Shown: piece after piece, positions 1-64,000 of the stretch | Layout of the letters: every line of letters starts with the position of its first letter | Numbering within the stretch: position 1 is the first letter of the stretch | Assembly: GCA_004193555.1 (NCBI GenBank) | Contig: RPGP01000040.1 | Location: 315,127-379,126, forward strand | Direction of reading: 5' to 3' | From: Desulfobacteraceae bacterium Eth-SRB1 | Lineage (GTDB): Bacteria > Desulfobacterota > Desulfobacteria > Desulfobacterales > ETH-SRB1 | DNA: 64,000 nucleotides | Program-made: the position numbers and the translations under genes | Notes under the pieces: generated by a model | What the model saw: only the letters and a program-made list of their open reading frames with translations | What the model was told of the DNA's origin: nothing | The model's database searches: none

Positions 1-2
1 CA

Positions 3-1376
3 AAGGATGACAGCCATGCAGAAGACATTGTTAAAATTGTGCGCGATGAATTTGCAAAAGGCAATGCTTTTGCCCAAAAGATTACCTACAAGACAACCGG
101 CAAAAAGCCTGAAGATCTTATCGCAGAATTCAGAAACAGTTATAATCCCAGGATCGCCGTTACAGTGGACATGATAGCTACAGGCACGGACATAAAACCT
201 CTTGAAGTTGTTATATTCATGCGCAGTGTAAAATCCCGCGGATATTTCGAGCAAATGAAGGGCCGGGGCGTACGAGTTATAAATAAAGATGATCTAAAAT
301 CTGTTACGCCGGATGCCAATGCAAAGGATCATTATATTATTGTGGATGCCGTGGGCGTATGCGAACGGGACAAGACAGACTCAAAACCCATGGACAGGAA
401 AAAATCGGTATCCTTTGAAAAACTTCTCCAGGCAATAAGCCTTGGAAACACAGATCCAAATGTTATTTCTTCAGTGGCTTCCCGTATTGCGCGTATCAAT
501 AAAAATATTTCAGAAGAAGACGCAGAAAAAGTAATAGAAGTTACAGAGGGCAAGAGCCTGGGCGGTCTTGTATCTGATCTTGTAACTGCCCTTAATCCTG
601 ACAACCATGTGGAACTTGCCTGTGCCAGGCTTAGCGAGGCAGAAAGGAAGGAGCCTACTGAAGAAGATATTAAACAAGCTGCGGAAAGCATGATAAAAAA
701 TGCGGTAAAGCCTCTGTACAATCCAAACTTAAGGAATCTTTTATTTGAGATAAAGAAAAAGAACGAGCAGATTATTGATAATGTCAGCCCCGATAAGGTT
801 ATAGAAGCAGGTTTCAGTGCAGAAGCCCTGGAAAAGGCAAGAGGCATGATAGAGTCCTTTAAGCAGTTTATAGAGGATAACAAAGATGAACTTACTGCCC
901 TGCAGATTCTTTATTCCAAGCCGTACAAATCGCCCTTGAAATTTGAGAATATAAAAGAACTTGCAGATACCATCAATAAGCCACCTCATCACTGGACAGA
1001 AGATAATCTCTGGGCAGCCTATGCGGCCCTTGAGAAATCAAAGGTTCGTGGTGCCAGCGGTGCGCGGATAATGACAGATCTTGTATCCCTCGTTCGCTAT
1101 GCACTTGATCAGGAAAATGAACTTGTGCCATTCCCGGAAAAAGTGGATGCAAATTTCAAGGCATGGCTGGCACAGCAGGGAAAAGAGTTTGATGAAGAAA
1201 AGCTTCACTGGCTTGAGATGATCCGAGATCATATTGCAGGAAACCTGTCGATAGATACTGAAGACTTTGAATATGCGCCTTTTTCACAGGAGGGCGGCAT
1301 TGGAAAAGTGTATCAGTTGTTTGGGGATGAATTGAATGATATTTTAGATGAATTGAATGAGGCGTTGGCGGCGTGA
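3..1376 (+). CDS. hsdR: Type I restriction enzyme R subunit, C-terminal part (5' end outside window)
   Basis: The reading frame is open from the left edge, so only the last ~457 residues are present. The visible part starts in the second RecA-like half of the SF2 translocase: a motif V-like VTVDMIATGTDIKP segment near residue 55 is followed by the motif VI arginine region QMKGRGVRV. A long helical C-terminal region follows, of the kind EcoEI-type R subunits use to bind the methylase core. HsdR cleaves and translocates DNA as part of an R-M-S complex. The stop overlaps the hsdS start (GTGA), so the two are co-transcribed. The nuclease and Walker A motifs would lie upstream of the window, so activity cannot be judged. 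Confidence 0.93.
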   Translation, partial: KDDSHAEDIVKIVRDEFAKGNAFAQKITYKTTGKKPEDLIAEFRNSYNPRIAVTVDMIATGTDIKPLEVVIFMRSVKSRGYFEQMKGRGVRVINKDDLKSVTPDANAKDHYIIVDAVGVCERDKTDSKPMDRKKSVSFEKLLQAISLGNTDPNVISSVASRIARINKNISEEDAEKVIEVTEGKSLGGLVSDLVTALNPDNHVELACARLSEAERKEPTEEDIKQAAESMIKNAVKPLYNPNLRNLLFEIKKKNEQIIDNVSPDKVIEAGFSAEALEKARGMIESFKQFIEDNKDELTALQILYSKPYKSPLKFENIKELADTINKPPHHWTEDNLWAAYAALEKSKVRGASGARIMTDLVSLVRYALDQENELVPFPEKVDANFKAWLAQQGKEFDEEKLHWLEMIRDHIAGNLSIDTEDFEYAPFSQEGGIGKVYQLFGDELNDILDELNEALAA

Positions 1377-2818
1377 CGGACAAGAAACTCATACGCATTA
1401 ATAAAAAAGAGCTCCCTGAAGGTTGGAAGGTCGAAAGAATCGAGAATTTATCAACTGTTATTTTAGGGCAGTCACCAGCTTCCAGTTCGTATAACACTAA
1501 TGAGGAGGGATTACCGTTTTTCCAGGGCAAAACTGAATTTGGACCAGCTTATCCACAAGCTGTTAAGTGGTGTACGGAGCCAAAGAAAACTGCATTAAAA
1601 AATGATGTCTTAATCTCAGTTCGAGCACCTGTAGGCCCGACTAATCTAGCACCAGCAAAATGCTGTATTGGTCGCGGCCTGGCTGCTATTAGGCCCAATG
1701 ACGGAGTATCGTATAAATATTTGCTCTATTATTTGAGAAGTATTGAAGCAGCAGTTGCGTCTCTTGGAACCGGCACAACGTTTAAAGCAATATCTGGTGG
1801 AATCTTAAAAAACCTGCCTGTTTTATTAGCGCCCGAACACGAACAAAAACGCATTGTCGCAGAAATCGAAAAACAATTTTCCCGCCTGGATGAAGCTGTT
1901 GAAAACCTCAAGCGCGTAAAAGCTAACCTCAAGCGATACAAAGCCTCTGTCCTCAAAGCCGCTGTTGAAGGCAAGCTCACAGAGGATTGGCGTAAAGCCC
2001 ATCCTGGTGCTGAACCCGCAGACAAGCTTCTCGAACGCATCTTAGCCGAACGTCGCAAAAAATGGGAAGAAACAGAATTGGTTAAAATGGAAGCCAAGGG
2101 GAAAGAGCCGAAGGATGATAAGTGGAAAAAGAAGTATAAAGAACTTCCACAAGTTGACGGAGCTTTATTGCCAGCTTTACCGGATGGATGGGTATGGGCC
2201 AATTTACCTCAACTTGGAGAGTTAGATCGAGGCAAATCAAAGCATCGGCCAAGAAATGCGCCTTTTTTATATGGAGGGCCTTATCCTTTTGTGCAGACTG
2301 GAGATGTAAGGCATGCGACAGGTATTATTAAACAATACTCGCAAACATATTCTGAAGAAGGATTAAAGCAAAGTCGACTTTGGCCCAAAGAAACACTATG
2401 CATAACTATTGCAGCGAATATTGCCGATACCGCATTACTTGGTTTTGATGCATGCTTCCCGGATAGTATTGTTGGTTTTATCCCTGAAAATAAAAATATT
2501 GATGTTAGATTTATCGAATATTTTGTAAGGACAGCAAAAGAAGACTTGGAACGATATGCGCCTGCTACAGCACAAAAAAATATTAATTTAGCAATATTAA
2601 GTGATGTTGCAGTTTCTCTTCCACCTGAAGAAGAACAACATATAATAATTGATGAAATTGAAAGGTGCCTTACAATAGCTGAGGGTATAGAGTTTGATAT
2701 TGAGCAGAATATGGTTCGTGCTAATCGTCTCCGTCAATCAATACTAAAAAAAGCTTTTTCCGGTAAACTTGTCGCACAAGATGAAAATGATGAATTCTTG
2801 GTAAGTAGTTTAAAGTAA
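1373..2818 (+). CDS. hsdS: Type I restriction-modification specificity subunit
   Basis: This 481-residue protein has the classic two-half HsdS layout. A target recognition domain opens with LPEGWKVERIENL (residues ~15-155). A central conserved coiled-coil spacer follows (EQKRIVAEIEKQFSRLDEA, ~160-205), then a second recognition domain opening with LPDGWVWANL (~270-420) and a distal spacer ending in LRQSILKKAFSGKLV. It reads the bipartite target and bridges the methylase and restriction subunits. The GTG start overlaps the hsdR stop by 4 nt, so translational coupling is likely. The gene is full length with no visible lesion. The methylase gene is not adjacent; two other coding units lie between. 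Confidence 0.95.
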   Translation: MTDKKLIRINKKELPEGWKVERIENLSTVILGQSPASSSYNTNEEGLPFFQGKTEFGPAYPQAVKWCTEPKKTALKNDVLISVRAPVGPTNLAPAKCCIGRGLAAIRPNDGVSYKYLLYYLRSIEAAVASLGTGTTFKAISGGILKNLPVLLAPEHEQKRIVAEIEKQFSRLDEAVENLKRVKANLKRYKASVLKAAVEGKLTEDWRKAHPGAEPADKLLERILAERRKKWEETELVKMEAKGKEPKDDKWKKKYKELPQVDGALLPALPDGWVWANLPQLGELDRGKSKHRPRNAPFLYGGPYPFVQTGDVRHATGIIKQYSQTYSEEGLKQSRLWPKETLCITIAANIADTALLGFDACFPDSIVGFIPENKNIDVRFIEYFVRTAKEDLERYAPATAQKNINLAILSDVAVSLPPEEEQHIIIDEIERCLTIAEGIEFDIEQNMVRANRLRQSILKKAFSGKLVAQDENDEFLVSSLK

Positions 2819-3019
2819 ATTATGGATGCCTTTGTTGACGAATTAACATGATGGTTTTGGGAAGCCTTAAATCTGAAGAGAGTCTCCGAAAGCATACAGT
2901 ACAAATAAATTCATTAATAGGTATTTACATAAAGTTCCATGATTCTAAAAAATTATATTAATTAAAAATAGATTTAAATAAATTAGAGAGGGACAAGAAA
3001 AATACTTCAAGGTGAGACT

Positions 3020-3410
3020 ATGAAAAGTATACCACTTGGGTTGCGGCATGCATTAGAGTCAGGCGATTGTGTTTTATTTATTGGTTCAGAAATTGGCCAT
3101 AATTTTAAAAACTCAGACGGGGACTTGGCTCCAGATGGAGCAACTTTGGCAAAAGAGTTATCAGATGAATTTTCGATAAAAACGGCAGAATATGAGCTTC
3201 CAAAAATATCAAGAATTGTGGAGCTAAGAAAAGGAAGGGCAAAAGGAGAATGGGCAGAGCCTGAATAAAAAAGATGGTGATGAGCTGTTTGAGCATTACC
3301 TGAATGTTTTAAGAAATTTGGGAAAAGAGCTTAAACCCGAAGCAACTATCCGGAATTTCCGGATAGTTCAAAAAAAAGATATGATGAAAAAATGGACAGG
3401 AAAATCATAA
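3020..3410 (+). pseudogene. Mosaic of gene remnants: SIR2-like N-terminus, HsdM-like piece, RhuM-like piece
   Basis: The stretch begins with a good ribosome site (AAGGTGAG) and an 82-codon frame. Its first ~70 residues (ALESGDCVLFIGSEIG, then PDGATLAKELSDEF) look like the start of a SIR2-type NAD-binding domain. Just before its stop, another frame reads SLNKKDGDELFEHY (about 3258-3299), matching the HsdM segment SLIKRDGDELFKHY encoded near 4699-4740. That frame then continues into ELKPEATIRNFRIVQ (about 3327-3371), resembling ELKKESVIREFRITA in the intact RhuM gene next door, and stops at 3410. No complete domain survives. I read this as fused debris from recombination at the locus. The 82-codon SIR2-like product might still be translated. 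Confidence 0.6.
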
Positions 3411-3411
3411 T

Positions 3412-4446
3412 ATGACCGACAATCTGCCTGAAAAACAATCGGACATACTTATATATCAGAGTAAAGACGGACAGACTCGTATTGATGTTAAGTTGATTGA
3501 TGAGACTGTCTGGCTCACCCAGAAATTAATGGCTGAGTTGTTTCAGGTGTCTGTTCCCACCATTAACGAACATTTAAAAAATATATTTAACGATCTGGAA
3601 TTAAAGAAGGAATCAGTTATTAGGGAATTCCGAATAACTGCTGCGGACGGTAAATCCTACAAGACAAACTTTTATAACCTTGAGACTATTTTATCTGTAG
3701 GTTATCGAGTCCGCTCTCACCGCGGCATCCAGTTTCGAATCTGGGCGACACAGCGCCTTAAGGAATATTTGATCAAGGGCTTTGTGATAGATGATGAACG
3801 GCTTAAACACCCCGGCCAGATTGATTATTTTGATGAGCTACTTGAACGTATACGGGATATCAGGGCTTCGGAACGCCGCTTTTATCAAAAAATCACAGAC
3901 ATTTACGCAACCAGCATAGATTACGACCCGAATTCCGAGATAACACAGAATTTCTTTGCTTCAGTTCAAAATAAAATGCACTGGGCCATACATGGTCATA
4001 CAGCCGCGGAGTTGATCTCCAAACGTGCTGACGCAAACAAACCTAATATGGGGCTCACAGCATGGAAAGGCTGGGTTGTACGAAAAGGAGATATTGGCAT
4101 TGCCAAAAACTATCTGACGGAACAGGAAATCAGTGATCTCAACCTGATTATTAACCAATATCTTGACTTTGCGGAATTTCAGGCCAGAAGACATCAGGCC
4201 ATGTACATGAAGGATTGGGCCGGGCGCCTGGATGATTTCCTGCAGGTTAACCGTCTCAATATTCTGGAAACTGTGGGAAAAATAACCGCTCAGCAGGCAA
4301 AAGAGCTTGCAGAAAGCGAATATGAAAAATTCAGCGACCGCAGGCGATTGGAACAGGATCAACTCCAAAGCGATTTTGATAAAATGGTAAAACAGATTGA
4401 AGATAAAAACCGGAAAGCAAAAAAAAGTGTTGCTGATAGAGATTGA
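3412..4446 (+). CDS. RhuM-family (Virulence_RhuM) protein
   Basis: This 344-residue protein starts with a winged-helix-like region typical of the RhuM family: DETVWLTQKLMAELFQVS, then TINEHLKNIF, VIREFRITAADGKSYKTNFYN and ILSVGYRVRSHRG. The rest is helical, ending in a lysine-rich coiled coil (EYEKFSDRRRLEQDQLQSDF). The family is often found inside type I restriction loci and other mobile regions, but its biochemical role is unestablished. The N-terminus suggests DNA binding. The ATG lies 1 nt after the end of the remnant region, and hsdM begins 14 nt downstream, so it sits inside the R-M transcription unit. It is intact. A regulatory or accessory role in the R-M system is inference only. Confidence 0.85.
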   Translation: MTDNLPEKQSDILIYQSKDGQTRIDVKLIDETVWLTQKLMAELFQVSVPTINEHLKNIFNDLELKKESVIREFRITAADGKSYKTNFYNLETILSVGYRVRSHRGIQFRIWATQRLKEYLIKGFVIDDERLKHPGQIDYFDELLERIRDIRASERRFYQKITDIYATSIDYDPNSEITQNFFASVQNKMHWAIHGHTAAELISKRADANKPNMGLTAWKGWVVRKGDIGIAKNYLTEQEISDLNLIINQYLDFAEFQARRHQAMYMKDWAGRLDDFLQVNRLNILETVGKITAQQAKELAESEYEKFSDRRRLEQDQLQSDFDKMVKQIEDKNRKAKKSVADRD

Positions 4447-4460
4447 TGAAAGGATAAATT

Positions 4461-6090
4461 TTGAGCCCGGCAGATATTGTACAAAAATTATGGAATTACT
4501 GTAATGTCCTGCGTGATGACGGGATGAGTTATGGCGATTATGTTGAGCAGTTGACATATTTGCTGTTTCTTAAAATGGCAGATGAGCGCACAAAGCCGCC
4601 GTACCAGCCTGCCTTCCTGCCTGTGCGTGATAAAACGCAGACAGGCGGAGCAGGTAAACAAAAAAACATTGTCCCAAAAAATTATGACTGGCCCAGCCTG
4701 ATAAAAAGGGATGGTGATGAGCTGTTCAAACATTATCGTGAAGTTTTGGAAGGCCTCGGAAATGAAAAAGGCCTGCTTGGACTGATTTTTAACAAGTCCC
4801 AGAATAAATTTCAAGACCCTGCCAAGCTGCGCCGTTTGATTGTTGATCTTATTGATAATGAAAACTGGTCTGTCATGAGCGCAGATGTTAAGGGCGATGC
4901 TTATGAAGGGCTTTTGGAAAAAAATGCTCAAGACACAAAAACAGGTGCCGGCCAATATTTTACTCCTCGGCCCTTGATTCGCGCCATAATTGACGTAATG
5001 AATCCAAAACCCGGTGAATCAATTTGCGACCCCGCCTGCGGAACCGGTGGGTTTATCCTTGCTGCCCATGATTACATAGTTAATCAAAACAAAAACATGA
5101 CCAAGGCAGACAAGAAAGCTCTGAAGGAAAAAAACATTCAAAGGCTGGGAACTGGTTCAAAGCACCGCCCGCCTTTGCGCTATGAATTTAATGCTTCATG
5201 GCATCGGTAGCGATTCACCTGCGCCGAATGAAAAGAGGCAGGCAGGTGGAGATCTTCCCATTCTTGTTTCAGATTCCCTTGCCGCTGATCCTGGTGACCG
5301 GTTTAACATAGTCCTTACTAATCCGCCCTTTGGCAAAAAAAGCAGCACAACCATTGTTAATGGCAAAGGACAAATTTCTAAAGAAAAAGATATTATTGAA
5401 AGAGAAGATTTCTGGTCCACAACATCAAACAAACAGCTAAACTTTGTACAGCATGTCAAAACACTACTCAAGCAGAACGGCCGCGCAGCAATCGTTGTTC
5501 CTGACAATGTTCTTTTTGAAGGCGGGGCTGGAGAAAACATCCGCAGAAAACTCCTGCATGAATGCGATCTCCATACACTCCTTCGTCTGCCAACCGGCCT
5601 GTTTTATGCGCAAGGCGTAAAAGCAAACGTGCTATTCTTCGATAAAAAACCCGCGTCTGAAAAACCCTGGACAAAAAAGCTCTGGATCTACGACCTGCGT
5701 ACAAATATGCATTTTACACTCAAAACAAACCCTTTAAAACGAGAAGACTTGAATGATTTTGTTAAATGTTATAATCCGGCCAATAGACACAAAAGAAAGG
5801 CAACATGGTCTGAGGATATGGAGGAAGCCCTGCCTAAGCAAGCCGAAAGATTGCAAGCAGGCTCGTCTGCGCAAAATGACAGTTTTGCAGGCAGATGGCG
5901 CGCGTACGACTATGATGAAATTATTAACCGTGACAAAGCAAGCCTCGACATTTTCTGGCTCAAAGACCAAAGCCTTGAAGATTCCGAAAACCTCCCTGAT
6001 CCCGGCATCCTTGCTCATGAAATCGTCGAAGACCTTGGAGCTGCTCTCGAACAGTTTCGAGAAATTGCTGAGGATCTTGGGGGAAGGTGA
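4461..6090 (+). pseudogene. hsdM: Type I restriction-modification methylase subunit, broken by a +1 frameshift
   Basis: Two overlapping frames together make a normal-sized HsdM (~542 residues). The first runs from a TTG start at 4461, with an AAAGGA site upstream. It carries the N-terminal helical domain and SAM motif I (DPACGTGGF). The second carries motif IV (NIVLTNPPFG) and the C-terminal region through DIFWLKDQSLEDS. They join at about 5140-5142, where one extra A in CAAAGG shifts the frame; dropping it restores NIQGWELVQSTARLCAMN. Unless this is an assembly error, the product ends soon after motif I and cannot methylate, making the R-M system inactive or dangerous. Three short in-frame palindromic insertions are also visible (see findings). 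Confidence 0.88.
4616..4648. repeat. Palindromic repeat embedded in frame in hsdM
   Basis: Arms CCTGCCTGTGCGT and ACGCAGACAGG face each other across a short loop. The same two arms occur as stand-alone intergenic palindromes at 24826-24855 and 48946-48972. Inside hsdM the repeat encodes roughly LPVRDKTQTGG, which has no place in the usual HsdM N-terminal alignment, and it keeps the frame open. Confidence 0.65.
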
Positions 6091-6239
6091 ATCTATGGGA
6101 CGTTCCTCAGTTCATAAGTTTATATCGTCAAGAAACCGGCAACATCCGCCAATAACACCACGTTGAAAATATGACCTGACTTACGAAGGGATTGCGACAT
6201 TTTTTTTGGGGGGGGGGGCAATCGCGGAGCAAAGCGAAG
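6091..6239. other. Gap after hsdM with a short coding remnant and a T8-G11 run
   Basis: A frame at 6093-6155 reads LWDVPQFISLYRQETGNIRQ and then stops. It looks like a protein tail with no gene attached and may be R-M locus debris. At 6200-6218 there is a run of 8 T followed by 11 G, an error-prone tract for both replication and sequencing. The two converging gene sets (plus hsd, minus lpt) end on either side. Confidence 0.45.
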
Positions 6240-7316
6240 CTATTCTGCATTCAATAAGGTAATTACGCCAAAAGATAAAAAAACAAGGTTTGCTGTCCAG
6301 GCGGCAAAAAACGGAGGCAGCATCTCTCCATATCCGAGCGATACACAAAAACTATAAAAAATCCAATACATAAAGACTATGCCGATACCATAAGCTATAC
6401 TTAGAGCAAGGCGTTCCTGTTTTTTTTCTTTTACGGCGATACCTGTTCCTACAATACACATGATTATACAAACAAATGGAAACGCCACCTTGGCGTAAAG
6501 ATCAACCCTGTAACTTGTAGCATCATACCCTTCTGCTTCAACCTTCTTAATATATGCAAGAAGTTCTTTAAAACTCATCTCTTCCGACTTTTTAATTACT
6601 CTTTTTAAATCATCCGGCAAAAAATCGAACTTCTCGACAATCTCTTTATGAAACTTTATAATATAGTTTCCATCTGATTTATTAAGATTCTGTTCCACAA
6701 TATCATATAAGATCCACTTCCCCTGCTTATAAATACCTTTATTTGCATCAACTCTTCTAATTAACCTGAAATCTTCATCAAAACGATTTGTTGTTATTCC
6801 GAAGATTGTCCTGCTCATCGCATTATAGTATTTGATATGGGTTATCAAACGGTTGCCCTTAATCCAGATATTTTTCCCTTTTGATATTACCGCCGATTCT
6901 TTTCTGACCTCATTTAACCATATCCTGTTTGCCTGTTCCATGGTTATCGGGACGATAATCTCTGACAAGAAAAAAAGAAAAGCGCTGACAATCAAGCCGA
7001 TTAAAATGACAGGCCTTAATATATAATAGATACTTATGCCGCTGCTTTTCAAAGCAACTATTTCATTGTATTTTGTCATCAGGCCGAAAACAATTAGAAC
7101 AGCCAGCAGGATACTAACCGGTATTATCTGTGCAATTATAAAAGGTGTCTTGAATATCAGATAGGAAAAAACCTTTGAAATGGAAAGGCCTGCTTCCATA
7201 AAATTATCTATTTTTTCAAAAAAATCGACTGCAATATATATGCTGGCAACCATTGCCAGTATAATTGCAAAGTATCTGAAAATCTCTTTGGTTAAATATT
7301 TATATATTATAGGCAT
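6240..7316 (-). CDS. lptG: LPS export permease LptG
   Basis: The product (358 residues) is a YjgP/YjgQ-family permease with an N-terminal membrane segment after MPIIYKYLTKEIFRYF and two more to about residue 110. The conserved cytoplasmic loop YNEIVALKSSGIS is followed by a large periplasmic beta-jellyroll region (~130-270) and three C-terminal membrane helices. With LptF and an ATPase (LptB, not in this window), it extracts LPS from the inner membrane and passes it to the periplasmic bridge. I chose the ATG at 7316 because it matches the family N-terminus; a 23-residue upstream extension is possible. It is the last gene of the minus-strand envelope cluster, directly after lptF. Confidence 0.9.
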   Translation of the reverse strand: MPIIYKYLTKEIFRYFAIILAMVASIYIAVDFFEKIDNFMEAGLSISKVFSYLIFKTPFIIAQIIPVSILLAVLIVFGLMTKYNEIVALKSSGISIYYILRPVILIGLIVSAFLFFLSEIIVPITMEQANRIWLNEVRKESAVISKGKNIWIKGNRLITHIKYYNAMSRTIFGITTNRFDEDFRLIRRVDANKGIYKQGKWILYDIVEQNLNKSDGNYIIKFHKEIVEKFDFLPDDLKRVIKKSEEMSFKELLAYIKKVEAEGYDATSYRVDLYAKVAFPFVCIIMCIVGTGIAVKEKKQERLALSIAYGIGIVFMYWIFYSFCVSLGYGEMLPPFFAAWTANLVFLSFGVITLLNAE

Positions 7317-7437
7317 AATAAAAATAACTATCACGTCTCTTTTCAAGGCGTACGCCGCAAAGCACGAAAAAGAGTAACTTCTCAATAGATTTGGGTAACA
7401 GTTACTGGATTCCGGCTCTTATTTCGTGTTTTCGTGA

Positions 7438-8601
7438 TTATCTTTTAAGTTTCTGTTTTAAGAAATATAAAATTGAATCGATCTTTATCGGACGTTCATT
7501 TGCCGTTCTAACAAGAAGATACAGCCCAATACCCCCCATAACAATATTTGGGACCCACATGCCGATAACAGGCGGATATTTCCCTGCTTCTCCAAAAACG
7601 CATCCTGCAGACAGCAGTAAATAGTATGCCAGAAAGAAAATAAGGCCAAGCCCTAAACCGGATGATCGCCTTGTAGATTCGGACTGTATACCAAGGGGAA
7701 CGGCCAGAAATCCAAGAGCAAAACATGCAAAAGGAATTGAAAACTTTTTGTGAAATTCTATCAGCGCTGAATAATATTGTGAGTTTTTTGCGACAGAAGC
7801 TTTTAAATAGTGAAACAGCTCGAAAAGAGTCATCTCTTTTTCGTCTTTTTGTCGCGATTTTGCCGTGGAAACAGTCTGTTTAAGATCGAGACTAATATCA
7901 TAGGTATCAAAATTAATAGAATGTACAGATCTGTTCTTAAGGTTAACTTGATTTATACTTCCGTCATAGAGCTGCAAATGGAAAATAAGGCTGTCTGGTT
8001 CACTTAACAGTTTACCTTTCGGCGCCACTACAGTGCTGACAACATTTTTAGCTCTTTGATCTTCAATAAAAACATCTATTAATAAATTATTCTTTAAATC
8101 TATCTTGTTCATATAAAGCATTACATCCTTAAATTTATCATTAAAGGTTCTTTCTTTCAGTCCAATATCTATATTTGATGCAATTACTTCATATGTTAAT
8201 GTTTTAAAAGACATCCTTCCCCACGGCTTTCCATAAATAGTCATGAAACCTGTAAGAAAACATCCTATAAGGCAAAACAAAAATACAGAGGGAAGCAACT
8301 CGTAAACACTTATGCCTCCGGCTTTCAGGGCAACTATTTCATTGTCCCCGGACAATCGAAGGAAGGTAAGAAGAACGCTCATCATGACCGACATGGGAAT
8401 AACAAATTCCAGGAAATGAGGAATTGAATAAAGCAGCATCAACGAGACAGCATACAGGCTGATCCTGTAGTTTACTATCATGTTTGTAATATCAAGTATC
8501 CTGGTCAACAGAAAAACAAAGGTGAAGAAAAGCAGGTTGATGACAAAGGGCGGGATCATCTCTTTGAATAAATACCTGTTGATAATTGAGTTGATTTTCA
8601 T
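7438..8601 (-). CDS. lptF: LPS export permease LptF
   Basis: This 387-residue YjgP/YjgQ permease begins MKINSIINRYLFKEMIPPF, with a membrane segment at ~15-35, two further helices to ~115, and the signature loop GDNEIVALKAGGIS at ~85-98. The middle is a soluble periplasmic domain, and four hydrophobic helices close the protein. It pairs with the product of the downstream lptG (121 nt away) to form the transmembrane channel of the LptBFG extractor. Placement directly behind msbA fits the route of LPS from flipping to export. LptF versus LptG is assigned from gene order and relative similarity, so the labels could be swapped. Confidence 0.9.
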   Translation of the reverse strand: MKINSIINRYLFKEMIPPFVINLLFFTFVFLLTRILDITNMIVNYRISLYAVSLMLLYSIPHFLEFVIPMSVMMSVLLTFLRLSGDNEIVALKAGGISVYELLPSVFLFCLIGCFLTGFMTIYGKPWGRMSFKTLTYEVIASNIDIGLKERTFNDKFKDVMLYMNKIDLKNNLLIDVFIEDQRAKNVVSTVVAPKGKLLSEPDSLIFHLQLYDGSINQVNLKNRSVHSINFDTYDISLDLKQTVSTAKSRQKDEKEMTLFELFHYLKASVAKNSQYYSALIEFHKKFSIPFACFALGFLAVPLGIQSESTRRSSGLGLGLIFFLAYYLLLSAGCVFGEAGKYPPVIGMWVPNIVMGGIGLYLLVRTANERPIKIDSILYFLKQKLKR

Positions 8602-8620
8602 AAAAGCCTGTTAAGGAAGG

Positions 8621-8652
8621 AGATCTGCGTTCATCTGTGTAAATCTGTGGCT
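8621..8652. repeat. Intergenic repeat fragment supplying the msbA stop
   Basis: Read on the minus strand, the sequence around CACAGATTTACACAGATGA resembles a common environmental-genome intergenic repeat. The msbA frame runs into it and stops at its TGA. Confidence 0.4.
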
Positions 8653-10418
8653 AAATAGTTGCCTTTATCCATATTATTGCTGAACTGCATACTGTATAAT
8701 TTGTAATATTCTCCTTGCCTGGCGATAAGCTCCTCCTGTTTTCCCTCTTCCACTATATGCCCGTCAACGACGACTATAATCCTGTCTGCATAATCGATTG
8801 TTGAAAGCCTGTGTGCGATAACAAAGGTAGTGCGCCCTCGCATCAAATTTTCAAGGGCTTTTTGCACCAGCATTTCAGACTCTGTGTCAAGTGAAGATGT
8901 AGCCTCATCAAGGATTAATATCGGAGCATCCTTTAGCAGCGCGCGGGCTATGCATATACGTTGTTTTTCTCCACCGGAGAGACGAGATCCGAGTTCTCCG
9001 ATTGTTGTCTCAAACTTATTTGGAAAACCCTGGATGAAATCATATGCATAGGCTGCCCTGGCGGAATTCTCAATATCTTCATAAGAAGCATCCTTATTGC
9101 CGTAGGCGATATTGTTCCTTACCGTATCATTAAAAAGTATCGGTTCCTGAGTAACAATTGCTATCTCTTTGCGAAGAGAAGATATTGCAATTTTTCTTAT
9201 ATCGATTCCGTCGATCAAAATCGCTCCCTTGCTGACATCATAGAACCTTGGTATCAGATTAACAAGGGATGTTTTCCCGCCGCCGCTCATTCCTGCCAGC
9301 GCCAGGATTTCACCTTTTTTTACTTCCTGATTAATGTCTTTTAAAATCATTACATCATTATATTTAAAAAAAACATTCCTGAAACTTACACTGTGAGGTC
9401 CGGTTCGAAGTTTTACAGGGTTAGCATGCTCTTTAATTTCCGATTCTTTTTCTATGATGTCAAAGACTCTGTCGGAAGCCGCTAATCCCTGCTGGACAGC
9501 GTTATTAAGACCGCTCAACTTTTTAACAGGATCATACAGCATGATGACAGCAGCCATAAACGAGAAAAAGGTGCCTGGTGTAGAAGCGCCTGAAATAACT
9601 TTTGAGCCGCCGTACCATATGATAAAAGCTATCCCTAATCCCCCAAGAAACTCCATAATAGGCGAAGATAAAGATCTGGCTATCACAGACTTCATTTCAA
9701 GTTTAAAAAGATTGAAAGACTTCTCATGAAAACGCTTTTTTTCGTATGACTCCATCCCAAAGGCTTTTACAATCTTGTTGCCCGAAAAGGTTTCATGCAA
9801 AAAAGAATTCATATTTGCCATGGATTCCTGGCAACCGGTGCTTATTCTGCGCACCCGTCTTCCGAATTCCACAACAGGTATAAAGGCTATCGGCAAAACT
9901 ATAAATGCAAGCAGAGCCATTTTCCAGTCACGATAGAATATCACTATTGTTAAGCCAACCATCGTAAAACCGTCTTTCAATGACCCTGTAACCGCGGTGG
10001 ATACCATAGTCTTAATCACATTAACATCATTGGTAATCCGTGACATTAAGACTCCGGTTTTTTCTTTATGAAAAAAGGAAATCGGAAGATCCTGAATATG
10101 ATCGTAAAGACTGTCTCTGAGCTGCCTGATGATACTTTCTCCGACATAATTCATAAGGTAATCCTGAGAATACATTCCAAGTCCGCGTAGAAAATATATC
10201 AGAATAACGACAATAGGAATCAATACAAGCATCCTGCTGTCTTTATTAAAAAAAATATCATCAAGAGCAGGTTTTACCAAAAATGCCGTGGCAGATGTTG
10301 CGGCAGCAATTACCATCATGCACAGCATTGCAAGAAAAAGTTTGAACCTGTGTTCTTTGACAAGCGCCAGCAAACGTTTATGTCTGTCTTTTATAGTAGG
10401 TAATATTTTTTTTCTCAT
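8631..10418 (-). CDS. msbA: Lipid A/LPS flippase, ABC exporter MsbA
   Basis: A 595-residue half-transporter with a membrane domain of six helices (~20-315) and an ATPase domain. The ATPase has Walker A GMSGGGKTS, signature LSGGEKQR, Walker B ILILDEATSSLD and a switch histidine in VIAHRLST. It flips core-lipid A across the inner membrane. The ATG at 10418 is taken as the start because upstream in-frame sequence belongs to an intergenic repeat. The last residues (ATDLHR and stop) also read through a common intergenic repeat, so the C-terminal tail is probably repeat-derived. It lies between the DUF374 acyltransferase gene and lptF. Confidence 0.93.
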   Translation of the reverse strand: MRKKILPTIKDRHKRLLALVKEHRFKLFLAMLCMMVIAAATSATAFLVKPALDDIFFNKDSRMLVLIPIVVILIYFLRGLGMYSQDYLMNYVGESIIRQLRDSLYDHIQDLPISFFHKEKTGVLMSRITNDVNVIKTMVSTAVTGSLKDGFTMVGLTIVIFYRDWKMALLAFIVLPIAFIPVVEFGRRVRRISTGCQESMANMNSFLHETFSGNKIVKAFGMESYEKKRFHEKSFNLFKLEMKSVIARSLSSPIMEFLGGLGIAFIIWYGGSKVISGASTPGTFFSFMAAVIMLYDPVKKLSGLNNAVQQGLAASDRVFDIIEKESEIKEHANPVKLRTGPHSVSFRNVFFKYNDVMILKDINQEVKKGEILALAGMSGGGKTSLVNLIPRFYDVSKGAILIDGIDIRKIAISSLRKEIAIVTQEPILFNDTVRNNIAYGNKDASYEDIENSARAAYAYDFIQGFPNKFETTIGELGSRLSGGEKQRICIARALLKDAPILILDEATSSLDTESEMLVQKALENLMRGRTTFVIAHRLSTIDYADRIIVVVDGHIVEEGKQEELIARQGEYYKLYSMQFSNNMDKGNYLATDLHR

Positions 10419-10434
10419 AATCAAGTTAGAAACG

Positions 10435-10642
10435 AAGTGAGCTAAAGTACCTAAAGTTGTGGTACGCCTTAGGCGTGCTAATTGATAACCCAAGGTCGTT
10501 GGCCTCTGCAAACTCCTTAAACATGGTAAACAAGTCAGCCTGTCGCATAGCACCAGATCGGACTTTAAGCGCTTCAGTTAAAATTGGCAGCGCTGAAAGC
10601 GCATTCCTTAACTTTAGGCGCTTTAGCTCACTTTAGGCACTT
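10435..10642. repeat. MITE-like inverted-end repeat, family A, copy 1
   Basis: This copy starts with AAGTGAGCTAAAGTACC and ends with CTTTAGCTCACTTTAGGCAC, which are complementary ends. The inner motifs GTGGTACGCCTTAGGCGTG and GGCAGCGCTGAAAGCGC match the other copies, but the centre is diverged. The right end overlaps the 3' end of the acyltransferase gene. Confidence 0.75.
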
Positions 10643-11321
10643 CAAGTATATTATGGCCAAAATATCTGTCAGCATCAAGTGTGATGCTGCAAAGCTCCTT
10701 TTCAAGGCGGAGCAGGCATCTTTTTCCTTCGTCAGTATCGGCATCCTTCGGCACATACACAGGGCTGCCACACACTGCCCTGCATTTTGTAAATGGATAG
10801 GGAAGAATAAAACGGTCCCAGCTTGCAAAAACCTTGATTTTTCTTGCGCTAAAACTTATCGGCAAAATGGGGTATCCTGTCTTTTTTGCCAGAATAATTA
10901 TTCCAGGATGGGCCTTGTATCTTGGCCCCTGGGGGCCATCCGGAACAATCAAACAAAGTTTCTTTTTCTCATTAACATATTTTATCAGCTTTGCCAGGGC
11001 TTGCAGACCTCCATTTTTTGTGGATCCCCTTATAGCTTTATGACCTTGCCGCTGAATTATCCTTGCAGCAATTTCGCCGTCTGCAGATTTGCTGACCATA
11101 GCAGCTCCATCCAGCCCCTTGCTCAGATAATCGACAAGGAGTATCCTTGAATGCCATACCGCAAGTATGCATTTTCTTGATAAAATAATCGGTTTTACTT
11201 TTTCAAAGCCTTCCTGTTCTATCTTCATCGTGCTGAAAAGCAGATCGATTAACAGCTTGCCGAAGATACCGACAAGATTCCACTTGATTTCGGAAATTCT
11301 GTTTTTTTTCTTCAAGTGCAT
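10623..11321 (-). CDS. DUF374 lysophospholipid-acyltransferase-like protein of the lipid A cluster
   Basis: A 232-residue protein of the DUF374 acyltransferase-like family. A membrane-proximal N-terminus (WNLVGIFGKLLIDLLF, ~14-29) precedes an AVWHSRILL segment, where the His could be part of the catalytic site, then VSKSADGEIAARIIQ, IRGSTKNGG and VPDGPQGPRYKAHPG. Family members are thought to act on lipid A or related lipids, but the exact substrate is not established. It lies between lpxB and msbA, where other bacteria often carry acyltransferase or Kdo-transferase genes. The last codons (VPKVS and stop) come from the inverted end of a family A repeat, so the native C-terminus has probably been replaced. 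Confidence 0.82.
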   Translation of the reverse strand: MHLKKKNRISEIKWNLVGIFGKLLIDLLFSTMKIEQEGFEKVKPIILSRKCILAVWHSRILLVDYLSKGLDGAAMVSKSADGEIAARIIQRQGHKAIRGSTKNGGLQALAKLIKYVNEKKKLCLIVPDGPQGPRYKAHPGIIILAKKTGYPILPISFSARKIKVFASWDRFILPYPFTKCRAVCGSPVYVPKDADTDEGKRCLLRLEKELCSITLDADRYFGHNILEVPKVS

Positions 11322-11328
11322 AACAAAA

Positions 11329-11612
11329 AAGTGCCTAAAGTGAGCTAAAGTATATTAAAGTGCCTAAAGTTTAAGGAGTCGCTTCGCTCCATTAATTCAC
11401 ATAGAATTGGCAGCGCCGAAGGCGCTTTCCTTATTCGAAATTCGATGTTGGACGTTCATCTTTTAATATTATGTCACTATTTAAAATCATTGCCCCGCAC
11501 TGTTTTGTAGAGACTACCCCAAAAGCCAGGTGGCCTTGCGTTATTAATCAGCACGCCAAAGGTATACCATAACTTTAGGCACTTTAGTTCACTTTAGGCA
11601 TTTTAGGCGCTT
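11329..11612. repeat. MITE-like inverted-end repeat, family A, copy 2
   Basis: The copy opens with AAGTGCCTAAAGTGAGCTAA and closes with CTTTAGTTCACTTTAGGC, with GGCAGCGCCGAAGGCGC inside. It fills the whole gap between the acyltransferase gene and lpxB. The middle also carries a piece resembling the GATGTTGGACGTTC motif of family C, so it may be a composite. Confidence 0.75.
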
Positions 11613-11615
11613 CCA

Positions 11616-12752
11616 TTACAGCATACTTAAGGCTATGTCGGCAACACGTTCTGAAGCTCCGGGCCCGCCAAGCAAATCTCTTATTCCATGGAGTTCATTG
11701 CTCAGTCTTTCAAGGCCTGGAGGGTCATTTAACATTGCAACCGCTGTATCTGCAATATTCTCCGGGCATGCTTTACTCTGCAAGAGTTCCGGAACAATTT
11801 CCCTGCCAGCAATAAGGTTTACAAGACCGATATTTTTTACACTTATCATGATTTTACCCAGCCAATAACTTAACGGAGATACCTTGTATATAATTATCAT
11901 CGGGGTGCCGGTAATCGCCACTTCCAGGGTAACCGTGCCTGATGCGGCAATAACAAAACTGCATTGACTGCAAACCTCGGCGACACTTTCTGTAACAAGC
12001 TCAAAATCAGCGGATCCATTATGTTTTTTAATTATCTCTTCTATCTGTTTTCTTTTTACAGAAGGAGCAACGGAAATAATAAATTTAATTTTTTTAATCC
12101 GGCCTGTTATAATAAATGCCGCTTCAAGCATTACAGGAAGATGCCGGCCAACCTCTCCGTCTCTGGAACCAGGCAATAAACCAATTACATCTGACTCAAG
12201 ATCTTTTCTGTTACCAATTATATGCTCCGCAGAATTGTGGTCGAGCAGGGGATGACCGACAAATGTTACAGGAACATTATGCTTTCTATAAAATTCCTCC
12301 TCAAAAGGCAAAATAACAGCCATGCGATTTATTAGCTTTTCTATTTTATTTACACGGCTCGATCTCCATGCCCAGACCTGGGGACTGATATAGTAAAGCA
12401 CCGGAATACCAAGTTTTTTTGCGGTTGCGGCAACGCGAAGATTAAAGTCGGGGTAATCTATGAGTATAAGAAGGTCAGGCCTAAGCCCTTTAAGAATCTG
12501 TTTTGCGGCAGTTAGCCCTCTGAAAATAGCAGGCAGTTTTAAAAAAACTTCGCTTATACCAACAACAGCAAGCTCTTCTGCGTCGATTAGAACCCTGACT
12601 CCCGCATGTTTTAGCGCCTGTCCTCCTATGCCGCAGAAAAAAAAAGCTCCATTTTTTTCATGCATAGCCCTTACAAGATTCGATCCGTGAATATCGCCTG
12701 AAGCTTCACCAGCTATGATCATGATACATTTTTGTTTAATAAGCTGGTTCAT
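11616..12752 (-). CDS. lpxB: Lipid-A-disaccharide synthase
   Basis: A 378-residue GT-B glycosyltransferase that joins UDP-2,3-diacylglucosamine with lipid X to make the lipid A disaccharide. Visible family marks are GEASGDIHGSNLVRAM near residue 15, LIDYPDFNLR (~95-105), YYISPQVWAWR (~120-130), GLLPGSRDGEVGRHLP (~190) and ASGTVTLEVAITGTP (~275). The length matches the family. It is an inner-membrane-associated cytoplasmic enzyme. Its substrates come from the LpxD and LpxI steps encoded upstream in the same cluster, although a Gfo/Idh gene and repeats separate lpxB from lpxI. Repeats flank it on both sides, so it may have its own promoter. Confidence 0.96.
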   Translation of the reverse strand: MNQLIKQKCIMIIAGEASGDIHGSNLVRAMHEKNGAFFFCGIGGQALKHAGVRVLIDAEELAVVGISEVFLKLPAIFRGLTAAKQILKGLRPDLLILIDYPDFNLRVAATAKKLGIPVLYYISPQVWAWRSSRVNKIEKLINRMAVILPFEEEFYRKHNVPVTFVGHPLLDHNSAEHIIGNRKDLESDVIGLLPGSRDGEVGRHLPVMLEAAFIITGRIKKIKFIISVAPSVKRKQIEEIIKKHNGSADFELVTESVAEVCSQCSFVIAASGTVTLEVAITGTPMIIIYKVSPLSYWLGKIMISVKNIGLVNLIAGREIVPELLQSKACPENIADTAVAMLNDPPGLERLSNELHGIRDLLGGPGASERVADIALSML

Positions 12753-12787
12753 ATCATTAGTTGTAACTGTTTACAGTTCACTGTTTT

Positions 12788-12995
12788 GAACTTAGCGCCC
12801 TTCGGGTGGGCTTAAAAGATGAACGTCGAACATCGAATTTTGAATAAGGTATTCTGCCAATTTATAAACCGGCAGAGCGAAGCGATTTCATCATTCGATG
12901 TTCGACGTTGGACGTTCGACGTTCAAAAAAAATCACCTATATCCTATGATACCGAATTCATTAGGCATAAAATGGAAATTCCTATACTATCAAGT
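12788..12995. repeat. Intergenic repeat, family C, copy 1
   Basis: It begins with GAACTTAGCGCCCTTCGGG and ends with AAAATGGAAATTCCTATACT, both shared almost exactly with 15081-15200. This copy holds an extra internal palindrome (AACGTCGAACATCGAA facing TTCGATGTTCGACGTT), absent from the other copy, so one repeat appears nested within another. Confidence 0.7.
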
Positions 12996-13025
12996 TTCAA
13001 GCAGTAAACGGCTAAAAAAACACGA

Positions 13026-14000
13026 TTATTTACTCAATAAACGGCTGCTGTTTTTTTTTATCTGATCCATAATGCTTAAGGCTGTCTTTAAGGCATTTCG
13101 CCCCATCTGACCTGTGACCTTGGGAACTTCACGACTGATTGCCGATTTTACAAACGATACTAATTCATCCCACAGGTGGTCACTATCTGTAAAACTAAGT
13201 CTTTTAATTCCCATACCAGGTATGGGTCCGATTTCACCATCGCCGTTTTGATTAATAACGGTAATATCTTGATTTGCAAAATCAACGGAAATATATGCAT
13301 CTTTTTGAAACAGCCTGATCTTTCTCTCCTGTTTAGTAGAAATTCTGCTTGCTGTCACATTAGCAATACATCCGCTTTCAAATTCAAGACGTGCATTTGC
13401 AATATCGACATGTTTTGAAATAACAGGAACGCCCGCCGCATGAATGCTCTTAATGTCCGAGCACACAAAGTTCAAAATAATATCGATATCATGAATCATA
13501 AGGTCAAGCACTACGCTCACGTCTGCGCCGCGTTCGTGAAAAAGACTCAATCTGTGTGATTCAATGAACATCGGTTTTTTAACAACATCCTGCAAAGCGA
13601 TAACAGCCGGGTTAAAACGTTCAAGATGCCCCACCTGTATAATAAGCCCTCTTGATTCCGCAATCCGAATCAGTTCATCGGCCTCTTTAAGGGTTGTGGT
13701 CATTGGCTTTTCAATGAGAACGTCAACATCATTTTCCAGAAAATCTTTGCTTATGGCAAAATGTGATGGTGTGGGCACAACAATACTCACGGCATCCACT
13801 TTCTCAAAAAGTTCCTTATGGCTTTTATACGCTTTAGTATGAAACCTTTCCGCAACAGCGCTGGCCACGGATATATTTGTATCGACAATACCCGCAAGAT
13901 CTATCTCGTTCATGCGCGCATATTTTTCAGCATGAAATTTTCCAAGATAACCTGAACCGATAACACCAACTCTTAGTTTTTTATTCATTAATTTTGCCAT
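13026..14000 (-). CDS. Gfo/Idh/MocA-family NAD(P)-dependent oxidoreductase
   Basis: A 324-residue protein with an N-terminal Rossmann fold (VGVIGSGYLGKFHAEKYARM, ~10-29), the family motif DVLIEKPMTT (~95-104) and a C-terminal Gfo/Idh-type beta-sheet domain (~130-310). An MIHDIDIILNF segment near 168 carries the usual catalytic-region histidine. Such enzymes oxidise or reduce sugars and cyclitols, often nucleotide-activated ones. The position between lpxI and lpxB suggests a UDP-sugar of the lipid A path, for instance a UDP-GlcNAc 3-dehydrogenase like GnnA, but no GnnB-type aminotransferase is present here. The substrate is therefore unknown. A second ATG 12 nt inside could also be the start. 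Confidence 0.85.
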   Translation of the reverse strand: MAKLMNKKLRVGVIGSGYLGKFHAEKYARMNEIDLAGIVDTNISVASAVAERFHTKAYKSHKELFEKVDAVSIVVPTPSHFAISKDFLENDVDVLIEKPMTTTLKEADELIRIAESRGLIIQVGHLERFNPAVIALQDVVKKPMFIESHRLSLFHERGADVSVVLDLMIHDIDIILNFVCSDIKSIHAAGVPVISKHVDIANARLEFESGCIANVTASRISTKQERKIRLFQKDAYISVDFANQDITVINQNGDGEIGPIPGMGIKRLSFTDSDHLWDELVSFVKSAISREVPKVTGQMGRNALKTALSIMDQIKKNSSRLLSK

Positions 14001-14010
14001 GTAATGTGAA

Positions 14011-14220
14011 GTAGCGCACCTTCGGTGCGGACATAAGTGCCTAAAGTTAAGGAATGCGCCTTTGGCGCTGCCAATTTTAATTTTTTCACCATATAACTTT
14101 GCTTACTTTGTTTCTACTTGCCGCGATGGACACGAGCACGCGGGTCTGAACTTATAACCAAGCCCTGAAAATCTATAGCTCACCGAAAGCGTACCACAAC
14201 TTTAGGCATTTTAGGCACTT
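14011..14220. repeat. MITE-like inverted-end repeat, family A, copy 3
   Basis: The copy fills the gap between the oxidoreductase gene and lpxI. It carries GCGCACCTTCGGTGCGG, AAGTGCCTAAAGTT, GCGCCTTTGGCGCTGCC, then CGTACCACAACTTTAGGC and TTTAGGCACTT. Its orientation is opposite to copies 4 and 6. Confidence 0.8.
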
Positions 14221-14232
14221 TTTATTGTTTGG

Positions 14233-15048
14233 TTAAAGACCATCCGCATCGGCTAACGCCACAATTGAAATGCCATGCTTATTTGCAATGTCAATCATTT
14301 CCTGCCGGTCAAAAACAACAGCTTTCCCCGCTTCAATTGCTATAGCCTTTGCTTCAGCTTGATACATGCTCTTAATTGTTTGAGCTCCAACAGCGGGAAT
14401 ATCAAATCTAATATCCTGATTCGGTTTACAGACCTTGACAACTACAGCGTTTCCTTTGCCCAGTTTTCCGCCTCTGAGTATTGTAGCATCTGTTCCCTCT
14501 ATGGCTTCTACGGCCAGAATTGAGCCGCCGCCAACCACTACGCATTGACCTATATCAAGCCGTCCAATCTCCTTTGCCAGATTCCAGCCAAGTCTGATGT
14601 CAGCCTTTTCAGATTTGCCAGGCCTTCGTTTTGTCCAGCATCCTTCCCGTGCTAAAAGTTCGGGAAGCAAGAATGTTGAAGGCTGTATCTTGATTCCTTC
14701 TTCTTCAAGTATTCTTGCAAAGGCGCTTAAGATACCATTATCATGAGTATGCCTCATTCCTGCAATCATTGAAATGGCTTTCATGTCAGGCCTGACATCT
14801 GAAAACATCCTTGTTTTTTTTATAGCGCCAAGCATTACGGCTTCACTGATATTATTTTGTTTAAAAAAATTAATCAGACGCTTGACCTGCCCTATATGAA
14901 GCCACTCAATTAGATCAACATGGTCTTTCAATACAGGATCGGCTTCATTCATATAAGCTGCCGCACAAACAACTAATCCTTTAGATTTTGCTGCTTTTGC
15001 AAAAATTATTGGGAACTGACCGCTCCCTGCAATTAGTCCTATCCGCAT
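14233..15048 (-). CDS. lpxI: UDP-2,3-diacylglucosamine pyrophosphatase LpxI
   Basis: A 271-residue member of the LpxI (DUF1009) family, which hydrolyses UDP-2,3-diacylglucosamine to lipid X plus UMP in bacteria lacking LpxH. The N-terminal domain opens with GLIAGSGQFPIIFAKAA. The C-terminal catalytic domain shows LGWNLAKEIGRLDIGQ, VVGGGSILAVEAIEGTDATI, FDIPAVGAQTI and the ending HGISIVALADADGL. It lies two genes from lpxA and directly upstream of the Gfo/Idh gene. Presence of LpxI rather than LpxH is one hint of a deltaproteobacterial or related lineage. Confidence 0.95.
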   Translation of the reverse strand: MRIGLIAGSGQFPIIFAKAAKSKGLVVCAAAYMNEADPVLKDHVDLIEWLHIGQVKRLINFFKQNNISEAVMLGAIKKTRMFSDVRPDMKAISMIAGMRHTHDNGILSAFARILEEEGIKIQPSTFLLPELLAREGCWTKRRPGKSEKADIRLGWNLAKEIGRLDIGQCVVVGGGSILAVEAIEGTDATILRGGKLGKGNAVVVKVCKPNQDIRFDIPAVGAQTIKSMYQAEAKAIAIEAGKAVVFDRQEMIDIANKHGISIVALADADGL

Positions 15049-15080
15049 AATTTGGTCGAGTGGTCGAGTGGTCGAGTAGT

Positions 15081-15200
15081 GAACTTAGCGCCCTTCGGGC
15101 GGGCTTAAAAGATGAACGATGTTGGACGTTCAAAAAAATCCGCCTATATCCTATGGTACTGGATTTATTAGGCATAAAATGGAAATTCCTATACTATTCG
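15081..15200. repeat. Intergenic repeat, family C, copy 2
   Basis: A shorter copy of the family at 12788-12995 with the same two ends. It is flanked by tandem GGTCGAGT units (15054-15077) on one side and CACTCGACC/CTACTCGAC units (15215-15244) on the other. Together these form an inverted border between lpxI and lpxA. Confidence 0.7.
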
Positions 15201-15252
15201 AGTTATGATAACCACTCGACCATTTCCCTACTCGACTACTCGACCAAATTTC

Positions 15253-16023
15253 CTACCTCGTAATTCCTCTCTGGGACGATTTAATAAATTCGATCAGACT
15301 GACTACCTCCGGAATCTGTTCTACATCTGCCTTTACTCTTTCTATTGCTTCATTCAGAGTAAGTCCTATCCTGAAAATAATTCTATAGGCTTTTTTTAAC
15401 GATAACAGAGTGTTTTTAGAAAAACCGCTCCGTTTAAGACCCACGGTGTTTAAACCGTGAAGTTTCGCTCTGTCGCCGGAAACAATAATATATGGCGGGA
15501 CATCCTTTACTACTGCGGATTTTCCGCCCACAAACGCATAATCACCAATCCTGACAAACTGGTGAATAGCCACAAGTCCGCCTATTGTGGCATAATTTCC
15601 TATGGTTATGTGCCCGGCAAGTGTGGCATTGTTTGACATAACAACATGCCTGCCGGTCTTGCAGTCATGGGCTATATGGGTATAGGCCATGAGAAGATTT
15701 TTATCACCCACTTCTGTCATGCCTCCGCCGGATTTTGTTCCCCTGTGGATTGTAACGAACTCTCGTATAATTGTTCCATCCCCTATCTTAACAAAAGTCT
15801 TTTCACCCTCAAAATTCAGCGCCTGAGGAATAGCGCCTATTGCGGCATACTGAAATATGTTGCAATCCTTGCCTATTGTAACATATGGATCAATAACAAC
15901 ATGAGGGCCGATTACGGTCCCGGAGCCGATACTTACATCCTTTCCGATAACAGAATATGGTCCGATTTTAACATTAGAATCTATCCTGGCTTCAGGATTG
16001 ATAATTGCGGTTGAATGTATCAT
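15253..16023 (-). CDS. lpxA: UDP-N-acetylglucosamine acyltransferase
   Basis: A 256-residue left-handed beta-helix protein built of hexapeptide repeats (IGPYSVIGKDVSIGSGTVIG and onward), with a helical C-terminus ending SLIEFIKSSQRGITR. It catalyses the first lipid A step, moving a 3-hydroxyacyl chain from ACP to UDP-GlcNAc. The likely catalytic base is the His in YTHIAHDCKTG, near residue 119. Its ATG overlaps the fabZ stop as TAATG, so translation is coupled. This lpxD-fabZ-lpxA order is a widespread arrangement. Confidence 0.97.
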   Translation of the reverse strand: MIHSTAIINPEARIDSNVKIGPYSVIGKDVSIGSGTVIGPHVVIDPYVTIGKDCNIFQYAAIGAIPQALNFEGEKTFVKIGDGTIIREFVTIHRGTKSGGGMTEVGDKNLLMAYTHIAHDCKTGRHVVMSNNATLAGHITIGNYATIGGLVAIHQFVRIGDYAFVGGKSAVVKDVPPYIIVSGDRAKLHGLNTVGLKRSGFSKNTLLSLKKAYRIIFRIGLTLNEAIERVKADVEQIPEVVSLIEFIKSSQRGITR

Positions 16024-16460
16024 TATTTATCTCCAAAACTGGCCATTAATTCAGCTTCAGCCACAAGCTTTTTATCAACAAAAGCAACCCCTGACATCTT
16101 GATTGCCTTTAATCTCTGTTTCAGGATTTGCACCTCGATAACAAGCTGATCTCCGGGCACAACCGGTTTTCGAAATTTTACCTTGTCAATCCCCATAAAA
16201 TATATGAGAGCGCCCTGCTTTTCCCTGGGCATAGATGCGGAAGCAAGCACACCGCCTGCCTGGGCCATTGCTTCCACTATCAGCACTCCCGGCATAATCG
16301 GAGTTCCCGGGAAATGCCCCTGGAAAAAAGGCTCGTTTATTGTAACATTTTTTAATGCAACTATCTTTTTATCAGGAATCAGTTCCTCTATTCGATCGAC
16401 AAGAATAAATGGATACCGATGTGGCAAAAATTGCATTATTTCCTGAATATTATAAATCAA
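16023..16460 (-). CDS. fabZ: 3-hydroxyacyl-ACP dehydratase FabZ
   Basis: A hot-dog fold dehydratase of 145 residues, with LPHRYPFILVDRIEEL at ~10-25, the catalytic His in PFFQGHFPGTP and Glu in LIVEAMAQAGG. It removes water from 3-hydroxyacyl-ACP, competing with LpxA and LpxD for the same pool. I place the start at a TTG (16460): a strong GGGAGGAG site lies 6 nt upstream and the product then begins IYNIQEIMQFLPHRYPF, as in the family. An alternative TTG 24 nt earlier has no such site. The start overlaps the lpxD end by 11 nt. Confidence 0.94.
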   Translation of the reverse strand: MIYNIQEIMQFLPHRYPFILVDRIEELIPDKKIVALKNVTINEPFFQGHFPGTPIMPGVLIVEAMAQAGGVLASASMPREKQGALIYFMGIDKVKFRKPVVPGDQLVIEVQILKQRLKAIKMSGVAFVDKKLVAEAELMASFGDK

Positions 16461-17508
16461 AATCCGCTCCTCCCTTTTCCTCAACCCTGTTCAATCTTTT
16501 TTCAATTTCCGAAAGCTTCTTTTTCAGCTCAGGAAGTCTATAAATAATTCTTTGCACTCTAAGCCATAAACGGTGAGGCATCTCAGGTGAACCTGAAACA
16601 ACTTCGCCATCCGGCACAGATGCCGTGACTCCGGCCTGTGGACCGATCGTCACATCATCACCTATTGTAAGATGTCCTGAAACCCCTGCCTGTCCGGCTA
16701 ATATTGCATGTTTCCCTATTGTTACGCTTCCCGATATTCCGACCTGCGCGACAAGCACACTGTTTTCTCCAATTGTTACATTGTGAGCAATATGAATCAG
16801 ATTGTCTGTTTTAACTCCCCTGCGAATCCAGGTTTTGCCGAAGGTAGCTCTGTCAATTGTATTCCCCGCGCCGATTTCCACATCATCATCTATCTCGACG
16901 ATTCCTGTCTGGGGAATTTTATAGTATTTTTCACCATCAGGAGCAAAACCAAAACCATCGCTTCCGATTACCGTGCCGGCATGAATTATTACTCTGCTGC
17001 CTATCCTGCAGCGCTCGAGGATGGTCACATTGGGATAAATTTCAACATCATTTCCTATTATCACATTATCCCCAATCACCACATTGGGATGAAGAATTAC
17101 ACGATCACCAAGAACAACATTATCCTGGATCACAACAAAAGGAGCAATTGAGATGTCTTTGCCGCGAATAAATTTTTTGCCAATATATGCGCTTGAACAT
17201 ATACCATCGGAACTAATGGAATAGGCCGGTTTTGAGCGGGGATGAAAAAGTGTTACGACCCTGGCAAAAGCAACCCGGGTGTTATCCACTATTACAAGAT
17301 TTTTTGAAGACTCCGGCAAATCGCGCGGAACAATAACCGCTCCCGCTCCTGTTTCATCAATCTGTTTCAGGCATTTAACATTATCAGCAAATGTTATATC
17401 ATTTTGTGTGGCTGATTCAAAAGGAGCTGCTCCGCTGATATGTTTACGATTATCTCCCCTGATTTTGCCTTCAACGACTTCAGCTATCCTGGAAAGGGGT
17501 ATATCCAT
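16450..17508 (-). CDS. lpxD: UDP-3-O-acylglucosamine N-acyltransferase
   Basis: A 352-residue trimeric hexapeptide acyltransferase with a uridine-binding N-terminal domain (~1-100), a long left-handed beta-helix (~110-310) and a C-terminal coiled helix (LPELKKKLSEIEKRLNRVE). The HIAHNVTIGENSVL segment carries the expected catalytic His. It adds the second acyl chain in the lipid A path. The ATG at 17508 gives MDIPLSRIAEVVEG, the usual start; an upstream GTG would take its codons from the repeat in the gap. It overlaps fabZ. Confidence 0.95.
   Translation of the reverse strand: MDIPLSRIAEVVEGKIRGDNRKHISGAAPFESATQNDITFADNVKCLKQIDETGAGAVIVPRDLPESSKNLVIVDNTRVAFARVVTLFHPRSKPAYSISSDGICSSAYIGKKFIRGKDISIAPFVVIQDNVVLGDRVILHPNVVIGDNVIIGNDVEIYPNVTILERCRIGSRVIIHAGTVIGSDGFGFAPDGEKYYKIPQTGIVEIDDDVEIGAGNTIDRATFGKTWIRRGVKTDNLIHIAHNVTIGENSVLVAQVGISGSVTIGKHAILAGQAGVSGHLTIGDDVTIGPQAGVTASVPDGEVVSGSPEMPHRLWLRVQRIIYRLPELKKKLSEIEKRLNRVEEKGGADFDL
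16467..16474 (-). promoter_or_regulatory. Ribosome binding site fixing the fabZ TTG start
   Basis: GGGAGGAG on the minus strand, 6 nt before the TTG at 16460. It lies inside the 3' end of lpxD, so fabZ translation is embedded in the lpxD reading frame. Confidence 0.75.
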
Positions 17509-17516
17509 AATTATAT

Positions 17517-17722
17517 TGTAACCGTTCACAGTTAACGGTTGATTGAAAGATAAAGGCGAAAGGCCTTGATGTTAAACTGAGAACTCAAGTTTATATTGCA
17601 TGTGAAGTTAAAATATTTTCTGAAAAATTCAAATATTGGTATTTCTGATTAAAATGCTTTAGGCGCTGCATAATTCAATAAAAAAACCGTGAACCCTAAA
17701 CTGACAACTGTAAACGGTTACA
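17517..17722. repeat. Intergenic repeat, family B, copy 1
   Basis: It contains GGTTGATTGAAAGATAAAGG, GGCGAAAGGCCTT, TGAGAACTCAAGTTTATATT and GCTTTAGGCGCTGCATAATT, all shared with 42061-42352 some 24 kb away. The ends are built of ACCGTTCACAGTTAACGGTT-like inverted units. It fills the gap between lpxD and ompH. Confidence 0.8.
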
Positions 17723-17769
17723 TTATATGCTCCTCAAGGCCGATTTGATATGCGCCTGAATTGTCTTTT

Positions 17770-18309
17770 TTACTTGTTGCCCTTTTTGGCATACTTTTTA
17801 TTATACTGCTGTATTAACCTGTCTGTCAAATCTATGGTTTTCGGCATATACAACACACCGGCTTCCCTCTTCTCAACAATAAGAAGATAACCTTCCTTTT
17901 TCCCTATTTCCTCAATAAGCTCAAAGACATCCTTTTTAATGCGGGTAACAAGTCTGGATTCAATCTGCTTGAAGTCTGATATGTATTTCTGCTGAAGATT
18001 TTTTATATCATTAATTTTTATTCTGACCGCCCTTTGTTTTTCATCCCGCATCTCTTTGCTCATAACCAGAGCGTCACGCTCAAGCTTCTTTTGCATTTCT
18101 TCTATTGCCGTCCCTTTTTTCTTTAGTTCAGCCTCCATCTTCTTACCCTGTTTATCGATTTCAGCCTTAGCTGTTTTGCCTGCGCTTGATGTCTCAAGAA
18201 TTCTCTGAAAATCTACCACGCCTATTTTGGCGACATCAGCAGCATATAAAGCTGTAACTGTAACAAAGAAAAAAATTGCTGCAAAAAAAACTGTTTTCCC
18301 AATACGCAT
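17770..18309 (-). CDS. ompH: OmpH/Skp-family periplasmic chaperone
   Basis: A 179-residue exported protein. A signal peptide (MRIGKTVFFAAIFFFVTVTA, cut likely after LYA) precedes KIGVVDFQRILETSSAGK and a long charged coiled coil (~45-130), then KKDVFELIEEIGKKEGYLLIV. It matches the Skp/OmpH family, whose trimers hold unfolded outer-membrane proteins with their tentacle helices. It lies downstream of bamA and upstream of the lpx genes, the order seen in many Gram-negatives. The length is normal and no lesion is seen. Confidence 0.93.
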   Translation of the reverse strand: MRIGKTVFFAAIFFFVTVTALYAADVAKIGVVDFQRILETSSAGKTAKAEIDKQGKKMEAELKKKGTAIEEMQKKLERDALVMSKEMRDEKQRAVRIKINDIKNLQQKYISDFKQIESRLVTRIKKDVFELIEEIGKKEGYLLIVEKREAGVLYMPKTIDLTDRLIQQYNKKYAKKGNK

Positions 18310-18354
18310 TTTATCCCCCTTTAAAAATTGATAAATTCATAAAAAATTGAATTC

Positions 18355-18480
18355 ATCAGGTGTTAGGTGTTAGGTGTTAGGTGTTAAGTTAAAATAATTA
18401 TCTGTTTTATCAAACTCTTAACACCTAACACTTAACACATTTCGTAAAAAGTCGGTTTTTCACCACAGAGCGCAGATCCC
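18355..18480. repeat. Short tandem/inverted repeat and relic repeat between ompH and bamA
   Basis: Four direct GGTGTTA-type units at about 18359-18386 face an inverted set (CTTAACACCTAACACTTAAC, ~18417-18437), forming a hairpin. The adjoining CGTAAAAAGTCGGTTTTTC and CACCACAGAGCGC sequence resembles the repeats at 51665-51937. Confidence 0.55.
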
Positions 18481-18506
18481 CTACCCCTGATCACTGATCC
18501 ATGCGT

Positions 18507-21152
18507 CTAAAAAGCCGTGCCCATTGTAAATTCCCATCTTCCCCCTTTGTTTTCTCCATCTTTAGGATTGATTATATATCCATTTTCAAGCCTGATGGGC
18601 CCAAGCGGAGAATACCACCTGAAACCGTATCCCGCACTTTCACGAAGATTGCCTAAATCCATATTTTCACCCTGTGCATATACATTCCCTGTATCATAAA
18701 AAACAACTCCGATAAGCCCTGCTTTTTTAAATACAGGTATAAGCAGTTCAGCGTTAAAGTGAACGAACTTGTCTCCTCCGATCTTGTCGCCATTTTCATC
18801 TACAGGGCTTATATCGCGCCAGTCAAAGCCACGCAATGAATTCATGCCTCCAAGATAAAACCTGTCATAATCAAAGAGTTTTTTCCCTGAGATTTTATTT
18901 ACGTAGCCTGCCTTGCCATGCAGAAATCCTACTGTGTCCATAAAAAGAGGAAAATACCACCCTGTTTTTCCCACATATTTTGTAAAACCGATATCGCCTC
19001 CAATGCCGGCGTATTGTATGGATATACTGTGTTCCGATCCTTCTGTGGGATTAAACATCCTGTCTCTGGAATCATACCTCAAAGCGGTCGTTATACTGCT
19101 CTTGATATTTTCCCCTTCCGACTCCTTGACAAGGTCGGAAGCATATACTTGATTTACATTTGTTATATTACCTACATCGAATGCATAAGACAAATAGGCG
19201 CGTGTAAAATCAAGAACCGGATAACTGAACCTTACACCAGCGCCTTTACTGTCCTTATCGTATGTGTCATAATCGGTTTGCCAGTTGTAAATATCAAAAC
19301 CGGCTGATAAGGGAATATCAAACAGCCATGGTTCGGTAAAACTTAATGTGTACTTATTTGTCGTGCCGCCCATCTGGGCTTTTAACCTGAGTGTCTGGCC
19401 GCGCCCAAAAAGGTTCTTCTGGGCAATGGAGGTCACGACAAAAACATCTTCGACATTACTGTACCCGCCCCCAAAACTAAAAATACCTGTTGGCTTTTCA
19501 GTAACATCTATCTCCAGAATCATTTTCTCTTCGGTGCTTCCCTTTGATGTGTTAACCTTAACATCTTCAAAAAAATCAAGCCGGTAAAGGTTGCGAACCC
19601 CGCGTTTTAATCGCTTCCCGCTGTAAAGTTCCTGTTCATAGACCTTAAGCTCGCGGCGAACAACCTTGTCCCTTGTCTTTGTGTTTCCGCGGATGATGAT
19701 CTTTTCAAAATAGACCTGTTTGCCCTTATCGATAACATAAGTAATATTTACTAAAAATTTGTCCATATTCTGGTCAATACGGGGAGATACATTTGCGTAA
19801 GCATACCCTTCATCAGAATAAAGATCATTAAGAACAAGAACATCGTTTCGCACAACCTCACGGTTGTAAAACTTTTCTTTGATAATTTTGAGTTTTTTTG
19901 TCAATTCTTCTTTTGGCAGCACCAGATCACCTGAAATATCAACTTTTCCGACCTTGAATTGCGGCCCTTCAAATATTTTTATTGTGATATCTATCCAATT
20001 GTCCTTATATTCAATATGCGGATCACTAATTCTGGCCTGGATATAACCATTATTATGATAAAAAGCAGCAAGTTTTGCAACATCCTGGCTTAAATCTTCC
20101 CTGTTCAGTTCGCCGGATGATGTCAGCCAGGAAAAGAAACCCTTTTCAGACAACTTCATCATTCCTTTAAGCTTTTTATTAGTATAATTAGTGTTGCCTT
20201 CAAAAGTTATTCTTTTTATTCGAAGCTTTTCACCCTCTTCAATGATAAACTCCAGGTCAGCCTGATTGTGTTGAAGCTGACCGATATTGTATGCAACCTT
20301 TACATTATGGTAATTTTTATCCTTGTAAAGCCGCCCTATCCTTTTAATATTACCGCGTATCTTGAATATATTCAGAATCGAACCTGTCCTGATATTTAAG
20401 CTTTCCTTGATATCTTCATCGTCAAATACTCTGTTTCCTTTTATCCTGATTACCCTTATAGTCGACTTTTCTTTAACTACAAATGTAAGTATCTTTCCTT
20501 TTGGTCCGCTTTCAGCTTCGATCCTGACATCATCGAAATATCCCATTGAAAATACAGACTTCAAGTCATCTGCAAGCTTTTTCGCAAGATAGATATCGCC
20601 CGGCACGGTTGTAATCTTTCTTTTAATGGCATCAGCCTCTATCCGTTTATTGCCGGCAACAAGCACCTGAGCCACCTTTTCCCTCTCAAAAAGCTTCATG
20701 CCGATATCTGTGGCAATATCTTTGATTGATCCAGGCAGATTTTCTATACTTTCTCCTTCAGCAAAAAAAATATTGGGCGGTTTTTCTCCAAAAGATTCAA
20801 GCATCTTTGCATCCAGGCTGTATTTTTTTCCTATCCATGTCAAGCTTCCCCATATAACATAGTCAGCTCCATTCTTTATACCAAGTGTCCGGATTTCATT
20901 TATGCTTACAGCCCTGACTTTCCCCGTAGAATCAGGTAACACAGGAATTGGTTCCGAATCTAATACAATTGCGCCATCCTCTTTAAGATGCTTTCCGATT
21001 ACCGCTGATATCTCATCTTCTAAATATGAGATATCCTCATGAGAGTATATTTCGAACGGCAAAACAACAATTCGAACCGATTCCTGAGAATATGCATTGT
21101 TCGGCAAATAGCAAATTATTGCGATTATGAGAATGCTTAAATGTTTTAACAT
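18507..21152 (-). CDS. bamA: Outer membrane protein assembly factor BamA
   Basis: An 881-residue protein with a signal peptide (MLKHLSILIIAIICYLPNNA), an N-terminal extension of about 150 residues with a TolB-like look (VRIVVLPFEIYSHEDISYLE), five POTRA-type repeats (~165-560) and a C-terminal 16-strand beta-barrel. The barrel shows FLGGMNSLRGFDWRDISP (the conserved RGF loop) and ends in phenylalanine (FTMGTAF), the outer-membrane targeting signal. It inserts beta-barrel proteins into the outer membrane. The N-terminal extension is longer than in E. coli BamA, a feature I recall from deltaproteobacterial homologues. It sits between lolD and ompH. Confidence 0.95.
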   Translation of the reverse strand: MLKHLSILIIAIICYLPNNAYSQESVRIVVLPFEIYSHEDISYLEDEISAVIGKHLKEDGAIVLDSEPIPVLPDSTGKVRAVSINEIRTLGIKNGADYVIWGSLTWIGKKYSLDAKMLESFGEKPPNIFFAEGESIENLPGSIKDIATDIGMKLFEREKVAQVLVAGNKRIEADAIKRKITTVPGDIYLAKKLADDLKSVFSMGYFDDVRIEAESGPKGKILTFVVKEKSTIRVIRIKGNRVFDDEDIKESLNIRTGSILNIFKIRGNIKRIGRLYKDKNYHNVKVAYNIGQLQHNQADLEFIIEEGEKLRIKRITFEGNTNYTNKKLKGMMKLSEKGFFSWLTSSGELNREDLSQDVAKLAAFYHNNGYIQARISDPHIEYKDNWIDITIKIFEGPQFKVGKVDISGDLVLPKEELTKKLKIIKEKFYNREVVRNDVLVLNDLYSDEGYAYANVSPRIDQNMDKFLVNITYVIDKGKQVYFEKIIIRGNTKTRDKVVRRELKVYEQELYSGKRLKRGVRNLYRLDFFEDVKVNTSKGSTEEKMILEIDVTEKPTGIFSFGGGYSNVEDVFVVTSIAQKNLFGRGQTLRLKAQMGGTTNKYTLSFTEPWLFDIPLSAGFDIYNWQTDYDTYDKDSKGAGVRFSYPVLDFTRAYLSYAFDVGNITNVNQVYASDLVKESEGENIKSSITTALRYDSRDRMFNPTEGSEHSISIQYAGIGGDIGFTKYVGKTGWYFPLFMDTVGFLHGKAGYVNKISGKKLFDYDRFYLGGMNSLRGFDWRDISPVDENGDKIGGDKFVHFNAELLIPVFKKAGLIGVVFYDTGNVYAQGENMDLGNLRESAGYGFRWYSPLGPIRLENGYIINPKDGENKGGRWEFTMGTAF

Positions 21153-21167
21153 ACAGACCTCAATCCT

Positions 21168-21887
21168 TCAATCACCGCTTATTTCCACAAGCTGTCCTTC
21201 GGTTATTGTCAATTTTCGTGACATATAAGATGCAAGTTCCATGTTATGTGTAACCACTACAAGGGTCATGGAAAGCTCTTTATTCAACTCCAGAAGCAAA
21301 TTATGAATCTGCGCGCTGTTCTTCCGGTCAAGATTACCGGTAGGTTCATCTGCCAGCAGAAGAACCGGTTCCAGAACAAGGGCTCTTGCAAGAGCAACCC
21401 GCTGCTGTTCACCGCCGGAAAGTTTATTTACCCTGTAATATAATCTGTCCTTAAGTCCGACCCTGACAAGTATTTCCTCAGCAGCCTCTTGTGCATTTTT
21501 TTTGCTCAGCCCTTTTATAAGCGCCGGCATCATTGTGTTTTCGACCGCGCTGAACTCTGGAAGAAGATGATGAAATTGAAAAACAAAACCGATAGATTCG
21601 TTTCGAAATCTTGCCAGCTCTTTATTGTCAAAAAGCAAAACATCTTTTCCCTGAAATATAAAAGTCCCGCTGTCAGGCCGATCAAGAGTGCCAAGGATAT
21701 GGAGAAGGGTGGACTTGCCGATTCCGGATGCTCCGATAACAGCCGCTGTTTCTCCTGCATTCAAGTCAAGATTTATATTTTTCAGAATTTCGATTCTGGT
21801 GTCGCTATTATCAAAACCTTTGCTCAAATTTCTGACAACTATCAAACTGTTTGGCGCTGCTTCTTTGTCATATTCCGTATCAACCAT
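21168..21887 (-). CDS. lolD: Lipoprotein-releasing system ATPase LolD
   Basis: A 239-residue ABC ATPase with Walker A GASGIGKST, Q-loop GFVFQFHHLLPEF, signature LSGGEQQRVALARAL, Walker B VLLLADEPTGNLD and the switch histidine in VVVTHNMEL. It powers release of lipoproteins from the inner membrane for transfer to the outer membrane. The ATG at 21887 overlaps the lolC end by 8 nt, which fits coupled expression. It also resembles MacB-type ATPases, but the partner permease and the bamA neighbourhood point to LolD. Confidence 0.93.
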   Translation of the reverse strand: MVDTEYDKEAAPNSLIVVRNLSKGFDNSDTRIEILKNINLDLNAGETAAVIGASGIGKSTLLHILGTLDRPDSGTFIFQGKDVLLFDNKELARFRNESIGFVFQFHHLLPEFSAVENTMMPALIKGLSKKNAQEAAEEILVRVGLKDRLYYRVNKLSGGEQQRVALARALVLEPVLLLADEPTGNLDRKNSAQIHNLLLELNKELSMTLVVVTHNMELASYMSRKLTITEGQLVEISGD

Positions 21888-23130
21888 AGCGCACCGCCTC
21901 AACAGGATCAAGTTTAGACGCCTGAACAGCCGGATAGAGTGTTGCTATAAAACAGATTATCATAGTGGCGGAAACGATTATAAAAACATCAAACAGTTCA
22001 AGCTGCACAGGCAGTGTTGTGAAATAATATATGTCTCCGGGAAGCTCTATAAACTTATAATGTTTAAGTAATGCGCATCCGGCCAGCCCAAGACAGGCCC
22101 CAAAAAATGTGCCGATTGCGCCGATAACCATACCTTTAAATATAAAGATTTTTCTTATGCTTTTATTCGTAGCGCCCATAGCCTTTAATATGGCGATATC
22201 CCTGGTCTTTCCCATCACCATCATAATCAGTGAACTTGCGATGTTAAATGCCGCAACAAGAACGATAAGTGCCAAAATAATAAACATAGCCTTTTTTTCA
22301 AGCTTTAGCGCAGAAAAAAGGTTGTAATTCATCTGCATCCAGTCCCTGGCCCAATATGACTGGTTCTTATATTTAATGTTCAGGGCCGACGTTATCTTCT
22401 TCGCAATAATATCTGCATGAAAGACATCATTTACCCGAATCCCTATCCCAGTCACAGAGTCTCCGATACGCATAAGAGCCTGAGCATCCTTTAAATGTAT
22501 GTAAGCAAGCGATGCATCATATTCATACATGCCGGACTCAAACAGCCCTGTCACCTTGAACCGCTTCATTGCAGGCATGTGCCCGACCGGGGAAATAGTG
22601 CCGCGCGGTGATATCAGATAGATAATATCTCCTTCAATAGCGCCCAGGTTTGTGGCAAGCTGCCCGCCCAGAATGATTCCGGGTATAAAATGTTCTGTAT
22701 CTCTCCCCTGATTCCTCATCAATTTTTGTTGCAGCAAAATTTTATCAATACCTGCAATTTCCTGGTCTTCTGATTCAGGGTCTATTCCTCTTAAAGCTGC
22801 TCCAGACACTCTGGATGACGAACGAAGCATAATCTGGGCATATATAAAAGGGGCGGCTTTTTTAACTCCATCTATACTTTTTACATCTTCAAGTATCCGA
22901 CGATAATTGGTAAATGCCCCGCCATGACGCATTAATACCACATGTGATTCAACGCCAAGGATTCGCGACCTGAATTCAGACTCTGCGCCGGACATAACGG
23001 CAATCACTATGATCAGAGCCATAACTCCAATCGTAACGCCGGCTATAGAAAGAATGGTAATTAATGAAATAAAAGCCTGTTTCTGCCTGGCTCTGAGATA
23101 GCGGCCGCCTATGAACAATTCAAAAGACAT
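21880..23130 (-). CDS. lolC: Lipoprotein-releasing system permease LolC/LolE
   Basis: A 416-residue FtsX-fold permease. One N-terminal helix (ISLITILSIAGVTIGVMALI, ~22-41) is followed by a large periplasmic domain (~50-265) and three C-terminal helices. The KTRDIAILKAMGATNKSI loop contacts the ATPase. The ending LYPAVQASKLDPVEAVRYG is typical of the family. Only one permease gene is present, so the transporter may be a homodimer (LolCD or LolF type) rather than LolCDE; this is inference. It lies 9 nt after lysS. Confidence 0.92.
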   Translation of the reverse strand: MSFELFIGGRYLRARQKQAFISLITILSIAGVTIGVMALIIVIAVMSGAESEFRSRILGVESHVVLMRHGGAFTNYRRILEDVKSIDGVKKAAPFIYAQIMLRSSSRVSGAALRGIDPESEDQEIAGIDKILLQQKLMRNQGRDTEHFIPGIILGGQLATNLGAIEGDIIYLISPRGTISPVGHMPAMKRFKVTGLFESGMYEYDASLAYIHLKDAQALMRIGDSVTGIGIRVNDVFHADIIAKKITSALNIKYKNQSYWARDWMQMNYNLFSALKLEKKAMFIILALIVLVAAFNIASSLIMMVMGKTRDIAILKAMGATNKSIRKIFIFKGMVIGAIGTFFGACLGLAGCALLKHYKFIELPGDIYYFTTLPVQLELFDVFIIVSATMIICFIATLYPAVQASKLDPVEAVRYG

Positions 23131-23139
23131 ATGGGTTTA

Positions 23140-24633
23140 TCAATCTCTGGGTTTCATGTGCGGGAAAAGGATAACTTCACGGATGGAAGCGGAATCGGTA
23201 AGAAGCATGGCAAGCCTGTCTATACCTATTCCTTCACCGGCGGTTGGAGGCATGCCATACTCCAATGTTTTAATGTAATCTTCATCCATGCAATGGGCTT
23301 CTTCATCGCCTGCTTCCCTGTCTGCCACCTGTTGCAAAAAACGCTCTTTCTGATCATCGGGATCATTTATCTCAGAAAATCCGTTGGCAATTTCATGCCC
23401 GGCAATGAAAAGCTCAAAACGATCCGTAAGTGAAGGCTCGCTGTCGCTTTTTCTGGAAAGAGGTGAAACCTCTACAGGATATCCGGTAATAAATGTTGGT
23501 TGTATTAATTTAGGTTCCACCAGCACATCAAACAGCTTGGTAATAATCTTGCCAAGACGAATAGTCTTCATGCCGCTTTTTTTTGCAATATTGATTCCCT
23601 TTGAAGATGCAAATTCCAGAAGCCTGTTTTTGTCGTTAATCAAGTTTGAATCAATTCCTGCAAACTTCTCAAGCGCTGCAAAAAGAGTCATCCGGCGCCA
23701 ACTGCTTCCAAAATCAATTTTGTTTCCCTGATATGTAATTATATCAGAACCGGCAACCTGTTTTGCTATGTCTCTGAACATTTCTTCAGTCAAATTCATC
23801 AGGTCAATATAGGTTGAATATGTCTGATAAAATTCAAGCATGGTAAATTCGGGGTTATGCCGGGTCGAAACACCCTCATTCCTGAAATTCCTGTTAATCT
23901 CAAAAACCTTCTCAAACCCGCCTACAACGAGACGTTTTAAGTAAAGTTCAGGAGCAATACGTAAAAAAAGATCCATCCCAAGAGCATTGTGATAAGTTTT
24001 AAACGGGGTGGCTTCAGCGCCTCCAGGCACCGGCTGCATCATGGGAGTTTCTACTTCAAGAAAATCACGCTCAAGAAAAAATGTTCGTATTCCCTGAATT
24101 GTCCTGCTCCGTTTCAGGAATATATCTCGCGTATCCTGATTCATTATTAGATCAAGATAGCGCTGGCGATAACGTTTTTCAGGATCTTTGAGCCCGTGAA
24201 ACTTTTCCGGAAGAGGTCTGATAGCCTTGGAAACAAGATTTAATTCATTAGCCAGTATGGTCCATTCGCCTGTCTTTGTTTTAAACATTCCCCCTTTTAT
24301 GCGAATAAAATCCCCAATATCCAGATGTTTAAAAAGGCTGTAAGCTTTGTCGCCAACCCTGTCTTTCTGAATATATGCCTGGAGCTGCCCTGTTCGATCT
24401 TTAAATCTGATAAATGATGCCTTGCCGAATCTGTTTACAGCCATCATACGTCCGGCAACAATAAAAACAGGGTCATCCTGTGTGATTGTATCCGGCGATT
24501 TTTCTATTGCATCATTTATATCCCTGATTGTATTTGAAACAACAAAATCGTTCGGGAACAGATTAACATTATTGCTTATTAGGTCAGCAAGTTTCTCTCT
24601 TCGGCGCTGTATAATATCACTCGTTTTGTTCAT
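23140..24633 (-). CDS. lysS: Lysyl-tRNA synthetase, class II
   Basis: A 497-residue class IIb synthetase with an N-terminal OB-fold anticodon-binding domain (VFIVAGRMMAVNRFGKASFI, ~62-81). The catalytic domain shows FRNEGVSTRHNPEFTMLEFY (motif 2) and GEGIGIDRLAMLLT (motif 3), and the protein ends VILFPHMKPRD. It charges tRNA-Lys. The motif 3 lead-in reads GMPPTAGEGIG rather than the more usual GMPPTGGLGIG; both are seen in the superfamily and the ATP-binding Arg is kept. It heads the minus-strand envelope cluster. Confidence 0.96.
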   Translation of the reverse strand: MNKTSDIIQRRREKLADLISNNVNLFPNDFVVSNTIRDINDAIEKSPDTITQDDPVFIVAGRMMAVNRFGKASFIRFKDRTGQLQAYIQKDRVGDKAYSLFKHLDIGDFIRIKGGMFKTKTGEWTILANELNLVSKAIRPLPEKFHGLKDPEKRYRQRYLDLIMNQDTRDIFLKRSRTIQGIRTFFLERDFLEVETPMMQPVPGGAEATPFKTYHNALGMDLFLRIAPELYLKRLVVGGFEKVFEINRNFRNEGVSTRHNPEFTMLEFYQTYSTYIDLMNLTEEMFRDIAKQVAGSDIITYQGNKIDFGSSWRRMTLFAALEKFAGIDSNLINDKNRLLEFASSKGINIAKKSGMKTIRLGKIITKLFDVLVEPKLIQPTFITGYPVEVSPLSRKSDSEPSLTDRFELFIAGHEIANGFSEINDPDDQKERFLQQVADREAGDEEAHCMDEDYIKTLEYGMPPTAGEGIGIDRLAMLLTDSASIREVILFPHMKPRD

Positions 24634-24963
24634 ATCATGAAATATCCGTAATCCTCTGATCCTTACACAATGTAGAATTAAACTAAAATTATTAACTTAT
24701 TTACCTATAAGTGTCAAATAGATTGTTCGGAAGCGAGATACGCAAAAGCCATAACTAATTTTAAAACGGCTAAAGTATTACATAGCCGTTCACGGCTTGA
24801 AACTTGAAATTAGAAATTTGGGTAACCTGTCTGCGTGCCGGCACGCACAGGCAGGGATGAAACAAGTCAAACGATACAGAATACAAAGCAATAGTTGAAA
24901 AACCCGGCCCAAAATTGAATGCGTTCATCAACTACAAAAGCATGAAGGCCAAATTTCCAATTT
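24634..24963. other. Gap between apbE and lysS
   Basis: About 330 nt with no gene. It includes ACGGCTAAAGTATTACATAG followed by GCCGTTCACGGCTTG, and the palindrome at 24826-24855. The rest is AT-rich; the lysS promoter should be at the low-coordinate side of lysS's 5' end near 24640-24720, but no clear minus-strand core element stands out. Confidence 0.5.
24826..24855. repeat. Palindromic repeat sharing arms with the one inside hsdM
   Basis: Near-perfect inverted repeat: CCTGTCTGCGTGC facing GCACGCACAGGCAGG. The same arms recur at 4616-4648 and 48946-48972. Confidence 0.75.
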
Positions 24964-26007
24964 CTATTTTCCAATTTCAACCTTCCGTGAACGCTTACTA
25001 AATCCTTTTGAAAAATAATCGATGAAAGCGCCATTTTTACCCTTAACAACTATAAGGCCTTCAACACTGTTGAGACTGTTAATCAGTTCAAGCCCTTTCA
25101 TGGCGCCCATAACCATAACCGCAGTTGCAAGCCCATCAGCAAACATACATGTATCCGCGACAATTGAAACACTTATAACGCCGTTTGAAACAGGATGTCC
25201 GGTCGCTGGGTTTAAAATATGGGAATATCTCTTTCCATCAATTTCAAAAAAATTTCTATAATCACCGCTCGTCGCAAGCGCCCTGTCATGTAACTTTACC
25301 ACCTTATATACATGATCAAAAGAAGAGTCTTTTTGAGGCCTGTTGATACCGACTTTCCAGTTTTTGCCGTCATTTCTGAAGCCTGCCGCATAAACCTCGC
25401 CACCGATCTCAACAAGAAAACTATTTATTCCATCTTTTTTAATAAGATCTGCGATCTGATCAACAGCATACCCTTTTGCAATAGAAGCAAGGTCAACAGA
25501 TATGCGGGTTTTTCTTTTTACAAGATATCTGTTTTCAGATATTTCAATATGACAAAAACCTATATCAGGTAAAAGCCTGTCTATTTCTTCCTTTTTGGGG
25601 ATAACCCTTTTTTGCCGCCTTCTATTAAAACCCCACATCTTTTCAAGCGGCATTACAGTACCATCCCACGCCCCGTCTGTTAGTTTATACAGACTTTCCG
25701 CAACCGTCATAACATGAAAAAAATCATCTGAAGCATAAAATTTATCTCCGACATTGCTCAAACCATTAAACCTGCTGATTTCACTGTCTTTTATAAATGT
25801 CGACATGCTCTGATTTATCTCGTCAAGCCGTTTATTGATCTTATCTTCGAGCATTGCCAAATTTTGTACATGACCGGCAACAACCTTTATATTATAGGTT
25901 GTGCCCATTGTTTTTCCTGAAATCAGCATCTCTTTGGCCGGCGCTGATCCGGCTATGCATAAAATACATACAATCAAACTACTTGATTTTATTATTTTTC
26001 GTAACAT
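24964..26007 (-). CDS. apbE: FAD:protein FMN transferase ApbE
   Basis: A 347-residue exported ApbE. An N-terminal signal peptide (MLRKIIKSSSLIVCILCIAG) is followed by SGKTMGTTYNIKVV (~30-43), DLASIAKGYAVDQIADL (~173-189), the flavin-binding LVEIGGEVYAAG and the metal-site region TCMFADGLATAVMVMG (~280-295). It attaches FMN to threonines of Rnf/Nqr-type or other flavoproteins in the periplasm. The ATG lies 1 nt after the hypE stop, so it is the second gene of a two-gene unit. No target protein gene is adjacent. Confidence 0.93.
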   Translation of the reverse strand: MLRKIIKSSSLIVCILCIAGSAPAKEMLISGKTMGTTYNIKVVAGHVQNLAMLEDKINKRLDEINQSMSTFIKDSEISRFNGLSNVGDKFYASDDFFHVMTVAESLYKLTDGAWDGTVMPLEKMWGFNRRRQKRVIPKKEEIDRLLPDIGFCHIEISENRYLVKRKTRISVDLASIAKGYAVDQIADLIKKDGINSFLVEIGGEVYAAGFRNDGKNWKVGINRPQKDSSFDHVYKVVKLHDRALATSGDYRNFFEIDGKRYSHILNPATGHPVSNGVISVSIVADTCMFADGLATAVMVMGAMKGLELINSLNSVEGLIVVKGKNGAFIDYFSKGFSKRSRKVEIGK

Positions 26008-26008
26008 T

Positions 26009-27019
26009 CTAACAGATCCTCGGTAGCTGTTCTCCGGTAAGCATATCTACAATTCTGCTGCCGCCAATACGGGTTTGCATGAATACCTTGCCGGGCAAAT
26101 CTGAAACAACCTCTCCAATAATAGATGCATCTTTACCGTGTTTATCCTCTTTCATGGCTGACAGGACATCTTTTGCATCATCCTGGCCAACAAAAGCAAT
26201 AAGCTTTCCTTCATTTGCGATATAGAGGGGATCAAAACCCAACAACTCACAGATCCCCGCCACCTCATCCCTGACCGGCAATTTTTCTTCATAGATTCTT
26301 ATTCCGACTTCTGAACTCATAGCGATTTCATTCAAAGCGGTCCCAACTCCACCACGGGTCGGATCCCGCAACACATGGACATTACTGCTTACAGAAAGCA
26401 TAGAATTAACCATATGGTTTAAGGAAGCGGTATCACTTATAATTGTTGAAGAAAAGGTCATTCCCTCTCTCTGGGTCAAAACAGTAACGCCGTGATCGGC
26501 AATGCTCCCGCTAAGAATGATTTTATCACCCACACGGGCATTATGGCTGGCGATATTAACATGTTCCGGTATTAATCCAATCCCCGATGTATTAATAAAG
26601 ATCTTATCTGCTGCTCCTTTGGGGACAACCTTTGTATCTCCGGTCACAACCTTTACGCCGGCTATATCTGCTGCAACGCCCATATCTTTAATTATAATCT
26701 TCAAGTCCGATATGGGAAAACCCTCTTCAATAATTAAACCTGCGCTTAAATATAGCGGAACCGCTCCGCACATGGCAATATCGTTCACTGTTCCATTTAT
26801 CGCCAGATCTCCTATATTTCCTCCAGGGAAAAAAATTGGGTCAACCACATAAGTATCTGTTGAAAATGCAAAACGCTTTCCTTCGAGATCGAATATAGCG
26901 CCGTCATCAAGCTGTGAAAGAATAGAATTGTTAAATATGGGAAGCATGATATCAGCGGTCAGTCTGTGTGATATTTTTCCTCCACTTCCATGGTCCAAAA
27001 GAATTTTATCTGTTTTCAT
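26009..27019 (-). CDS. hypE: [NiFe]-hydrogenase maturation protein HypE
   Basis: A 336-residue AIR-synthase-like protein: HGSGGKISHRLTADIM (~9-24), the DGAIFDLEGKRFAFSTDTYV region (~39-58), then GGNIGDLAINGTVNDIAMCG and the C-terminal PRIC tail, whose last Cys carries the thiocarbamate/thiocyanate that becomes the cyanide ligand. It dehydrates the carbamoyl group delivered by HypF. ATG at 27019 is preferred over the TTG codon in front of it. Other hyp genes are not in the window, so hypE is detached from its usual partners here. A working [NiFe] hydrogenase elsewhere in the genome is implied. Confidence 0.95.
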   Translation of the reverse strand: MKTDKILLDHGSGGKISHRLTADIMLPIFNNSILSQLDDGAIFDLEGKRFAFSTDTYVVDPIFFPGGNIGDLAINGTVNDIAMCGAVPLYLSAGLIIEEGFPISDLKIIIKDMGVAADIAGVKVVTGDTKVVPKGAADKIFINTSGIGLIPEHVNIASHNARVGDKIILSGSIADHGVTVLTQREGMTFSSTIISDTASLNHMVNSMLSVSSNVHVLRDPTRGGVGTALNEIAMSSEVGIRIYEEKLPVRDEVAGICELLGFDPLYIANEGKLIAFVGQDDAKDVLSAMKEDKHGKDASIIGEVVSDLPGKVFMQTRIGGSRIVDMLTGEQLPRIC

Positions 27020-27109
27020 CAAACCAATCCTTGTGTTTTAAGTTTTAGGTATAACCTGAAATGAGCGATTAGCCATTAGCTTTTAATTAAACTATGTCAA
27101 GATGTTATT

Positions 27110-27184
27110 ACTCAAGTTTCGCACCCTTGATTTCTATTAATGCCAAGACGGTAAGGGTTAAATTAAAGGGTGCGAAACTTGAGT
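27110..27184. repeat. Perfect 19-nt inverted repeat with 37-nt loop
   Basis: Arms ACTCAAGTTTCGCACCCTT (27110-27128) and its exact complement AAGGGTGCGAAACTTGAGT (27166-27184). There is no T-run after it, so it does not look like an ordinary terminator. Confidence 0.85.
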
Positions 27185-27391
27185 TATTAAATAAGGTTCT
27201 TCTCCAAGTTAGTTGGAGAAGGAAGATAACCCACTTGTTTTGCCGTAATTAACTACAACTAATCGGGAGACGATCCTAAAATAATAACATTTCACCCGAC
27301 GGGTGAAAATCGAATCGTTGGTAACCACCCGAAACAATAAGAGCTAACCGCTTAACGTAGGCAAATTATGTCTGAATATTATATATTTTTC

Positions 27392-27420
27392 TTGACATAA
27401 CATCACTTTACCATTAAATT
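27392..27420 (+). promoter_or_regulatory. Likely sigma-70 promoter of the ffh operon
   Basis: TTGACA at 27392-27397, a 17-nt spacer, then TAAATT at 27415-27420 (4 of 6 matches to TATAAT). The ffh ATG follows at 27456 after an ATCGGAG ribosome site. This is pattern matching only. Confidence 0.55.
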
Positions 27421-27455
27421 CAAGGTTTTTTAATATCTTATTTTATCGGAGCGTT

Positions 27456-28787
27456 ATGTTTGATAATTTAACCGATAAGCTTAGCCTGGTTTTTAAAAAG
27501 CTTAAAGGGCACGGAAAATTAACGGAAAAAAATATTGAGGAGGGCTTAAAAGAAGTCCGCATAGCTCTTCTTGAAGCCGATGTCCACTATAAAATTGTAA
27601 AAAAACTGATTGCCGATATAAAGGAACGGGCCATTGGGCAGGAAGTTATGGCGAGCCTTACTCCAAGTCAGCAACTCATTAAAATAGTTAATGATGAGTT
27701 GACCCTGCTTATGGGATCCAGCAATGAAGACCTGTGCCTTTCGGGTTCACCTCCGGTATCTATTATGCTGGTTGGCCTGCAGGGATCCGGAAAAACGACA
27801 ACTGCGGGTAAACTCTCTGTTTTATTGAGAAAAAAAGGCAAAAAACCTTACCTGGTTCCGGCAGACGTTTATCGCCCGGCAGCCATTGAACAGCTAACAA
27901 AATTAGGCCAGCAATTGTCTGTGCCTGTATTTCCGTCAAGCGCGGGAATGGATCCTGTTCAAATTTGTCAGGAAGCAAGAATTTCCGCTCATCAAGAAGG
28001 ATGTGATACTCTGCTTATCGATACTGCGGGGCGTTTGCATATTGACGAAGAGTTAATGACCGAACTTTGCCGTATAAAGGACACAGCACAACCTTCCGAC
28101 ATACTGCTTGTAGCCGATGCTATGACGGGCCAGGATGCTGTAAATATTGCCAATGCGTTTGATAAAGCCCTCGATATAGGCGGTGTTGTCTTATCAAAAA
28201 TGGATGGCGACGCACGTGGCGGAGCAGCCATTTCCATAAAATCAATAACAGGAAAACCGATAAAATTTATCGGCATTGGCGAAAAGTTGAATGATCTGGA
28301 AATTTTTCATCCGGACAGGATGTCGTCACAAATACTTGGTATGGGAGATGTCCTGACGATTATTGAAAAAGCCCAGTCCATGGTTGACGAAAAAAAAGCT
28401 GCCGAACTTCAAAAGAAGCTTAAACAAAATCAATTTACTTTAGACGATTTTCGTGATCAGATGGTCCAGATACGTAAGATGGGTTCATTGAATGATCTTA
28501 TAAGCATGATTCCCGGTATCGGCAAAAGTAAACAAATAAAAAATTTAAAGGTTGACAAGAAAGAGTTTGTCAAAATCGAAGCTATGATAAATTCAATGAC
28601 GCCTCAAGAACGGCGTCAATATACCATAATAAACGGAAAACGCCGGAAAAGGATTGCAAAAGGAAGCGGAACCAGTGTACAGGACATTAACCAATTGTTA
28701 AAAAATTACACTCAGGTTATGAAAATGATTAAGAAGTTTAGCAAAGGCGGTATGCGCGGAATTAGCCGGAGCATGCTGCCATTTTAA
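27456..28787 (+). CDS. ffh: Signal recognition particle protein Ffh
   Basis: A 443-residue SRP54 GTPase. The N domain (~1-85) contains the [16 protein letters not shown] helix. The G domain has the P-loop [15 protein letters not shown] (~107), DTAGRLHID and [11 protein letters not shown]. The methionine-rich M domain (~300-443) ends [15 protein letters not shown] and binds signal peptides and 4.5S RNA. It targets inner-membrane proteins co-translationally. It leads the ffh-rpsP-khpA-rimM-trmD-rplS operon and has a plausible promoter upstream. Length and motifs are normal. Confidence 0.97.
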
Positions 28788-28797
28788 GGAGAAAAAG

Positions 28798-29052
28798 ATG
28801 TCAGTAAAAATCAGATTAGCAAGATACGGCTCAAAGAAAAAACCCTGTTACAGAATCGTTGTGGCAGACAGCGAAAACCCCAGGGACGGCAGATTTCTTG
28901 AAACTGTCGGCACATATAACCCCCTGCTTGATCCTGCTGGTGTTTCATTAAAGGGAGAAAGAATCACATACTGGATAGATAAAGGAGCTATTCCTACCGA
29001 CACTGTCAGAAGTCTTTTGAAAAAAGAAGGTTTATTAGCAAAGCCTGCATAA
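28798..29052 (+). CDS. rpsP: Ribosomal protein bS16
   Basis: An 84-residue S16. The start [20 protein letters not shown], the [14 protein letters not shown] segment and GTYNPLLDP are family hallmarks. It is a small-subunit assembly protein. It begins 10 nt after ffh with an AAGGAG site and is followed by khpA, the standard order. Confidence 0.98.
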
Positions 29053-29093
29053 TTTATTCCTAACTCTCAACGCTGAACAAAGGAGACGGAGCT

Positions 29094-29324
29094 ATGAAAG
29101 ATCTGATAAAATATATTGCACAGGCACTGGTTGATAATTCGGAGCAGGTAGAGGTTTCAGAGGTAGAGGGTAATCAAACCTCAGTATTAGAACTTAAAGT
29201 TGCAAAAGAGGACCTCGGAAAGGTCATCGGGAAGCAGGGCAGAACCGCACGGGCAATGCGAACCATATTAAGCGCTGCTTCTGCCAAGATAAAAAAACGC
29301 ACTGTCCTTGAAATTATAGAATGA
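29094..29324 (+). CDS. khpA: KH-domain RNA-binding protein KhpA
   Basis: A 76-residue single KH domain protein with the [14 protein letters not shown] loop (GxxG motif, ~45-58). KhpA proteins bind RNA, often with KhpB, and influence ribosome or sRNA functions. The conserved position between rpsP and rimM supports the call. An AAAGGAGACGG site precedes the ATG. Confidence 0.94.
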
Positions 29325-29328
29325 TATT

Positions 29329-29838
29329 GTGAAGAAAAACGGTTTTATCCTTATCGGTAAGATCGTCGGAGCTCATAGTTTAAAGGGCGCCTTCAAGGTC
29401 TGTTCTTATGTCGAGTCTTTGTCCGTTTACAAGCCGGGCAGATTAATTCGGGTAAGCGACACAAAAGGCCAGACCGTAACTTATACAATAAAATGGGCGA
29501 AACTCCATACTGGCAACATTCTTTTGTTCTTTGAAGAAATAACTAACCGCACCATGGCGGAAACGCTTATTGGATCAGAGCTTTTCATTGACAAGTCAAT
29601 ACTTCCTGAGCTTAATGATGGGTCTTATTACTGGTCAGATATTATCGGTCTTTCTGTTTATTCAATTGATGGGAATTACATGGGTCGTGTTGAATCGATA
29701 ATCCCTACAGGTAGCAATGATGTATATGTGGTAAAAAACGGGGATAAAGAAATACTTGTTCCCGGTATTGAATCAGTGGTTTTAGAAATCAATTTGAAAC
29801 AAAAAATGATGCGGGTTGATTTGCCTGAAGGATTATAA
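29329..29838 (+). CDS. rimM: 16S rRNA processing protein RimM
   Basis: A 169-residue RimM with an N-terminal beta-barrel (ILIGKIVGAHSLKGAFKVCS, ~6-25) and a PRC-barrel C-terminal domain (YYWSDIIGLSVYSIDGNYMG, ~100-119, then EILVPGIESVV). It helps mature the 30S head around S19. The GTG start is 4 nt after the khpA stop. It is followed by a 190-nt repeat-bearing gap before trmD, which interrupts an otherwise tight operon. Confidence 0.95.
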   Translation: MKKNGFILIGKIVGAHSLKGAFKVCSYVESLSVYKPGRLIRVSDTKGQTVTYTIKWAKLHTGNILLFFEEITNRTMAETLIGSELFIDKSILPELNDGSYYWSDIIGLSVYSIDGNYMGRVESIIPTGSNDVYVVKNGDKEILVPGIESVVLEINLKQKMMRVDLPEGL

Positions 29839-29861
29839 GGCAAGTACCTTTGGAAAAAATC

Positions 29862-30010
29862 AGACAGGATAACATGATAAACAAGATTTTTTTAAGTAAA
29901 TACATACGGAAAACCCGTCTTGCGTGACATTGTGGAGTATTTGCAAAATGAGTTTTGATGTTTTAATCCTGAACATCCTGTTAATCCTGTCAAAGAAGTC
30001 TTTTTGAAAG
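29862..30010. repeat. Intergenic repeat, family D, copy 1
   Basis: AGACAGGATAACATGATAAA and ACAAGATTTTTTTAAG at one side face AACATCCTGTTAATCCTGTC at the other: an inverted border. The end portion (TTTTGATGTTTTAATC, CCTGTTAATCCTGTCAAA) is shared with 48921-49053 and partly with 51941-51976. It lies inside the ribosomal operon between rimM and trmD. Confidence 0.7.
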
Positions 30011-30027
30011 AACTAAATTGTTACAAA

Positions 30028-30816
30028 ATGATCAATTTTACCGTTTTGACCATTTTCCCGGAAATGTTTTCTCTGTTGTGGGATTACGGAATTATCAAAC
30101 GGGCAATCGATCGGAATATAATTTCTGCTTCAACGATAAATATTAGAGATTTTGCAGAAGGCAGGCACCGTATTACCGATGACAGGCCTTATGGCGGCGG
30201 CTGTGGTATGGTCATGAAACCGGAACCTCTGGCAGGAGCTATCCGGGCGGCCAAAGAAAAAGCCCCTTCTTCAAAAACAATTCTGCTGACACCACAGGGC
30301 AGGGTTTTTGATCAGAGGGTTGCCCATGAACTTACATCCTTTGACGGCCTTATCCTTGTTTGCGGTCGCTATGAAGGTGTAGATGAACGTATCTGTTATG
30401 ATCTCATAGACGATGAAATCTCAATAGGCGACTATGTTCTGACAGGAGGCGAGTTGCCGGCCATGGTTATAATTGATGCCGTAACAAGACTTACCCCTAA
30501 CGCGCTCGGCGGTGTTGATTCAGCGGAAAAAGACTCATTTTCAAACGGTCTTTTAGAACATCCGCATTATACAAGGCCCAGAACCTTTGAAGAAGCCAGC
30601 GTCCCCGATGTTTTATTGTCGGGCAACCATAAGGAAATCGAAAAGTGGAGGCTTGAAAAATCGCTAATAAACACCTTTCTGAAAAAAAGAGCGTTGCTGG
30701 GGAAAAGGGCTCTGAGCAGACAGGAAGTTGACATACTGGAAAAATGGTGCCTCGAGATTGAAAGAATCATACACTCCCAATCTTTATATAGCCCTGACTC
30801 ATTATCCGGTAGTTAA
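30028..30816 (+). CDS. trmD: tRNA (guanine-37-N1)-methyltransferase TrmD
   Basis: A 262-residue SPOUT methyltransferase. It begins MINFTVLTIFPEMFSLLWDY, carries DRPYGGGCGMVMKPEPL (~50-66), and shows the SAM-binding trefoil knot CGRYEGVDERI plus SIGDYVLTGGELPAM. It methylates G37 next to the anticodon, preventing frameshifts. The ATG at 30028 matches the family; an upstream TTG in the repeat would add 8 residues. Its 3' end overlaps the next gene in another frame. Confidence 0.95.
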   Translation: MINFTVLTIFPEMFSLLWDYGIIKRAIDRNIISASTINIRDFAEGRHRITDDRPYGGGCGMVMKPEPLAGAIRAAKEKAPSSKTILLTPQGRVFDQRVAHELTSFDGLILVCGRYEGVDERICYDLIDDEISIGDYVLTGGELPAMVIIDAVTRLTPNALGGVDSAEKDSFSNGLLEHPHYTRPRTFEEASVPDVLLSGNHKEIEKWRLEKSLINTFLKKRALLGKRALSRQEVDILEKWCLEIERIIHSQSLYSPDSLSGS

Positions 30817-31330
30817 TAAAAACGGCAGCACAATAGCTTCTGCCGTAACCAACCTTGATTTGCACGATATATCAAGGACTGCAAAAACCTATGGTGTGCG
30901 GTCATTTTATGTGGTTACTCCGCTTTTGGATCAAAAAGAACTTGTTGAAAAAATTGTTTCACATTGGCTCAAGGGACCGGGTTCAATATATAACCCAAAA
31001 AGAGGTGAAGCCCTTGAGTTGATCAGAATAAAAAATTCTCTGGATGAGGTTATTGACAACATCCGCAAAAATGGTGAAGGTTCACCAAAGATCGTTGTTA
31101 CTTGCGCAAGGAATAGTCATCGCAGCATAAATTTTGGGAAGTTTCGTGAAATGCTTAAAAACGGTAAGCCCTATCTATTGGTTTTTGGCACAGCATGGGG
31201 GCTATCGGAAGATTTTATTACCGGTGCCGACTTGATACTTGAGCCGGTTAAGGGTAATACAGGCTACAATCACCTGTCGGTTCGATCTGCCGCAGCTATT
31301 ATATTGGATAGATTGATGGGGAATTATTAA
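30758..31330 (+). CDS. SPOUT-type RNA methyltransferase (RNA_Me_trans family)
   Basis: About 190 residues, beginning [17 protein letters not shown] after a short lead. It continues with [20 protein letters not shown], the [15 protein letters not shown] segment and the knot-like [20 protein letters not shown] end. It belongs to the small SPOUT family found fused or adjacent to TrmD in deltaproteobacteria and Thermotogae-like genomes; the RNA substrate is not known. The start is uncertain because the frame runs into trmD: TTG at 30758 or another codon inside the ~58-nt overlap. The overlap implies coupled translation with TrmD, and rplS follows 13 nt later. Confidence 0.85.
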
Positions 31331-31343
31331 TGAGGATATTATT

Positions 31344-31691
31344 ATGCAGACAATAAAACAGTTAGAAAAAGAAATGATGCGGCTTGATATGCCGAATTTT
31401 GCTTCAGGAGATACCGTTAAAGTCTATGTAAAGATAAAGGAAGGTGAGAAGGAGCGTATTCAGGCTTTTCAGGGAGTTGTTATAAGCAAACGCAGAGGCA
31501 AAACCATGGCCACATTCACTGTACGAAAAGTATCGTACGGCATAGGGGTTGAGCGTATATTCCAGATGCATTCTCCCCTTATCGACAAAATCGAAGTAAT
31601 ATCTAAAGGCCGTGTTCGTCGTGCAAAAATCTATTATCTACGCAAACTAAGAGGCAAGGCAGCAAGGATAAAGGAACGCCGTTATGTATAA
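31344..31691 (+). CDS. rplS: Ribosomal protein bL19
   Basis: A 115-residue L19 with [50 protein letters not shown] and [11 protein letters not shown], all diagnostic. It sits at the 30S-50S interface. Position after trmD and its SPOUT partner is standard. Confidence 0.98.
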
Positions 31692-31875
31692 TTGCAGTTA
31701 ATTAAACCGCTGGATCCGCCCGTGTGACCCTAAAAGGTTTGATCTCCCCGGCGAGAATATTGAACGGCAGAGTAAAGCGTTTTGGATTGTAATCTGCAGG
31801 AATCGCTATGCTTTTAGACCCCTTCGAACGGTCTTCATCAAACCACCCGTTCTACGTGTGGCAGGTAATTTTTTC

Positions 31876-32490
31876 ATGGTAACAAACCTATGGTCCTTTG
31901 AAACAAAAAAAATTGCAAAAGGCTTTTCCAAAATTGCCGGTATTGACGAAGCCGGCCGGGGGCCCCTGGCCGGACCTGTTGTTTCTGCGGCAGTTATACT
32001 GCCCGCTGCTCTCCCTGTCCCCGGAATATGCGATTCAAAGAAATTAACACCCAAAAAACGGTCATATCTGTACGAAATGATCTACGAGCATGCGGTTTCC
32101 ATAGGTATCGGAATAGTTGACTCAACAGAAATCGACCGTATCAACATCCTGCAGGCAGCGCTCCTTTCCATGGTAATATCGGTTGAAAATCTTAAACCTC
32201 AGCCGGATTATCTTCTTATCGACGGCAAATTCAGAATATCTTCAAACCTGCCACAGGAACCGATTGTCATGGGTGATTCTCTTAGCATCTCCATTGCTGC
32301 TGCTTCAATTATTGCAAAGGTAACCAGAGACAGGCTGATGGAAAGATATCATATCGATTATCCGGAATTTGGATTCGCCAAGCACAAAGGATATCCAACC
32401 AAGGCTCATAAAGAGGTCATCAGGGAGTTCGGCCCATGCCCTATTCACAGGCGTAGTTTCAAGGGGGTAATATTTCATATGTCGCCCTGA
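31876..32490 (+). CDS. rnhB: Ribonuclease HII
   Basis: A 204-residue RNase HII with the DEAGRGPLAGPVV active-site motif near residue 25, DSKKLTPKKR, IDGKF and the GDSLSISIAAASIIAKVTRD segment. The C-terminal HKGYPTKAHKEVIREFGPCP is also typical. It removes ribonucleotides and primers from DNA. I prefer the ATG at 31876 (MVTNLWSFETK) over an upstream GTG at 31858. It is separated from rplS by 184 nt with no recognised gene. The window also encodes an RNase HI (50559). Confidence 0.94.
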   Translation: MVTNLWSFETKKIAKGFSKIAGIDEAGRGPLAGPVVSAAVILPAALPVPGICDSKKLTPKKRSYLYEMIYEHAVSIGIGIVDSTEIDRINILQAALLSMVISVENLKPQPDYLLIDGKFRISSNLPQEPIVMGDSLSISIAAASIIAKVTRDRLMERYHIDYPEFGFAKHKGYPTKAHKEVIREFGPCPIHRRSFKGVIFHMSP

Positions 32491-32550
32491 TCAAAAAGGT
32501 GAAGATTTTCCGCTTTGGACGTCATCGGGTCACCCTTCCGGCAAGTGAAC

Positions 32551-33180
32551 TTACCGTTCTTGCCGCACATACGGATTCGTGCGTTTTTCCTGTCCGATAG
32601 TTGTCTCGGGGCCATGACCCGGAAAAACTTTAACATCATCGTCCAGCACAAAAAGTTTATTTTTTATGCTGGATATCAGAGTGTGCAAATCTCCACCAGG
32701 CAGGTCTGATCGCCCGATTGAACCTGCAAAAAGAGTGTCTCCAACAAACATGTTTCCATCGGTAAAAAGCGCTATGCCGCCCTGCGAATGGCCTGGAGTG
32801 TGAATTACTTTTAACGTAATGGTCCCAAAAGATATTGTATCACCATCTTCAAGGGTCTGATCAGGAGGGGGTGAATTATTTACTGAAAGCCCGAATGAGG
32901 CGGCTGCAGATGAAAGTTGACTCAACATTGGCGCATCAAGAGAGTTAATTAATATATCCGCGCCTGTTGCCTCCTTCATTTCTTTGTTGCCACCCACATG
33001 GTCAAAATGACCATGAGTGTTTATAATATATTTTACTGTCAGGCCCAATTCTGAAAGCGACCAGAGAATTCTATCCGCTTCATCTCCGGGATCGATCACC
33101 ACAGCCTCTTTTGTCTTTTCACATCCTAAAATAAAGCAGTTGGCCATAATCGGCCCGACTGTCAGCTTTTTAATAATCAT
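32551..33180 (-). CDS. Metallo-beta-lactamase-fold hydrolase (glyoxalase II-like)
   Basis: A 209-residue MBL protein with the metal motif THGHFDHVGG (~55-64), further ligands in HTPGHSQGG and in VGDTLFAGSIGRSDLPGG, and the terminal FPGHGPET. This is the YcbL/GloB-like group that hydrolyses thioesters such as hydroxyacylglutathione. The substrate in an anaerobe without obvious glutathione is unclear. It is transcribed towards rnhB (convergent); a family A repeat lies upstream. Confidence 0.88.
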   Translation of the reverse strand: MIIKKLTVGPIMANCFILGCEKTKEAVVIDPGDEADRILWSLSELGLTVKYIINTHGHFDHVGGNKEMKEATGADILINSLDAPMLSQLSSAAASFGLSVNNSPPPDQTLEDGDTISFGTITLKVIHTPGHSQGGIALFTDGNMFVGDTLFAGSIGRSDLPGGDLHTLISSIKNKLFVLDDDVKVFPGHGPETTIGQEKRTNPYVRQER

Positions 33181-33230
33181 CGACGGTTAACTCCTCTTGT
33201 GCCCAACATCTTGATAATGGTCAAGTAGTC

Positions 33231-33493
33231 AAGTTAGCGTACCTTCGGTGCGGGCATAAGTGCCTAAAGTGAGCTAAAGTGCCTAAAATGCCTAAAGTTG
33301 TGGTACGCCTTTGGCGTGTTATAGATATTCAGGGTTTGGTTATAGCTTCAGACCAGCCGTGCTCGCGCCCGTCGTGGCAGGTAGAAACAAAGTGAGCAAA
33401 GTTGCATGGTAAAAAAAAATAAAATTGGCAGCGCCGAAGGCGCATTCATTAACTTTAGACACTTTAATATACTTTAGCTCACTTTAGGCACTT
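33231..33493. repeat. MITE-like inverted-end repeat, family A, copy 4 (best copy)
   Basis: The left end AAGTGCCTAAAGTGAGCTAA (33259 onward) has its exact complement TTAGCTCACTTTAGGCACTT at 33474-33493. Inside are GTGGTACGCCTTTGGCGTG, GGTTATAGCTTCAGACC, AAAGTGAGCAAAGTTGCATG and GGCAGCGCCGAAGGCGC, each able to form a small hairpin or shared with copies 3 and 6. An outer TACCTTCGGTGCGG block precedes it. It fills the 370-nt gap between the MBL gene and the small Cys-rich gene. Confidence 0.85.
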
Positions 33494-33550
33494 TTTACTC
33501 ATCTATCCTATACTATCGAGATATTGAATGATTCCCACTCGACCAATTTC

Positions 33551-33817
33551 CTACTCGACAACTCGACTTTTAGCCTGCTCAATAAGATCAATAAGACTTG
33601 TAATTTTTGGTTTGGGCTTTGAATTAACAATTGTGTTAAATTGATCTTCAGAAAGATTTTGTTTCAAATATGCTGATACATCAAAGGTTTCCCACCAGCA
33701 ATCAAAAATTTTCCAGCACGGAAGGCTGTTATCCCCATTTAGCATGCAGTATCTAAACGATACCGCCCCTCCAAGTCTGGGGCATCGTCGTTCAAGCTTG
33801 TCTTTCGAAGTATCCAT
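33551..33817 (-). CDS. Small conserved Cys-rich protein of unknown function
   Basis: An 88-residue protein with four cysteines in the first half (RRCPRLGGAVSFRYC, then LPCWKIFDCWWE). The spacing looks like a metal or Fe-S site. The second half is helical (LKQNLSEDQFNTIV, SLIDLIEQAKSR). I recall similar small proteins in sulfate-reducer genomes, but no function is known to me. It starts 69 nt upstream of the trpB2 stop side, in the same direction, so it is downstream of trpB2 and may be co-transcribed. The dense CW/WW residues are unusual. Confidence 0.7.
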   Translation of the reverse strand: MDTSKDKLERRCPRLGGAVSFRYCMLNGDNSLPCWKIFDCWWETFDVSAYLKQNLSEDQFNTIVNSKPKPKITSLIDLIEQAKSRVVE

Positions 33818-33885
33818 TGATTATGGTTTGATGCCGCCCCCGCAGAAAACAGCGGGGGCGTTAATTTACTGTTATGATAACAACT

Positions 33886-35262
33886 TTAGCGGCTTTTCAA
33901 CAATGCGGGCTTGGGATAATTTGCAAATACTTCTTCCGATTTCAGCATTTCTTCGTCGCTCAGGATATAATCCTTCATTTCTCCTGAAAAATATTTGTCA
34001 TAAGCTGCAAGATCGAGCAACCCGTGTCCGCTCCAGTTAAAAAGAATTACTTTTTCCTTTCCTTCTTCTTTTGCTTTATTTGCCTCGTTGATTACAGATG
34101 CAATAGCATGATCGGTTTCAGGTGCTGGTATCATTCCTTCGGTTCTCGCAAAAAGCACACCTGCTTTATATGCTTCGAGCTGAGTAACGGTTTTAGATTC
34201 CATAATTCCTTCACTTACAAGCTGGCTTACAATTGGAGCCATGCCATGATATCTAAGCCCGCCGGCATGAATGGGGGCGGGTACGAAACTATGTCCAAGG
34301 CTGTGCATGGGAAGAAGCGGGGTATATCCTGCTGTGTCGCCATGGTCATAGACAAATGGAGCCCGTGTAATCGTTGGACAGGCTGAGGGTTCTACAGGAT
34401 AGATTTCGATTTGTTTACCGTTTAACTTGTCAGATACAAACGGAAGGGATAGACCTGAAAAATTGCTTCCCCCGCCGGCGCATCCGATTATTACATCAGG
34501 GTACTCGCCGATTTTTTCCATCTGCTTTTTGGCTTCAAGACCAATAATTGTCTGGTGCATCAGAACATGGTTGAGAACGCTTCCAAGCGCATAGCGTGTT
34601 TGGCCGGTTTCATCAGTAACCGTTGCTTCAATAGCTTCACTGATGGCGATTCCCAGGCTTCCGGGTGTATCAGGATCCCTTTCCAGCGCATCCCGACCGG
34701 CTTTGGTCTCTGTGCTGGGACTCGCTACGCAATTACTGCCCCATGCAGCCATCATGGATTTACGATACGGTTTCTGATCAAAACTTATTCTAACCATAAA
34801 GACTTTGCATTCAATTCCAAACTGGGAACAGGCAAAGGCCAGCGCGCTTCCCCATTGCCCTGCGCCGGTTTCCGTGGTTATTCTTTTAATTCCAAACTCC
34901 TTGTTGTAATACGCCTGGGCTACAGCGGTGTTTGGTTTATGGCTTCCCGGAGGGCTTACACCTTCATTTTTAAAATATATCTTTGCGGGTGTGCCAAGCG
35001 CTTTTTCCAGAGATAACGCCCTTACCAGGGGTGTTGGACGCCAGATGTTATAAACACTTAGCACTTCTTCCGGGATATCTATCCACCTTTCTGAACTTAC
35101 CTCCTGTTCAATTAAATTCATGGGGAAAACAGGCGCAAGAGCTTCAGGACTTACCGGTTTTCCATCGGGACCCAAAGGCGGATTCATCTTGATGTCTGAA
35201 AGGACATTATACCATTGGCGAGGCATCTCATCTTCGGTTAACAGTATTTTTCTGATCTCCAT
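33886..35262 (-). CDS. trpB2: TrpB-like PLP enzyme (tryptophan synthase beta chain 2)
   Basis: A 458-residue TrpB2-type protein: longer than TrpB1, with N-terminal [20 protein letters not shown]. The PLP lysine is in [16 protein letters not shown] (~105-120) and the phosphate-binding glycines are in [12 protein letters not shown] (~260). It condenses indole with serine. No trpA or other trp gene is nearby, as is common for TrpB2, which may salvage indole. The C-terminal part ([16 protein letters not shown]) is typical of this subgroup. Confidence 0.93.
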
Positions 35263-35304
35263 AACATAACTCCTTTGCTTCTAATTTATTGTGTTTGGCT
35301 TTAA

Positions 35305-35461
35305 GGGCTCGCTCAAAAATAACTTAACATTTTAAGCGCCGATGCATCCCGCCTTGCTGCGTTGCGAAAGTTCGGAATATGCCTGATATTCCTGCGCTTT
35401 CGCGCCTTGCCAGCCGGGCGCCTCAACACTTAAAATTGCCAATTTATTTTTGAACGAACCC
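35305..35461. repeat. Inverted-end repeat, family E
   Basis: About 157 bp with near-identical inverted ends: GGGCTCGCTCAAAAATAA (35305-35322) and TTATTTTTGAACGAACCC (35444-35461). The interior is GC-rich with GCATCCCGCCTTGCTGCG and CGCGCCTTGCCAGCCGGGCG. The right end encodes the last codons of nusB. There is one copy in this window. Confidence 0.75.
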
Positions 35462-35887
35462 TAACTCAATATTTATTTCTTCTTTTTCCAGTGCGATATG
35501 AATGCTGTCAAGTATTCCATTAATAAATGCGCCGGATTCTTCGGTGCCAAATTTTTTCCCTATATCAATAGCTTCATTCATCGATACTTTTGATGGGATA
35601 TCGCTGCAAAAAAGAAGTTCATAAACAGCAATTCTCATAATATTTCTGTCCACGCAGGACATGCGGCTCATCTTCCAGTTACTGGAAAAGCGTTCAATGA
35701 TCGGGTCAATATCCTGCCTTGTATGTATTACACCATTGACCAGCTTAAGAAAAAAAAGAGACGCTTCTTTTGAAAATATAAAATTATCACAAAACAGCTT
35801 TATTGTCTCTTCTGAATCACTCTTGCTCATATCCATATAAAAAAGAGCCTGCATGGCAAGTTCCCGCGACTTGCGCCGGTTTACCAT
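35444..35887 (-). CDS. nusB: Transcription antitermination factor NusB
   Basis: A 147-residue all-helical NusB: MVNRRKSRELAMQALFYMDM, RIAVYELLFCSDIPSKVSMNEAI and the GTEESGAFINGILDSI helix. It works with NusE (S10) in rRNA antitermination. ATG at 35887 lies 2 nt past the ribH stop, so the two are coupled. The last five residues (GFVQK) and stop are encoded by the inverted end of a family E repeat, so the tail has been replaced or extended. Confidence 0.94.
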   Translation of the reverse strand: MVNRRKSRELAMQALFYMDMSKSDSEETIKLFCDNFIFSKEASLFFLKLVNGVIHTRQDIDPIIERFSSNWKMSRMSCVDRNIMRIAVYELLFCSDIPSKVSMNEAIDIGKKFGTEESGAFINGILDSIHIALEKEEINIELGFVQK

Positions 35888-35889
35888 AG

Positions 35890-36363
35890 TTACTTCCCAT
35901 CGACAACTTCTATCAGGTTGGCCATTTCTATGGCTGCCATTGCAGCGCTCCAACCTTTATTGCCAGCTTTTGTGCCAGCACGCTCTATAGCCTGCTCAAT
36001 AGTATCGGTTGTCACAATCCCAAAAATAACCGGAATCTTTGATTCAAGGCTTACCATAGCTATGCCCTTGGTTACTTCCGCGCTTACATAATCAAAATGC
36101 GGTGTTGCTCCGCGAATAACAGCTCCAAGGCATACAATGGCATCATATTTTTCTTTTTCAGCCATCTTTTTTGCAATAAGCGGTATTTCAAAGGCTCCGG
36201 GAACCTTAACAATTTCAATATCCTGATCCCTGGCGCCGGAACGCGCCAGCGCATCTACAGCGCCATCTAAAAGCCTGTTTGTGATAAAATCGTTGAAACG
36301 GCCTACAACCAGCGCGAATTTTTTACCTTTGGCAATCAGCCCGCCTTCAAGAATTTTTGGCAT
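35890..36363 (-). CDS. ribH: 6,7-dimethyl-8-ribityllumazine synthase
   Basis: A 157-residue lumazine synthase with [20 protein letters not shown] (~20-39), [14 protein letters not shown] and [18 protein letters not shown], where the His is the proton-transfer residue. It condenses the ribityl-pyrimidine with dihydroxybutanone phosphate. ATG at 36363 is preceded by GGAGGAG at the right distance, so it is chosen over an upstream TTG. It lies downstream of ribBA, separated by a partial repeat. Confidence 0.96.
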
Positions 36364-36436
36364 TTGTTCTCCTCCCGGCAATTTGAAAATCTATAGTTTA
36401 TGTGGTATGCATTCCCACTCTGGAGCATGGGAACGA

Positions 36437-36512
36437 AAATTAAAATCGGCAGCGCCGAAGGCGCTTTCCTCAATTTTAGGCATTTTAGGCACTTTAGCTC
36501 ACTTTAGGCACT
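36437..36512. repeat. Family A repeat, partial copy 5
   Basis: It carries only the GGCAGCGCCGAAGGCGC stem and the right inverted end TTTAGCTCACTTTAGGCACT, between ribH and ribBA. Confidence 0.7.
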
Positions 36513-36516
36513 CATT

Positions 36517-37731
36517 CTACGGAGTAGCATCAATATTCAAAAGATGCCCCATCTTAAGTTTCTTGCACTCAAGATAAGACCGGTTAAACTCGTTAGGTGT
36601 TATTTCAATAGGCACCTGCTCAACAATACTTAAGCCATACCCTTCAAGACCGATCATTTTTTTTGGATTGTTGGTCAGCAGCCTCATTTTTCTTACACCA
36701 AGATCAACAAGAATCTGGGCGCCTATGCCATAGTTTCTCAGGTCAGCTTTAAACCCTAATTTATTGTTTGCCTCGACAGTGTCAAGACCCTGATCCTGCA
36801 AAGCATAGGCTTTCAACTTGTTTACAAGACCTATGCCCCGTCCCTCCTGCCTGATATACAGGAGCACTCCGGCCCCCTCCTTCTCAATCATTTCCATTGC
36901 CTTATGAAGCTGACCTCCACAGTCGCATCTGAGAGAACCGAATATATCGCCTGTCAGGCATTCAGAATGCACCCGGACCAAGACTGTTTTGTCCGGATCG
37001 ATAGTTCCCTTTACCATGGCAATATGGAGCAGGTCATCAACTTCATTTTCATACACAACAGCCTTGAATTCACCTGCATGCGCTGTGGGAATGACCGTTT
37101 CCGCTGCCGCGCTCACAAATGATTCGGTGCGCATACGGTATTCAATGAGGTCTGCGATGGTACATATTCCAATGCCATGTTTTTCGCTGAATTTCTCAAG
37201 AGAAGGCATTCTGGCCATAGTCCCGTCGTCATCCATGATTTCGCAAATAACTCCGGCAGGTTTTAAACCTGATAGACGAGAAAGATCTACCGAACCTTCT
37301 GTCTGGCCTGCACGCACCATAACACCACCCCGCTTGGCTCTTAAAGGAAATATGTGTCCAGGCCTGACAAGATCATCCGGTTTGGCGCTGTCGGCTGTAG
37401 CTGTCAGGATTGTAGTGGAACGGTCAGCAGCGGAAATTCCGGTAGTTACTCCAAGCCTTGCCTCTATTGATACGGTAAAACCGGTATGGAACTGCGAAGT
37501 GTTATGGTCAACCATCAGCGGAAGGTCAAGGGCATCAATTTTTTCCCCTGTCATTGAAAGACATACAAGCCCTCGTCCATATTTTGCCATAAAGTTGACA
37601 GCCTCCGGCGTAACCTTCTCGGCAGCTATCATAAGGTCACCCTCATTTTCACGATCCTCATCATCAGCGAGAATGACCATACGCCCGGCTCTTATATCCT
37701 TAATAGCATCTTCAATTGTAATCAGTGGCAT
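36517..37731 (-). CDS. ribBA: Bifunctional dihydroxybutanone-phosphate synthase / GTP cyclohydrolase II
   Basis: A 404-residue fusion. The N-terminal DHBP synthase domain (~1-200) shows [18 protein letters not shown] and [10 protein letters not shown]. The C-terminal GTP cyclohydrolase II domain has the zinc site [19 protein letters not shown] (~255-273) and [20 protein letters not shown]. It supplies both branches of riboflavin synthesis. It follows ribE at 21 nt. Confidence 0.96.
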
Positions 37732-37752
37732 TTTCTTATTATCTCCATATCT

Positions 37753-38418
37753 CTATAAAAAACCGGTTTCTGCCAGAAACTGCATGTCAACAGACGGCTG
37801 ACCGGTTTCCTTTTTTATGTTGTCAGCGGGTTTTTCCGCAATAAAATTTTCAATATACTTTCCGATCATATCTGTTTCGATGTTAACATGGTCCCCGACT
37901 TTTTTTAAGCCAATGGTTGTCAGCTTTTCCGTATGAGGAATAATGCTTACATCAAAACAGTCCATTGAACGGTTGTTGATGGTAAGGCTTATACCATCAA
38001 CTGCAACAGAGCCTTTTGTTATCATATAACGTAATAAAAATTCCGGAACACCAATAACAACAATTGTTGCATTGCCTGTTTTTTTTCTCTGTCTTACAGA
38101 GCCAACGCCATCTATATGCCCTGAAACAAGGTGTCCGTCAATACGATCAGAAAGACGAAGGGCTCGCTCAAGATTAACCCGATCTCCAGTTTTTGCCTTG
38201 CAAAAAGTTGTCTTTTCAAGTGTTTCCGGAGAAATATCAACTTCAAAACGTTTTCCGCCTGCCACAACTACTGTCAGGCATGTGCCGCTGACCGCAATAC
38301 TATCACCTGTTTTAGTCTGATCAAGCAGGTAGTCGGCATCTATGATTAAACGTTTGCCCCTATTAGATGGACGTATTGCTGTAATTGTTCCAAGACCTTC
38401 TATTATCCCTGTAAACAT
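37753..38418 (-). CDS. ribE: Riboflavin synthase, alpha subunit
   Basis: A 221-residue protein with two lumazine-binding repeats (MFTGIIEGLGTITAI, then HLVSGHIDGVGSVRQ). GDSIAVSGTCLTVV and GSVAVDGISLTIN occupy equivalent places in the two halves. It dismutates two lumazines to riboflavin plus the pyrimidine. A C-terminal tail of ~20 residues (EKPADNIKKETGQPSVDM) exceeds the core. Confidence 0.95.
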   Translation of the reverse strand: MFTGIIEGLGTITAIRPSNRGKRLIIDADYLLDQTKTGDSIAVSGTCLTVVVAGGKRFEVDISPETLEKTTFCKAKTGDRVNLERALRLSDRIDGHLVSGHIDGVGSVRQRKKTGNATIVVIGVPEFLLRYMITKGSVAVDGISLTINNRSMDCFDVSIIPHTEKLTTIGLKKVGDHVNIETDMIGKYIENFIAEKPADNIKKETGQPSVDMQFLAETGFL

Positions 38419-38513
38419 TTACGGCTTTCCTTTGGATTTATGATTGATGAAATCGCTGAGTTTATGCTGAGGAACCGAAGTGCTCTATCTTTTCAATCAA
38501 CAATCTACAATCA

Positions 38514-39614
38514 TCAATCCTTAATATATCCTTCAATCATAACATCATCGCCAAATCTCCGGACATTTATATTTTTTACCGGTATACATCCATCCATTAA
38601 ATCCGGCCCCGGCCCCCTGCAAACAGGAACACCGTCATCTCCGCCCATAATTTTCGGAGCATAGAAAAAAACAACCTTGTCAACTATTTTTGCGCTCAGA
38701 GCTGACGCAATAACCCGGCTGCCACCTTCTATCAGGAGACTAATTATACCCAGAGCCCCCAAACTATTCATAAGCTCATCAAGATCGATCAGGTTATCCT
38801 TTACCGGAGCTTCGATAATCTTTGCGCCCTGAGTTTCCAGTTTAATCTTTTTGGCCTCTGAAACAGAATCCCCTGTTATTATAACAGTATCAGAATCAGA
38901 ATCAATCCGCAATACTTTAGCATCTTCCGGCATTGAAAGATTTGTGTCAAGTATGATTCTTACAGGATCACGACCCTTTATATCTTGTAAACGAGTCGTT
39001 AAAGCGGGGTTATCCTTTTTTACAGTATTAATGCCGACCATTATACCATCAACAGCATGGCGAAGCCTGTGAACAAACGCCCTTGATTCTTCACCTGAAA
39101 TCCACCTGGAATCGCCCGTTCTTGTTGCAATGCGACCGTCTAATGTAGACGCACATTTAACAATTACAAAGGGACATTTTTTTGTAACGTATTTTATAAA
39201 GACTTCATTCAGCCTTTTTGCTTCCTCTTCACAAACTCCTGACGTAACCTCTATCCCCTGGCTTTGAATATAATCTATTCCCCCTCCTTTAACATCAGGA
39301 TTGGGATCATTCATGGCAATAACGACCCGATTTATACCTGCTTTACAAATTTCAATGCTGCATGGCGGAGTCCGTCCTGTATGATTACATGGTTCAAGGG
39401 AAACATATAGTGTCGCTCCCTTTGAAGCAATGCCGGCATCATTGATGGCATTAATTTCTGCATGAGCCTCTCCGACAGATCTATGGTAACCCTTTCCAAC
39501 AACCCTGCCGTCATTTACAACTACCGCGCCGACCATGGGGTTGGGAGATGTAAAGCCCTGCCCTTTTTTTGCAAGAGCAAGCGCCATTTTCATGAAATAT
39601 TTATCGTCCATCAT
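38514..39614 (-). CDS. ribD: Bifunctional riboflavin deaminase-reductase RibD
   Basis: A 366-residue fusion. The N-terminal cytidine-deaminase-like domain has zinc ligands in GEAHAEINAI and PCNHTGRTPPC. The C-terminal reductase domain (KCPFVIVKCASTLDGRIATR, ~150; SLLIEGGSRVIASAL, ~303) uses NADPH. It performs the second and third pyrimidine steps. No FMN riboswitch was seen upstream, where a family A repeat fills the gap to nrdR. Confidence 0.96.
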   Translation of the reverse strand: MMDDKYFMKMALALAKKGQGFTSPNPMVGAVVVNDGRVVGKGYHRSVGEAHAEINAINDAGIASKGATLYVSLEPCNHTGRTPPCSIEICKAGINRVVIAMNDPNPDVKGGGIDYIQSQGIEVTSGVCEEEAKRLNEVFIKYVTKKCPFVIVKCASTLDGRIATRTGDSRWISGEESRAFVHRLRHAVDGIMVGINTVKKDNPALTTRLQDIKGRDPVRIILDTNLSMPEDAKVLRIDSDSDTVIITGDSVSEAKKIKLETQGAKIIEAPVKDNLIDLDELMNSLGALGIISLLIEGGSRVIASALSAKIVDKVVFFYAPKIMGGDDGVPVCRGPGPDLMDGCIPVKNINVRRFGDDVMIEGYIKD

Positions 39615-39625
39615 ACCAGCATCTA

Positions 39626-39840
39626 AAAGTGCCTAAAATGCCTAAGGTTGTGGTACGCCTTCGGCGTTCTATAGATCTTCAGTGCTTGATTATAACTTCA
39701 GCCGGAAATAAAGTGAGCAAAGTTGTATGGTAAAAAAATTAAAACTGGCAGCGCCGAAGGCGCATTCCTTAACTTTAGGCACTTTAATATACTTTAGCTC
39801 ACTTTAGGCACTTATCTCCGCACCGAAGGTGCGCTAAGTT
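39626..39840. repeat. MITE-like inverted-end repeat, family A, copy 6
   Basis: Closely parallels copy 4: AAGTGCCTAAAATGCCTAAG, GTGGTACGCCTTCGGCGTT, GATTATAACTTCAGCC, AAAGTGAGCAAAGTTGTATG, GGCAGCGCCGAAGGCGCATT and TTAGCTCACTTTAGGCACTT, then GCACCGAAGGTGCGC. Confidence 0.85.
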
Positions 39841-39849
39841 CAATTGCTG

Positions 39850-40305
39850 TCATTGTGTACTCAAAAGGTTTTTCAGCTCAGAAACAAAGTCATTAACATC
39901 TTTAAATTCTCTGTATACCGAGGCAAACCTTACATATGCCACATCATCAATTTCATGGAGCTTTGCCATAATCTTTTCGCCTATTATACTGGAAGGAATT
40001 TCTTTTTCTCCCGTTTCCTTGAGATCACGTTCCAGATCGTCTATGAATTGATCGATAACGTTAATGCTTATATTTCTTTTTTCACAGGCTCTTTGTATGC
40101 CGGAGCGCACCTTTTCGCTGTTAAAGACCTCACGGCGTTCATCCTTTTTAATGATCATAACAGGCATTTCTTCAATATGCTCATAAGTAGTAAACCGCCT
40201 GCCACATACAATGCATTCCCTGCGCCGGCGAATTGCATCTCCATCCTTACCCGGCCTTGAATCAATAACTTTGTTGTCAATTTCTCCGCAATACGGACAC
40301 TTCAT
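39850..40305 (-). CDS. nrdR: Transcriptional repressor NrdR
   Basis: A 151-residue NrdR with the zinc ribbon [19 protein letters not shown] and [12 protein letters not shown], followed by an ATP-cone domain ([20 protein letters not shown]). It represses ribonucleotide reductase genes in response to dATP/ATP through NrdR boxes. The start overlaps the upstream deaminase stop (ATGA), and ribD lies beyond the repeat; the nrdR-rib neighbourhood is common. Confidence 0.96.
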
Positions 40306-40781
40306 AAACCCCCTCCATCCTTGCCTGTATCAAGATCAATCATTTCAACGCCTGCTTCATTAAACATTTCAGTGGCCATGGGATCAGCATATCCCTCGCC
40401 GTAATAAATTTTTTTTATTCCAGCATTGATAATCATTTTAGCACATATGGAACAGGGCTGATTCGTACAAAAAAGTTCTGCGCCTTTTATAGAAACGCCA
40501 TGAAATGCGGCCTGAATAATAGCATTCTGCTCAGCGTGGATGCCTCTGCAGAGCTCATGCCTTTCACCGGATGCAACATTCAATTTTTCACGAAGACAAC
40601 CTGTTTCGATGCAGTGCTTAATTCCGGTCGGCGCCCCGTTGTAGCCGGTGGTAAGTATTCTTTTGTCCTTTACGATAATAGCGCCAACCGCCCGCCTGAG
40701 GCATGTAGAACGTTTTGCCACAAGCATCGCAATATCCATAAAATATGTTTCCCATGAAGGACGGTCACCTTTATTTAACAT
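40302..40781 (-). CDS. dCMP deaminase-family protein (ComEB-like)
   Basis: A 159-residue zinc deaminase: [32 protein letters not shown], catalytic [14 protein letters not shown] and the metal cysteines in [17 protein letters not shown]. It most likely converts dCMP to dUMP for thymidylate supply. The C-terminal [14 protein letters not shown] tail is short. It sits between glyA, which supplies one-carbon units used for dTMP, and nrdR, suggesting a nucleotide-metabolism cluster. Confidence 0.92.
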
Positions 40782-40802
40782 ATGATAATATTGTGCCCCA
40801 TA

Positions 40803-42038
40803 TTAAACAGGAAAAGCCTCGCACAGCTCAAGCACTTTTGCCCTTGTGTTTTTAATAACGGTTTCATCATTTAAATTTTTCAAAACATCAACAATAAGTT
40901 TTGCTATAACTTCCATTTCAAGCTCTTTCATCCCTCTTGTGGTTATTGCTGGTGTGCCGATACGAATACCGCTTGTTATAAAAGGGCTTAACTTCTCAAA
41001 TGGTATAGAATTCTTATTAACTGTGATTCCAGCGCGTCCTAAGTGTTCTTCAGCATCCTTTCCGGTAATATGAAGATTCTGTAAATCTACGAGCATCATA
41101 TGATTGTCTGTGCCGTCTGATGTAAGCTTAATGTCTTCTTTCATCAAATGCTCTGCAAGCGCCTTTGCATTTTTAACAACGTTCATCTGGTATGTCTTAA
41201 ACGATTCAGTTAAAGCCTCTTTGAAAGCAACAGCCTTAGATGCGATTATATGCATGAGAGGCCCCCCTTGTATCCCGGGAAATATTTCTCTGTTTAATTT
41301 AGCGCTGTAATCTGTTTTTGCTAAAATCAACCCCCCGCGAGGTCCCCTTAACGTTTTGTGGGTTGTAGAAGTAACAACATCTGCAAATGGTATGGGAGAT
41401 GGATGAACGCCTGCTGCTATCAAGCCTGCGATGTGCGCCATATCAACCATTAGATATGCTCCAACCGCTGCGGCAATCCCGGCAAAAGCTTCAAAATCTA
41501 TGATACGCGGATATGCGCTTGCACCGGCAACAATCATCTTCGGCCTGTGCTTTTCCGCTAATAAAGCAACTTCATCATAGTCGATGGTTCCTGTCTTCTC
41601 CCCAACCCCATAGTGAACAAAATTATAAAATTTGCCTGAGAAACTGACAGGGCTTCCGTGTGTCAGGTGCCCGCCATGGGAAAGATTCATGCCAAGAACA
41701 GTATCACCCACATCTAAAAGGGCAAAATATACAGCCATGTTGGCCTGAGAACCGGAATGGGGCTGCACATTTGCATATGCGGCATTAAACAATTCTTTTG
41801 CCCTGTCAATCGCCAGTTTCTCTGCAACATCAACATATTCACATCCACCATAATAACGCTTGTCTGGATAACCTTCAGCATATTTATTGGTTAAAACACT
41901 TCCCTGGGCAGCCATAACCGCTTGGCTGGCAATATTTTCCGAAGCGATAAGCTCTAAGGTGTTTTTTTGCCTGTCAATCTCTCTGGCAATAACATCGGCA
42001 ATTTCCGGATCGACATTTTTAATATATTTTATTTCCAA
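40803..42038 (-). CDS. glyA: Serine hydroxymethyltransferase
   Basis: A 411-residue PLP enzyme: [40 protein letters not shown], the Schiff-base lysine in [14 protein letters not shown] (~225) and [11 protein letters not shown]. It converts serine to glycine and loads tetrahydrofolate. Length and motifs match the family. A family B repeat lies between it and rpiB. Confidence 0.97.
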
Positions 42039-42060
42039 CTATCCCTCTCCTTTGGTAAGA

Positions 42061-42352
42061 ATTTACGGTTCACGGTTTACGGTTTACGGTTGATTGAAAC
42101 ATAAAGGCGAAAGGCCTTAACGCTAAACTGAAAACTCAAGTTTTTATTGCATGTAAAGTTAAAATGTTTTCTGAAAAAATTCAAAAAACTAATTCAAAGG
42201 TTGGTATTTCTGATTAAAATGCTTTAGGCGCTGCATAATTCAATAAAAAACCGTGAACCGTGAACTGATAACCGTGAACCGTGAACTGATAACCGTGAAC
42301 TGATAACCGTGAACCGTGAACTGATAACCGTGAACTGATAACCGTGAACGGC
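42061..42352. repeat. Intergenic repeat, family B, copy 2, with short tandem array
   Basis: The core (GGTTGATTGAAACATAAAGG, GGCGAAAGGCCTT, ACTCAAGTTTTTATTGCATG, GCTTTAGGCGCTGCATAATT) matches 17517-17722. From about 42250 to 42352 the copy expands into units of the form GTGAACCGTGAACTGATAACC, repeated imperfectly about six times; it looks like slippage at the repeat end. No spacers, so not CRISPR. Confidence 0.85.
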
Positions 42353-42364
42353 TGTAAAATATCA

Positions 42365-42823
42365 TTACATCATTTCCTCAATTCTGTCGAATTTATCAAT
42401 CCGCAACTGATGCCGTCCTCCCTCAAAGGGTGTTTCAAGCCAGACTCTTACTATTTCTTTGGCAAGCTCTTCGCCAATGACACGGCCTCCCATTACCAGT
42501 ATGTTGGAATCATTGTGACGCCTGCTCATGATGGCGGAAAATAAACCGCTGCAAAGCCCTGCCCTGACATGTGGGAATTTGTTGGCAACCATGGACATTC
42601 CAAGGCCGGTACCGCAAAAAAGTATGCCGCGTTCATATTCGCCGGCAGAAACCATCTTTGACACCTTGATCCCAAAATCTGCATAATCAACAGAATCCTC
42701 ACTGTATGTTCCAACATCTTTAACATCCATACCGCTTTCAATAAGATATGCCTTGATTTTTTCCTTTAATTGATAAGCGGCATGATCACTCCCGATTACG
42801 ATTTGTGTTTTGTTTTCGCGCAT
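42365..42823 (-). CDS. rpiB: Ribose-5-phosphate isomerase B
   Basis: A 152-residue RpiB/LacAB-family isomerase with GSDHAAYQLKEKIKAYL, DVGTYSEDSVDYADFGIKV, the active-site Cys in FCGTGLGMSMVANK and RVIGEELAKEIVRVWL. It interconverts ribose-5-phosphate and ribulose-5-phosphate, the latter feeding RibBA. The rpiB-glyA-dCMP deaminase-nrdR order is frequent in deltaproteobacteria. Confidence 0.95.
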   Translation of the reverse strand: MRENKTQIVIGSDHAAYQLKEKIKAYLIESGMDVKDVGTYSEDSVDYADFGIKVSKMVSAGEYERGILFCGTGLGMSMVANKFPHVRAGLCSGLFSAIMSRRHNDSNILVMGGRVIGEELAKEIVRVWLETPFEGGRHQLRIDKFDRIEEMM

Positions 42824-42927
42824 TTTATATCCTTATATCGCAATTTGACAGTTTCGTCAAAAATCTTCTATAGATGGAATCCAGGCAGGGTTTAGAGAGA
42901 ATAACAGCTTAATGGCTCAAACGAAAA

Positions 42928-44166
42928 TCATATGTATTTTTTTAGAATCAGTGATGCATTTGTCCCTCCAAAGCCAAAGGAATTGGTCATGGCAATCTCT
43001 ACCTTTACCTTGCGGGCAACGTTGGGAACATAATCAAGATCGCATCCTTCGGCAGGATTATCAAAATTTATTGTCGGCGGGATTATGCCTTCACGAATTG
43101 TCAGGACGGTGAAAGCCGCTTCAATTCCACCAGAGCCGCCAAGGAGATGCCCGGTCATGGATTTGGTTGAACTTATCGGTACCTGACAAGCTTTATCCTT
43201 GAATACAGTTTTGATCGCCATGGTTTCGTAAAGATCATTTAACTGTGTTGAGGTGCCATGAGCATTTATGTAATCGACATCTTTATATGAGATCCCGGCG
43301 TCTTCAAGGGCTGCGGTCATACATCTTGCCGCCCCTTCGCCATCAGGTGGCGGAGAAGTCATATGATACCCGTCTCCGCTCATACCATATCCGCATACTT
43401 CAGCGTATATATCGGCGCCCCTGTTAAGCGCTGTTTCAAGAGATTCGAGTATTAAAATTCCACATCCTTCACCAACCACAAAACCATCTCGATCCCGATC
43501 AAAAGGGCGGGATGCTTTTTCAGGTTCATCATTACGGGTGGAAAGCGCTTTCATAGCGTTAAAGCCGGCAATACAGGTTGGCGTGACAACCGCCTCCACT
43601 CCCCCTGTTATCATTGCATCTGCAGCGCCCCTCTTGATAATTTTAAATGCGTCTCCAACAGCATGTGTGCCTGCCGCACATGCCGTTGCAACCGAAGAGT
43701 TCGGCCCCTTGGCTCCAAAACTAATCGCAATCATTCCAGGAGCCATATTGCCGATCATCATGGGGATAAAAAAAGGACTAACCCTCTTTGGACCTTTTGT
43801 ATCGACAATTCTGCTGGTTTCTTCCATCATACCAAGCCCACCCAGACCACAGCCGGTCAGAACTCCCACTCTGTCTGCATTGGAACTGTCGATTACAAGC
43901 CCGGAATTTTCTATAGCCAGGCGGGCCGTTGCGACAGCATACGCAATAAAAGGCTGCACACGTCTTGCTTCTTTTCTGGGAAGGAAATCATCCGGATGAA
44001 AATCCTTTACCTCGCCGGCAATTTTAGTATCAAAACCGGTGGTATCGAACCTGGTTATCTCTGCTATTCCTGATTTCCCGGCACAAAGCGCAGCCCACGT
44101 TTCCTGTACGCCTATAGCAAGCGGCGTAATAAGCCCAAGACCGGTAACAACTACTCTTCTATCCAA
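42928..44166 (-). CDS. fabF: 3-oxoacyl-ACP synthase II (FabF)
   Basis: A 412-residue condensing enzyme with the nucleophile Cys in ATACAAGTHAVGDAF, and His residues in NAHGTSTQLND and KSMTGHLLGGSGG. It elongates acyl-ACP with malonyl-ACP. The start is set at a TTG (44166): an exact AAGGAGG lies 6 nt upstream (44173-44179) and the product begins DRRVVVTGLGLITPLAIG, the usual FabF beginning. An in-frame start farther upstream would run into this ribosome site. It follows acpP at ~57 nt. Confidence 0.95.
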   Translation of the reverse strand: MDRRVVVTGLGLITPLAIGVQETWAALCAGKSGIAEITRFDTTGFDTKIAGEVKDFHPDDFLPRKEARRVQPFIAYAVATARLAIENSGLVIDSSNADRVGVLTGCGLGGLGMMEETSRIVDTKGPKRVSPFFIPMMIGNMAPGMIAISFGAKGPNSSVATACAAGTHAVGDAFKIIKRGAADAMITGGVEAVVTPTCIAGFNAMKALSTRNDEPEKASRPFDRDRDGFVVGEGCGILILESLETALNRGADIYAEVCGYGMSGDGYHMTSPPPDGEGAARCMTAALEDAGISYKDVDYINAHGTSTQLNDLYETMAIKTVFKDKACQVPISSTKSMTGHLLGGSGGIEAAFTVLTIREGIIPPTINFDNPAEGCDLDYVPNVARKVKVEIAMTNSFGFGGTNASLILKKYI

Positions 44167-44172
44167 ACGAAT

Positions 44173-44179
44173 CCTCCTT
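44173..44179 (-). promoter_or_regulatory. Ribosome binding site fixing the fabF TTG start
   Basis: The exact complement of the anti-SD core (AAGGAGG on the minus strand) lies 6 nt before the TTG at 44166. It decides the start of fabF against the upstream in-frame codons. Confidence 0.75.
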
Positions 44180-44222
44180 AAAGCCATTAAAACAGGTAAC
44201 CGTTCACGGAACACAGCCTCTC

Positions 44223-44450
44223 TTAATGTTTTTTTATATAGTCCATGGCATCTTTAACTGAAAGCATCTTCTCCGCATCCTCATCGTCAATATCGATATC
44301 GAATTCCTCTTCCATTGACATTATCAATTCAACAAGATCTAAAGAATCTGCGCCAAGATCATCAACAAAAGACGCTTCCGGTACAACTTCATTAAGGTCA
44401 ACACTGAGTTTTTCCGCTATTATCTTTTTTACTTTATCTTCAACTGACAT
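44223..44450 (-). CDS. acpP: Acyl carrier protein
   Basis: A 75-residue acidic ACP: the phosphopantetheine serine is Ser36 in [12 protein letters not shown], followed by [16 protein letters not shown]. It carries growing acyl chains for FabG/FabF/FabZ and for LpxA/LpxD. It is located between fabG and fabF, the classic order. Confidence 0.98.
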
Positions 44451-44465
44451 TTAAACTTTCTCCTT

Positions 44466-45236
44466 TCACATATACATTCCACCATTAACGTGAATTACCT
44501 GTCCGGTAAGGTATGCTGCGCTTTTAGACGCCAGAAAAGCAACTACTGCCGCCACATCTTCAGGTTTTCCTGCGCGACCTAATGGTATCTGGCTTGTCAT
44601 TGCCTCTTTTGCCTTGTCTGAAAGCGATGCAGTCATATCTGTTTCTATAAAGCCTGGAGCAACCGCATTGACAGTAATACTTCGAGATGCAAGTTCCTGT
44701 GCTACTGCCTTAGTAAGCCCGATTATGCCCGCTTTTGACGCCACATAATTTGCCTGCCCCGGATTGCCGGTTACACCAACGACCGATGCTATATTAATAA
44801 TACATCCTGAACGTTGCTTCATCATGGTTCTGGCCGCAATCTTCGTGCAGTTAAAAGCGCCTTTTAAATTAATATCCAACACAGCATCCCAGTCTTTTTC
44901 CTTCATACGGACTAGAAGGCCGTCTCTCGTTATACCCGCGTTGTTTACAAGAACATCGATCCGTTTTGTTTTGTCTATTATTGTTTTAAAAAAGCCTGAC
45001 ACATCTTTTTCTGACGCAACATTTACACTCAAACCTGTTGCAAAACCTCCTAAGCCGGAAACAAGTTTTTCTGTTTCCGCGGCTGCCGCAATTTCAGCGG
45101 CCGCAAAGTCACCAGGAGCAAAATAGTTAAAATAAATATGAGTATCCGGCCCAGCAAATGCAAGGCAAATTGCCCGCCCAATACCCCTTGAAGCGCCTGT
45201 CACAACTACTATACGTTTGTTCTGATCCGACATCAT
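44466..45236 (-). CDS. fabG: 3-oxoacyl-ACP reductase (FabG)
   Basis: A 256-residue short-chain reductase with TGASRGIGRAICLAF (nucleotide binding), NNAGITRDGLLVRMK, the catalytic YVASKAG (Tyr-x-x-x-Lys) and the end AAYLTGQVIHVNGGMYM. It reduces 3-oxoacyl-ACP. A 12-residue stretch around AAAETEKLVSGLGGF is slightly longer than usual. The ATG overlaps the preceding acyl-CoA dehydrogenase stop (ATGA), so the four genes acd-fabG-acpP-fabF are likely one unit. Confidence 0.95.
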   Translation of the reverse strand: MMSDQNKRIVVVTGASRGIGRAICLAFAGPDTHIYFNYFAPGDFAAAEIAAAAETEKLVSGLGGFATGLSVNVASEKDVSGFFKTIIDKTKRIDVLVNNAGITRDGLLVRMKEKDWDAVLDINLKGAFNCTKIAARTMMKQRSGCIINIASVVGVTGNPGQANYVASKAGIIGLTKAVAQELASRSITVNAVAPGFIETDMTASLSDKAKEAMTSQIPLGRAGKPEDVAAVVAFLASKSAAYLTGQVIHVNGGMYM

Positions 45237-46903
45237 GACCTCTCAAACAATATGTCTGCAACTATATCCATGTCTTTTATGATATTTTCATAGCTGCATA
45301 TTAATTCATTAAATGCGACTCTTTCCATAAATTCAGAAACTGTTTGCTGATCAAATACACCTGAGCCTCTCAAAATTTTCAGTATATTCTGAGCCACTAA
45401 TTGTGCTGTATCGTTTGCAAAAAGTCTTGACATGGACTTGATCTTTTTAGCTTCAGGATTGCCGGTTTTATCAAGATTCATTGCTTTGCGAGCCATGCTT
45501 GCGCCAACCTCAACATAGGTCATCATATCAGCAAGGGCAAACATGACATATTGTTGTTTGGTAAGCCTGTTATCATTTACCAGCATAATGGTATCGTTAA
45601 GAGCCTTTGCAGCCAGTGCGTAATATCGGCATCCAGCATCTTTAAAAGACTTATCCATCTCCTCCATCTCTGAGCTGATAGACATGTAATATCCGCCCTT
45701 TGATTTTCGAGTTTTTTTCCACCGGAATGTACTGATAATATTTTGCAGTATCTCGCTGGTTCCTTCATAGATACAGGTTATCTTTACATCCCTTTTTATC
45801 TTTTCCACTTCGAACTCGGCAATATATCCATAGCCTCCAAGAGCCTGTATAGCATCATCAGCAATTTTATTGGTTGCTTCTGTGGCAAATAATTTGGAAA
45901 TAGCTCCTTCAACCTGTAGGTCCTTTTCTCCCGAATCCAGCCTTAATGCGACCTCCTCGGCATAGGCTGTTGCTGCTTCAAGCTTTACAGCATTCGGGAC
46001 AATTAATTTATGGGTATAGCCCTGCTTTTCTGACAGTGAAGAACCAAACTGTATTCTTTCCTTTGCATACGGAATAACAATATCCAGCGCTGCTTTGCCG
46101 GCGCCTAAACCCATGGCGGCAACCATCAGTCTTGTATACCCAAAAACCATGACGGCCTGCTTCATCCCGTTTCCAGGCACTCCGCCAATAAGATTTTCAG
46201 CAGGAACAAACACATCTGTAAATGAAAGCGGAGAAGTATTGGAAGCGCGTATTCCATGTTTCTCTTCGCCCTTTCCCTGAACAAAGCCTTTTGTTCCCTT
46301 TTCAACAACGAAAAAAGATGGTCCTTCCGGCGTATTCGCAAGAAGGGTTATGAAATCAGCATATCCACCGGTTGATATGAACTGTTTGGTTCCATTAATT
46401 TTATACCCTGTGATTTCACCTGAATCGTTTGATACAGGCTCAGCCTTTGTCTTGAGCGCCGCAAGATTGCTTCCTGCGCCGGGTTCTGTTACGGCATAGG
46501 CAACAAGGGTGTCTCCCTGTGCAATAGCGCCAAGCCATTTTTGCTTTTGCTCTTCTGTTGCGCCGACAAGCAACGGATCTGCACCAAGCTGAACAGCAAA
46601 AAAACCTGTGGCAACACCGAGACATATGTTGGAAATTTCGCGTATAACTTCGAAGCAATCGCGAGCGCCACCACCTATTCCGCCATAAGCTTCCGGAATA
46701 AAAAGAAGCTGCAGGCCGATATCAGGGCCAAGCATCTCGCGAATAACCTCTTCAGGAAAATATTCCTCTTTGTCAAATTCGAGAATTTTATCTTTGGTAA
46801 GAAGCCGTTTTCTAAGCTGCCTGACAGTATCAATAACCATCTGTCTTGATTCTGAATCCAGGCCCTTAAGAACGTTTCCCGCCTCAGGATTGGATATCGC
46901 CAT
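45233..46903 (-). CDS. Acyl-CoA dehydrogenase-family flavoprotein
   Basis: A 556-residue ACAD. FAD-binding AYAVTEPGAGSNLAALKT is near residue 135; GYTRLMVAAMGLGAGKAALD and the catalytic-region TCIYEGTSEILQNII are near 260 and 380. A C-terminal helical extension of ~170 residues (ALAAKALNDTIMLVNDNRLT) exceeds standard ~380-residue enzymes. It normally oxidises acyl-CoA to enoyl-CoA with ETF as acceptor. Its place between rpmF and fabG, where plsX-fabH-fabD usually lie, suggests a link to fatty acid synthesis or turnover, perhaps acting on an ACP- or CoA-bound acyl chain. The substrate is unknown. Confidence 0.88.
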   Translation of the reverse strand: MAISNPEAGNVLKGLDSESRQMVIDTVRQLRKRLLTKDKILEFDKEEYFPEEVIREMLGPDIGLQLLFIPEAYGGIGGGARDCFEVIREISNICLGVATGFFAVQLGADPLLVGATEEQKQKWLGAIAQGDTLVAYAVTEPGAGSNLAALKTKAEPVSNDSGEITGYKINGTKQFISTGGYADFITLLANTPEGPSFFVVEKGTKGFVQGKGEEKHGIRASNTSPLSFTDVFVPAENLIGGVPGNGMKQAVMVFGYTRLMVAAMGLGAGKAALDIVIPYAKERIQFGSSLSEKQGYTHKLIVPNAVKLEAATAYAEEVALRLDSGEKDLQVEGAISKLFATEATNKIADDAIQALGGYGYIAEFEVEKIKRDVKITCIYEGTSEILQNIISTFRWKKTRKSKGGYYMSISSEMEEMDKSFKDAGCRYYALAAKALNDTIMLVNDNRLTKQQYVMFALADMMTYVEVGASMARKAMNLDKTGNPEAKKIKSMSRLFANDTAQLVAQNILKILRGSGVFDQQTVSEFMERVAFNELICSYENIIKDMDIVADILFERS

Positions 46904-46922
46904 ATTTATTTTATATCCTTAG

Positions 46923-47102
46923 TTATTCTTCGGTTTCAATTACGTTGCGTCCGTTGTAGAAGCCGCAACCAGGACATACGTGATGCGGGAGCTTGGCCTC
47001 TCCGCACTGAGAGCAAGCAGTTGGATTGGAAGCTTTAAGCTTCGTGTGAGAGCGGCGCTTGTCACGCTTTGACTTAGATGTTTTACGTTTTGGTACAGGC
47101 AT
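46923..47102 (-). CDS. rpmF: Ribosomal protein bL32
   Basis: A 59-residue L32: [20 protein letters not shown], and a zinc-ribbon [18 protein letters not shown]. The ATG at 47102 is preceded by AGGAG at 7 nt; an upstream TTG is less likely. It heads the minus-strand fatty-acid unit, as rpmF does in many bacteria. Confidence 0.97.
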
Positions 47103-47458
47103 GAGCAATCTCCTAACTAACTAAATTAATAGAATATTTATATTATAAATTACTACCTCGACATTAGAGTATTTTTAGTAATTGAAATGCCAATAATTGT
47201 CAAGATTTTTATATATATTTTATTTTGGGGGCCTTTGAAAAATGTTCAATTTTCAAAGGTCTCTCTTGTTCTCTTGACATTCATGTGTTAGACAAGTTTT
47301 TTTATCATCACAAACTTATGATGATCTCGTAAAAAATCAAAAAATTACTATTTGACAAAATTTGTTAAGCGCTAAGCATTTGATATGCTCAATTAAATGT
47401 TTTATCTTAACACTTAACACTTAACACTTAACACTTAAATATATTCAGGAAAAATAAT
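47103..47458. other. Divergent gap between rpmF and gltX
   Basis: About 350 nt, AT-rich. It holds a hairpin at 47232-47259 (CCTTTGAAAAATG facing ATTTTCAAAGG), a TGATGATCTCGTAAAAAA motif shared with other gaps, and a tail of tandem AACACTTAACACTTAACACT units (about 47409-47440) just before the gltX ribosome site. TTGACA boxes occur at 47275 and 47352 but lack convincing -10 partners. Confidence 0.55.
47232..47259. repeat. Hairpin motif shared with the rnhA downstream region
   Basis: CCTTTGAAAAATGTTC and GTTCAATTTTCAAAGG form a stem; 51248-51276 has an inverted counterpart (CCTTTGCAAAATTGAAC, TTTTCCAAAGG), and both are followed by TCTC. Could be a terminator-like or repeat-type element. Confidence 0.55.
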
Positions 47459-48865
47459 ATGTCAAATATTGTAACCCGCTTTCCTCCCAGTCCAACCGGA
47501 TATCTTCATGTTGGAGGAGCACGAACAGCTCTTTTTAACTGGCTTTATGCTCGGCACATGAAAGGCCGTTTTATTCTTAGAATTGAAGACACGGACACAA
47601 AACGCTCCACCCAGGCTTCTGTTGATGCAATATTTGAAGCCCTTGAGTGGTTAGGCATAGACTGGGATGATGGTCCCTATTTCCAGTCCAAACGTTTTGA
47701 TATTTATCAAACATATATTCAGGCACTCCTTGATTCAGGCCATGCTTACTATTGCATTTGTTCTCAGGAAAAAATTGATGCTATGAGAAAAGAGGCCTTG
47801 GCAGCAGGTGGCAAACCCAAATATGACGGGACATGCCGCGGCAAGGGTTTTGCAAAAACCGCTAATGCCGTTATTCGTTTCAAGGCGCCCATCACAGGCT
47901 CTACAACAGTTAAAGATATTATAAAAGGTAATATTGTTTTCCAGAATTCTGAACAGGATGATTTTATTATCTGCCGAAGCGATGGAACTCCTACATACAA
48001 TTTTGTCGTGGTTGTTGATGATATTACAATGGGCATAAATACTGTAATCAGAGGTGATGACCATCTTAACAATACCCCAAGACAGATAATGCTTTATAAT
48101 GCTCTAAAGAGTCCGTTGCCTGCTTTCGGACATGTGCCGATGGTGCTTGGCAAAGACCGGACCAGATTAAGCAAAAGGCACGGCGCAACGTCTGTTACCG
48201 CTTACAAAGATATGGGCTATCTGCCCGATGCCCTGATCAATTATCTTGTGCGGTTAGGGTGGTCGCATGGTGACCAGGAGTTTTTTTCACGGGACGAGCT
48301 TATCGAAAAATTTACACTGGAAAACATAGGTAAATCCCCTGGCATTTTTGATCAGGAAAAGCTGTTAGCCCTTAATGCCGATCACATCAAGGCCGCATCT
48401 CCAGGAAATCTATCCACACACCTCTTGCCGTTTCTTAAAGAAAGAGGATGCTTAGCCGAGAAGGGCAATTTCCTTGACTCTGTTATTAGAACATTAAATA
48501 CTAGGAGCAAAACCCTGATTGATATGGCTGACGGAGCTTTATTCTATTATACAAAAAGTGTTTCATACGAGGAAAAAGCTGCCCAAAAACACCTTAAACC
48601 TGTCTGCTTAAGCGCTTTGCAACTTTTGATCGATCAGCTTGAATCACTCGATATTTTTAGTGAAAAAGCCCTGGAGAATATATTTAAAAGGGTAATGGAT
48701 AATACCGGCCTTAAGCTTGGCAAAATCGCTCAGCCGGTAAGGGTTGCGCTTACAGGAAAAACAGTAAGTCCGGGTATCTTTGAAATCATTGAGGTGCTTG
48801 GCAAGAAACAGGTTATATTGCGGCTGCAAAATGCGGTGCAGTTTATCAAAGACAGAAAGGATTGA
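47459..48865 (+). CDS. gltX: Glutamyl-tRNA synthetase
   Basis: A 468-residue class I synthetase: the HIGH-type region PPSPTGYLHVGGARTALFNW (~8-27), LRIEDTDTKRST, GDDHLNNTPRQIMLYNAL and the KMSKS-type DRTRLSKRHGATS (~233-245), then a helical anticodon-binding C-terminus. It charges tRNA-Glu and, in organisms without GlnRS, probably tRNA-Gln too. The tRNA-Gln gene lies just downstream, which is notable but may be chance. It begins a plus-strand run. Confidence 0.95.
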   Translation: MSNIVTRFPPSPTGYLHVGGARTALFNWLYARHMKGRFILRIEDTDTKRSTQASVDAIFEALEWLGIDWDDGPYFQSKRFDIYQTYIQALLDSGHAYYCICSQEKIDAMRKEALAAGGKPKYDGTCRGKGFAKTANAVIRFKAPITGSTTVKDIIKGNIVFQNSEQDDFIICRSDGTPTYNFVVVVDDITMGINTVIRGDDHLNNTPRQIMLYNALKSPLPAFGHVPMVLGKDRTRLSKRHGATSVTAYKDMGYLPDALINYLVRLGWSHGDQEFFSRDELIEKFTLENIGKSPGIFDQEKLLALNADHIKAASPGNLSTHLLPFLKERGCLAEKGNFLDSVIRTLNTRSKTLIDMADGALFYYTKSVSYEEKAAQKHLKPVCLSALQLLIDQLESLDIFSEKALENIFKRVMDNTGLKLGKIAQPVRVALTGKTVSPGIFEIIEVLGKKQVILRLQNAVQFIKDRKD

Positions 48866-48920
48866 TATAAGATTTATCTTGACTCATTTATTCCTTTTGT
48901 GTATCGAGGAAAATCAAACT

Positions 48921-49053
48921 GGCTAACAGGATAAACAAGATTTTGCCTGCCTGTGCGTAGCACGCAGACAGGTTTCAAGTGAACAAACAAGAAGCTTTGA
49001 TGTTTTAATCATAGATGTCCTGTTAATCTTGTCAAAAAATTCTTTTAAAAAGA
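48921..49053. repeat. Intergenic repeat, family D, copy 2
   Basis: Begins TAACAGGATAAACAAGATTT, contains the palindrome at 48946-48972 and ends CCTGTTAATCTTGTCAAAAA. Ends face each other as in the copy at 29862-30010. Confidence 0.7.
48946..48972. repeat. Palindrome with arms shared with hsdM insertion
   Basis: CCTGCCTGTGCGTAGCACGC followed by AGACAGG; identical arms to 4616-4648 and to 24826-24855. It sits inside a family D repeat, so one repeat has entered another. Confidence 0.75.
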
Positions 49054-49077
49054 TCCAAGTTTTTCGAAAAATGTTAA

Positions 49078-49151
49078 TGGGAGATCGTCCAGCGGCAGGA
49101 CTACGGACTCTGACTCCGTCAACCCAGGTTCGAATCCTGGTCTCCCAGCCA
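49078..49151 (+). tRNA. tRNA-Gln (anticodon CUG), CCA encoded
   Basis: The acceptor arms TGGGAGA (49078-49084) and TCTCCCA (49141-49147) pair fully. The anticodon stem ACGGA/TCCGT encloses the loop CTCTGAC, giving anticodon CTG, which reads CAG (Gln). The T-arm CCAGGTTCGAATCCTGG is canonical. The discriminator G and an encoded CCA follow. It stands alone between gltX and the DUF1343 gene. Confidence 0.95.
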
Positions 49152-49349
49152 AAGAATATCAAAGGGAGTCCTTTGCAAAACGCCCCCTTTTGCCCGATTA
49201 CTGCGCCTGCCCCGTAGCTCCAGCAGATGGTACTGGGGTCAGACTCACCCGTTCTTAATAAAATGGGTCAATCCTCGAAATACTCAATGTATTCCTGTGT
49301 CAGAAGTCAGAGGTCAGAGGTCAGAGATTGATTCGATTTTGGATTGTGG
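49152..49349. other. Gap between tRNA-Gln and the NamZ gene
   Basis: About 200 nt without a gene. A GGGAGTCCTTTGC/GCAAAACGCCCCC stretch could be a weak terminator. Near 49300-49325 there are three direct copies of GTCAGAGGTCAGAG-like units, the same kind of short tandem spacing seen in other gaps. Confidence 0.5.
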
Positions 49350-50525
49350 ATGAAGATTCAGACAGGTCTTGAAAGATTTATTGAAAACCCGCCAAAATGG
49401 ATATTAGGAAACCGTATCGGCCTTTTAAGCAACTCTGCTTCGGTTGACAGCAGGTTTCGCCATGCCGGCAATTTGATAAGCAGAAAACTTCCCGGACAGC
49501 TCACAGCCCTGTTTTCACCACAGCACGGATTTTTTGCGGAAAAACAGGATAATATGATCGAGTCGGATGATATTACAGATCCGGATTTAGAGATTCCTGT
49601 GTTCAGCCTGTATGGTAAAACCCGCATTCCCACAAAAGAGATGTTCGATCTCATAGATATCCTCGTTATCGATCTGCAGGATGCCGGAACACGTGTTTAT
49701 ACCTTTATCTATACAATGTCCTTTTGCCTTGAAGCCGCAAAAAAATTCGGCAAAAAGGTTTTAATCCTGGATCGGCCAAACCCTGTAAACGGCTCCATGG
49801 TTGAAGGCAACTGCCTGTCTTCTGATTGCGCATCATTTGTCGGACGCTTTCCCATACCGATGCGTTATGGCCTTACCATTGGAGAACTTTCCGTTCTGTT
49901 TAACAGGCAATATGAGATCGGTTGTAATCTTGAAGTTCTGGCCATGAGAGGCTGGAAAAGGCGGATGTACTTCCAGCATACAGGATTGCCCTGGATTCCA
50001 CCGTCCCCGAACCTTCCAACCCCGGTATCTGCCATGGTTTATCCGGGCCAGGTGTTGTGGGAAGGCACCAATGTCTCTGAAGGACGGGGAACAACCCAGC
50101 CTTTTGAACTGTTTGGAGCTCCGTTTTTTGACACAAAAAAAATACTTTCAACACTGGATTCAGGCGGTTTGCCCGGTATAGCACTCAGGCAGACTGTGTT
50201 TGAGCCCACATCAAACAAGTGGCAGGGAATCAGGTGCAATGGATTTCAAATCCATGTCAATGAACCTGATAAATACAGGACGTATATAACGACTCTCAAG
50301 CTGCTTCGGGCTGTAATTTTAAATCACAAGGATCAGTTTGAGTGGGAGCTTCCACCTTATGAGTATGAATTAAACAGACTTCCTATAGACCTTATAGCAG
50401 GAGCTGATGACATACGCCGGCGCATTGAAAACCTTGATAAAGTAGAGGATATTGCAGAATCCTGGAAGGATGATCTGGATTATTTTCAGGAGATGAGTCG
50501 CGGTTTTTATCTATATGAAAGTTAG
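49350..50525 (+). CDS. DUF1343 family protein (NamZ-type exo-beta-N-acetylmuramidase)
   Basis: A 391-residue DUF1343 protein: GNRIGLLSNSASVDSRFRHA, ALFSPQHGFFAEKQDNM, VFSLYGKTRIPTKEMFD, VIDLQDAGTRVYTFIYTMS and DRPNPVNGSMVEG, then EGTNVSEGRGTTQPFELFGAPF (~245). The family founder NamZ cleaves MurNAc from the non-reducing end of peptidoglycan fragments. I see no signal peptide, so it probably acts in the cytoplasm on imported muropeptide sugars. ATG at 49350 is preferred over an upstream TTG. A MurU-AmgK-like fusion lies ~4 kb downstream. Confidence 0.85.
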   Translation: MKIQTGLERFIENPPKWILGNRIGLLSNSASVDSRFRHAGNLISRKLPGQLTALFSPQHGFFAEKQDNMIESDDITDPDLEIPVFSLYGKTRIPTKEMFDLIDILVIDLQDAGTRVYTFIYTMSFCLEAAKKFGKKVLILDRPNPVNGSMVEGNCLSSDCASFVGRFPIPMRYGLTIGELSVLFNRQYEIGCNLEVLAMRGWKRRMYFQHTGLPWIPPSPNLPTPVSAMVYPGQVLWEGTNVSEGRGTTQPFELFGAPFFDTKKILSTLDSGGLPGIALRQTVFEPTSNKWQGIRCNGFQIHVNEPDKYRTYITTLKLLRAVILNHKDQFEWELPPYEYELNRLPIDLIAGADDIRRRIENLDKVEDIAESWKDDLDYFQEMSRGFYLYES

Positions 50526-50558
50526 AAATCAGGGATCAGGAATTGGGGACAATATGAG

Positions 50559-51245
50559 ATGAATAAAGATAAAACAGAATGGAAACGGATGAGATTTAAG
50601 GGCAACAAAGTATGGCTGGCAACAGGTCATGACGGAAAGCCCATAGTTAAGGCCGATAAAGTTCTGATTAAATATCAGGTTGACCAGGATTACGAGTACT
50701 GGGTACACAAAAACGGGGTTAAGCATGTTGATTCACCTGAACCTGGGAATACAGGTCGTCGAAAAAATCAATCAGGTGCAAGATCTCCAAAAAAGTATAA
50801 AAACAAACTGCGAGATAAGGTTCAGGAAGAAAAAATAAGCGATGATATAATCTGTATATATACGGATGGGGCATCTTCTGGAAATCCAGGCCCTTCCGGA
50901 ATAGGCGCGCTGCTGCTTTTTAGAAATCATGAGAAGGAAATATCAAAATATATCGGTATAGCGACGAACAATATAGCAGAGCTTGAAGCAATAAGGGTAG
51001 CTCTGCTGGAAGTAAAAAAAACAGATCTTCCTGTAAGGGTTTTTACTGATAGCAGTTATGCCTACGGCGTGCTTACCCTGGGCTGGACAGCAAAAAAAAA
51101 CCTGGAGCTGATAAGATCTATTAAAAACGTAATCACTAAATTCAAGGATTTAAAATTTATCAAAGTAAGAGGGCATGAAGGTGTAGAGGGGAATGAAAAG
51201 GCGGATTTTTTAGCCACATCGGCATTGAAAAAGAAAAAAACATGA
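50559..51245 (+). CDS. rnhA: Ribonuclease HI with an N-terminal extension
   Basis: A 228-residue protein. The C-terminal RNase HI domain starts at ~98 (ICIYTDGASSGNPGPSGIGA, with the first catalytic Asp), then NNIAELEAIRVAL (Glu), FTDSSYAYGVL (Asp) and the end VRGHEGVEGNEKADFLA (His and Asp). The first ~95 residues hold a small charged domain (KGNKVWLATGHDGKPIVKAD) and a basic linker of unknown function, possibly nucleic-acid binding. The window also has RNase HII. It starts 33 nt after the DUF1343 gene. Confidence 0.9.
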   Translation: MNKDKTEWKRMRFKGNKVWLATGHDGKPIVKADKVLIKYQVDQDYEYWVHKNGVKHVDSPEPGNTGRRKNQSGARSPKKYKNKLRDKVQEEKISDDIICIYTDGASSGNPGPSGIGALLLFRNHEKEISKYIGIATNNIAELEAIRVALLEVKKTDLPVRVFTDSSYAYGVLTLGWTAKKNLELIRSIKNVITKFKDLKFIKVRGHEGVEGNEKADFLATSALKKKKT

Positions 51246-51247
51246 AA

Positions 51248-51276
51248 CCTTTGCAAAATTGAACATTTTCCAAAGG
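51248..51276. terminator. Possible terminator/palindrome after rnhA
   Basis: CCTTTGCAAAATTGAAC facing TTTTCCAAAGG. It has no clear T-run and shares its motif with 47232-47259, so it may be a repeat element rather than a pure terminator. Confidence 0.4.
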
Positions 51277-51297
51277 TCTCAATATATTGTTAGCGTA

Positions 51298-51588
51298 TTA
51301 TTTTTTTTGTTTTTTCTCTTTTAATGTTTTGATCTCGTCTTTCAGTTCATCGATTTCCTTTTTATATTTTTCCGAACCTTCTGTTTTTACTGGGTTATCA
51401 AAAGTTGTGTCCTCTTTTTTCCAGCTATCTTTAAGTTCGTCAAAGCCCAGATAGATGGCTAGTCCGCCCCCAAGCAGAAGCATTATCGGAACAGCGCCGG
51501 CTAAAAGATTCAGAAAAAGTTCCCACCATACTGAAATGCCAACGATGCCCAATACAGCCGCGATTGCTCCACCAATTAACGTTTTCAT
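51298..51588 (-). CDS. Small two-helix membrane protein of unknown function
   Basis: A 96-residue protein with two hydrophobic helices (LIGGAIAAVLGIVGISVWW and LAGAVPIMLLLGGGLAIYLG) and a charged coiled-coil tail (EIDELKDEIKTLKEKKQKK). The LGFDELKDSW segment separates them. I do not recognise a function; similar small proteins seem frequent in sulfate reducers, but that is recall. It is convergent with rnhA. Confidence 0.65.
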   Translation of the reverse strand: MKTLIGGAIAAVLGIVGISVWWELFLNLLAGAVPIMLLLGGGLAIYLGFDELKDSWKKEDTTFDNPVKTEGSEKYKKEIDELKDEIKTLKEKKQKK

Positions 51589-51982
51589 AGAAAGATATCC
51601 TCCATAAACTTTATATTTTTAATTTTTGCAAAATTATCATGTTGAATTTAGTAACGCAAGTTTAATTTTGATGCCCATCGTAAAAAAAATAGATTTTTAC
51701 CACAAAGATCACAGAGCACACAGAAAATACAGAATAAATTTGCAATTTAAAATAGTTGTCTCTGCTTTTTGGTAAATTTGTTTTTTTTTGCAAAGCCATT
51801 ATTTTTGACCCTATTGATATACGTAACAGCATAAAATATTGCAAATAAAATTTTATTTTGTTAAATTTTGATGAACTCGTAAAAAAGCTGGTTTTTACCA
51901 CAGAGCACACAGAAAATACAGAATAAATTGCAAATGCAAAGATGCTTAATCCTGTCAAAAAATTCTTTTAGAAAGACCTGAA
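51589..51982. other. Gap holding a duplicated repeat
   Basis: About 390 nt, AT-rich. Two copies of a ~75-nt unit occur (51665-51743 and 51866-51937), sharing TTTTGATG, a CGTAAAAAA motif, TTTTTACCACA, CAGAGCACACAGAAAATACA and GAATAAATTTGCAA. The family D tail (CTTAATCCTGTCAAAAAATT) ends it, directly before plsB. No gene recognised. Confidence 0.65.
51665..51937. repeat. Duplicated intergenic unit, CACAGAGCACACAGAAAATA type
   Basis: Two direct copies separated by ~120 nt, as described for the surrounding gap. Shorter relatives occur near 18440-18480 and 56336-56360. Confidence 0.65.
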
Positions 51983-54583
51983 ATGAAAATTAGAGAATGG
52001 ATCAATAGAGTCCTTAAGGGCACACATAACCACTTTCTTTGCTATCTACCCGGCAAAACAGGATTTTTATCCTCATGGATTCTCAGGCTTTTCTTCTCCG
52101 GTATAAAGCTTAGCAGACAGCAGACTTCTATCCTTCAGAAACTCAGGGAAAAAGGAATTGTTGTTTTTGTTACAAAGTATAAAAGCGAGTTTGAATATCT
52201 ATTTTACTACACACGCTATAATCAGGCCGGCCTTCCATTCCCAGAGATAGGTTTTGATTATAAGGTGTTTGCATGGCAACCTTTATCACGCATCTTCAGG
52301 GTTCTTCTGTCCTCCATTGACAGCTTTTTTCAAAGCCTTACACTGCCTGATCCATATAATAGTAAATATATTGAGGAGGAACTGCTTAATGGCCGCTGTG
52401 CATTGCTGTCTCTCGTGGAAAAAAAAGGATTCTACCGCAGATTTGTTAAAGAAAAAACAGATCCGATCCAATATCTTATAGAAATGCAGCAATCGATTGA
52501 GCGCCCGATTTATCTTGTCCCTTTGCTGATGTTCTTTAGCAGAAAACCACAACGATCTGCGCTGACATTAAGGGAAATTCTGTTTGGCACTGAAGAGAAG
52601 CCGGGTAAAATAAAACGCCTTATTACCCTGTTTAAGAATCCTGAAGAAGTTTTTGTCGAAATATCGGAACCTGTTAATATAAAGAATTATTTAGGGGTTA
52701 GGGAAAACCTGGAGCGGAGCGCTGAATATCAGTCTCTTGTTTTGAGGCGTGATCTTCTTGTGCAAATAAATCGCCATCGCCAGAGCACCATCGGTCCGAC
52801 CCTGAAATCAAGGGAAGAACTCAAGGAAAACATCCTGACAAATGATCGTCTTCAAAGCTTTATGGCAAACTATTCTAAGAAACGGGATATCCCGATCCAG
52901 CAGGCACATAAAGAGGCTGAATCCTATCTTGATGAGATAGCAGCCGGCTATAATTCAGTCATAATTAAAATATTTGCTGACCTGATAAAATGGATTATAA
53001 AGTCCAGATTTGAAGGTCTTACAGTCAATTATGACATGCTCAACCGGGCAAAAAACATGTCTAAAAAAGGACCGTTGATTCTTATCCCATGTCACAAGAG
53101 TCATATTGATTACCTGATATTGTCATATATCTTATATGCCAACAATATGCCCTGTCCCTTGATTGCGGCAGGGAAAAATCTTTCCTTCTGGCCTATCGGG
53201 CCGATATTCAGAAGCAGCGGCGCATTTTTTATCAGGAGAACATTTAAAGGAGCTGTGCTTTATTCAAAGGTTTTCGTTGAATACATTTTTAAGATTCTTG
53301 AAGAAGGTTTTAATGTCGAGTTTTTTATCGAAGGCGGCAGAAGCCGGACAGGCAAATTAATTCTGCCCAAGCTGGGTTTGCTTTCCATACTTCTCAATGC
53401 CTTCAAAGACGGGGCCTGTGACGACCTGGTTTTTGTGCCGATTTATATCGGGTATGACAGGGTACTGGAGGAAAGTTCCTATCTTCATGAAATCGAAGGA
53501 GGAAAAAAAGAACCTGAAAGCATTTTGCAAATTATCAGGGCAAGAAAATTTCTTAAAAAAAAGTATGGGAAGATATATGTAAAATTTCATGAACCTATCT
53601 CCATCAAGGACCTGCTGGCGAAAAACAATTTATCTATTCAGGATATGACGCGCAAAGAGCAGAACGTTATGACCCGCAATCTGGGTTTCAGGATAATAAA
53701 TTCGATAAACAACGTTACGGTTGTAACTCCACATGCACTTGTTGCAAGCGCTCTTTTGAATTGTGCGCAAAAAAGGTTTTCATATGACCATTTGATGTAT
53801 CATGTGGAAACCTATATGAATTACCTGATGTCGCAGGATGCCATGCTGGCGGATACCCTTGTGTTTGACCCTGTTCGTGCTGTCGATCATGTTCTTGATG
53901 CTTATATTAGCAGGAAGTTCATCGAACAGACTTCGCCGGGCAAAGGAACCCGATTGTCAAACGCACAATTTAAGATCAACGAAAGCAAGAGGCCGATCCT
54001 GGCATACTATAAAAACAATTCCATTGCTTTTTTTATTCCTGCTGCCTTTACAGCGCTTTCGATTCTGGCAAAGGATGCATTCCAGTTTTCTGCTTCTGAC
54101 CTGCATTCCGAATATAATTTCCTTCAGGATTTATTCAAAAATGAATTTGCATATAACGTGGATAAAACTCCTGAATACTTTGCGCGGAAAAATATAAAAA
54201 CATTTATTGATGATGCTATCCTCATGCCTCATCCAACAATCCCGGATACTTATAATCTGACTTCTGCCGGTTTTAGAAAATTAAAGCTGTTTTCCGCTTT
54301 TTTAAAGCCATATTTTGAATCGTACTGGATAGTATTGCAGTGTTTTAAGCAGATTGCGCAAAATTCTCTTAACACAAAGGATTTCCTGAAAAAGATCCAG
54401 GCCAGTGGGAATCGCATGTATAGAAATAACGAGATCGAGCTGAAAGAAGCGCTTTCAAAAATCAACTATAATAATGCAGTGAATTTTTTCATTGCTCATG
54501 GCATCAAAGGTTCGGAGGATACCGGGCAGATTAAGTTTTATGCAGAGAAAATAAAAAAATGTCTTAATTATTTGCGATTATAG
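51983..54583 (+). CDS. plsB: Glycerol-3-phosphate 1-O-acyltransferase (PlsB type)
   Basis: An 866-residue PlsB-family protein. The acyltransferase motifs are LILIPCHKSHIDYLILSY (~366-383, HX4D), FFIRRTFKGAVLYSKVF and FFIEGGRSRTGKLILPKLG. Large N- and C-terminal helical regions flank the domain, as in PlsB. It acylates position 1 of glycerol-3-phosphate, the first phospholipid step, at the inner membrane, using acyl-ACP or acyl-CoA. No plsX or plsY is seen here, which fits a PlsB route. The ATG is preceded by GAAAGACCTGAA. Fully open with no lesion. Confidence 0.93.
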   Translation: MKIREWINRVLKGTHNHFLCYLPGKTGFLSSWILRLFFSGIKLSRQQTSILQKLREKGIVVFVTKYKSEFEYLFYYTRYNQAGLPFPEIGFDYKVFAWQPLSRIFRVLLSSIDSFFQSLTLPDPYNSKYIEEELLNGRCALLSLVEKKGFYRRFVKEKTDPIQYLIEMQQSIERPIYLVPLLMFFSRKPQRSALTLREILFGTEEKPGKIKRLITLFKNPEEVFVEISEPVNIKNYLGVRENLERSAEYQSLVLRRDLLVQINRHRQSTIGPTLKSREELKENILTNDRLQSFMANYSKKRDIPIQQAHKEAESYLDEIAAGYNSVIIKIFADLIKWIIKSRFEGLTVNYDMLNRAKNMSKKGPLILIPCHKSHIDYLILSYILYANNMPCPLIAAGKNLSFWPIGPIFRSSGAFFIRRTFKGAVLYSKVFVEYIFKILEEGFNVEFFIEGGRSRTGKLILPKLGLLSILLNAFKDGACDDLVFVPIYIGYDRVLEESSYLHEIEGGKKEPESILQIIRARKFLKKKYGKIYVKFHEPISIKDLLAKNNLSIQDMTRKEQNVMTRNLGFRIINSINNVTVVTPHALVASALLNCAQKRFSYDHLMYHVETYMNYLMSQDAMLADTLVFDPVRAVDHVLDAYISRKFIEQTSPGKGTRLSNAQFKINESKRPILAYYKNNSIAFFIPAAFTALSILAKDAFQFSASDLHSEYNFLQDLFKNEFAYNVDKTPEYFARKNIKTFIDDAILMPHPTIPDTYNLTSAGFRKLKLFSAFLKPYFESYWIVLQCFKQIAQNSLNTKDFLKKIQASGNRMYRNNEIELKEALSKINYNNAVNFFIAHGIKGSEDTGQIKFYAEKIKKCLNYLRL

Positions 54584-54656
54584 TTGAGTGGTACGGGCGT
54601 ATTGCAATACGCCCGTACTATGGTTCGTGGTTGAGTGGTCGAAAGGTTAACGTAAT

Positions 54657-56333
54657 ATGAAGGCAATGATACTTGCCGCAGGCTTTGGCACAAGGCTTCT
54701 TCCCTATACTGAAACCACACCTAAACCGCTGTTTACGATTTCCGGTCGTCCTTTGCTGGATATAATTATTTGCAGCCTGCAATCTGCCGGTTGCGAGGCC
54801 ATTATAATCAACACACATCATTTATATCAGGATATCGATTCGTTTGTCGCGTCAAAGCAATATACTATCCCTGTTTATACGCGTTATGAGCCGGTAATCC
54901 TTGGCACAGGAGGAGCCATAAAGAATGTAGCTGATTTCTGGGACAACACCCCTTTTTTAGTCGTAAATAGCGATATAGTTACGGATATCGATCTGCGGGG
55001 TGTTTATGACTTTCACTTAAGCAATAAATGTCCTGTTACAATGGTTCTTTATGACTATGAGGAGTTTAACAATGTATGGGTGGATACCCATGATTTTATC
55101 ATCGGGTTTCAAGATCAGGCCAAAGATGATAGCGCTGCCTGTATTAATAGACTGGCATTTACCGGAATACATGTCATTGATCCGGAGGTTCTTGACTTTA
55201 TACCTGACAGGGGGTTTTCAAGCATCGTAGATGCATACAAAAATCTGGTATTATCAGGGAGAAAAATTAAAGCATATATAGCAAAAAATGCCTGGTGGAA
55301 AGATATCGGGACTCCGGAAAGATACAGGGGGGCCGTATTTGAAAACATGGGGCCTGAAGCTTTCGGGTTGGCTTTTCCTGGTTATTCAGGTGGAAAGATT
55401 GAATGTTTGGAAATAAAAGGAGATGGGTCGGACAGAGACTGGTACAGGCTGAAAGCAGATAGCCGGTCTCTTGTTGTGGCGGATCATGACATCAGAATTG
55501 CGGCCGGGACGTCTGAGATAGATTCCTTTGTATCAATTGGCAGGCATCTCTATGATAACGGAGTTGCCGTGCCCAGGATATATTTGTATGATACTTTTTC
55601 GGGGCTGGTTTTTCTCGAGGATCTGGGAGATGTAAATCTTCAAACAGCGGTAAAAAATACCGGAAGCCTCAATGGGGTTATTTCCCGTTATAGGTCGGTT
55701 ATAGATCTTTTGATCAGCATGTCAATTTCCGGTTCCAGGGGATTTGACCTTTCCTGGACATACCAGACTCCATATTATGACAGAGATCTTATTCTTGAAA
55801 ATGAATGCCGCTATTTTGTTGATGCTTTTTTAAATGTATACCTTAGAAAGGATTTCTGCTTTGAAGATTTTGAAAAAGAGTTTATGCATCTTGCAGGCAG
55901 AGCCCTTGAATTTGCAGTTAATGGATTTATGCACAGAGACATGCAGTCAAGAAATATCATGATAAAAAACAACAAGTATTATTTTATCGACTTCCAGGCA
56001 GGGCGGATCGGTCCCATACAGTATGATCTTGCATCGTTGCTGATTGATCCATATGTGGAATTGCCCGTTCATATTCAGAAACAACTGCTTGATTACTGTG
56101 TTGAAAAACTTTCATCTTTTATTCATGTTGACCCGAAGCTGTTTTGTCTAAGCTATAAATATTGTGCTGTAACAAGAAACCTGCAGGTATTAGGGGCATT
56201 TGGATATTTAAGCCGGATAAAAGGAAAAGCATACTTTGAGCAGTATATTCCAGCGGCAGTAAAGGCTTTGAAATATAATCTTTCTGTTGTTGATGATACT
56301 GAATTTCCGCGCTTAAAATCGGCAGTGTCGTAA
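54657..56333 (+). CDS. Fusion of nucleotidyltransferase (MurU-like) and sugar kinase (AmgK-like)
   Basis: A 558-residue two-domain protein. Residues ~1-235 form a sugar-1-phosphate nucleotidyltransferase: MILAAGFGTRLLPYTETTPK, LGTGGAIKNVADFW, VVNSDIVTDID and WWKDIGTPERY. Residues ~245-520 form an APH/AmgK-like kinase: the HRDMQSRNIMI motif (~427), then YYFIDFQAGRIGPIQYDLAS, whose DFQ is like the kinase DFG. In Pseudomonas, separate MurU and AmgK convert MurNAc to MurNAc-1-phosphate and then UDP-MurNAc. A single chain here could do both. The NamZ gene lies upstream and dapB downstream. A different hexose-1-phosphate substrate is possible. Confidence 0.85.
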   Translation: MKAMILAAGFGTRLLPYTETTPKPLFTISGRPLLDIIICSLQSAGCEAIIINTHHLYQDIDSFVASKQYTIPVYTRYEPVILGTGGAIKNVADFWDNTPFLVVNSDIVTDIDLRGVYDFHLSNKCPVTMVLYDYEEFNNVWVDTHDFIIGFQDQAKDDSAACINRLAFTGIHVIDPEVLDFIPDRGFSSIVDAYKNLVLSGRKIKAYIAKNAWWKDIGTPERYRGAVFENMGPEAFGLAFPGYSGGKIECLEIKGDGSDRDWYRLKADSRSLVVADHDIRIAAGTSEIDSFVSIGRHLYDNGVAVPRIYLYDTFSGLVFLEDLGDVNLQTAVKNTGSLNGVISRYRSVIDLLISMSISGSRGFDLSWTYQTPYYDRDLILENECRYFVDAFLNVYLRKDFCFEDFEKEFMHLAGRALEFAVNGFMHRDMQSRNIMIKNNKYYFIDFQAGRIGPIQYDLASLLIDPYVELPVHIQKQLLDYCVEKLSSFIHVDPKLFCLSYKYCAVTRNLQVLGAFGYLSRIKGKAYFEQYIPAAVKALKYNLSVVDDTEFPRLKSAVS

Positions 56334-56433
56334 GAAAAATTACCACAGAGCACAGAGAAGTAAAAAAGAAAAAAGATTAACACGAAAGCACGAAGGTACG
56401 AAAACACGAAAACCGAATTTAGGGAGGTATAAA

Positions 56434-57267
56434 ATGAACAGAATAAAAATAATGGTAAACGGAATTCCAGGAAATATGGCCGGCAATGTGGCAAAACATG
56501 CCATTAATGATGACAGGTTTGAACTGATTCCATATACGCTTACAGGGCCTGAAATTACAGAGGACAAACACAACATCGATTCTATTGCCGTTACCCTTAT
56601 TCGTCCGGAAAACAGTGAGCAGGCCATTGCCCGCATAATTGAAAAAGAGGGCGCTTTTATCAGCGTTGATTATACTCATCCTCTGGCGGTAAACAGCAAT
56701 GCCGAATTTTACTGCAAACTTGGTCTTCCGTTTGTGATGGGCACAACAGGGGGAGACAGAAATCTTCTTGAGGATACGGTCAGGCAGTCTTCAATCCCGG
56801 CTGTAATTGCTCCTAATATGGCTAAACAGATAGTTGGTTTTCAGGCCATGATGGAATATGCGGCAAAAACATTTCCGGATCTTTTTAAGGGATATTCTCT
56901 TGAGATCAGGGAGAGCCATCAAAAGGGCAAGGCCGACACAAGCGGCACCGCAAAGGCAATGATAAGATATTTTAACAGCCTTGGCATACCTTTTACAGAA
57001 GGTGAAATCTTCAAAGAACGTGATCCTGATAGACAAACCGCAAAATGGGGAATCCCGAAAGCATATCTTGGAGGACACGGCTGGCATACATATACACTTG
57101 TTTCAGATGACAGAACAGTTTCCTTTGAATTTACCCATAATGTAAACGGCCGCGACATATACGCCAGGGGAACCCTTGATGCTGTTTCTTATCTTCACAA
57201 AAAGATAGAACAGGGCGCTAAAGGGGCAGTATTTACGATGATAGATGTCTTGAAACAGACTTCGTAA
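56434..57267 (+). CDS. dapB: Dihydrodipicolinate reductase, plant-type DapB
   Basis: A 277-residue protein: MVNGIPGNMAGNVAKHA (nucleotide binding, ~7-23), FVMGTTGGDRNLLED (~101-115), APNMAKQIVGFQAMM and the substrate-site SLEIRESHQKGKADTSGTAK (~160). It matches the TIGR02130-like plant/cyanobacterial DapB branch, not the E. coli one. It makes tetrahydrodipicolinate for lysine and diaminopimelate, a peptidoglycan building block. It starts after a 100-nt gap with CACGAAAGCACGAAGGTACG repeats. Confidence 0.93.
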   Translation: MNRIKIMVNGIPGNMAGNVAKHAINDDRFELIPYTLTGPEITEDKHNIDSIAVTLIRPENSEQAIARIIEKEGAFISVDYTHPLAVNSNAEFYCKLGLPFVMGTTGGDRNLLEDTVRQSSIPAVIAPNMAKQIVGFQAMMEYAAKTFPDLFKGYSLEIRESHQKGKADTSGTAKAMIRYFNSLGIPFTEGEIFKERDPDRQTAKWGIPKAYLGGHGWHTYTLVSDDRTVSFEFTHNVNGRDIYARGTLDAVSYLHKKIEQGAKGAVFTMIDVLKQTS

Positions 57268-57289
57268 CAGTCAGTTTTTGTTACTCCTG

Positions 57290-57440
57290 AATCGTCGAAA
57301 AGATGAACGTCGAAAAGATGAACGTCGAACATCGAACATCGAACGTCCAATTTTGAATGTTGTTGTCGCTTTGCTCCTGCAATCTGAAAACAAGCGGAGC
57401 GGAGCGACTCCGTAACTTTAGGCATTTTAGACATTTTATT
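57290..57440. repeat. Composite repeat relic with family A right end
   Basis: AAAGATGAACGTCGAA units (family C type) and AGCGGAGCGGAGCGACTCCG precede TAACTTTAGGCATTTTAGAC (family A right end). It is a degraded assemblage between dapB and the solute-binding protein gene. Confidence 0.6.
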
Positions 57441-57454
57441 TTTGAACCTTGATA

Positions 57455-59227
57455 ATGCTAAAATATTACAAAAAATTAATATTCATTCTTATCTTCTTTT
57501 TAGCTGCTCCTTCCATTGCCGGCGAACTGTTTCCCAAAAAGGGCTGGACAGATAAACCGGATCCCCTTGCAAGCACGGAGGCGGTAGTCGGGGGAGAGAT
57601 TTCCGTTTTTGCCGGCCAGTATCCCAAAAGTCTTAATTACTATTTAGACAACAATGTATTGTCTGCAGAGATTTTTGGGGCCATGTATGAAACACTCCTG
57701 ACCATTAATCCTGTTACTTTGGATTATGAACCGGGCCTTGCTGAGAAATGGCTTCTTTCAGACGATAAAAGAAATTTTACCTTTTATATGGACAAAGGGG
57801 CCAGATGGAGTGACGGCAGACCTGTAACCGCACATGATGTGAAATGGACGTATGACACAATCATGGATCCAAAAAACCTTACAGGGCCGCATAAACTGGA
57901 TATGGAACGTTTTGAGCCGCCTGTTGTTATTGATGAATACACAATATGCTTTACTGCGAGGGAAGTTCACTGGAAGAACTTAGGTATTGCCGGGGGTTTT
58001 CATATTCTTTGCAAACATGCATTTGAGGGGAAGGATTTCAACAGGGTTAATTTTGAATTTCCGGTTGTTTCAGGCCTGTACAGGCTCGGAAAAATGGATG
58101 AGGGGATTTATATATCCTTAGAGAGGCGCAGCGACTGGTGGAACATAACGGCCAGAAGATTCAGGGGAACCGGCAATTTTCAAACTATAATGTTCAAGTT
58201 TTTTGCCGAACGGGAAAATGCATTCGAGGCATTTAAAAAGGGCATGATAGATCTTTTCCCAATATATACAGCGCGTATATGGATAAATGAAACAAAAGGA
58301 GAAAATTTTGCCGCCAACCGGATTATAAAACAAAAAATATACAACTATCACCCGGTAGGATTTCAGGGATTTGCCATGAACATGAGAAAGCCTCCATTTG
58401 ATGATGTGAGGGTTCGCAAGGCCATGGCATTTCTTCTTGATAGAAGAAAAATGAACAGTGCCCTGATGTACAGCCAGTATTTTCTCCACAGGTCGTATTT
58501 TGAAGACCTGTACACAAAGGAAAATCCATGCCCCAACACGCTTGTCCCGTTTGACAAGGAAAAGGCAGGGAACCTGTTAAGACAGGCCGGCTGGGCAGTG
58601 AATCCAAAAACCGGATTTCTGGAAAAAAACGGGAAGAGGTTTTCATTCAGGTTTTTATCCAGGAGCTCTTCATCTGAAAAATTTCTTGCTATTTTTGCTG
58701 AGGATCTCAAAGATATCGGGATTGAGCTGGTCATTGACAAGAAGGACTGGGCTGCGTGGGCAAGGGATATGGACGAGTATAATTACCAGATGACATGGGC
58801 TGCCTGGAGTTCCGGAGTTTTTAAAGATCCGGAAAGCATGTGGTTGTCAAAAGAGGCGGACAGAAAAGGCGGAAACAATATTACCGGCTTTAAAAATCTT
58901 GAGGTGGACAATCTTATCGAAAAGCAAAAAGAGATTTTTGATGTTAATGAGCGCAACAAAATATATAGAAAAATTGATCAGATAGTTTATAATGCAGCGC
59001 CTTATGTACTTTTGTGGAATATCAACTATACCCGGCTTCTTTACTGGAACAAGTTCGGAACACCCGATATCGTGCTTTCCAAATATGGCAGCGAAAGCAG
59101 CGCCAATGCATACTGGTGGCTGGATGAAGATTCCAGGGACGATCTTTATGATGCCCTGAAAAATAAATTATATTTGCCGCCTAAAAACCCTTCCATATAT
59201 TTTGATGAGATATTTGATGGTCTCTAA
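57455..59227 (+). CDS. Family 5 extracellular solute-binding protein (peptide ABC type)
   Basis: A 590-residue SBP_bac_5 protein. The signal peptide is MLKYYKKLIFILIFFLAAPS, cut near SIAG. Then GGEISVFAGQYPKSLNY, FGAMYETLLTINPVTLDYEP, GLAEKWLLSDDKRNFTFYMD and WSDGRPVTAHDVKWTYDTIM are typical. It resembles the YejA branch that binds oligopeptides or microcin-like peptides. No permease or ATPase genes are present, so it is an orphan here; muropeptides are one candidate ligand given the neighbours, but that is inference. ATG at 57455 is preferred. Confidence 0.9.
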   Translation: MLKYYKKLIFILIFFLAAPSIAGELFPKKGWTDKPDPLASTEAVVGGEISVFAGQYPKSLNYYLDNNVLSAEIFGAMYETLLTINPVTLDYEPGLAEKWLLSDDKRNFTFYMDKGARWSDGRPVTAHDVKWTYDTIMDPKNLTGPHKLDMERFEPPVVIDEYTICFTAREVHWKNLGIAGGFHILCKHAFEGKDFNRVNFEFPVVSGLYRLGKMDEGIYISLERRSDWWNITARRFRGTGNFQTIMFKFFAERENAFEAFKKGMIDLFPIYTARIWINETKGENFAANRIIKQKIYNYHPVGFQGFAMNMRKPPFDDVRVRKAMAFLLDRRKMNSALMYSQYFLHRSYFEDLYTKENPCPNTLVPFDKEKAGNLLRQAGWAVNPKTGFLEKNGKRFSFRFLSRSSSSEKFLAIFAEDLKDIGIELVIDKKDWAAWARDMDEYNYQMTWAAWSSGVFKDPESMWLSKEADRKGGNNITGFKNLEVDNLIEKQKEIFDVNERNKIYRKIDQIVYNAAPYVLLWNINYTRLLYWNKFGTPDIVLSKYGSESSANAYWWLDEDSRDDLYDALKNKLYLPPKNPSIYFDEIFDGL

Positions 59228-59256
59228 AATAAGTAAAAAATGCTTAGAAATAAAAT

Positions 59257-59859
59257 ATGCCAATAAATCTTGAATCATTTCTACTGGTACTGGAACAGGA
59301 AGTTACAGGTTACCATACGCCGGTTGTTGACCTGATAGCAGTGCAGACCCGTGATCCTTTCAAAGCCTCCCGCAGACTTTTTAATGAAGCTCCTGATGTT
59401 CACGCGCTGGCCGGGCTGAGTGAGGAAAGAATTCGTAAATTGATACACCCTGTTGGTTTTTTTTAAAAACAAAGCAAACTATCTTTTTAGATTGTCGGGT
59501 GCCTTAGAACCTTATGACTACAAGGTGCCGGATGAACGTGATAAACTGTTAAAACTGCCTGGAGTAGGGCGAAAAACAGCCAACCTTGTTTTATCTGTGG
59601 CATTTAACAAACCTGCCATATGTGTCGACACCCATGTTCATCGAATCATGAATATCTGGGGCTTTGTAAGTACTAAAAACCCTGAGTCCACAGAAAAGGC
59701 TTTGGGAAAAGGTTAATTCAATCCTTGTCGCCTTTGGGCAGGAGCGATGCAAACCTGTATGGCCTCAATGTGACTGTTGTTTGTTTGAGCAGGATTGCCC
59801 TAAAAACGGTGTAACGCCAAGGAGGGTAAAGAACAACGGCGTTGATACTGTAACCTAAA
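59257..59859 (+). pseudogene. nth: Decayed endonuclease III (nth)
   Basis: Pieces of an Nth-type DNA glycosylase lie in successive frames. They run from IAVQTRDPFK (with an apparent ~20-residue deletion of the VLVATILS-type helix before SRRLFNEAP), through [20 protein letters not shown] (HhH, catalytic Lys) and VDTHVHR (catalytic Asp), to an Fe-S cluster remnant (CKPVWPQCDCCLFEQDC). Frame changes occur near 59460 (T-run) and near 59708, with a second missing stretch before the cluster. At least two frameshifts plus deletions make it non-functional. It follows the solute-binding protein gene by 30 nt. Confidence 0.85.
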
Positions 59860-59870
59860 TTGTACTATCG

Positions 59871-59929
59871 TGTCAAATCTTGAATTGTGAATTACACTTT
59901 TCTTTATTCACAATTCAAGATTTGACACC
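59871..59929. repeat. Perfect 23-nt inverted repeat, 13-nt loop
   Basis: The left arm GTGTCAAATCTTGAATTGTG plus AAT (59871-59893) is complemented exactly at 59907-59929. It lies directly after the decayed nth at the border of the putative defence island. A T-rich tail is weak (CCCTTTTCTC). Confidence 0.85.
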
Positions 59930-60048
59930 GATTCCCTTTTCTCTAATACCCATATCTTTTTTTAGGCGGTGGATTTAGGGCTTGGGACTTGCCTTGACTT
60001 CCATAATTGGAAATTGTAGGCTCACCCTTAAAATGTGTGCCGTGTTCG

Positions 60049-60138
60049 GCGCACAACCAGGCAGGTCCAGTTAACCGTTTTAAGCTCTATCCAAAAAGCG
60101 GCCTCTACTCAAAACGGTAACTGACTCAATCGTTGGGA
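60049..60138. other. attC-like imperfect hairpin before the HNH gene
   Basis: GCACAAC at 60051 and GTTGGGA at 60132 bracket complementary arms (GGTCCAGTTAACCGTTT and AAAACGGTAACTGACT) with two apparent extrahelical bases, giving a ~90-nt folded site. The next ATG follows within 8 nt. The outer 7-mers differ from the integron consensus by one base each, so this is only suggestive. Confidence 0.35.
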
Positions 60139-60145
60139 GTAAACA

Positions 60146-60967
60146 ATGAAGAACATGTCTACATATTTATTGACATGGAACCCAGATAAATATTCATGGG
60201 ATGATATTGATAATTGCATCCATGAAATTTCAGTTCAGGGCCATTTCAATAGGTATTGGAGTTGCGGACGCAGTAAAAAACCAAGACCGGGAGATAGGTT
60301 TTTTCTTCTACGACAAAAAATAGAACCACGAGGTATTGTTGCATCAGGATATGTGACTTCGGAACCTTTTAAGGACGCTTCAATCTATAATACAAGTGGC
60401 TGGTCGCGATATGTAAAACTCGTTTATGACGTAATATTAAACCCTGCAAGAGATAAAATTATACCAAGGCAGCGTTTAAGCGAAGAACCCTTTTCAGAAA
60501 TTCATTGGGACGCTCAAGGGTCCGGAATTACGATTCCGAACGAAGTAGCTGTTCATCTGGAAAGCATATGGAGCAGGCTTACTGGCAATGATCAATCTGA
60601 AAATACAAGCATTTATATACAATATGTTGAAGGCGCAAGGCAGCAGGTTTATTTAACTTCTTACGAGCGTAACCCAAGAGCACGATCAGCATGTCTGGAT
60701 TCCCATGGCTATTCTTGTATTGTATGCGGGTTTAACTTTGAAAAAAACTATGGTGAGATAGGCAAAAACTTTATCCATGTTCATCATCTTAAACATTTAT
60801 CTGAAATTGGCACGGAGTATGTTGTTAACCCTGTTAAAGATATGTGTCCTGTCTGTCCGAATTGCCATGCAATGTTGCATCGATATACCGATGAAGGCTT
60901 TATATCTATCGAAAAGTTAAGGGAAAAAATGCAAAAATTTCCCAGCGAACAGGTGAAGAGGGAATAG
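60146..60967 (+). CDS. HNH endonuclease with an EVE/PUA-like N-terminal domain (McrA-like)
   Basis: A 273-residue protein. Residues ~5-140 look like an EVE-like domain (MSTYLLTWNPDKYSWDD; GDRFFLLRQK; PRGIVASGYVTSEPF). These domains often read modified bases. The C-terminal ~90 residues are an HNH nuclease of the zinc type: SCIVCGFNFEK, FIHVHHLK and CPVCPNCHAMLHR. This architecture resembles modification-dependent restriction enzymes such as McrA relatives, suggesting cutting of methylated foreign DNA. ATG with GGGAG site; it is the first gene of the right-end cluster. Function is inferred, not proven. Confidence 0.8.
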   Translation: MKNMSTYLLTWNPDKYSWDDIDNCIHEISVQGHFNRYWSCGRSKKPRPGDRFFLLRQKIEPRGIVASGYVTSEPFKDASIYNTSGWSRYVKLVYDVILNPARDKIIPRQRLSEEPFSEIHWDAQGSGITIPNEVAVHLESIWSRLTGNDQSENTSIYIQYVEGARQQVYLTSYERNPRARSACLDSHGYSCIVCGFNFEKNYGEIGKNFIHVHHLKHLSEIGTEYVVNPVKDMCPVCPNCHAMLHRYTDEGFISIEKLREKMQKFPSEQVKRE

Positions 60968-61078
60968 GTATATAGTTCGTCTTTTAAAAATGCTTTGATT
61001 TGTCGATCCGAAAGCATTTAAACACTGCATCAGCTTATGCCTTTATAGTCTCTCACTTTGGTATTGGGTTTCAAGAGT

Positions 61079-61948
61079 ATGAAATATAAGACCTCATATG
61101 TTTTTCCGAATATTTCAGCATTTAATCGCAATGGTCGTGGAGGATTGCATAAACGTTACGAAATTGCAGTTGCCACGAATTGCAGTTTCATCGAAGTGCC
61201 TGCGGATTTCATAAAAAATAAAACTGAAGTACAATTAACGGGAAAAAAACTTGGAAGTATACTTACCGCCGAAGATGTTGAAAAGCTTTATGAGTTCGGA
61301 ACACCATCTGAAAAAGTGAAATACATTTTGCACACGGAGCCTTCTCTTTCACGCAGTAATGGAACTGGAACCTCCATCACGCCGCCATTACTTTGGAATA
61401 ATCGAAAATGGGTTAGTGATTTTATAGAAATGACTATTGCAATTTCAAAAAGATTTAAAATTCCACCTGCTGGAATTGAAATTCATCCTGGCGGACGGAA
61501 TAATACAAACCAGGATTTGATTCGATCAATAATGGCTATCCGCGCTCAGTTTGAAAAAACCTTCAAAATCGCACCTTTTGTAGTTGTTGAAAACCGTACC
61601 GGTCAATTCATTTCGAATGGTGATCAAATTGCTGATTTTTGGGAAGCACTATTATCGACAGAGCGGCGGCTGTCTGATGTTGTTGGAGTCGTTCTCGATA
61701 TCCAACAGCTTTATACAGCGACAAAGAATGCTTTCCTAAAACAACTCAAACTGATTCCGCATAAGTCTGTGAAGGGCTTGCATATCCATTGCAGACATCG
61801 AACACCATCGATAGAAAATAAAATACCATGGGAAAGTGCATTTCCTTGGGTAGGAAAGATAAAACATAAGATATTCGTAAATCCCGAAGTACATCATCAG
61901 TCACAAGCTAATGATACAATATCTTTCTGCAATAAAATGATGAGATAA
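61079..61948 (+). CDS. TIM-barrel (endonuclease IV / xylose isomerase-like) protein, function unknown
   Basis: A 289-residue protein with the strand-end pattern of AP-endonuclease family 2/sugar isomerase barrels: FIEVPADF, AGIEIHPGG, FVVVENRTGQ, VGVVLDIQQLYTA, GLHIHCRHRTPS and NPEVHH. These put acidic and His residues at the expected metal positions. I recognise the fold, not a named family. It lies between two HNH genes, about 110 nt after the first. It could be a nuclease acting with the HNH enzymes or a nucleotide-sugar enzyme. ATG at 61079 is chosen over an upstream TTG. Confidence 0.6.
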   Translation: MKYKTSYVFPNISAFNRNGRGGLHKRYEIAVATNCSFIEVPADFIKNKTEVQLTGKKLGSILTAEDVEKLYEFGTPSEKVKYILHTEPSLSRSNGTGTSITPPLLWNNRKWVSDFIEMTIAISKRFKIPPAGIEIHPGGRNNTNQDLIRSIMAIRAQFEKTFKIAPFVVVENRTGQFISNGDQIADFWEALLSTERRLSDVVGVVLDIQQLYTATKNAFLKQLKLIPHKSVKGLHIHCRHRTPSIENKIPWESAFPWVGKIKHKIFVNPEVHHQSQANDTISFCNKMMR

Positions 61949-62131
61949 AAGACCCAATAACACCATTTGTTCAGATGGGCAGGGTCGAGGCATTTTATTC
62001 TATTGTGCAATTTGGTGTTTAATTATCCTTTTTTTACAAAAGCCCGGTTACCCTGCTAAATAGTGATGGTGGATGTTGTGCATGATTATAAGTAATCTTA
62101 AAGGTTTAATTGAATGTGATGGAGTTATGAT
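61949..62131. other. Gap with a hairpin between barrel gene and second HNH gene
   Basis: CCCAATAACACCATTTGTTC and GCAATTTGGTGTTTAATT can pair across ~40 nt, forming an imperfect hairpin at about 61959-62030. Nothing coding was recognised. Confidence 0.4.
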
Positions 62132-62605
62132 GTGAAAAGAAATGAAGCGATCAATAAAAAGAAACTTTTAAGCGGGTTACCGTATAAAAAAAGTAAGTTG
62201 CAAGAATTTAATATACGAGAGCTTAAGATGCTTGCTTCTCTGATGAGTCTCGAAAGTTGGGGAAAAACAAAAGAGGAGTTGGTAAAACAAATCTTTAATA
62301 ATCAACGTGAGCTTGATTTGCTGGATGAAAGACTGGAAAACTTCTGCGAAATGTGCGGAAATTACGTTGCAATAAGACAAAATGCTCACGTTGTCGCAGA
62401 ATCTGGGAGGGCAAGGATAAATATGCTAAAATTATGCCCTTCTTGTCATGTGATGTTTGACACTCGATTAAAACCAAGGCTCTATGAAGCTTTGAAAAAT
62501 GCCGGAGTAGAAAAGCTTCCAAAATCATGGCAAAAATCTATTTACTATCAAGCATTTGAGGCTTCAATGAAATCACCTAAAAGAAAAACAAAAAAGAATG
62601 ATTAG
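62132..62605 (+). CDS. SAP-like/HNH endonuclease-like protein
   Basis: A 157-residue protein. The first ~55 residues include a SAP-like helix-extended-helix segment (LQEFNIRELKMLASLMSL, KTKEELVKQIF). A zinc-HNH core follows: CEMCGNYVAIRQNAHVV, then LCPSCHVMFDTRLKPRLYEA. The tail is basic (KSPKRKTKKND). SAP folds bind DNA, so this looks like a small site-specific nuclease, perhaps the restriction partner of the methylase that follows at ~190 nt. Start is a GTG (62132) after a GGAG site. The partnership is inference. Confidence 0.7.
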   Translation: MKRNEAINKKKLLSGLPYKKSKLQEFNIRELKMLASLMSLESWGKTKEELVKQIFNNQRELDLLDERLENFCEMCGNYVAIRQNAHVVAESGRARINMLKLCPSCHVMFDTRLKPRLYEALKNAGVEKLPKSWQKSIYYQAFEASMKSPKRKTKKND

Positions 62606-62793
62606 ACGTCCAACAGAACTCCCTGTCCGACTTCTTTTAAAAGATGGGGCACTCAATGCAGACAGAATTGTCAAGGTGCTAAACAGATAAAACCATTTGG
62701 AATTTTTGAAGTAAAAGCGGTACAACAAAGTGCATCGTTATACAAAATCAGACCATATAGTACAGATAATGAAATGAATAGGAAGTTGATATT
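62606..62793. pseudogene. Possible degraded coding fragment between HNH and methylase genes
   Basis: Two frames look protein-like. One reads PTELPVRLLLKDGALNADRI and stops near 62690. The next reads FGIFEVKAVQQSASLYKIRP and ends just after the methylase start. They may be two halves of one decayed gene. Weak evidence. Confidence 0.3.
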
Positions 62794-64000
62794 GTGCTGA
62801 ATATTAATGCTGTAGAACAACTTAGCTTATTTGATCTCAAGTCCAGGTTACAAAGCAAAGAGATAGGACAGTTTTTTACGGAGTCCAAAACAGCCGATTA
62901 TATGGCATCAATGCTCCACTCCATTGGTAATGTTGAGTTGGTAAAAATTCTCGATGCTGGCGCAGGAGAAGGAATTCTTACAGCATCCGCAGCTCGTCGC
63001 TGCTTAGAAATAGGAAACCGTCGAGTCCATGCAGTTCTTTTCGAGGTAGATAAAAACATATTGTCAATACTCGAAGAAAACATGGATCGATTGGTTGAAA
63101 TATTTATCAAAAATGGAGGAAAATTCTCATATGAAATTCTAAATGAGGATTTTGTTTTGTCGAGACCGGATAAACACGAACGTAGTTTTCATATCTCAAT
63201 AATTAATCCGCCGTATTTCAAGTATAACTCCAAAGACTCCGTATATAGTGGAGCAACCGACGATCTGTTTAAAGGAAATCCCAATATTTACGCATCCTTT
63301 ATGGCGGTTGTATCGTCATGCCTGATGCCAGGGGGACAAATGGTAGCTATTGTTCCACGTAGTTTTACAAATGGCCTATATTTCAAAGGCTTTCGCAGTT
63401 ATCTCCAGTCACAGATGAGCTTAGAACGAGCGCATATCTTTCGATCCAGAAACCGGCTTTTCAGAAATATGGGGGTTCTGCAAGAGAACATTATTTGTAA
63501 GTTTGTAAAAAATGGACAGCAACCAAGTATAGAAATATGGTCAAGTACTTGCTCAGAAGACTTGGCGGAATCTGAGGTAGTCCGCTATCCGCAAAAATTG
63601 ATTATTGATGGAAGCAATCGACATAACATTATTCGGATTCCGGAAAGCGCGGCAGACGGTCATATTCTGAGGTTAGTTGAAGATTGGCCCAGCAGCTTTG
63701 AAGGAAACAATTACTATATTTCCACCGGCCCGGTGGTGGAATTTCGCACAAGAGAATTTATTACAGCAAAAGCCCAAAAAGATAGCATTCCTTTGTTACG
63801 AATGCACAATGTTAAGGCGTTCCGCATAGAATGGACAGGAAAACACTGGAAGGACGCGCGTTTTATTTTGAAGGAAGGACACGAGAAACACACCTGTAGT
63901 AACAAAGTTTATGTAATTCTAAAGCGGTTCAGCTCTAAAGATGAGAAGCGTCGTCTCGTCGCAGGTATTCATGACCCTAAACAATTCAAAGGTCAGCTAA
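62794..64000 (+). CDS. DNA adenine N6-methyltransferase, gamma-like type (3' end outside window)
   Basis: The frame is open from a GTG at 62794 (GGAAG site 8 nt upstream) to the right edge: ~402 residues and no stop. Motif X-like SKEIGQFFTESKTADYMASM and motif I LDAGAGEGILTASAA (~50-64) are followed by the catalytic IINPPYFKYNSKD (~132). The layout (NPPY, target domain after it) is like Eco57I/M.PstI-type adenine methylases of type II systems. It could also be the modification gene of a BREX- or similar defence set. The C-terminus and any partner gene lie beyond the window. Confidence 0.85.
   Translation, partial: MLNINAVEQLSLFDLKSRLQSKEIGQFFTESKTADYMASMLHSIGNVELVKILDAGAGEGILTASAARRCLEIGNRRVHAVLFEVDKNILSILEENMDRLVEIFIKNGGKFSYEILNEDFVLSRPDKHERSFHISIINPPYFKYNSKDSVYSGATDDLFKGNPNIYASFMAVVSSCLMPGGQMVAIVPRSFTNGLYFKGFRSYLQSQMSLERAHIFRSRNRLFRNMGVLQENIICKFVKNGQQPSIEIWSSTCSEDLAESEVVRYPQKLIIDGSNRHNIIRIPESAADGHILRLVEDWPSSFEGNNYYISTGPVVEFRTREFITAKAQKDSIPLLRMHNVKAFRIEWTGKHWKDARFILKEGHEKHTCSNKVYVILKRFSSKDEKRRLVAGIHDPKQFKGQL

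Follow-up and report, generated by a model that had tools for sequence, protein, structure and literature searches.

Family A, a group of short intergenic repeats noted in a first-pass annotation of a 64,000-nt stretch of DNA (the window, G000:C40:315127-379126), is best explained as derived by gene loss from a small mobile element, roughly 500-600 bp in length, whose gene-bearing form encodes a single PF05635 protein between inverted ends built from CTAAARTG units. We place the probability of this reading at roughly three in four (0.77). It is built on the anatomy of the elements, the agreement between the lineages of genes and ends, the presence of empty insertion sites, and the selection acting on the protein, which were assessed in the window, in the 3.3-Mb genome to which it belongs (the own genome), and in collections of other genomes, most of which were metagenome bins.

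The long form of the gene-less element is represented by the reference copy at 33258..33493 (+ strand); the next nine best long copies in the own genome are 79-93% identical to it. Its 20-nt inverted ends, which the first-pass annotation had described as exact, are indeed so, with AAGTGCCTAAAGTGAGCTAA at 33258-33277 and the complement at 33474-33493. Long copies are arranged in a fixed order: a left end array of CTAAARTG units with a 9/10-nt period (AAGTGCCTAAAGTGAGCTAAAGTGCC...; 33258..33299, +), matching the flanks of the PF05635 genes L235 and L236; an inner hairpin, GGTACGCC..GGCGTG (33302..33318, +), found also in the 5' leader of the gene-bearing L235; an interior without coding capacity (33323..33424, +), holding a 28-nt segment absent from short forms (alignment A1); a second inner hairpin, GCGCCGAAGGCGC (33425..33443, +); and a right end array inverted relative to the left one (33451..33493, +). 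Of 25 long copies that were aligned, most conserve the inner hairpins and the blocks between them, consistent with the earlier description, and a few copies depart from this layout (L070 and L071 have a different right hairpin, and L098:4950 has another interior). An optional outer hairpin module of 27 nt (AGCGTACCTTCGGTGCG...; 33231..33257, +) lies outside the left end in this and some other copies and outside the right end in others, and is not part of the symmetric ends.

Seven copies had been claimed for the window, and six of them, 80-284 nt in length, are real. In addition to the reference copy, these are copy 1 (10435..10650, +), copy 2 (11329..11612, +; a partial GAACATC-type array lies inside it from about 11434), copy 3 (14011..14222, -), a partial copy comprising a hairpin and the right end (36437..36516, +), and copy 6, a short form with the outer hairpin module at its right end (39626..39840, +). 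The minus-strand position of copy 3 agrees with the claim that copies 3 and 4 (the latter being the reference copy) are opposite in orientation. The supposed seventh copy, at 57400, proved to be a 25-29-nt fragment (57414..57442, +) beside the array of another family. The element was also correctly said to lack coding capacity: the longest stop-free frame in the six copies is 66 codons (range 26-66), a profile of the parent protein matched none of the six, and the interior resembles no part of that protein. Being short, non-coding, bounded by terminal inverted repeats, and present in multiple copies, family A has the features by which miniature inverted-repeat elements (MITEs) are recognized.

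When the own genome was searched, at least 141 matching pieces were found at E<=0.01 (pieces rather than family-A loci), a genome-wide recurrence well above what chance would give; 40 of 107 candidates were scored. Family A was present in 24 of the 38 genomes searched, the own genome included, and across the genome collection its exact 30-nt end, AAGTGCCTAAAGTGAGCTAAAGTGCCTAAA, was found in at least 114 stretches. By record title, carriers of this 30-mer were mostly Desulfobacterota (Deltaproteobacteria, Desulfobacterales, and similar); other titles were Planctomycetota, Calditrichota, Bacteroidota, Nitrospirota, Chlorobiota, Poribacteria, 'Pseudomonadota', and one ANME-2 archaeon. As a test of misbinning, a 24-nt core was searched with up to 2 mismatches in 15 genomes not titled Desulfobacterota; all 15 matched, 1-64 times each, and the reversed pattern matched none. 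Given that these 15 genomes had been preselected for holding the 30-mer, the result shows copy number and not frequency. The single match in the ANME-2 archaeon may be contamination. The family-A hairpin pattern gave 12 matches in viral contigs. Moreover, at least one family-A insertion is common to two genera (L005 and L113), and not all copies can therefore be recent.

A search of the own genome for PF05635 (23S_rRNA_IVP; TIGR02436, 'four helix bundle protein') gave 16 matches, and two of these genes, L235 (C1:216927) and L236 (C1:1204856), are enclosed by the inverted ends of family A; the other 14 matches lack such ends. The flanks of L235 and L236 include short segments that are 84-100% identical to family-A copies in the window, and the 5' leader of L235 has the hairpin GGTACGCCTTCGGCGTGCTA in common with the gene-less copies. 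Four proteins were scanned, L235, L236, and two encoded in genomes titled as other phyla, and each passed the Pfam and NCBIfam cut-offs for PF05635 and TIGR02436. The first-pass annotation had proposed a miniature element with a transposase-encoding parent elsewhere in the genome. The empty sites described below and the gene-bearing forms with the same ends uphold the first half of that proposal, but the forms found encode PF05635 and no transposase.

The association of CTAAARTG ends with one protein lineage is close. For each of the six proteins with 67% or greater identity to L236 (a count that includes L236), the flanks contain three or more CTAAARTG units, as is the case for none of the 93 remaining PF05635 genes; three of the 93 have a single unit. 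One of the six, L138, came from a locus chosen by the 30-mer. Among the 114 loci chosen in this way, a PF05635-like frame was found in only five; two of these frames adjoin the 30-mer (at 51 and 23 nt) and by eye belong to the L236 lineage, and the other three lie 2-4 kb off and do not. PF05635 genes are under purifying selection (median dN/dS 0.091, range 0.035-0.386, over 36 non-independent pairs), as expected if the proteins act.

A parent of a different kind would be a RAYT or IS200 (Y1) transposase moving family A through its small hairpins, in the manner of REP/BIME palindromes. In the own genome, Y1_Tnp matched 14 times, and one match, L037, lies roughly 1.4 kb away from a copy of family A; family-A hairpins lie near both ends of the element; and no target duplication was seen, single-strand transposition being expected to leave none. 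However, when the hairpin lists of the 14 Y1_Tnp loci were inspected by eye, at none of them did a family-A hairpin flank the gene, and many other PF05635 lineages have arrays without such hairpins (by eye). A RAYT/IS200 parent was accordingly rejected as a candidate, and movement by a Y1 transposase is considered quite unlikely. Two of the loci inspected deserve mention in their own right. L042 (G000:C40:680032) encodes a Y1 transposase with its own small flanking palindromes (GCCGACATGGTCGGC) and is likely an ordinary RAYT with REPs; at L035 (G000:C29:316769), a shortened IS200-like transposase gene stands beside a repeat array with 61-nt spacing, CRISPR-like in look.

Inverted end arrays are common around PF05635 genes in general. 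To measure this, the 250 nt upstream of each gene was aligned with the reverse complement of the 250 nt downstream, and a local score of at least 32 was taken as an inverted array. From 105 loci, 94 PF05635 genes of the order were retained after exclusion of those with fewer than 80 aligned residues, one duplicate, and those with incomplete flanks. Inverted flanking arrays were found in 61 of the 94, the remaining 33 scoring below the threshold. Among controls, none of the 940 shuffles reached the threshold; it was attained by 48 of the 1880 mismatched partners, by 2 of the 41 window genes with a length of 200 aa or more, and by 4 of 141 further genes of 100 aa or more, two of these four being in Y1-transposase loci. 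Among 95 PF05635 flanks on each side, 22 upstream and 29 downstream showed a local periodicity (0.8 or higher across 28 nt; periods mainly of 7 or 8 nt), compared with 0 of 285 shuffles on each side and 3 of 82 control flanks. The notion that the arrays carry stop codons in all frames was tried and is not claimed, the 122 arms lying only weakly above shuffles (30% vs 17%).

The end sequences differ between PF05635 lineages (as defined by pairwise similarity) and track the protein. Across 95 genes, the similarity between the left end of one gene and the right end of another was correlated with protein similarity (Mantel r 0.431; 0 of 2000 permutations), and the share of pairs with matching ends rose from 0.8% at protein similarity below 0.15 to 94.4% of the 18 pairs above 0.9. 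This agreement of gene and end lineages shows joint travel, and not by itself binding of the ends by the protein. When a profile of the six L236-like proteins (A2) was searched against the 15 genomes titled as other phyla, 24 matches were obtained at E<=1e-20, in 12 of the 15. Among the ten strong matches (135-219 bits), eight had at least two CTAAARTG units and five at least four; two strong matches, L409 and L417, each have an in-frame stop, and L417 lies at a contig end. The two strong matches without units by pattern are Bacteroidia-titled and by eye have AAGTACT-type arrays downstream; for one of them, just 16 nt of upstream flank was available. By contrast, no CTAAARTG unit was found in any of the 14 weaker matches (<99 bits), many of which by eye have inverted arrays of their own. 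Between L236 and five Planctomycetota/Nitrospirota genes, synonymous sites are near or at saturation (pS 0.76-0.87), yet the non-coding array unit is still shared, a pattern to be expected under joint constraint on array and protein, although the choice of genomes by the 30-mer favours this result.

The same arrangement was found on plasmids. A plasmid tblastn search returned 25 records, all below 60% identity and thus of other PF05635 lineages. Twelve of the 25, picked for variety before their flanks were seen, were subjected to the array test, and 11 scored at least 32 (the exception, L436, scored 24); in two of the 11 (L438 and L439), a mismatched partner outscored the own one. The hosts are Cyanobacteriota, Chloroflexota, Bacteroidota, and Spirochaetota, and several cases have perfect 7-nt repeats, e.g., TAATTCG and GATTAGT. 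Phage records gave 2 PF05635 matches.

Remains of further PF05635 lineages lie in the window itself. The stretch at 24782..25002 (+) is a deletion derivative of one such lineage, and has kept its two end arrays together with a 3' portion of the gene (EYKAIVEKPGPKLNAFIN when translated by eye); the upstream flanks of L331-L334 and L336 match it around 24783-24816, and the downstream flanks of L331-L333 and L336 match within 24946-25002. With both ends and a C-terminal gene part preserved, this piece shows a possible origin of gene-less forms. Another lineage is represented by an element with GTGAACC/TGATAAC arrays at 42060..42350 (+), which has a sister copy at 17521-17733; the upstream flank of the PF05635 gene L287 matches 42256-42321, and the downstream flank of L306 matches 42249-42349. 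In addition, GAACATC-type arrays at 12812..12925 and 57297-57383 (no strand assigned) resemble the ends of the L241/L242 PF05635 lineage. Overall, 40 of 196 PF05635 flank pieces matched the window, compared with 0 of 196 for the reversed window; in a small control, 18 flank pieces of nine other genes gave 0 matches. A larger control of 395 genes from the 30-mer loci (176 of 790 flank pieces matching the window) was discarded as invalid, as those loci hold family A. Two other repeats were observed in the window. A separate 163-bp repeat at 35302-35464 has own-genome copies that are 88-99% identical, with more in relatives, and is probably another miniature element; a short repeat (CCTATACTAT...GGAAATTCC) occurs at 12911-12990 and 15118-15197, and its relatives abut family-A ends in G000 and G009.

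Insertion sites were examined by comparison with relatives. At three tested window sites, family A was absent from the relatives that could be read (six at the first site, where G001 has a short remnant; 12 at the 36437..36516 site; and five at the 39626..39840 site), and some of these orthologous sites carry unrelated inserts; orthology was judged by flank matches across species and genera, and the comparisons are noisy. These absences, together with the occurrence of copies in both orientations, argue against a conserved structured RNA, or a regulatory element, maintained in place by selection, a structured RNA family being the alternative that the first-pass annotation had offered. The conserved hairpins and the insertion common to two genera would suit such an element. 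However, RNAalifold analysis of the family-A alignment A1 revealed changes on both sides at only 2 of 33 pairs, in copies too similar for covariation to be judged, and an Rfam scan of the window returned tRNA only, with no match to the elements. We therefore regard the structured RNA alternative as extremely improbable.

The site of the gene-bearing L236 lies between a kinase-like and a regulator-like gene (by eye) and is empty in six relatives (G002, G005, G007, G010, G013, and G015). G004 has a remnant there; in G003 and G014, the site is occupied by other, nested inserts bordered on one or both sides by family-A end sequence. The inserts in G003 and G014 (L381/L379) consist of a putative endonuclease gene or a piece thereof, which we take to be DUF559-like, with CCCCTCT..AGAGGGG repeats inside the family-A end sequence, and the nest in G003 also has GTGAACC-type arrays; this may represent a second type of gene flanked by ends of this kind.

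Closer empty sites were available in cyanobacterial plasmids, for which lengths were compared from landmark to landmark. The L430 site is 436 nt when filled, compared with 202 nt of other sequence in four of five relatives (in the fifth, a landmark is missing); the L440 site is 512 nt, compared with 35 nt in 4/4 relatives; and the L429 site is 607 nt, compared with 82 nt in 2/2 relatives. By eye, the nucleotides that separate the landmarks at the empty L430 and L440 sites are absent from the filled versions, and target DNA thus appears to have been lost. The L440 element seems to give one neighbour its stop codon and the other its start codon (by eye). As a separate observation, the PF05635 genes of L429 and L439, with their arrays, lie between cas2 and cas1 on Nostoc and Anabaena plasmids, and in two relatives cas2 and cas1 are adjacent.

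Small size, lack of coding capacity, inverted ends, high copy number, and empty sites would all be accounted for if family A were a classical MITE mobilized by a DDE transposase sharing its terminal repeats and if the PF05635 gene were a passenger. Against this stand three observations. No target-site duplication was seen at any of the sites read, on plasmids or in the noisy comparisons of family A between species or genera; target bases appear to be replaced at two plasmid sites; and PF05635 genes are repeatedly found in this arrangement with ends of unrelated sequence, as other genes seldom are. A DDE transposase with a passenger gene is for these reasons considered very unlikely, and we retain the reading of family A as derived from an element with PF05635 as its own gene.

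How such an element might move was approached through its protein. The predicted structure of PF05635 is a four-helix bundle (pLDDT 96.9). Its closest Foldseek matches were the S23-family structures 2rld and 2gsc, the latter a Xanthomonas campestris protein of the PF05635 family, followed by Avd of diversity-generating retroelements (8ub7 and 4dwl chains; probability 1.00, TM 0.74-0.76, though with E-values of 0.07-0.15). The modelled fold is thus Avd-like, and the likeness of PF05635 to Avd is noted in an excerpt of PMC10053308. An Avd-like fold makes a reverse transcriptase an attractive partner, which would copy the RNA of the element while PF05635 acted like Avd. Consistent with such retro-mobility, the own genome has 12 RVT_1 matches, and PF05635 genes were never found between two opposite-running neighbours (0 of 85, compared with 13 of 97 controls; Fisher p 2e-4). 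Gene-bearing copies may need read-through transcription, as we infer. However, in 14 of 33 PF05635-carrying genomes no RVT_1 match was found (among them G026, a single contig that is 99% complete), and the counts of PF05635 and RVT_1 were uncorrelated (Spearman 0.15, p 0.36). These data weigh against a resident reverse transcriptase, and the RVT_1 counts do not support it as a required partner. Moreover, half-elements of either side occur and not one-sided truncation alone; gene-less copies are present in both orientations (15 opposite to both neighbours, 10 co-directional with both, and 8 mixed); and the share of PF05635 genes co-directional with both neighbours (71%) equals that of controls (70% and 68%). 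Taken together, copying by a reverse transcriptase is judged unlikely, though by no means negligible.

No catalytic site or residues are known in PF05635, and another enzyme would therefore be needed; no candidate for cutting or joining was identified. In the mechanism that we propose, the PF05635 protein would bind the end arrays or hairpins of its own element, as DNA or as RNA, and, like its relatives, would probably form a pentamer rich in basic residues (basic by eye); a pentameric state is known for a relative from a passage of a published paper. The protein would then help host or other enzymes to copy the element and join it at gene junctions, joining being accompanied by local replacement of target DNA. 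Gene-less forms may arise through internal deletion and be moved in trans thereafter. For the copying and joining step, we lean slightly toward DNA break repair or strand exchange seeded by short repeats, rather than a resident reverse transcriptase.

Among known systems, family A resembles MITEs and REP/BIME sequences in being small, non-coding, inverted, intergenic, and present in many copies; it differs in that the gene-bearing forms were found without a transposase, that no target duplication was seen, and that the ends are repeat arrays. The predicted fold of PF05635 is shared with Avd of diversity-generating retroelements, but RVT_1 was without a match in 14 of the 33 genomes that carry PF05635. 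'Four helix bundle protein' is an annotation without known function; in excerpts of PMC5524665 and PMC8700078 it is listed only as a phage-region or strain-specific gene. No paper linking PF05635 genes with such repeats was found in a search that left most subscription papers and bioRxiv preprints outside.

Arrays of 7-nt units of the same kind as those at PF05635 ends occur between genes elsewhere, as STRR, the intergenic heptamer repeats of cyanobacteria, and as GGGAATC, GGGGAYT, and TAACTGA repeats. In excerpts of PMC4692102, GGGAATC in Xanthomonas and GGGGAYT in Nostoc are described between genes, convergent inverted pairs make up 70 cases among 186 patterns in one Xanthomonas genome, and heptamer repeats are said generally not to be found with mobile elements; the same excerpts contain no mention of S23, xcc0516, or 23S. 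For the TAACTGA repeats of Beggiatoaceae, a regulatory role is favoured and transposon excision is mentioned as conceivable in excerpts of PMC4679880, which do not mention 23S rRNA, four-helix, intervening sequence, or IVP. According to these two sources, as excerpted, the short tandem heptamer-like intergenic repeats of cyanobacteria, Xanthomonas, giant sulfur bacteria, and others have no accepted origin. We tentatively propose, at somewhat less than even odds, that PF05635 genes are the core of a new class of mobile element that crosses phyla, in which an apparently non-enzymatic, Avd-like protein recognizes the element's own short-repeat ends and brings in host machinery by which target DNA at gene junctions is replaced. 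Heptamer-type repeats dispersed through very many genomes (STRR, GGGAATC, TAACTGA, and others) would then be ends, gene-less derivatives, and footprints of such elements, and the intervening sequences (IVSs) of rRNA would be a special case that landed in rRNA. If true, the repeats and the PF05635 protein would both be explained in a testable manner, the former as element ends and the latter as the element's own gene, and the findings would point to a mobile element without a known transposase.

A close parallel is with the IVSs of 23S rRNA. As described in excerpts of PMC4990558, an rRNA IVS carries an S23p/IVP ORF between inverted, stem-forming ends, is excised by RNase III, and is suspected of mobility, and the Coxiella IVS has heptamer repeats (GACAGAT) upstream of its ORF. 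The PF05635 forms studied here likewise have an S23p/IVP ORF and inverted complementary ends, the gene-less copies being without the ORF. They differ from the rRNA IVSs in their many copies, lineage-specific end arrays, and gene-less derivatives, and in location: an Rfam scan of 15 PF05635 loci gave 0 matches, which places those 15 loci outside rRNA. If the class proposed above is real, the old guess that rRNA intervening sequences are mobile becomes directly testable.
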